23,798 nucleotides of DNA from a virus. Shown in pieces: positions 1 to 23,798 of this stretch. The stretch lies in the IMG/VR virus record IMGVR_UViG_3300030107_000526, positions 1-23,798 of that record, one strand, 5' to 3'. The position numbers and the translations under genes are program-made. The number at the start of each line of letters is the position of its first letter. Within the stretch, counting starts at the first letter, position 1. The notes beneath the pieces were generated by a model that did not search any database, was not told the DNA's origin, and saw only the letters and a program-made list of their open reading frames with translations.

Positions 1-32
1 AATTATATTTCTGTATTAATTGCACTGCGGCG

Positions 33-473
33 TTATACCACACACTCCGACATAAGCCTAGCCATTTCTTTTGCACGGTTAGGTGTCTGTTTTGCCCATC
101 GTGAATCAAGCATTTGAACGGACGCTTCTGCGTAATCTGGTGGATCTTGCTGAAGCGCCTGCCACATTTTTCTAAACTTGGAAACTCCTGTCCCCCCAAG
201 CTGAAAAATCATTTCAATGATAATAATTTTTGCATCATCACTTATTTTTAATCCTTCGCATTTTAAATCGGCTTGACGTATAGCCTGTTGCAAATCTTTT
301 TTTAATATGTCCATTAAAAAATCTTCTTCGTATTCTTTTCCGTCCTCCCAAAATTCTTCTACACACAGATGGCCAACGCCCACGGTGCGCTTACCTAATG
401 TATCTAGATAAACGTGATTTTTATAGCCTTCGTGTTTTTTTACTGATTTAAGTAATTTATCCATGTCAATCAT
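33..473 (-). CDS. T4-type lysozyme (GH24 endolysin)
   Basis: This 146-aa enzyme should cut the glycan strand of peptidoglycan to release phage at lysis. The N-terminus carries the GH24 catalytic set: Glu15 in HEGY, Asp24 in YLDTLG and Thr30 in RTVGVGH. Their spacing (9 and 6 residues) equals that of Glu11, Asp20 and Thr26 in T4 lysozyme. The region ending in DSRWAKQTPNRAKEMARLM matches the conserved C-terminal part of the family, and the length is typical. There is no signal peptide or N-terminal membrane anchor, so a holin would be needed for export; the 67-aa membrane protein two genes upstream is the candidate. An AAAGGAG ribosome site lies about ten bases before the ATG. It is the last complete gene of the transcript in this window. 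Confidence 0.93.
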   Translation of the reverse strand: MIDMDKLLKSVKKHEGYKNHVYLDTLGKRTVGVGHLCVEEFWEDGKEYEEDFLMDILKKDLQQAIRQADLKCEGLKISDDAKIIIIEMIFQLGGTGVSKFRKMWQALQQDPPDYAEASVQMLDSRWAKQTPNRAKEMARLMSECVV

Positions 474-487
474 ATTATTGTGCTCCT

Positions 488-1102
488 TTATGCATTGTAA
501 AAATCATATAATTTTTTGTCTATCGCTGCGTCACGATACATTTTTTTAAATACGGATCCTAATCCTTGAACTTGTCTTCCTGATAAAGTATTAAAATAAT
601 TCATGTATTCGCTTATGTGTGGTATGTTCAAAGCTGTTGCACCTTCAAAATCTCTACCAGGCGTCTTCATGTCTTTCACAGTATATTCATTTGTTGGAAA
701 AGCGTCCATTATTCCACCTTGATAATCTATTACACCCATATTTCTAAGATCATCTAAAAGAAGCACAAGAGAATCAGGATCAGTGTCTTGTCTCAATACA
801 TCAGGAAAACCTTTGTCAGGTATATATCCTTCAAATTGATCTGGATAAAATGTTTGTCCATAATCACCCTCCCTTAATGGAGTTGTTTCAAATTCCGGAA
901 GCTCTATAGTTCTATCAATGGGTGAGTCTGGCGGTATAAAAAAAGGCATTTGTCTTGGACTTTCTCCACCTCGAAAAGTTTCAAATTTTTCTACATCACC
1001 ATAATTAGGAGCCAATCTATTGTATAATTGATCTATATCATAATTTCCAATATCTGAAGATGGATTATTTTTCCTTGCTATATAACGTTCTCTTCTATCC
1101 AT
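488..1102 (-). CDS. Hypothetical late protein with RERYIAR N-terminus
   Basis: A 204-aa protein of unknown function, with no recognised domain, signal peptide or membrane segment. It is acidic and rich in Pro and Asp. It begins MDRRERYIAR, and the seven residues RERYIAR also occur at residues 24-30 of the 221-aa protein at 8672-9337; both proteins then continue with Pro-rich, acidic, loosely similar sequence. Its start codon shares one base with the stop of the 67-aa gene upstream (TAATG), so its translation is probably coupled. It sits between the membrane protein and the lysozyme, so it may belong to the lysis group, or it may be a virion protein placed at the end of the structural run. The sequence does not decide between these. 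Confidence 0.8.
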   Translation of the reverse strand: MDRRERYIARKNNPSSDIGNYDIDQLYNRLAPNYGDVEKFETFRGGESPRQMPFFIPPDSPIDRTIELPEFETTPLREGDYGQTFYPDQFEGYIPDKGFPDVLRQDTDPDSLVLLLDDLRNMGVIDYQGGIMDAFPTNEYTVKDMKTPGRDFEGATALNIPHISEYMNYFNTLSGRQVQGLGSVFKKMYRDAAIDKKLYDFYNA

Positions 1103-1305
1103 TATCTATCTAATTTTTTATTTATGTTTTTTACTTCGTTTTCTATAACCGCTATCCTAGCTTCCATTTTTGTAAACAAAATAAGTGCTTCTTCTACTCT
1201 ATCTATGTCACGTTCCATTGCATTGATACGCTGTGATGTCATGCCCCATGTAGCACCAAGTGCTACAAAGATTCCTATAATCCACATTGCGTCTCTTATG
1301 CTCAT
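1102..1305 (-). CDS. Small membrane/coiled-coil protein, candidate holin or inner-membrane spanin
   Basis: A 67-aa protein with one hydrophobic N-terminal segment (about residues 7-22, MWIIGIFVALGATWGM) followed by a charged helical region (about 25-67) with heptad-like spacing of Ile, Val and Leu, consistent with a coiled coil. A short N-terminal membrane helix plus coiled coil fits a small holin or an Rz-like inner-membrane spanin subunit. No outer-membrane lipoprotein partner with a lipobox was seen nearby. It overlaps its neighbours by one base at both ends (TAATG), and a lysozyme lies two genes downstream, which favours a lysis role. The ribosome site is weak (GGTAAG), so coupling to the long gene upstream may drive its translation. 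The function is inferred from topology and position. Confidence 0.72.
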   Translation of the reverse strand: MSIRDAMWIIGIFVALGATWGMTSQRINAMERDIDRVEEALILFTKMEARIAVIENEVKNINKKLDR

Positions 1306-4300
1306 TAACTTACCAAAGATATTATTCCACCCTTCGCTGCCATACGTGGTGCCACTCTATTAGCGAGTGCCTGGTCCAAGTTTCCTTCATACAAGGAAGC
1401 TGCAGCTGCAGGATTCATGTTAGTATTTTGTAATATGGATGAGCCAATACTTGATACTTCATCCGCAAAATAATTTGCATCTGGTTTAGGAGGATTTTGT
1501 ATTCTATCTAAAATTTGCATTCCAGGTGATGAGCCTGGTGTGCCCATTGTATCCTCTACTATCCCTTTACCAGTATCTAAAACTTGTTTACCAGCATCAC
1601 TAAATAGCTCTAACGCACTTCTTGCCGGTGCCATACTTTGTCCAACTTGTTCTCTGTATCGTTGTTCTTTTTCAATTTCTGCTAGTTCACGGTCAAACTC
1701 TTGCCACTCTTCAGGTCGTAATCTTACAAGACGAACAAAGTTAGCAAGTCTAACTTGCTCTGGTAATGTATCATCTAAAATGTTTTTGTAGGCACGAAGC
1801 GATGGTGGACTCGTTAATATGCCACCCATGTATCTTACACCATATGCTAGTGCTGCTGGTATTAACCAACCACTTCCAAAAGTTGCAAGCGCACCAGCTC
1901 CTGCTGTTTTTGCTTGTATTCCTAATGCAGAAGTTGGCAATGCTGAAGCAATACCTGATCGCACTCCACCCATGACTGCACGACGTGCCATGAAAGTACT
2001 TATCTCTGGTATGCCGTTTGCTGCAGCTGCACTCATGACTGTTGCAAAATCATCTAAATCTTTTAGTGTTGGTAACTGTGCTGCTTGTTTACCAGTTATA
2101 CCTTGTGCAAATTCATATTGTATGCCTTTCAATCCTTCATTAAAATTAACATTATCAAACTCTCTTGTAATACCTGTTTGACCATCACGTACAACTATCT
2201 TTGATACTTGTGGTCCTGGTAATGCTTTTTCAAATAAAGTTTTTAGTGGATTATCTTTACCTAAACCAAGTGCACGTTTAAATGCATCACCATCAAATAA
2301 CTCCGCACCATCTTTTTGTACAATTGAGTTGTTAAATACTTTGTTTAAATAAATACCTAAACCTTCGTAGTAAGCTTTATCACCAACAATGTTTTTCATT
2401 GTTGCTAAATTTGTAGCAGCGTTTGCTGGATCTTTTCTTGCTATGTCTATGACAGTTTCAAATATGTTTGTTGCTTGACGATCTGGATCTATGTTAATAG
2501 CCATGCCAAATCTTTCTACAGGACCAGCTACAGCTTTTCCTGCTTTTGTAGTGAACATCAACATGCCGTTGCTTACAAACTTTTCATAATCACGCCATAG
2601 TTTTTCTACTTCAGGTATACCTGACTTTGATAAATTACCAATGTCAGCTTCCCATGCTTTATACATGTTTAAAATATCTGCTTGACTTTCACCGTCAGCA
2701 TTCTTTAAAAACTTGTTATATAGTTTGTCCATTTGATCACGAAGACCATAGTATTGTTCTATCGTTCTAGCACCTGCAACACCTGGATCTATGATTTGTG
2801 TTTTTAAGAAATCAAGAAAAGGTTCTGGAACTGCTTTACCAATCACAGCTGTGCCTTCATTTGTCGGTGCTATTTGTCTTTGTGCTGTGCCTCTTTGAAA
2901 TATTCTTTTTGCTTCATTAACTAATGTCGAATCATCCACGACAGCACCATATTTTCTTGATGCTTCTAAAAGTAATTGTTGTTTTTCTGCAGCTGCGTCT
3001 CTAAATCCTCTTGCTGCTGCACCACCCAATCCTGCAATTCTTGCGCCATGTTCACTAACATTTAGTATTGGTGCAAAAGTTAATTTTTGTATTATACTGC
3101 CACCAAGATCCATGTACGCATTCATCTGATCTGCTTTGTTTCTATATATTTTTGTACCTATGACTGGTGCACGTCCAAGAAGTTTCATTAAACCTGATAA
3201 CATAGGAGAGCCAACATCAGATCGTTGCACGTTTGTGCCAATCATTCTTTGTGTTGGAGGTATTATATCTCCAATTTGTTTTAATGGTGTTTTTAATTCT
3301 GCTGGACTTAGAAAGTTAAACACAGGGCTTCTTATCAATCTTGTCATTAAATTACCGATGATAGGTATATTTAGTTGTATGTTTTGCATACGTCCACCAA
3401 TTGATGTTTCTATAAATTCTTTTGTCAATGGATCTTCTTGCATCATGGTAGAAAATTTACCAGAACTATATAATCTTTGTTCTGCATCTAATACTTCTTG
3501 ACCAGCAGGAACTCTAGATCCTGCTCTTGGTTTAAACATACCAAATATATTACCACCAACAAATCTTCTTGTTGCATAATATGCAGGTCTTGCTCCAAAG
3601 AAAACACTAGATATTGCACCATCAATCGCTGCATCTTTTAGTGCTCCTTTTATTCTTGTAACTTGATCAGGACGATTAATACCTTCAGGACCAAATGTTA
3701 ATCTTTCCGGTATTGCATTTGACATCAATTCTAACATTTGATTGTCACTATTTTTCAAAAACTTTTTTGCTGTGCCAGCTTTGTTCATTATGTCTAACTG
3801 AACTTCATAACCATAGTCAGCAACACCTACACCCATAGCACCACCAAGAATAGCACCCATTGCTTTTGCCCACCAAGGCCCACCTACCTTACCGCCACGT
3901 GCCATGCCAGCCATAAATCTTTTTCCTATGCCTTTTGTTCCGTATCTGTAATAATCACCAAAAGCATCAAGAAGCACAGGTCCAGCCTTAAATCCTTTTA
4001 ACATACCAATTGTACCTGCAACCATTTCTTGCCCAGCTTCAACAACAGGATAAGGATTTGGTGTTGATGTATACAAACCAAACTCGTCTTCGTTAAGTAA
4101 CGTGCTTGGTGTTATCGTTGTAAAATCTTTTTGTGATAAACCCATTGATCTAATGTACGCTTGTATGTCAGCGTCAAGCTCAGCTGCTTGTTGTTGATTC
4201 ATGTCAGGGTATTTTTCTTTTGCGCGGTGAATAATGTTAACCACATTATCACGCACTGTGTCTCTTTTTTCTCTATATGTTTTTAAGTTTTGTAATTCAA

Positions 4301-4565
4301 TGGCACGTGCATCTAATTCTTGTTGTGATGCAACAAAAGGATTTGATTTACCAAAAGGTTTACCAGGTAGTAAAAGATTACCAAGCATTTGAAATGGTGC
4401 AGAAAAAGCCTCTGCAACAGGTTCCATTGATTTTCTATTCTTACCAATTATTTCTTCTGCTTTTGTTTGTGGCACACCACCTTCAGTTTTACTTACAAAT
4501 TTTTTATCTTTTGCATCTAACTCTGATGCCGCTTTTTCAAACTGTTTTGTTGTTACATCTACCAT
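1305..4565 (-). CDS. Giant virion protein, candidate internal core/ejection protein (T7 gp16 position)
   Basis: A 1086-aa protein, the largest in the window, of a kind found near the end of the structural block in marine short-tailed phages. The N-terminal 180 residues are charged and helical. Two hydrophobic Gly/Ala-rich stretches stand out, at about residues 231-250 (WWAKAMGAILGGAMGVGVAD) and about 890-915 before ILTSPPSL. The C-terminus ends in a short basic/Gly motif, RMAAKGGIISLVS. Size, late position and possible membrane-active segments suggest an ejected inner-core protein like T7 gp16 (1318 aa). I could not find the lytic transglycosylase motif that T7 gp16 carries at its N-terminus, so homology is not shown. 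It shares a TAATG overlap with both neighbours. Confidence 0.85.
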   Translation of the reverse strand: MVDVTTKQFEKAASELDAKDKKFVSKTEGGVPQTKAEEIIGKNRKSMEPVAEAFSAPFQMLGNLLLPGKPFGKSNPFVASQQELDARAIELQNLKTYREKRDTVRDNVVNIIHRAKEKYPDMNQQQAAELDADIQAYIRSMGLSQKDFTTITPSTLLNEDEFGLYTSTPNPYPVVEAGQEMVAGTIGMLKGFKAGPVLLDAFGDYYRYGTKGIGKRFMAGMARGGKVGGPWWAKAMGAILGGAMGVGVADYGYEVQLDIMNKAGTAKKFLKNSDNQMLELMSNAIPERLTFGPEGINRPDQVTRIKGALKDAAIDGAISSVFFGARPAYYATRRFVGGNIFGMFKPRAGSRVPAGQEVLDAEQRLYSSGKFSTMMQEDPLTKEFIETSIGGRMQNIQLNIPIIGNLMTRLIRSPVFNFLSPAELKTPLKQIGDIIPPTQRMIGTNVQRSDVGSPMLSGLMKLLGRAPVIGTKIYRNKADQMNAYMDLGGSIIQKLTFAPILNVSEHGARIAGLGGAAARGFRDAAAEKQQLLLEASRKYGAVVDDSTLVNEAKRIFQRGTAQRQIAPTNEGTAVIGKAVPEPFLDFLKTQIIDPGVAGARTIEQYYGLRDQMDKLYNKFLKNADGESQADILNMYKAWEADIGNLSKSGIPEVEKLWRDYEKFVSNGMLMFTTKAGKAVAGPVERFGMAINIDPDRQATNIFETVIDIARKDPANAATNLATMKNIVGDKAYYEGLGIYLNKVFNNSIVQKDGAELFDGDAFKRALGLGKDNPLKTLFEKALPGPQVSKIVVRDGQTGITREFDNVNFNEGLKGIQYEFAQGITGKQAAQLPTLKDLDDFATVMSAAAANGIPEISTFMARRAVMGGVRSGIASALPTSALGIQAKTAGAGALATFGSGWLIPAALAYGVRYMGGILTSPPSLRAYKNILDDTLPEQVRLANFVRLVRLRPEEWQEFDRELAEIEKEQRYREQVGQSMAPARSALELFSDAGKQVLDTGKGIVEDTMGTPGSSPGMQILDRIQNPPKPDANYFADEVSSIGSSILQNTNMNPAAAASLYEGNLDQALANRVAPRMAAKGGIISLVS

Positions 4566-6406
4566 TAATTTAATCCGTATTTATTTAATATGCTTTCATA
4601 AGTCGTATCGCTTTTTTTCATATTTTCATTGTGGTCTACTAATATGTTACCTTCAAAACTTTTCATCCAATCTGCGTATCCCATGCCACCTGATATATCA
4701 AGGTTCAATGCACGTTCAGACGGGTTGTTTGATAACCAATTGTAATATGCATTTTCTAATTTTTTAGATCCTTCTATTGTAAAGAACTCTGGTTGTTTTT
4801 CTTTGTCGTAACCAGCAAGTGTCAAAGCACCTGACATGTTATTGTATAGTTGATTGTATATTCTTACATAGTTTTGTATAATTGCTTTGTCTGTTGTACG
4901 ACCACCAATACCTGTTAGTCTTACGTCTTCAAATGATCTACGTAAAACGTCTGCCAACATACGACCAGTTGGCTGTCTGTCTCTTGCTAACATCAAGCCT
5001 ATTGTTGTTTCAAATGTTTCTAGTACAGATCGTTCACCACCAGATTGTAAAAGTTTTGTAAATGTGTCTGCAACAACGTACGCTCTTGCTGGATTACCAT
5101 TAGTATCTACACCGTAATCATCGCCACCCAAAGCTGTACCATATCTATCTTGTGTTAATCCATTACCACCATATTTGTTTTCTCTATCAATAAATACAGG
5201 CACTTCGACACCGCCAATATTCATTGTGCCGTTTGCTGTTTCACGAACAGCAAAACCTGAACCTGTAGGATCTGAAGAGTCAAAATCACCTGCAATTACT
5301 TGCCCTGTAAATTCTTCAAATACTTGTGCAACTGGCCCTATTATTTTTCCTATTTCACCTGACGCACCAATTAAGTCTGGTCTTTCAATAATAAGTGGTA
5401 TAATTTCATTTGCTAGTGGTATCAATCCACGTTTAACGTATTGTGCATATCCCACTTGAGCGTCAGAAGATGCATCACCTTTTACATTTATTTGATCAGC
5501 ATAGTTTAATCCAAAAGCATCTTGTCCTTCACCAGCTTCAACAAAACTAAATACATCAAAACCATACGCTTGGTTAAACCCATAAAATTTACTTTCTTCT
5601 GGACTTGTTCTTTTCACTGTCAATACTTTTAGTGGTTTTTCTAATTTAATTGGTTGACCTTTTGCATCCAAAGATAAACTACCATCATCCTCTGTTTTGT
5701 AATTTTGATATACCATGACATATGGACCACTTCTATCCTGCATATCTTCCATTTGATCAAAATATAGATCTAATGCAGCAGCTCCTATTTCACGATCGGC
5801 TTTTGCTTTTTCTACACCCATTTCAAATAATAAAGGTGCAGTCTGTTGTCCTGTTTGCCCTATGACATCAAAGAAACCTCTAAGGCCTGGTTGATCTGTT
5901 CTGCCTGACATTAATGAAGATCCTATTTGCATCAACAGTGCAACTTTTTGTAATTTATCTCCGGATGAATCGCCTATAAATTGTCTAATTACATCTTTAT
6001 AGTTGTTTATTCTTTGCACACTATCATTATCTATATAAGCTGAAATAGCCGTATTATTTTGTACATCGTTTGATTGAAAGTTATCTGTTTCTACACCAGC
6101 ACCCTGGTTAGATGTGTTGGCTTGTTCGTTTTTTTGTTCTTCAATTGTTGATTCTACTTGATTATCTATTGTAACACCACCCGTATCTACAGGGCCTTGT
6201 GGTGCAGGATCTTTTGATGTAACGTTTATTTCTGTGCTTATATCAGCTGTCACATCATCTTGAAAATCTGCTGGTGTAATGTTACCTGTGTCTGTAATTG
6301 AATCAACCATCAAAGGTCCAGTGCCAAGGGTAAACATTCTACCCTGTGGTGTATTGAAACCTCTAGCTGTTCTTTGAAATAAAGGTCTTAGTATTGCACT
6401 AACCAT
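4565..6406 (-). CDS. Virion protein, candidate internal core protein (T7 gp15 position)
   Basis: A 613-aa protein with no recognised enzyme domain. After a short basic N-terminus (ILRPLFQRTARGF) comes a low-complexity Asp/Asn/Gln/Thr-rich stretch, about residues 40-125. A mixed helical body follows, with a DNA-ejection-like flavour in LQKVALLMQIGSSLMSGRTD around 155-175. The Gly/Asp-rich middle (about 380-440) looks like loops rather than a repeat. The gene lies between the Gln-rich protein and the 1086-aa protein, the position of T7 gene 15 (747 aa), and is probably a structural or ejected protein. Its stop overlaps the next start (TAATG), and it begins six bases after the preceding stop. 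The assignment rests on order and size rather than on a motif. Confidence 0.82.
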   Translation of the reverse strand: MVSAILRPLFQRTARGFNTPQGRMFTLGTGPLMVDSITDTGNITPADFQDDVTADISTEINVTSKDPAPQGPVDTGGVTIDNQVESTIEEQKNEQANTSNQGAGVETDNFQSNDVQNNTAISAYIDNDSVQRINNYKDVIRQFIGDSSGDKLQKVALLMQIGSSLMSGRTDQPGLRGFFDVIGQTGQQTAPLLFEMGVEKAKADREIGAAALDLYFDQMEDMQDRSGPYVMVYQNYKTEDDGSLSLDAKGQPIKLEKPLKVLTVKRTSPEESKFYGFNQAYGFDVFSFVEAGEGQDAFGLNYADQINVKGDASSDAQVGYAQYVKRGLIPLANEIIPLIIERPDLIGASGEIGKIIGPVAQVFEEFTGQVIAGDFDSSDPTGSGFAVRETANGTMNIGGVEVPVFIDRENKYGGNGLTQDRYGTALGGDDYGVDTNGNPARAYVVADTFTKLLQSGGERSVLETFETTIGLMLARDRQPTGRMLADVLRRSFEDVRLTGIGGRTTDKAIIQNYVRIYNQLYNNMSGALTLAGYDKEKQPEFFTIEGSKKLENAYYNWLSNNPSERALNLDISGGMGYADWMKSFEGNILVDHNENMKKSDTTYESILNKYGLN

Positions 6407-6412
6407 AAGACC

Positions 6413-7270
6413 CTAACCTTTTAATGCTTCGTATGCAGCCAATCCTTGAATACCAGTACCTACAGCTTGTGCTAATGGGTTGACCGTTGGTGAAGTGCCC
6501 ATGGTTGTAGCCATACCACTAGATGGCATGCCTTGATAAATGTCACTAACAAAACCAAGACGTTGAAACGGCTCATAAAGCTGTTGTATTTTTTGACGAT
6601 ACTGTGCGTCTTGTATTTGTTGTGCACGTTGTTGCTGTACTGAACCAGCTGACATAGCAGATGCAATATCCCCCTGTTGCAATGCTTGTTGTTGTGCGCC
6701 GAGTGCTCCAAGACCTTGCGATGCTTGTGCTTGTCTTTGCATTTGATTTTGAAAATTTTGTTGTGCCATTTGCTGTGCTTGTTGAAAGTTTTGTGCTTGT
6801 GCTTGACCAACAGCTTGTGCTTCTTGTCTACCTAATTCTGCTCTTTGTACACCTTGTCTAGCGCCACCGAAAGCACCAGCTCCAACCGCTTGTGCATCGG
6901 CTTGATTTTGTAATTTTTGAAATTGTTGTTCTATACCAGCTATGACTTCGTCTTGATATGGATTCATGTATGCTTGATACGACATAGGATCGTAAGCAGC
7001 TGTACTGCCTAATAGTTCTGTAGTTGCTCTGTCCAAGTATGGTTGAAACGTGCCAAGACCTGCTTGTGTTCTATCAAAAGCTTGTTGTTGCAAGCCTTCA
7101 AAATCTACAACTTCTTGTACAGGAATACCTACAGGATCTTTTGCAAATCCTGACGCTGTATCCATGAGTTGCAGTTTACGCGCTTCAATCTGCGGTGCTT
7201 CACGTTGAAACGTCGTTTGAAACTGGGTTCCCGATGGATCGCTTCCGTCCGATAATCCTGGTATACTCAA
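6413..7270 (-). CDS. Gln/Ala-rich virion protein, DNA-ejection type (T7 gp14 position), TTG start
   Basis: A 285-aa protein. Residues 101-107 (YMNPYQD), followed by a helix and the Gly-rich motif GAGAFGGARQGVQRAE at 131-146, form a signature I know from putative ejection or internal virion proteins of marine phages. Residues 115-232 are extremely Gln- and Ala-rich and should be long helix. The C-terminus (about 265-283) is hydrophobic and Gly/Ala-rich. It starts with TTG: the codon at 7270-7268 shares bases with the TGA of the upstream gene (TTGA), and an AGGAG site lies six bases before it. The long repeat-like look of the DNA comes from repeated Gln codons. It sits between the GNAT-like gene and the 613-aa gene. 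Confidence 0.84.
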   Translation of the reverse strand: MSIPGLSDGSDPSGTQFQTTFQREAPQIEARKLQLMDTASGFAKDPVGIPVQEVVDFEGLQQQAFDRTQAGLGTFQPYLDRATTELLGSTAAYDPMSYQAYMNPYQDEVIAGIEQQFQKLQNQADAQAVGAGAFGGARQGVQRAELGRQEAQAVGQAQAQNFQQAQQMAQQNFQNQMQRQAQASQGLGALGAQQQALQQGDIASAMSAGSVQQQRAQQIQDAQYRQKIQQLYEPFQRLGFVSDIYQGMPSSGMATTMGTSPTVNPLAQAVGTGIQGLAAYEALKG

Positions 7271-7713
7271 AATACTCTCCTATAATTTGTTCCAATTTTT
7301 TCCATCCCTAAACGTTTTGCAACTTTATCAAAACTGCCTACTTGTTCAGAGACACTTAATATTACCTCTTTCACTTTATTCATCTCTGACCAATCTACAA
7401 ACTTTTTCATTAATTGTATACCGGTCATTTTACCTCGCTCCTCTGGAACTACATATAGTTCCAATTGTCTACTAAAAGTATCTTTACTGTAAGGAAACTC
7501 CAATATGCATCCTATCATGAAACCTATTGGTTCTTCCTTTTTTGTAGCAATGATACCAAACATATTTGCTTTGTTCATTGCTGCGAAGAAATAGTTTTTA
7601 ACTTTTTCTTCGTTTATCTCCACTTCATTCCCCCAGTGAGATTCTTGTAAAAAGTCTTTGCTTACTTTTTGAATCCAATGAAGATCTTTCTCTTCGAAAA
7701 ATCTCCAATCCAT
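7267..7713 (-). CDS. GNAT-like acetyltransferase fold protein (T7 gp13 position)
   Basis: A 148-aa GNAT-fold protein. A beta strand with GFMIGCI (about 64-70) leads to the acyl-CoA motif region LELYVVPEERGKMTGIQLM (84-102), then the helix and strand VKEVILSVSE and a C-terminal FDKVAKRLGMEKIGTNYRRVF typical of the family. The pyrophosphate-binding pattern R-x-x-G-x-G reads R93-G-K-M96-T-G98: the first glycine is methionine, so the enzyme may be weak or inactive. It lies inside the virion block, immediately before the Gln-rich protein. T7 gp13 (138 aa) has a similar size and place, and I recall it as GNAT-like in fold. This could be a true acetyltransferase or a structural relative. The start has only a weak ribosome site. 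Confidence 0.85.
   Translation of the reverse strand: MDWRFFEEKDLHWIQKVSKDFLQESHWGNEVEINEEKVKNYFFAAMNKANMFGIIATKKEEPIGFMIGCILEFPYSKDTFSRQLELYVVPEERGKMTGIQLMKKFVDWSEMNKVKEVILSVSEQVGSFDKVAKRLGMEKIGTNYRRVF
7277..7281 (-). promoter_or_regulatory. Ribosome binding site that decides a TTG start
   Basis: AGGAG on the minus strand, six bases upstream of the TTG at 7270-7268. No in-frame ATG lies near, and the conserved-looking protein begins here, so this site supports the unusual start codon and a four-base TTGA overlap with the GNAT-like gene. Confidence 0.75.
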
Positions 7714-7716
7714 TTA

Positions 7717-8670
7717 CTATACCATGGCTTCCGAAGGTTTTTCAGATTCAGGATCAAGTGCGTTCATCATTTTATACATCTTCTTCGCACCTTGCATCCT
7801 ACTACCGTTACCAAAGTTTTCAACAGCCTTTGCTGTCATAACAAATTCTCCATCACTTAACTTTGCATTTATTGCATCATCTTTTGGACCACCTGGGCCA
7901 CTGACCTCGCCACCTGCTTCGTAAGGCGTAAACTTAAATTCACTAGGCACGTAACTGTAATAAGGATTTTGCATCATATCATACATTTGTTTCATACGTC
8001 TTCTTTCCCTTTCCATTTGCATTTCTTCTGCTTGTTCGTCTGTTGGCATGCCGCCAAGCGTGCCTGCAAGTAAAGGTATACCAGCTTTTATATCAAAAGA
8101 TCCTGCTGGTAAATCTGTGCCTAAGAAAGTTTTACCTGCAGTCTGTGTTCTAAATAAATCTGACAACTTCATGCCCGGTGATATTGTTTTTGTAGTTTCA
8201 CCAATCATTTGTGTTTTTGGCATAACGTTTAAAGGTAAACCTTCAACGTTTGTTCTAAACTGTGGCACTGTTTGTGTAAGTGGTTGTCCACCTGGTGCCA
8301 TCAATAAATCCATTGCGCTTACATCACCACCTAAGGCATTAGCCATTGCGTTTGCTTTCATAAAAGAAAACGGAACAGCTGTTAATGCTGAATATAATGC
8401 TGCACGTTCAGGGTTTCTTTGACCCATGAGTCTTGCTATACCATAACTTGTTAAACCAGATGTAACTGGTGCTTTAAGTAACATTGGCATTGCACCAAAC
8501 TTTGTGCCATAACCTTTTAGTAAGGCACCTAAACCTGCACCTTTACCACCAGCCCCTAAAAATGCACCTAATTTTGGTGCAAGATATGGTGCAGCAAACA
8601 TTGCTGCAACAGGTAATATTGGTTTTGCCTTCTTAACTATATTCTTTATTGCTGAATCAAAAAATCCCAT
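7717..8670 (-). CDS. Virion-associated protein with GG-(x)-SGPGGPKDD-(x)-LSDGEFV motif
   Basis: A 317-aa protein. The N-terminus (18-60) is hydrophobic and Gly/Ala-rich, and residues 209-232 form a strongly charged helix (EEMQMERERRRMKQMYDMM). The C-terminal part holds EAGGEVSGPGG (251-261) and then INAKLSDGEFVMTAKAVENF (267-286). This module is one I recognise from many phage virion or tail proteins, where GPG-x-DDxIPAxLSxGEFV is a common form; its function is unknown. The gene follows the 221-aa gene with one base between stop and start. It is likely a minor virion protein, with no enzymatic motif. Confidence 0.82.
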   Translation of the reverse strand: MGFFDSAIKNIVKKAKPILPVAAMFAAPYLAPKLGAFLGAGGKGAGLGALLKGYGTKFGAMPMLLKAPVTSGLTSYGIARLMGQRNPERAALYSALTAVPFSFMKANAMANALGGDVSAMDLLMAPGGQPLTQTVPQFRTNVEGLPLNVMPKTQMIGETTKTISPGMKLSDLFRTQTAGKTFLGTDLPAGSFDIKAGIPLLAGTLGGMPTDEQAEEMQMERERRRMKQMYDMMQNPYYSYVPSEFKFTPYEAGGEVSGPGGPKDDAINAKLSDGEFVMTAKAVENFGNGSRMQGAKKMYKMMNALDPESEKPSEAMV

Positions 8671-8671
8671 A

Positions 8672-9337
8672 TTATATTGTCATTGTAGCACCTGGATATA
8701 ATAGTTCCAAGTCGTTTGTTAATAGTTCTATCTCATCTTCATTGCCTGCATTTCTTGCATCTTCTAACATTTGTAATAAATTTGGTAGTGTGTAAGTGTC
8801 TGCGCTAGCCTCTATTCGTGGTTCTTGCATTTGTTTTATAATATCTTCCATAGGCATATCATCAAGATCCATACCTTCAGGTAACATAAACATGTTAGGA
8901 TTATTTGGATCGTATTCTTGAAATTCATCCATTGGTAAACCTTCATTCTCTGGATCTATTGGATCTATAAGACCTAGCATTTCACCAAACCTTTGTATTA
9001 TACCACCTTCTCCTGTTGGATCACCTAAACCTGGTCCTGGTCCAAATAAACCTATTGGTGTCAAAGATTCATCAAGAGTTTCTCTATACTCAGGATTTAT
9101 TTCTACTTCAGGAATCATTAAATTTCTTTTTAAAACTTCTCCTATAGGAGCATTGTAGCTGGGTGCCATTCGACCACCTTTACCCAAAGCATAATCTACT
9201 ATCGTGCCTGCCATTGGATTAGGTGCTATAGAACCAATACCACCTGATCTTGCTATGTAGCGTTCTCTATTACGATCATCAAAATTTGTAATAGGTGTTG
9301 GATATGATCTCTCTGTTCTTGGTCTTCTAAGTGCCAC
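8672..9337 (-). CDS. Hypothetical acidic protein, GTG start, RERYIAR motif
   Basis: A 221-aa protein with a basic, Arg-rich first 30 residues (MALRRPRTERSYPTP) and a strongly acidic C-terminal half rich in Pro, Asp, Glu and Met (about 125-221). The C-terminal helix (LPNLLQMLEDARN) is followed by alternating Leu/Glu. Residues 24-30, RERYIAR, recur exactly in the 204-aa gene at 488-1102. It starts with GTG, which overlaps the TAG of the preceding gene by one base (TAGTG); a GGAGG nine bases upstream lies inside the end of that gene. There is no known domain. It is probably a virion or assembly protein because of its place between structural genes. Confidence 0.8.
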   Translation of the reverse strand: MALRRPRTERSYPTPITNFDDRNRERYIARSGGIGSIAPNPMAGTIVDYALGKGGRMAPSYNAPIGEVLKRNLMIPEVEINPEYRETLDESLTPIGLFGPGPGLGDPTGEGGIIQRFGEMLGLIDPIDPENEGLPMDEFQEYDPNNPNMFMLPEGMDLDDMPMEDIIKQMQEPRIEASADTYTLPNLLQMLEDARNAGNEDEIELLTNDLELLYPGATMTI

Positions 9338-9567
9338 TACGAGCTACCTCCGAATATGTCTGGCAGTTTGTTAACTTTAATTGCCACATCTTTTACTATA
9401 TCTTTTTTTGTTGTGCTGGTTTCAGGGTTACTGACATCATCATCTGCTTCTTTTTCATTGGCATAGACTTTCCCTGTTGTCGCGTGCTTTATAGTTGTGA
9501 CTGTTTCCACATCTATCACAGGAATAGTACTTCCTGCTTTCACGGTAATATCGTCTTTTATAGCCAT
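9337..9567 (-). CDS. Small conserved phage protein, function unknown
   Basis: A 76-aa protein: a beta-rich N-terminus, then ATTGKVYANEKEADDDVSNP (49 percent polar or charged by eye), a Thr-rich linker and a KDVAIKVNKLPDIF end. The TGKVY-x-x-EKEAD-x-DV-x-NP pattern followed by a DV-x-IKV strand is one I associate with small conserved proteins in marine and cyanophage structural blocks, without an assigned function. A good AAGGAGA site precedes the ATG. The last codons contain the ribosome site of the next gene. It has no membrane segment. Confidence 0.78.
   Translation of the reverse strand: MAIKDDITVKAGSTIPVIDVETVTTIKHATTGKVYANEKEADDDVSNPETSTTKKDIVKDVAIKVNKLPDIFGGSS
9347..9351 (-). promoter_or_regulatory. 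Ribosome binding site for the GTG-started 221-aa gene
   Basis: GGAGG on the minus strand, nine bases before the GTG at 9337-9335 and within the last codons (Gly-Gly-Ser-Ser) of the 76-aa gene. It supports the GTG start and translational coupling. Confidence 0.65.
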
Positions 9568-9588
9568 TTTCTCTCCTTATTGCAATAG

Positions 9589-9963
9589 TTAACTTATCTC
9601 TAACACACTCAAAACGACATGTAAATCATTAGCGTTTTCTGCCTGTATCTTGATTATTTCAGACTCCTTAGCCACCAAAGGCACAGGAGCAGCTGCTGAA
9701 GAATCGGCAGAAGACTGGCTTAAATTACCTGCAGCTAGCAATTCTTGTGTTGTTTTGCTTTCTATATCTCTACTTAACTGTAGCGTATAGCTTGTAGCGC
9801 CACTGTCTACTAAATACAATGACACTTCACAGTTGTTAGAAGCATCAACATTAGCCACACGCACAGACTTTATAATAGCTGTTGTTTCTGACGGCACAGT
9901 ATACAAAGTTGTCAAGTTTGTTGTTGACAACACTGCTTTATAATTTGTGTATACGTTAGCCAT
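9589..9963 (-). CDS. Small beta-rich virion protein, paralogue of the 115-aa protein
   Basis: A 124-aa protein predicted to be all beta. It is alignable over its length with the 115-aa protein at 18839-19186. Both start MAN, share a YTV-(P/A)-S-x-TT segment followed by a V-x-N strand near residues 21-38, contain a P-(V/I)-P-(L/V) turn near the C-terminal third, and end in S-(V/I)-(L/M)-E-I-(S/T). The family is small and secreted-like in composition but has no signal peptide, so it is probably a virion or fibre-associated subunit. Its ATG abuts the stop of the 56-aa gene directly (TAAATG). Confidence 0.8.
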   Translation of the reverse strand: MANVYTNYKAVLSTTNLTTLYTVPSETTAIIKSVRVANVDASNNCEVSLYLVDSGATSYTLQLSRDIESKTTQELLAAGNLSQSSADSSAAAPVPLVAKESEIIKIQAENANDLHVVLSVLEIS

Positions 9964-10134
9964 TTATGATAAAAACCATGTTATTGCCTCGTCATCATTT
10001 CGAAGTGGCTCAGAGGTATATGTGTTGTTAAGTGCAAATATTAATTGATCTAAAGTTTGTATTAATTGTGCCATTTGAGTTTGATCATACTCTTCTCTTG
10101 CTTGTGGTAATAGTGGTACTGTTATTTTAGTCAT
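9964..10134 (-). CDS. 56-aa conserved small protein ending in WFLS
   Basis: A short gene between two assigned genes, 56 aa: MTKITVPLLPQAREEYDQTQ, then MAQLIQTLDQLIFALNNTYT, then a polar segment ending EAITWFLS. The middle is an amphipathic helix with regularly spaced Leu, Ile and Phe. The start shares a base with the stop of the 622-aa gene (TAATG), and the stop abuts the next ATG, so it fills the gap exactly, which strongly supports it as a real gene. A Trp-Phe C-terminus after a Leu-rich helix resembles small conserved proteins next to the nozzle gene in marine phages. Function is unknown; a virion or assembly accessory role is a guess. Confidence 0.78.
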   Translation of the reverse strand: MTKITVPLLPQAREEYDQTQMAQLIQTLDQLIFALNNTYTSEPLRNDDEAITWFLS

Positions 10135-12002
10135 TATCCACCTCGCATACCATCTGGTTTAGCATCAAATCTAAGTGTACCATAACGCCATTTATCATCA
10201 ACGGCATCACTAGATACACGCAGTGCAAGTTGTCTACCTCGTATACGTGTGTCTTTTTTGGTTGTGCTAGTTGACATGGCAAAAGGTCCGTGTGTTCTTT
10301 GTGTTGTTGCAGGATAAGCACGTGATTTTATTGTTATATCTACTTCACCAACTTGATTTTTAAAGTCAGGTATAAATCTAGATATAGACATAAAATTATC
10401 ACCATCTGCAATATCAATATCACCAGATTCAATATGACAATTCATGGCTGCACCATCATCATTAACACCTTCTTCATGTAAATAAACAAAAGTTCTACCT
10501 TCTTTTACACCGTTTATTGTAGATATTGTAGCAGTTGTATCACTACTATCAAACTCTGCTGCGTATGGATTAGAATACACACCACGATCAGCCCAAGAGC
10601 TACGTGATAATGTGCCTATATACCATATATTTTCTGCGTAGTTGTACGTTACGTTTCTATCTATTTGTGTAGAATTTTTTGATGGGTAAAACCATATAAC
10701 TTCATTAAAATCAGAATTGACTGCACAAAATACATCACCTAGTGCGTTGTTGTTTATGTCATCAAACACATAATCTTGCACGCTGCAAGGTATTTTTTTC
10801 ACTGCACCATCAAATAAGAAGAAAGAATCGTTGCCCATCCAATACGCTATACCATTAACATCCACCGCACTGTGTATGCCAACAGCACCACAATTAGAAC
10901 CTAGTTGTTTAAACCCAAACGTAAATGGTGGACCAATAAATTGCATTTGATACAACGCTGTATCAGTATAAATAAGTATTGCACCCCTAGATCTAACAGC
11001 TGTATTGATTTGATTACCATCCGTTAGTCTTTGTGAACCAGCTGTGTTAGTAGCAGTTGGTGTCCATGTTGCTGGATCTTCTTGATCTGAAAAACGTATA
11101 AACATGTTGTCTTGTGTAGATGATGTGCCTATTGTTGTTTCTGTGCCAAAACAAATTACGTGTCTGTCATCACCAGATACTAACATAAATCTAGATTTTG
11201 TAGGTGCACCACTAACATTTGTTCTTGCTGCTAAGTTGCTGGACAACCCACTTGATGTATCCCAATAATAAAGACTACCATCAAACTGTTGTGCTAATAC
11301 ATCTTCTCCCCAACTATCCAAAGCCCATTTACCGGATTGTAACAAAACGCCGTCAGCTCCCGTAAGACCGGATCTAGTAGTGTCCCACGTTGATGCATTC
11401 CAAGTACCAGCACCCCATCCATATCCATATATAGATGTAGGTAAACCTGTGTTTATTTGATAGGTAGCATTTGCTGTAGCGCCAGTTGCATCAGAACTAG
11501 CTGCAGCGCCTGCAACTATTGTATAAGTATTAGAGTTTGGAACTGTTTGTATTTCAAACTCACCTTGTAAATTAGCTGCTGATATACCACCTACAGCGCC
11601 ACTAACACTAGCAATAGTAACAAAATCACCTATCAAAGCACCGTGACTAGAGTCAGTTACAGTGACAGTCGTAGATCCATTTGTTGTTTCAAACTGTGTT
11701 ATGTTACCTGTGCCTGTTGCGCGTGTTGGCGTAATGTCAGCATAACTACCTTCTGAATATGCATATAATTTTTTGTTTGTGCCATACACCGCATAGTTTA
11801 CACCTTTAAGATCTGAGTACGTAAGAATGGCACGTGTTGCACCAAGCAGCGCATCACTTGTTACTTTTTCCCAACCACCTATTTTTTCTGGTTGACTGTA
11901 ACGAAAACGAATATTATCGCCATCTACCCACCTACCTTCTGCACCGTATTCGGTGTTTTGCTTATCTATGCCTGGGGCAATTTGTAGTTTAGTTAGTGGC
12001 AT
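10134..12002 (-). CDS. Tail nozzle / packaged-DNA stabilisation-like protein
   Basis: A 622-aa beta-rich protein. The N-terminus has PGIDKQNTEYGAEGRWVDGD (10-29), then IRFRYSQPEKIGGWE (31-45). This pattern is characteristic of a large marine-phage family placed with P22 gp10 or T7 gp12 type tail proteins, which form the nozzle beneath the adaptor and hold packaged DNA. A beta-propeller-like body follows, with repeated aromatic/Trp strands (WGAGTWNASTWDTT, SGKWALDSWGED, GSLYYWDTSSG). Residues about 97-180 look like an inserted Ser/Thr-rich immunoglobulin-like domain. The start lies 14 bases inside the end of the 333-aa fibre gene. The family assignment rests on this signature; the precise structural role is inferred. 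Confidence 0.82.
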   Translation of the reverse strand: MPLTKLQIAPGIDKQNTEYGAEGRWVDGDNIRFRYSQPEKIGGWEKVTSDALLGATRAILTYSDLKGVNYAVYGTNKKLYAYSEGSYADITPTRATGTGNITQFETTNGSTTVTVTDSSHGALIGDFVTIASVSGAVGGISAANLQGEFEIQTVPNSNTYTIVAGAAASSDATGATANATYQINTGLPTSIYGYGWGAGTWNASTWDTTRSGLTGADGVLLQSGKWALDSWGEDVLAQQFDGSLYYWDTSSGLSSNLAARTNVSGAPTKSRFMLVSGDDRHVICFGTETTIGTSSTQDNMFIRFSDQEDPATWTPTATNTAGSQRLTDGNQINTAVRSRGAILIYTDTALYQMQFIGPPFTFGFKQLGSNCGAVGIHSAVDVNGIAYWMGNDSFFLFDGAVKKIPCSVQDYVFDDINNNALGDVFCAVNSDFNEVIWFYPSKNSTQIDRNVTYNYAENIWYIGTLSRSSWADRGVYSNPYAAEFDSSDTTATISTINGVKEGRTFVYLHEEGVNDDGAAMNCHIESGDIDIADGDNFMSISRFIPDFKNQVGEVDITIKSRAYPATTQRTHGPFAMSTSTTKKDTRIRGRQLALRVSSDAVDDKWRYGTLRFDAKPDGMRGG

Positions 12003-12990
12003 AGAATGGTATCCAGTAATCTGTGCCGTTTATATTGACACGAATATGACCTGTTAGCGATCCTACACTTGTATCTGTGGTAATACTTTTTGTTTGATCT
12101 GATCCACTTGTTCCGTCAAATCTAATAAATTCTTGATCTGTATCATCTTGATCTAAAGTCAAACAAGCCACAGCACCAGAAGAATTCGCTTGATTAATAG
12201 TTACAAGCGCACTTGTTGGCGAAGATGTTCCAAATCCTATTTTATCAGCAGAACCATCAGCAAAGAAAGCATGTGTCAACGTATTTGTTTCTATTCTAAA
12301 ATCAAGAGATGCGCTAGATTCGTTGAATGTAAAACTACCACCGTCAAAGTCAACATTACCCGTTGCTTTTATACCACCAACAACATCTAATTCTGTTGAA
12401 GGAGAGTTTGTTTTTATACCAACCCTGTCATTACCTGCATCAGTAAAAAATAAGTTTGCATCGCCGTTACCTTCGATTCTAAAATCTACGTCAGCAGATG
12501 ATTCGTTAAATACAAATGTACCACCATCAAGTGATGTGTTACCTGTTACATCCAACGTTCCATTTGCTTTTATATTACCAGCATCAGCTAGCACATCAAA
12601 CATAGTAGATCCATCAGAATACAAAATGTGTTTTGCACCTTGTACAAGATTGACAGCAGTTCCTCCTGCTGGTTTAAATCCTAATGTGTTACCACCGTGT
12701 GTGGTTGCATCATCTACAATGTACCATGTTTCTACAGCTTCACACTGCATGGTTGTATCACCAGATAGTGTGCCTGTAAGTTTAATTATAGCATTACTTT
12801 GTTCGTCAGTTGTAGATCCATCGGATGTAGCAAGTGAATCTGTTGTGCTTGCAACAGCAATAGATACATAACCTTTAATTGCCGATTCTAATTTTTGTAA
12901 ATTGTTATTTGTTTTAGTACCCCAAGATCCCGAGTTTTCACCAGTGGCTTGAAGTTCTAGATTTAGACTACTTGAATATGTCGATGCCAT
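11989..12990 (-). CDS. Fibre-like protein with two internal shaft repeats
   Basis: A 333-aa protein. The N-terminal LELQATGENSGSWGTKTNNN (11-30), then LQKLESAIKGYVSI, is a common start of tail-fibre-like proteins in marine phages and probably attaches the fibre to the tail. Residues 159-203 and 220-263 are two copies of a module beginning F-(V/T)-FNESSA-x-x-DFRIE, continuing to an (A/V)DxxGIxTxSP strand. A related third copy lies in the S74 fibre at 17539-18837. The C-terminal domain (about 270-333, ending HIRVNINGTDYWIPFYATN) looks compact and beta. It is probably a trimeric fibre or a short appendage. Its last 14 bases overlap the nozzle gene. Confidence 0.82.
   Translation of the reverse strand: MASTYSSSLNLELQATGENSGSWGTKTNNNLQKLESAIKGYVSIAVASTTDSLATSDGSTTDEQSNAIIKLTGTLSGDTTMQCEAVETWYIVDDATTHGGNTLGFKPAGGTAVNLVQGAKHILYSDGSTMFDVLADAGNIKANGTLDVTGNTSLDGGTFVFNESSADVDFRIEGNGDANLFFTDAGNDRVGIKTNSPSTELDVVGGIKATGNVDFDGGSFTFNESSASLDFRIETNTLTHAFFADGSADKIGFGTSSPTSALVTINQANSSGAVACLTLDQDDTDQEFIRFDGTSGSDQTKSITTDTSVGSLTGHIRVNINGTDYWIPFYATN
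12202..12333 (-). repeat. Shaft module copy B in the 333-aa fibre
   Basis: Residues 220-263: FTFNESSASLDFRIE followed by FFADGSADKIGFGTSSP, 61 residues after copy A. Confidence 0.75.
12382..12516 (-). repeat. Shaft module copy A in the 333-aa fibre
   Basis: Residues 159-203: FVFNESSADVDFRIE followed by FFTDAGNDRVGIKTNSP. It matches the copy at 12202-12333 and a related unit at 18298-18432. The match is at the protein level; the DNA is only partly alike. Confidence 0.75.
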
Positions 12991-12999
12991 TTTGTCTCC

Positions 13000-13389
13000 T
13001 TAATCTGTTGATCCTGGTTCTACGTTTACCCAAGTTACTGACTGTGAATCATCTGTTTGATTCCAAATCTGTAAGTCTGGCGATCCTGTAGAAAAACTAA
13101 TTAAATTTTGAAACGCCTCACCAAAAGCCGTTTCATCACCAATGCTAAATGTCATTTGCCCAGCTGTTGTTACGTCTACAGGAGCTGATCCTGTAACAGT
13201 TTCTGTACCAATAGAAAAAGTTGCAACGTTTGTTGCAGCAGTGACTGCTGCAGACGCTGTAACGGATTCATCACCTAAACCTACAGTCATACTTAGACCC
13301 GATACAAACGGTGATCCTACGTTTTGTACACCACCACCTCTAACAGAGGCTACGGCAAATTCAGCTATTGATCCGTGTCCTAGTGGCAT
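13000..13389 (-). CDS. Small repeat protein starting MPLGHGSIAEFA
   Basis: A 129-aa protein. The first residues MPLGHGSIAEFAVA are a conserved signature of small proteins in marine phage fibre clusters. Three imperfect repeats with a period near 23 residues follow (about 32-49, 55-72, 78-95), each reading roughly (M/F)-(T/S)-(V/I)-G-x-(E/D)-(S/T)-V-(T/F)-x-(S/E)-A and forming beta strands. The C-terminus LQIWNQTDDSQSVTWVNVEP has paired Trp residues. It is probably a virion or fibre-associated protein with an unknown role. The start overlaps the stop of the 112-aa gene by one base (TAATG). Confidence 0.8.
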   Translation of the reverse strand: MPLGHGSIAEFAVASVRGGGVQNVGSPFVSGLSMTVGLGDESVTASAAVTAATNVATFSIGTETVTGSAPVDVTTAGQMTFSIGDETAFGEAFQNLISFSTGSPDLQIWNQTDDSQSVTWVNVEPGSTD

Positions 13390-13727
13390 TAGCTAGTTGG
13401 TTGTTTCCATATGGCATGTTTTAATGAACCATCTGAATTTTTTTCTAATAGCGTGTCATATTGTGAGTCAGTTGTATTATCTTGGGGTAAGTCTCTTAGA
13501 CTTTGTCTCCAAGTCTTAATATAATCTGGCATCGTAATATCAGAAGCAGCCATATAATCTGTTTGTCGTAATCGCTCCAATCTTAGGCCTCTAATTTTTT
13601 CTAATTTGTAAGCTGTATTTTTTTCAGCTATACTAGCGTAACCTATATGAAATGATGCAATTTCTTCAGCAGTCATATCTAAAATTTCTGATTTACCTGT
13701 AACTGCATTATGAACTTTTTTCTTCAT
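13389..13727 (-). CDS. Phage tail assembly chaperone-like protein (Phage_tail_APC type)
   Basis: A 112-aa protein. Residues 49-81 (RLERLRQTDYMAASDI, then MPDYIKTWRQSLRDLP) match the pattern LR-x-x-R-x-x-x-L-x-x-(S/T)-D-(x)n-W-x-x-(Y/F)-R-Q-x-LRDLP of the Phage_tail_APC family (PF16778), proteins thought to help assemble or attach tail-fibre parts. The N-terminal half is charged (KKKVHNAVTGKSEIL). It is short, with no membrane segment or signal peptide. It sits directly between two fibre genes, the 409-aa gene before it and the 129-aa protein after it, as expected for a helper of fibres. The length is usual for the family. Confidence 0.85.
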   Translation of the reverse strand: MKKKVHNAVTGKSEILDMTAEEIASFHIGYASIAEKNTAYKLEKIRGLRLERLRQTDYMAASDITMPDYIKTWRQSLRDLPQDNTTDSQYDTLLEKNSDGSLKHAIWKQPTS

Positions 13728-13736
13728 ATTTTATCC

Positions 13737-14966
13737 TTAACTGTTAACAATTCCAAATATTGAAACTCTACCATAACCCCCACTAGTGCTACCTGCTCTC
13801 CAGTTTGTTGCACCACTACTAAAAAGATTTATACCTGTAAAATTTTTAGTTGTGCTGTTATGATAATCAGAAGCAACTTGATATTGAGTGGTATTTGCGG
13901 CAGTGCCTTTTTGAACTATTGTATTTCCATGAATTTGTTTTCTTTGATAACCTCCATAGGGATTGTGAATATAAAAAACTCCACTAGCACCTGCTTCACT
14001 ATCTGCATCTATGTCATAAAATAATCTACCCTCATCTGTTGTGCCATTTGAGTAGCTACTTGTGCCACTACCACTATTTTGATAACCTTCTAAAGTATAT
14101 CTATAATTAGAAGTTGAATCTACTGTGCCACCTACATTAAATCTAAAATTTAAACTAGCATCACTTGAAGGAACAAGTAATGAAATAACCATCATATAAT
14201 TTAAATATGTAGAAGAAAAACAATCATTAATAACTAACTCAGTACCAGAACTAAAAGCTACTGTGGTTATTGGAACTAATCCACCACTTATGGATGTATA
14301 CTCCGTTCCTGCCAAATCTAAAACATCACAGTGTAATGTGCCATCAAAATATCCGTCTTTAAATTCTTTAGATGAAGCTCCAATATCTACATCATTATCC
14401 GTAGTAGGTTCTATAACACCATCTTTAATACTAAATTGATCAGTACCACCTATCTTTACATCTATTTGATCATCTGTATCTGCTGTTAAAGAAGTGTCTG
14501 CATCAGCATCTAAAATTAATTCTGTGCCATTCATATCCACATTAGAACCAGTTTGAACTTCAAACTTATTAGCTTTAAAAGCAAAGTCATCTGCACCACC
14601 AATCTTAATATCTATTTGGTCATCTGTATCGGCAGTAATACTTGTATCACCATCCGTATCTAAAATTAATTCACTACCATTTAAGTCTGAATCTAATGGT
14701 CCACCAACTGCACCAGATATCTCCACGATGAAGATACTAGCTCCACTTGCAGGTGCTGTACTAAATGTTATTTGTGTACCCCCACTAGCTAAACTATAAT
14801 CCGTGCCGGGTTTTTGAATAACCCCGTCATGAGAGACCAGGAGCTGTGCCGTAGAACCAACTTGTGTGCCTAAACTGAATGTAGTGTTAGATCCATTGTA
14901 AGTATTTCCACTGGTATCGAGGACACTAAAGGTGCCACTCTCTATTGATTTTCCTATGTATGCCAT
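13737..14966 (-). CDS. Fibre protein with tandem shaft repeats and unique C-terminal tip
   Basis: A 409-aa protein. The N-terminal domain (27-83: FSLGTQVGSTAQLLVSHDGV, then a QITFSTAPASGASIFIVEI strand) resembles residues 31-83 of the S74 fibre at 17539-18837. Two tandem shaft repeats follow (95-133 and 145-183), each built on (L/M)NG-(S/T)-ELILD and TADTDDQID-(I/V)-KIGG, spaced 50 residues apart. Residues 184-210 (GVIEPTTDNDVDIGASSKEF) match a unit in the 431-aa fibre. From about 225 the tip is unique: Ser/Thr/Gly/Tyr-rich beta strands that probably contact the host receptor. No peptidase chaperone motif is seen. The start overlaps the stop of the 58-aa gene by one base. Confidence 0.84.
   Translation of the reverse strand: MAYIGKSIESGTFSVLDTSGNTYNGSNTTFSLGTQVGSTAQLLVSHDGVIQKPGTDYSLASGGTQITFSTAPASGASIFIVEISGAVGGPLDSDLNGSELILDTDGDTSITADTDDQIDIKIGGADDFAFKANKFEVQTGSNVDMNGTELILDADADTSLTADTDDQIDVKIGGTDQFSIKDGVIEPTTDNDVDIGASSKEFKDGYFDGTLHCDVLDLAGTEYTSISGGLVPITTVAFSSGTELVINDCFSSTYLNYMMVISLLVPSSDASLNFRFNVGGTVDSTSNYRYTLEGYQNSGSGTSSYSNGTTDEGRLFYDIDADSEAGASGVFYIHNPYGGYQRKQIHGNTIVQKGTAANTTQYQVASDYHNSTTKNFTGINLFSSGATNWRAGSTSGGYGRVSIFGIVNS
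14418..14534 (-). repeat. MNGTELILD...DDQIDVKIGG repeat, copy 2
   Basis: Residues 145-183 of the 409-aa fibre, a recent-looking tandem duplication of the unit at 14568-14684. Confidence 0.8.
14568..14684 (-). repeat. LNGSELILD...DDQIDIKIGG repeat, copy 1
   Basis: Residues 95-133 of the 409-aa fibre. The second copy starts 150 bases further along the gene, and the two are alike in DNA as well as protein (shared stretch ATCTGTATC and TAAAATTAATTC on the plus strand). Confidence 0.8.
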
Positions 14967-15142
14967 TAATCAGCCTCCTGTATCGTGTTACCTTCTGCTA
15001 CCCATGCAAGGATTGCTTGATAGTCTGTGTTATCTTCGTCTAAAGGCACAAAATGTATGTTATCTTTTATGTCTGTTAAAGCATAACATCCTAAAATATC
15101 TTTACCTATATAGTTTACTTTTTTAACTGATTTTATATCCAT
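14966..15142 (-). CDS. 58-aa conserved companion of fibre/chaperone genes
   Basis: A short gene between two fibre genes. The 58-aa protein starts MDIKSVKKVNYIGKDIL and ends with VPLDEDNTDYQAILAWVAEG and NTIQEAD. The end matches a pattern I know from small proteins next to tail assembly chaperones in marine phages: VP-x-D-x-x-N-x-DY-x-x-(I/L)-L-x-W-(x)-GN-x-I-x-EAD. It is predicted as two short strands and a helix. A GGAG ribosome site eight bases before the ATG lies in the end of the 388-aa gene; its own stop shares a base with the next start (TAATG). It is probably an assembly helper, since the 112-aa chaperone-like gene is one gene away. The role is inferred. Confidence 0.82.
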   Translation of the reverse strand: MDIKSVKKVNYIGKDILGCYALTDIKDNIHFVPLDEDNTDYQAILAWVAEGNTIQEAD

Positions 15143-15144
15143 AA

Positions 15145-16311
15145 TTATAACTCCGCACTAAAATCTGCACCATGATAATATGATGCTTCTGCCGCATCAT
15201 CATCTCTACCATATAAATCTGCTGTAAGTGTTGTAGCAAAAGCTCCCGCTATACTTGATAATGCACTTGTACTAGAACCTACATCTGCTCTAAAATTTAT
15301 ATTATTAAATGAAGGTGCGGCTCTCATAGCAACAGGAAATTGTTTAAAAATATGTTTGTAATTTGCATCATTTGTTGGAGCAAATGCTTCCATTATACCA
15401 GTATTTCCACCAGAAGAATATAATGCATCTGTAAAAAAATATCTTTGACACCTAGCTACATTTTCTTCAAAACTTTCATGTTGAAAAGGTGGCAAAGTAG
15501 AAGAAGTATATTCGCCTACTTCTAGTTGTATTCCTGTAAGATGAAAATTATTACTAGTGCTACTAAAATGATTTGAGTTATGTCCTGCAGCTCTGTTAGC
15601 ATCAACAGAATCTGCCCAAGCTGTCGCTAAAGTACCACTCGTATAATTACTACCTGCTTGAAGAACAAAATTTATATTTGCGGCTAAACCATTTCCAGTG
15701 CCAAAAGGGTCTCCAGTTGATGTATCTGCGGCAAATGTAATTACCTTATGTTCCCATGTATCTGATGATGATATAGTGTATGTTGCACAGCAATGTCTGG
15801 TATTTGCTTGGTCTTGAAATTCTACAACATTTGTTCCAGTAACTGTTGCTTTGACCCAAAAAGCCAAAGTAACTTTTTCTGCATTAGATGTTCCTTTTTT
15901 AAGAACTTGCAAATCTTGTTTTTCAAATCTTTGTTCAATTCTTGCATATATGTCATTTGCAACAGAAGTGTCGGCAGTAGTAACATCATATTTTAATGCT
16001 CTAGTGTGACCATCAGTTGTAAAAGCACTTCCGCTTGTTAATGTTTCTTGTGTTATTGTTAACACTGCTGACATTGTACCATCTTCATTAAATTTATATC
16101 TGTCACAAGCATAATAATCACTATTACCATTAGTTACTCCCGTTGAATCTCCACGCTGAGAAACTTGCATATTTCCATTATACCAAAGAGGTTTTGCATT
16201 AGGTCTTTTAGATAATCCTGCTCCCGCAAAAGTTGTTGCAGCTGTTCCTCCATTAGCCACAGGAGTTACACCTGTTAACATATTTGCTACATCTATTTTA
16301 CTTAGTGCCAT
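15145..16311 (-). CDS. Tail fibre with carbohydrate-binding-like beta domain
   Basis: A 388-aa protein. N-terminal SKIDVANML followed by TPVANGGTAATTFAGAGL is a usual fibre linker. Residues about 42-70 (YNGNMQVSQRGDST, then DYYACDRYKF) and 100-265 form a beta-sandwich domain with VTLAFWVKAT (147-156) and the closing LTGIQLEVGEYTS (258-270), as in carbohydrate-binding-like domains of marine phage fibres. The motif NVARCQRYF (284-292) follows, a frequent end of this domain. The tip from about 300 is unique and Ser/Ala-rich. No S74 or G2 domain is seen. It probably binds surface sugar on the host; binding itself is inference. Confidence 0.82.
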   Translation of the reverse strand: MALSKIDVANMLTGVTPVANGGTAATTFAGAGLSKRPNAKPLWYNGNMQVSQRGDSTGVTNGNSDYYACDRYKFNEDGTMSAVLTITQETLTSGSAFTTDGHTRALKYDVTTADTSVANDIYARIEQRFEKQDLQVLKKGTSNAEKVTLAFWVKATVTGTNVVEFQDQANTRHCCATYTISSSDTWEHKVITFAADTSTGDPFGTGNGLAANINFVLQAGSNYTSGTLATAWADSVDANRAAGHNSNHFSSTSNNFHLTGIQLEVGEYTSSTLPPFQHESFEENVARCQRYFFTDALYSSGGNTGIMEAFAPTNDANYKHIFKQFPVAMRAAPSFNNINFRADVGSSTSALSSIAGAFATTLTADLYGRDDDAAEASYYHGADFSAEL

Positions 16312-16320
16312 GTTTTACTC

Positions 16321-17535
16321 CTATTTAATAAAATACAAGTCTATGCCTGTACCTACATTTTTCATTTTTGTCCAAGTTGTTGGTATAATTGCTGTGTCTC
16401 TTATTTCTACCTGCCCTAACAATCCAACTATTGCCCATTCTTTTCTTCTCTCTTCTCTTGGAATATAAACTTTAGATTCGTCATAAGATGAGTTTAATTT
16501 GTTACGCATTAACAAATCACCTTTTTTGTGTGCTCCTTTATCTCTAGCATAGGCGTTTCTTTCAACATATTTTTTTGCTGTCTTTTCTTCGTCTGTTGAG
16601 GGAGGAGTAATACCACTTGGTATTTTATCTTTTGCATAAGAATGCTTTACTCCATCATCCATCCAAGTTACTTGCGTATAATTTTCTTGTACTATGACAC
16701 CCCATACATCTTTTTCGTATTTGTCTTTCCATTTTAAACTTTGTGAACCACCAACCATAGCAGAGGTATCATTAGGTCTTATTACACCTATTACTTTTGC
16801 CTCTTCACCTGCTTCAGCTAATCTTACTTTATCACCATCTAAAACAACTGTCATTCCATATGTTTCTACAATTTTATCATCACTTGCAAGTTCTGTTTTC
16901 CATTCAAAAAATTCTGCATAATCAACTGTTGTGCTTGCAGTTTGACTTCCCTCAGTTGACCAGTTTCCTGCATTGGTTAGCTTCGCTTCATTGTCAGTTG
17001 AGCCTGCATTATATTGTGTAAAGTAAAAAGCATCATTTGCACTTAAAGTGCCTACACCATTAAATTGTGCTCCTTGTCCTATTGACCATCTATCTCCATT
17101 ATCATCACCTTGGTCTTGATAAAATTCACAAGTTGCACCTCTTGCTTCAAAACCTACAAGTCTTAGTGTTGCACCTTCTCCACTACCTGGACCATAAAAA
17201 GTAACACCATCGCCACCGCCACTATGATTAAATCTTATTTCTTGCGGAGTAGTGTTACCTAAAAAAGTAGTGTTTAAATTACCTGCGGTTGTTATTGCAA
17301 CTTGGTCAGCCGCACTAAAAAATATTCCTGTGTTTGTATCACCAGAGTTTGCTATTGATGGAGCACCTGCTGAACCATCTGCTACTGCTTGAAGGTCAGT
17401 TGCTACGCCTGTAGTTTTTGCGGCAGTTACAGCACTATCGGCTATATCAGCAGTTGCTATTGTGCCATCTGTAATTTTTGCACTTGTTACTGCTGAGTCT
17501 GCTAATCCTGCTGTTGGTATTGTTGTTTTACTCAT
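16321..17535 (-). CDS. Tail fibre with C-terminal Peptidase_G2 intramolecular chaperone
   Basis: A 404-aa protein. N-terminal tandem (I/L)ADSAVT-(S/A)-AK units (10-20 and 31-40) are fibre linkers. The middle (about 95-190) is a beta-rich receptor-type segment. From about 205 to the end lies a Peptidase_G2 (PF11962) domain: DYAEFFEW (205-212), VVLDGDKVRLAEAGEEAKVIGVI (230-252), WKDKYEKDVWG (269-279), YIPREERRKEWAIVGLLGQV (357-376) and EIRD. This domain acts as a chaperone for fibre trimerisation and cuts itself off, as in the neck appendages of Bacillus phages such as GA-1. I cannot name the scissile bond. A GGAGG site precedes the ATG, and the next fibre upstream ends in a different chaperone, S74. 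Confidence 0.88.
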   Translation of the reverse strand: MSKTTIPTAGLADSAVTSAKITDGTIATADIADSAVTAAKTTGVATDLQAVADGSAGAPSIANSGDTNTGIFFSAADQVAITTAGNLNTTFLGNTTPQEIRFNHSGGGDGVTFYGPGSGEGATLRLVGFEARGATCEFYQDQGDDNGDRWSIGQGAQFNGVGTLSANDAFYFTQYNAGSTDNEAKLTNAGNWSTEGSQTASTTVDYAEFFEWKTELASDDKIVETYGMTVVLDGDKVRLAEAGEEAKVIGVIRPNDTSAMVGGSQSLKWKDKYEKDVWGVIVQENYTQVTWMDDGVKHSYAKDKIPSGITPPSTDEEKTAKKYVERNAYARDKGAHKKGDLLMRNKLNSSYDESKVYIPREERRKEWAIVGLLGQVEIRDTAIIPTTWTKMKNVGTGIDLYFIK

Positions 17536-17538
17536 GTG

Positions 17539-18837
17539 TTACGCCTCCTCTAAAGTTTTAACTTTAGCCTCTAAAGTTTCTATTTTTGTTTGTGCTTCTT
17601 GTAATGTTTTAAGCATTTGGTGATATAAATCAGTTGTATATATTTGTTTAAACTTACCATCCTTTTGTTCGTCTTCGTATCCATACAAACCATTTGAGTT
17701 AACAAGATTTGCATCTACAGTTTCTGTTTCTTGTGCAATTAAACCTGTAACAACTCTCTCCTCTTCATCTTGTTTGTATTTAAAATTTCTAACTTTAAGA
17801 CTTTTAATTTTATCCCATGTGCTTGGACAATCTTCAATATCTTTTTTAAGTCTTTCGTCAGATAAGTTTGCGTTGTTAGATTGGTAATTTGCTAAACCAC
17901 CATTAGCTGTGTAATATCCAACATTTCCTGCTGTTGAATTAGCATTAGAATAAAATAATAAAATTCCATTACCACCTGTGCTAGTTGGTCTGTAAACTGA
18001 AAAACCATCTGGAACTTTAAAAGTAGAACCATTAAAACCAGATGCACTTGTAACTCCAAAAAAAATATGCCCAGAATCATCAAGACGCAGTCTTTCAGCA
18101 GCATTAGTAGTAAGCCTCATAGAATTTCCATCATGATGATATGTTATAGAACCTATGTCATCATCTCCATTATCTCCAAAATAAATATTACCCTTATCAT
18201 CATTGCCACTTAAAATGCTTATGCCTGTGTGAGCACTTCCTTCGACAACTAATTCATCTGCTTGTGCATTTGGACCGACAGAAGCATCACCCGTAAATAT
18301 ATGTAATTTACCTTCTGGCACATCTTCTCCAATACCTACAAAATCACTACTTCCATCTACCATAAGTAAATGAGTATCAGTATCTCCTTCTACTCTAAAA
18401 TCTACAGCCGCACCACTTTCGTTAAATACTACTGCCGCATCTGTATCAAAAGTAGGAACTAATGCTTTTTTTAACTCACCATCCGTAGCATCTTCTATTA
18501 ACACATGGTCGTTGGAACTATCTAGCGTTACTAAAGTTTTAGCAGAAATAGTGTCATCTGGTATCCCTATTGTGCCCACACTCTTTGCTTGATGAACAAC
18601 ATAAATATTGTTTGTGCCGCTAGGAGGTGCACCGGTAAACGTTAATGTTGTGCCACTTAAAGTGTATGCTGAATTAGGGTCTTGTCTTACATTACCAACA
18701 AATACCTCTATATCTAATACACTGCTAGGTGCTACATCTAAAGTAAATGCAGTTGTGCTTGCATCACCACTAAACCTCTTACCTTGAAGAGATTGAAATG
18801 TATTTCTGGTATCTAAAGGTGTACCAATAAAAGGCAT
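17539..18837 (-). CDS. Tail fibre with C-terminal Peptidase_S74 chaperone
   Basis: A 432-aa protein. Residues 31-83 form an N-terminal beta domain related to that of the 409-aa fibre. A shaft unit follows (136-180: VVFNESGAAVDFRVE, then DFVGIGEDVPEGKLHI) like the repeats of the 333-aa protein. The C-terminal 110 residues are a Peptidase_S74 domain: SDERLKKDI at 326-334 with the self-cleavage dyad Ser326 and Lys331, then KVRNFKYK and VTGLIAQE, and a terminal coiled coil (about 406-432, LQEAQTKIETLEAKVKTLEEA). In the family this domain trimerises the fibre and then cuts itself off just before the serine. The cut here would release about 107 residues. Confidence 0.92.
   Translation of the reverse strand: MPFIGTPLDTRNTFQSLQGKRFSGDASTTAFTLDVAPSSVLDIEVFVGNVRQDPNSAYTLSGTTLTFTGAPPSGTNNIYVVHQAKSVGTIGIPDDTISAKTLVTLDSSNDHVLIEDATDGELKKALVPTFDTDAAVVFNESGAAVDFRVEGDTDTHLLMVDGSSDFVGIGEDVPEGKLHIFTGDASVGPNAQADELVVEGSAHTGISILSGNDDKGNIYFGDNGDDDIGSITYHHDGNSMRLTTNAAERLRLDDSGHIFFGVTSASGFNGSTFKVPDGFSVYRPTSTGGNGILLFYSNANSTAGNVGYYTANGGLANYQSNNANLSDERLKKDIEDCPSTWDKIKSLKVRNFKYKQDEEERVVTGLIAQETETVDANLVNSNGLYGYEDEQKDGKFKQIYTTDLYHQMLKTLQEAQTKIETLEAKVKTLEEA
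18298..18432 (-). repeat. Shaft module in the S74 fibre, related to the 333-aa fibre
   Basis: Residues 136-180. The core FNES-(S/G)-A-x-(V/L)-DFR-(I/V)-E and the following VGI-x-x-x-x-P strand are shared with 12382-12516 and 12202-12333, some 6 kb away, so fibre parts have been exchanged or duplicated. Confidence 0.7.
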
Positions 18838-18838
18838 C

Positions 18839-19186
18839 TTATGTTATCTCCATGATTGACACGCAAATATCAGCCGCACCAGATGCTGCTAATGACAGCG
18901 TATCTGTTGTTTCCATTACGACTTTATTTCCCGCAAGCAGTTCCAGCGTTCCGCCAACAGGAATCGGCGCATTAGTAACTAGCTCAACCGCCTGGTTTGC
19001 TTCGTCGTTTGCACCTGCTCTGTTAGAGGTATCTGAACTTAAAGTAACACTAGCAGTAATTTGCCCAGTTGTTGTATTACCTACCATAATACCAAGAACT
19101 ACAGTTGTTGTAGAACTAGCAACGGTATAGATAACATCAGAGCTGGTAACTCCTGCTTTAGTTACAACTTTAAAAGTATTAGCCAT
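18839..19186 (-). CDS. Small beta-rich virion protein, paralogue of the 124-aa protein
   Basis: A 115-aa all-beta protein placed between two fibre genes. It aligns with the 124-aa protein at 9589-9963 (shared MAN start, YTVASSTT strand, PIPVGG turn and VSIMEIT end). The Ala/Thr/Val-rich composition resembles a small fibre-associated or decoration subunit. There is no signal peptide or membrane segment. A strong AGGAGG site precedes the ATG. The DNA of this gene looks slightly more GC-rich than its surroundings (codons such as GCC, GCG and CCG in runs near 18860-19000), which may point to a different origin. Function is unknown. Confidence 0.8.
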   Translation of the reverse strand: MANTFKVVTKAGVTSSDVIYTVASSTTTVVLGIMVGNTTTGQITASVTLSSDTSNRAGANDEANQAVELVTNAPIPVGGTLELLAGNKVVMETTDTLSLAASGAADICVSIMEIT

Positions 19187-19205
19187 TTATCCTCCTCTTA
19201 TATTC

Positions 19206-20501
19206 CTAACCAAGCGCAATTGCAAGGGCAGTTGGGTCTTCAGTTGAGAACCCTGCACTCGTTAAATATGTTTTAAGTCTTGTTAATGTAGCTTTTCTAT
19301 TAGTGCCACCTGCACCGTCGTCTACAATTATTAAATCTGCGTCTGCTAAAGCAGCACCAATATCAGTTCCACCATCAATGTCTAATGTGTCTAATCCAAC
19401 AGAGTTGCTTGAAGCTGTAATTGTTTTGTTTGTAAAAGTTTGTGTTGCAGCAAGTCCAGCGATTGTATCTGTTGTTGCTGGTAAAGTTAATGTTGTATTA
19501 CCAGCAAATGCAGAGTGTGCTGGTGCTTGTAATTGAGCATAGTGTGCATTTGAGGATTCACAATAAAGTCTTAATACTGATTGTGAACCTGTATTTTTTA
19601 AATCTATAACACCACCCTCTACGGTAAGATCATCTCCTACACTTACATCACCAGTTACTGTGACTGAATCAACGTAAGCATCTTTAAATCTTACAGAGTT
19701 AGTTCCTAAATCTACATCACTATCTGTCTGTGGTCCAAACACTCCGTCTGATACAAATACTTGTTCTGCATTTGCAGCATAGAAATGTATTTCGTCTGCT
19801 GTTTCAAAATCTATTTTTGTTTGATCATCTTCACCAATCTTAACATCAGTTGCTAATATTGATGTAATTCCTGTTTGTGCAGCATCTACGCTTAATGTGT
19901 TGGTAGATAATGATACACCTGTTCCTGCTGTAAAAGCAGTTTTAGACATCGCTATTGCTGCAGAGCTATTAATGTCCGCATTGACAATAACACCAGAACC
20001 AATTGCTGCTGTTCCAGTTGTTCCTATAGTTATGTCACCAGATATCGCTACAGGATTAAAGTTTGTGCCATCACTAATAAGAGCAGCACCACTGGTATTA
20101 GTTGTTAGGGTTAAATCATCACCGGAAATTGTTAAATCACCAGTAACAGTTAAATTACGACCTATGGTTACATCATTGTTTGCATCTTCAAATATTAATT
20201 TACTAGCAGGTATTGTGCAAAATACATCCTTTGTGCCCGAACTAAAATCAACTGCACTATCGCTGTTAGAACTAGATATAACTGTTGTACGTGCAAGATC
20301 AGAACTATCACCATCTAATGTGCCAAGTCCAACTTCAAACTCTGCCTGGTCTTGGTGTGCAATACAATAATAAACTGTATTAGAATTACCAATACCTGCT
20401 GCAAAAGTTTCAAAACCAGTTACCGCACCACCAAGTGATACAGTACCTGTTCCTGTTGTGGTAGTTGTTTCTTTTACTCTATCATTAATGACTAATGCCA
20501 T
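19206..20501 (-). CDS. Fibre protein with phage fibre N-terminal domain
   Basis: A 431-aa protein. Residues 1-101 form a recognisable N-terminal module: DRVKETTTTTGTGTVSLGGA, GFETFAAGIG, FEVGLGTL, LARTTVI-SSSNS, FSSGTKDVFCTIPASK. It is frequent at the start of marine phage fibres and likely anchors to the tail. It is followed by beta-repeats (115-170), a SDGVFGPQTDSDVDLGTNSVRFKDAYVDSVTV unit (about 251-282) related to the 409-aa fibre, and a TLPATTDTIAGLAATQTFTN strand (339-358), another common fibre unit. The C-terminus (370-431) is Asp/Ala-rich, without a chaperone domain. It is the first large fibre of the cassette, so it may be the base to which others join. That order-based role is inference. 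Confidence 0.84.
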   Translation of the reverse strand: MALVINDRVKETTTTTGTGTVSLGGAVTGFETFAAGIGNSNTVYYCIAHQDQAEFEVGLGTLDGDSSDLARTTVISSSNSDSAVDFSSGTKDVFCTIPASKLIFEDANNDVTIGRNLTVTGDLTISGDDLTLTTNTSGAALISDGTNFNPVAISGDITIGTTGTAAIGSGVIVNADINSSAAIAMSKTAFTAGTGVSLSTNTLSVDAAQTGITSILATDVKIGEDDQTKIDFETADEIHFYAANAEQVFVSDGVFGPQTDSDVDLGTNSVRFKDAYVDSVTVTGDVSVGDDLTVEGGVIDLKNTGSQSVLRLYCESSNAHYAQLQAPAHSAFAGNTTLTLPATTDTIAGLAATQTFTNKTITASSNSVGLDTLDIDGGTDIGAALADADLIIVDDGAGGTNRKATLTRLKTYLTSAGFSTEDPTALAIALG

Positions 20502-20509
20502 TTATACTC

Positions 20510-20938
20510 CTATGCTAATCTTAGTATAGCGTTACTTGCATCAGCTGTAGGAAACTGAATTGTAAATGTTCCGCTTGTAGATGTTTTATCTCCACCAAAA
20601 TCTAAAATACAAACTGCTTTATTTGAATTAGAACTATTATAAATCATAGCTCCTCTTGCAGTGATAGTAGCTGATGTAAAAGATATATCAGCAAAATCAC
20701 AAATAGCAGTAGTACCTGAAGTTGTTGGAGTAACACTGGTTAAACTTCCTCCACCAGAAGAATATGATCCTGAATCAGAAACTTCATTGGAAGTAGTAAA
20801 AGCAGTAGTTGAAGCATCTAAAGAAGCAGAGCTAGTATACAATGCAATTTTAAAAGTGTCTGCTCCATTAGTAAAATTATGTCCTTCAACAAGTAATTCT
20901 TGTTTAAAACTTGTGCATACAGCTTGTGTTATAGCCAT
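20510..20938 (-). CDS. Conserved small virion protein (SFKQELL family)
   Basis: A 142-aa beta-rich protein. The N-terminus AVCTSFKQELLVEGHNF with TFKIALYTSSASL, and the end DFGGDKTSTSGTFTIQFPT then ILRLA, match a very common marine phage family. It is usually found beside tail or fibre genes, but its function is not settled. Predicted strands alternate with Ser/Thr/Gly loops (residues 45-75), as expected of a virion part. It sits between the adaptor-like 232-aa gene and the first fibre, so it may connect fibre to tail. It starts two bases after the stop of the adaptor gene. Confidence 0.83.
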   Translation of the reverse strand: MAITQAVCTSFKQELLVEGHNFTNGADTFKIALYTSSASLDASTTAFTTSNEVSDSGSYSSGGGSLTSVTPTTSGTTAICDFADISFTSATITARGAMIYNSSNSNKAVCILDFGGDKTSTSGTFTIQFPTADASNAILRLA

Positions 20939-20940
20939 GT

Positions 20941-21639
20941 TTATTCTCCTCTAGTATTTGTTTTAACAGATGGCATAGGGAACTTTAGTTCTCCATGCAT
21001 GTACTCATCTCGTCTATGCCTTCCTTGTTGTTCTATGACTAATTCTTGCACAGCACGTTGATAAGATTGTTCGTATAATTGCAGCATGTCAGCTGGTCCC
21101 TTCAAAAACTTGAAGGCTTCTGCAAGACTTCCATAAAGCAATGCCATTGGGGCATTGTCACCCAACCAAGAGGTTGTGTTAGAACTAGATAGTCTTGTTG
21201 GTAATCTAGTTATTCCTAACTCCACGTTATACGCCGAATCTGGTGTAGGAGCAAGATAAATTGTGTTTTGATCCCACCATGACCAATATTTTGGTGTGCC
21301 TGTCGCTGTTCTATCTGGCCAATATTCGTTCATGTAACTAAGATCACGATGTTCTAAAAAATCTCTTGTTGGTGTTCCTGAAGCTGGAAATATATGCACA
21401 GTTCTTATTGTAGCAAGTGATGTAGGATCAGGCGACGTGCCACCAGGTAATGATAAAAAAGGATTGCTAGCAACAAGGTTAGCTGATTGATGTGATTTAA
21501 AAGCATCAAGGTCAACTTCTTTCAATATCCTGTTTTCTGTGTGTTCGATGAAATCGTTTGTAATTGTAGATGTTAACACATCAGTGCTAGTTTCTGTATA
21601 GTCTAGTATTTGTTGTGTTAGTTCTGCGTATGTAGTCAT
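20941..21639 (-). CDS. Tail adaptor-type protein (T7 gp11/SU10 adaptor-like)
   Basis: A 232-aa protein. The N-terminal helix TYAELTQQILDYTETSTDVL and FIEHTENRILKEVDLDAFKS is typical of adaptor proteins that join portal to nozzle. A beta domain follows (RTVHIFPASG, FLEHRDLSYMNEYWPD, PKYWSWWDQNTIYLAPTPD at about 115-135), then a long C-terminal helix APMALLYGSLAEAFKFLKGPADMLQLYEQSYQRAV. The order helix bundle, YW-x-W/IYLAPTP strand, helix is the signature I associate with the SU10-type adaptor. It acts in the virion under the portal. Its start shares a base with the stop of the 164-aa gene (TAATG). Confidence 0.84.
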   Translation of the reverse strand: MTTYAELTQQILDYTETSTDVLTSTITNDFIEHTENRILKEVDLDAFKSHQSANLVASNPFLSLPGGTSPDPTSLATIRTVHIFPASGTPTRDFLEHRDLSYMNEYWPDRTATGTPKYWSWWDQNTIYLAPTPDSAYNVELGITRLPTRLSSSNTTSWLGDNAPMALLYGSLAEAFKFLKGPADMLQLYEQSYQRAVQELVIEQQGRHRRDEYMHGELKFPMPSVKTNTRGE

Positions 21640-22133
21640 TAGTTACTCAATGTTGCTGGGCCAGCCGATGCTTGACCTCCGCCACCACTACCAGTGGTAG
21701 ATGGTGCAGTTGTCACTGTAAAAGTATAAATATCATCATCTGTTTTTGTTATACTAAAACCTGTTGATACCTCTATTTCTGATTCAGAAGCACCAAACAA
21801 ATTACCAGAAACAGTTCTAAATCTCACAGTATCACCCGTAGATCTTTTGTGTCCTGGTTCAAACACAGATACAGTTGTGCTAGAAGCTGTAAATCTAAAT
21901 GGATTCAAAGGTAATAGTCTTTCTGTAGCTGGTTCTTCTCTTGCTGGTCTTGGAAACTGTAAGGCTATCGCATCAGGTGAATGTTTGTTAGGTCTATCTT
22001 GTGGTGTTTTTGGTTCGTATTCACTTTCATGTACACGTGCGCCATTCCACTCCACAACCATTTCACTGTATGGATATTCCATACCGCTACGGTCAGAAAT
22101 AAACTTAGCATATTTACCTGTTGCGTAAGACAT
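21639..22133 (-). CDS. Conserved virion protein (CDRSG/EWNG family)
   Basis: A 164-aa protein. The N-terminal half has MSYATGKYAKFISDRSGMEY, then MVVEWNGARVHESEYEPKTPQ, a pattern common in marine phages (a CDRSG-x-x-Y turn, here SDRSG, and EWNG-x-x-V). The C-terminal half is beta-rich with TVSVFEPGHKRSTGDTVRFR, resembling an immunoglobulin-like fold, and ends in a Ser/Gly/Pro tail. It probably sits near the head-tail joint, since the adaptor is next. No enzymatic motif is seen. Confidence 0.83.
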   Translation of the reverse strand: MSYATGKYAKFISDRSGMEYPYSEMVVEWNGARVHESEYEPKTPQDRPNKHSPDAIALQFPRPAREEPATERLLPLNPFRFTASSTTVSVFEPGHKRSTGDTVRFRTVSGNLFGASESEIEVSTGFSITKTDDDIYTFTVTTAPSTTGSGGGGQASAGPATLSN

Positions 22134-22136
22134 TTA

Positions 22137-22379
22137 TTAGCTCCAAGTATACTTGCCACCTTTTGTAGCGGCACCCATTCCTAGTTTAGTTCCAGTCACT
22201 TTACCTTTTTCTACTGTAATATCTACAGCTTTACCCTTTGCAGGTGCAATACCTTTTGTGGTAACAGCAGCAGCTTCAACAGGATTAGGTATGTTATTTT
22301 GACCTCTACCAAACTTTATACCGCTTTTATCTCCTTCTCTAGGATTAGCAGTTTGTGTGTTATGGTTTCTATTGCTCAT
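22137..22379 (-). CDS. Small basic Gly/Lys/Pro-rich protein, function unknown
   Basis: An 80-aa protein. A polar N-terminus (MSNRNHNTQTANPREGDKSG) with FGRGQNNIPNPVEAAAVTTKG is followed by a repetitive Lys/Gly/Thr-rich half (KGKAVDITVEKGKVTGTKLG, then MGAATKGGKYTWS). High Lys and Gly with few hydrophobic residues suggests an extended, possibly DNA- or head-bound protein. The start shares its A with the stop of the upstream Cys-rich gene (TAATG), and an AAGGAGG ribosome site within that gene precedes it, so coupling is likely. It is conserved in place among structural genes, but I know no function. Confidence 0.8.
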   Translation of the reverse strand: MSNRNHNTQTANPREGDKSGIKFGRGQNNIPNPVEAAAVTTKGIAPAKGKAVDITVEKGKVTGTKLGMGAATKGGKYTWS

Positions 22380-22486
22380 TAGTCCTCCTTTTTACATGTG
22401 CAGTCACCACAATCACATCTGTCGATAGTGCATGAACCATCTACGATGCAATGACATGTATGACCACATATTTCACATTTTGGCAT
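22379..22486 (-). CDS. Metallothionein-like 35-aa Cys-rich protein
   Basis: A tiny gene between the 249- and 80-aa genes. The 35-aa product has nine Cys (positions 4, 7, 11, 13, 19, 24, 26, 29, 31) and two His (9, 12). Its first part is CEICGHTCHC; its C-terminal CDCGDCTC is the C-x-C-x-x-C-x-C pattern of bacterial metallothioneins such as SmtA (CACEPCLC), which bind zinc, cadmium or copper. A perfect AGGAGG lies four bases before the ATG, partly in the stop of the 249-aa gene. Its stop shares a base with the next ATG, and its last codons hold the ribosome site for that gene. Both ends fit neighbours exactly, so it is very likely a real gene. A zinc-ribbon-like virion protein is possible, but the short spacings favour a metal cluster. 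Confidence 0.82.
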   Translation of the reverse strand: MPKCEICGHTCHCIVDGSCTIDRCDCGDCTCKKED

Positions 22487-22490
22487 ATGA

Positions 22491-22496
22491 CCTCCT
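22491..22496 (-). promoter_or_regulatory. Strong ribosome binding site for the Cys-rich gene
   Basis: AGGAGG on the minus strand, four bases before the ATG at 22486. Its first two bases are the last two of the TAG stop of the 249-aa gene. A full-strength site for so short a gene supports expression. Confidence 0.8.
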
Positions 22497-23244
22497 ATGG
22501 TATGTACGCCCGTGCCGGTTCAATTCTAAAAGAAACCCTTTCTCTATCGTTTTCACTAGCACGCTTAAATTCTTCGTCATACACCGCTTTTAAGTTTGCA
22601 CTTAACATCGGTGCTCTTTTCAAACTTATATAGTATGCCAAACCGGCAGTCAAACAAGGAAGAAAATAAAAAGGCACGTCAGCTTCATTGGTGTAGTTGC
22701 CTGCATCTTCTATTCTAGCTATATAAAAATACTTGAATATATATGCTTTATCAGGGCTAGGATACAGAAACAATGTCATGTCGTTTGCTGGTCTACCACT
22801 GCTAGTTGATCCACCTGTAGTCACTGTGCCAGGAACTAAAGCAAATTGTGTAGGTCTTGCATCTCCAGATGAAGAGTTTTCTTTTTTGCTTAAATTCATA
22901 AATTCAGTTCTAGATATTCTATTTACAGCCACATCTGTTGTGTCACTATCGCCTTCTAAATTAGAAGTTGCACCTGTTGTAGTTGTTACAACAGCATCTA
23001 CTATGTCCACTACGTTTTGATCTATGGCGTAAAAGTTTGTGCCAGCAGTGAGTGTTTGTGTTGCATATGTTATGGTCCATAAATTTAAACCACGATTTGC
23101 CCACTCTGCCAACATCAGATTCATAGATCGTCTAGCTGTTTTTAAATCATAGCCAGTGCGTGTCTCTAACTGACATCTTTCAAATGCCTCTTCTATTATC
23201 TCTTCTATTGAGAGATTAAAGGTTTGTGTGCCTGAATAAGCCAT
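22495..23244 (-). CDS. Adaptor-like head-tail connector protein
   Basis: A 249-aa protein with the conserved marine phage N-terminus IEEIIEEAFERCQLETRTGY, then DLKTARRSMNLMLAEWANRG and LNLWTI. The middle (about 70-165) is beta-rich. A PTQFAL strand leads to MTLFLYPSPDKAYIFKYFYI (about 170-190). The C-terminal helix is DVPFYFLPCLTAGLAYYISL with the later segment LKAVYDEEFKRASEND. The order of parts mirrors the 232-aa adaptor at 20941-21639, so the two are likely divergent relatives of one fold that make successive rings between portal and nozzle. No metal site or catalytic motif is seen. Confidence 0.84.
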   Translation of the reverse strand: MAYSGTQTFNLSIEEIIEEAFERCQLETRTGYDLKTARRSMNLMLAEWANRGLNLWTITYATQTLTAGTNFYAIDQNVVDIVDAVVTTTTGATSNLEGDSDTTDVAVNRISRTEFMNLSKKENSSSGDARPTQFALVPGTVTTGGSTSSGRPANDMTLFLYPSPDKAYIFKYFYIARIEDAGNYTNEADVPFYFLPCLTAGLAYYISLKRAPMLSANLKAVYDEEFKRASENDRERVSFRIEPARAYIP

Positions 23245-23252
23245 TTAAACCT

Positions 23253-23672
23253 CTAATATATTTTTTGGAATTCTGCTATAACTGTGTACATGTTGCCTGA
23301 ATCAGCCGCACCTGGTACAACAAAGTTAACATCACTCTGATTACTGTTACTAGATTTGTCTGCTGGTATGCCACCAAACTCTCTAAAGTCCCAATAGCCA
23401 GCACCTGTTAAACCAATTATAGGAATATCTCCGTCTGAATCTTCTTCATCTAAACGTGCAAAAGAGTCGCCTCCATCGCCGCCTTGACAAGAATACCAAA
23501 CTCTAAGTAAACCTAAATGTGCTACAGCTGTGCCATCGTTTCTTGCTGTTAACGCAGAAACGTCACCCATGACTGTTGTTCCACCTGTTCCGTCTGATTG
23601 CACAACCATTTTGATAACAACACGTTTATCATTTTGTTGTAAGATTGTTGGTCCTGTTACTGTGTCTGCCAT
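23253..23672 (-). CDS. Conserved structural protein, possible head decoration, function unknown
   Basis: A 139-aa beta-rich protein with GPTILQQNDKRVVIKMVVQS at the N-terminus, a WYSCQGGDGGDSFARLDEED segment in the middle, and YTVIAEFQKIY at the end. It follows the hairpin after the head-type gene at the right edge, with a strong AAGGAGG site. Its position directly after a probable capsid gene is typical for small head or head-tail proteins of marine phages. I recognise no domain, so the role is inferred from place only. Confidence 0.78.
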   Translation of the reverse strand: MADTVTGPTILQQNDKRVVIKMVVQSDGTGGTTVMGDVSALTARNDGTAVAHLGLLRVWYSCQGGDGGDSFARLDEEDSDGDIPIIGLTGAGYWDFREFGGIPADKSSNSNQSDVNFVVPGAADSGNMYTVIAEFQKIY

Positions 23673-23693
23673 GTTCCCTCCTTAATTAAGAAC

Positions 23694-23713
23694 TGTGGGG
23701 CCGTAGCCCCACA
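23694..23713 (-). terminator. Strong hairpin (cUACGg tetraloop), probable weak or attenuating terminator
   Basis: Read on the minus strand it is TGTGGGGC-TACG-GCCCCACA: a perfect 8-bp, GC-rich stem closed by C-G around a UACG tetraloop, one of the most stable RNA loops. It sits ten bases after the stop of the right-edge gene and before the ribosome site of the 139-aa gene. The following run (GTTCTT) is poor in U, so it may act as an RNA stabiliser or partial terminator, reducing read-through to the next genes. Confidence 0.75.
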
Positions 23714-23722
23714 TTATTAGTT

Positions 23723-23797
23723 TTACTGATCAGCAAACGCTGGTGCAGTTGTTGATGTTACACTACCAAAAATTTGATAATTAGTTGTGTCTTTTCC
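23723..23797 (-). CDS. Partial CDS, C-terminal 24 residues, possible major capsid protein
   Basis: Only the end of this gene is in the window: GKDTTNYQIFGSVTSTTAPA and FADQ, then TAA. The frame is the only open one of the three to the edge that stops just before the hairpin. Capsid genes of marine podoviruses often lie before a strong hairpin and the 139-aa type gene, so it could be the major capsid protein. With 24 residues the identity cannot be shown. Confidence 0.5.
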   Translation of the reverse strand, partial: GKDTTNYQIFGSVTSTTAPAFADQ

Positions 23798-23798
23798 A

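Follow-up and report, generated by a model that had tools for sequence, protein, structure and literature searches.

A strongly selected cysteine- and histidine-rich peptide from the late genes of uncultured phages, a candidate metallothionein-like protein

Introduction

What is a gene of 35 codons, nine of them for Cys, doing directly behind a phage head-tail adaptor gene? Such a gene lies on the minus strand of the window, the whole stretch of DNA analysed, which is a 23.8-kb IMG/VR virus record. A preliminary description made from the sequence alone proposed that the phage produces a metal-binding peptide late in infection. The family described here lends that idea partial support: the peptide is under strong selection, is rich in Cys and His, bears hallmarks of metallothioneins and is encoded among late genes. 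From these features we infer metal binding, formation of a metal cluster, expression late in infection and a buffering role.

The peptide gene and its surroundings

The minus-strand reading frame at 22486-22379 translates to MPKCEICGHTCHCIVDGSCTIDRCDCGDCTCKKED. The DNA reads ccaTAGGAGGtcatATG at the start of the gene and AAAAAGGAGGACTAATGAG at its end. The features of this region, in the order in which they are read, are the following:

22495-23244, minus strand: upstream gene, SU10/Pam1-type head-tail adaptor, 249 aa (PF24175, 35.4 bits; cut-off 27)
22491-22496, minus strand: Shine-Dalgarno site AGGAGG of the peptide gene, sharing bases with the adaptor gene's TAG stop (read from the DNA)
22379-22486, minus strand: gene of a 35-aa Cys/His-rich, metallothionein-like peptide, 9 Cys and 2 His (open reading frame call and dN/dS)
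22384-22390, minus strand: AAGGAGG within the codons of the KKED tail, Shine-Dalgarno site of the next gene (AAGGAGG in 93 of 95 distinct family genes)
22137-22379, minus strand: downstream gene, 80 aa, no assigned kind, one-base overlap (TAATG) with the peptide gene
21639-22133, minus strand: PHROG 28581 protein, 164 aa, no function assigned (E 1.1e-51)
20941-21639, minus strand: second adaptor-type protein, 232 aa (PF24175, 81.2 bits)

The translation signals are as first described: AGGAGG ends four bases 5' of the ATG, the gene overlaps its successor at TAATG, and the ribosome site of that successor lies within the last codons of the peptide. A GGAG also stands 5' of the peptide gene in 88 of 95 distinct family genes. 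The nine Cys in 35 residues and the stretch CDCGDCTC are present too, but this stretch, originally placed at the C-terminus, is followed by KKED. Likewise, the reported location between two connector genes holds only approximately: an adaptor gene, 44% identical in protein sequence to the adaptor of phage DSL-LC04, is directly upstream, but the second PF24175 adaptor is the third gene downstream. The 80-aa protein in between had no match in Pfam and PHROG searches.

The window has other notable features. The PHROG 28581 protein begins with ISDRSGMEYPYSEMVVEWNGARVHESEYEPK, which can be lined up by eye with the zinc-ribbon-like starts of DSL-LC04 and locus L321 (CDYCGQRYPY...CPDDYEPK); the marine relatives have lost the Cys. 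A link between this loss and the peptide was considered and dropped, because those Cys are likewise missing from phages that have no peptide gene. A GNAT acetyltransferase gene (7267-7713, PHROG 1249) is located inside the structural gene cluster, and a resembling reading frame occurs at 7546-7881 of G002, the 62-kb record of locus L048. A strong terminator-like hairpin (23694-23713, minus strand) directly precedes the gene at 23253-23672, which means that adaptor and peptide may be transcribed as a unit of their own.

Distribution of the family

For the family, 170 IMG/VR loci were fetched through the neighbour genes of the peptide and further loci through four DNA patterns modelled on its Cys frame. 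A profile built from seven members finds at least 150 distinct peptides in at least 284 loci. Among the matches listed, the gene is just downstream of the adaptor in 97 of 97 non-redundant IMG/VR adaptors that are at least 60% identical to that of the window (93 counted, and four start-codon artefacts read by eye, for which gene loss was rejected). The frame and its Cys are kept in all 97. The spacing of the two genes is also regular, with the peptide starting exactly 12 nt past the end of the adaptor match in 182 of 201 members that have an adaptor in the same locus; in one locus (L051) another small gene separates them.

The gene becomes rare outside this group. It accompanies two of six adaptors that are 50-60% identical to that of the window and none of 18 that are 30-50% identical. 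In the named phages DSL-LC04, HTVC023P, HTVC027P, CRP-901 and 023Pt_psg01 it is absent, and the adaptor gene is directly followed by the next structural gene. The peptide gene beside the adaptor thus belongs to one adaptor clade.

In 398 genomes of one bacterial phylum, no family member was found at E 1e-4 by a search that does recover the family from 12 of 12 phage records. Tblastn against 50,697 named phage records, which recovers the short Cys-rich peptides AGE60383.1 and QOI69074.1 from themselves, found no member closer than these two peptides of HTVC008M and Mosig. Several pattern matches were discarded. Many matches of an eight-Cys pattern without the KKE tail, and fewer of a nine-Cys pattern, are chance frames in TGC-type simple repeats, and the bacterial matches of the CxxCxHxCHC pattern (L375 and L376) are chance frames as well. 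The carriers are many uncultured phages, probably marine, judging from their named relatives.

Selection and invariant residues

Members occur in a long form (35-38 aa, 9-11 Cys, mostly two or three His) and a short form (27-31 aa, 8-9 Cys), which loses seven residues including the His and otherwise preserves chiefly the Cys frame and charge. C-terminal extensions occur in some members. Among the peptides compared, 24 distinct long and 28 distinct short ones, all Cys positions are invariant except C20, which is Thr in the five peptides of the window type; H9 and H12 never vary within the long form. Pooled pairwise dN/dS (Nei-Gojobori) is 0.10 for the long form, 0.11 for the window type and 0.20 for the short form, so the dN/dS comparison suggested at the outset points to strong selection. 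When the invariant Cys are left out, the ratio rises to 0.27 for the long form and window type taken together and to 0.61 for the short form; much of the constraint therefore sits on Cys. Given the dN/dS of 0.10-0.20 and the frame and Cys kept in every non-redundant close relative, the 35-aa reading frame is a genuine gene.

One further conserved element has another explanation. The (K/Q)KE tail is encoded as AAAAAGGAG in 86 of 95 distinct genes and as CAAAAGGAG in the other nine, its codons being fixed as (A/C)AAAAGGAG while Cys codons are free to alternate between TGT and TGC. These codons hold the AAGGAGG site of the next gene, which explains the conservation of the tail, and its importance for the peptide itself was rejected. 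The tail is absent from most members outside the adaptor-linked set.

A wider set in other late-gene clusters

The pattern CxxCxHxCHC[S][N/D]...C retrieved at least about 80 further loci without a window-type adaptor beside the peptide. The motif common to both sets is CxxCxHxCHCSNGGSC...CxCxxCx[C/H], with SNGGS and the later C-x-C-x2-C-x-[C/H], which was not required by the search; the last core position is His in 58 of 67 cores of the wider set. Scored with the long adaptor-linked profile, the wider set has a median of 29 bits, compared with -8 for full shuffles and 13.7 for shuffles that keep the Cys and His positions. These scores support, without proving, common descent of the two sets.

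The neighbours of these peptides differ. They include large portal-like proteins, membrane proteins with a possible part in lysis, small-terminase-like proteins and gp25/gp6 baseplate operons (portal-like and lysis-like being by-eye readings of sequence, and gp25 a Pfam match), and exonuclease genes also occur beside the peptide in other phages. Since the neighbourhood changes between phage groups, the peptide would act alone rather than as a partner of the adaptor, and the idea of a virion part tied to the connector is weakened. What stays constant is the late setting, which suggests a need near the end of infection. In about ten loci, including L406, L432, L446, L461 and L469, a small protein starting with MPIYEY is encoded directly downstream of the peptide; it weakly matches PHROG 385 (transcriptional regulator) and has no CxxC pair near its start.

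Composition, predicted fold and database matches

Broadly defined, metallothioneins are small proteins with 15-35% Cys in CxC/CxxC arrays and few or no aromatic residues, which take up several d10 metal ions in thiolate clusters. The adaptor-linked peptides agree with this definition in size, Cys share and aromatics: they have 27-38 residues, 26-32% Cys and about 8% hydrophobic residues, and 74 of 75 distinct peptides are devoid of F, W and Y. AlphaFold, given the family alignment, predicts no helix or strand element (pLDDT 68, pTM 0.34). With so much Cys and so few hydrophobic residues, only metal or disulfides could hold a shape, and disulfides are unlikely in the cytosol. Composition and the absent predicted fold both fit a metallothionein-like metal-thiolate cluster.

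Established families do not cover the peptide. The window peptide has no Pfam, PHROG or NCBIfam family match; in PHROGs v4 other members reach only E 0.44-0.77. PF02069 (SmtA) does not match the window peptide at E 10 and is absent from ten phage records including the window, in a search in which control genomes do match. Two family members score 10-13 bits with PF00131, PF12749 and PF02067, below the cut-offs of 22-25, and the window peptide matches none of these three. In a profile search of the PDB, the only repeated resemblances were to metallothioneins, the best being lobster MT-1 and Neurospora MT at a non-significant E of 0.2-0.4. Used singly as queries, one long and one short member each match the same Neurospora protein, also non-significantly (E 0.2-0.6 over all these matches), and the window peptide alone has no PDB match. 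One of two scrambled controls scored better, matching the zinc knuckle of Met-tRNA synthetase at E 0.0044. The resemblance to metallothioneins in the PDB is thus a hint and no test.

Proposed role and alternatives

The reading favoured here, at a probability of roughly 0.52, is that the gene encodes a phage metallothionein-like peptide that is made late, stays free in the cytosol and buffers or holds metal. Through its Cys (9-11, or 8-9 in short peptides) and the two or three His of long peptides, a chain of about 35 residues would fold round d10 ions, Zn or Cu(I), bound as a small cluster. Its translation would coincide with that of the head and tail genes late in infection. Acting alone in the cytosol, the peptide would most likely buffer or hold metal during the breakdown of host metalloproteins and ribosomes and the assembly of virions.

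Another, rather unlikely explanation is a structural zinc-knuckle peptide that takes up one or two Zn for folding only and works by binding protein or nucleic acid; it could be, for instance, a small regulator acting on late expression, host shut-off or the timing of lysis. SNGGS, GGQ and KNC are conserved beyond the Cys/His frame, some members have C-terminal extensions, and C-x2-C-x-H-x-C-H-C resembles knuckle spacing. SNGGS and GGQ could indeed reflect a specific fold or a partner rather than a plain chelator. The scrambled control, similar in make-up to the peptides, also matched a knuckle, which at the same time indicates that knuckle-like matches come easily. However, 8-11 Cys in fewer than 40 residues exceed what one or two knuckles need, hydrophobic residues are few, and the short form does without the seven residues that hold the His, keeping mainly the Cys frame and charge.

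A role in the virion or its assembly, with metal or disulfides locking the connector at the head-tail interface, would account for the constant position right behind the adaptor gene in the clade of the window and for the vicinity of the peptide gene, in other phages, to portal, tail-like or baseplate genes. Such a role is nevertheless quite improbable: the neighbours vary by phage group and include genes for membrane proteins, small-terminase-like proteins and exonucleases, adaptors of 30-50% identity manage without the peptide, and L051 has its additional small gene in between. The very high Cys content is also what a thiol or sulfur device of late infection would have, be it a redox buffer or a persulfide or Fe-S carrier, and the genome of one long relative, G002, encodes a SufE-domain protein (28091-28516, PF02657, 43 bits on the first 70 residues). 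Such a device is very improbable: SufE was seen in this one genome only, and CxC/CxxC clusters with His and without aromatics, as in the peptide, are typical of d10 metal clusters.

Beyond the window, the metallothionein-like reading can be extended tentatively. Such peptides may be a widespread late function of several kinds of phages, spread as a single small gene and holding or releasing trace metal such as Zn and Cu when infection ends and the cell lyses. On this tentative extension, the carriers would jointly be adaptor-bearing phages, phages with the portal or lysis module and T4-like phages.

Possible cousins in cultured phages

Among named phages, HTVC008M comes nearest in the gp25 setting, at 71% in gp25. 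HTVC008M and Mosig, both cultured on Pelagibacter, encode Cys-rich peptides annotated only as hypothetical (AGE60383.1 and QOI69074.1). These begin with C-x2-C-G-H, followed by H-C and later by C-x2-C-x-C, and, like the T4-like IMG/VR members, they lie upstream of the gp25 baseplate operon, but they have fewer Cys and a longer linker. Their scores with the family profile are weak (6.9 bits for AGE60383.1 and 10.2 bits for QOI69074.1), and 2 of 500 and 0 of 500 shuffles, respectively, score as well. They are possible distant cousins of the window peptide. Just upstream of gp25 in HTVC008M (L525, 5684-5983) is a gene for a PAAR-motif spike protein, also annotated as hypothetical.

If the peptide binds metal, it would represent a family of phage metallothioneins that have a Cys/His layout of their own and are found across unlike phages, and would give a testable function to an unannotated class of tiny phage genes. 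Phages would then manage trace metals late in infection, which bears on the movement of zinc and copper by viral lysis in the ocean. The possible cousins in HTVC008M and Mosig make part of this question testable in culture.

Comparison with known metallothioneins

No phage metallothionein was found in the databases or in the full-text literature searched, whose coverage excludes preprints and most subscription journals, so an earlier description is possible. SmtA has nine Cys. Like the bacterial metallothioneins SmtA, BmtA and PmtA, the phage peptide is small and Cys-rich, contains some His and has the C-x-C-x2-C-x-C spacing. In the window this motif is C24-x-C26-x2-C29-x-C31, kept in nearly all adaptor-linked members and with His in place of the last Cys in most other loci. 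The SmtA-type motif first noted is therefore present, but kinship with SmtA is not borne out by PF02069. Unlike the bacterial proteins, the phage peptide places C-x2-C-x-H-x-C-H-C first and C-x-C-x2-C-x-[C/H] last, and it is encoded in late clusters, with no SmtB- or Zur-type neighbour and no metal-responsive regulator or transporter recognised adjoining the gene. A Pseudomonas metallothionein related to SmtA forms Cys9His clusters (PMC7387436).

A different likeness is found with the metallothionein of Neurospora crassa and the beta domain of crustacean MT-1 (1m0j and 1dft). Residues 11-33 of the phage peptide align with them in Cys register (CHCSNGGSC-CGGQCQCGNCECKK with CECSKSGTCNCGGSCTCTNCSCKS), the phage peptide differing in its extra N-terminal C-x2-C-x-H. 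These matches are non-significant, and the resemblance is likely to be a convergence of the phage peptide on the Cys arrangement of fungal and crustacean metallothioneins.
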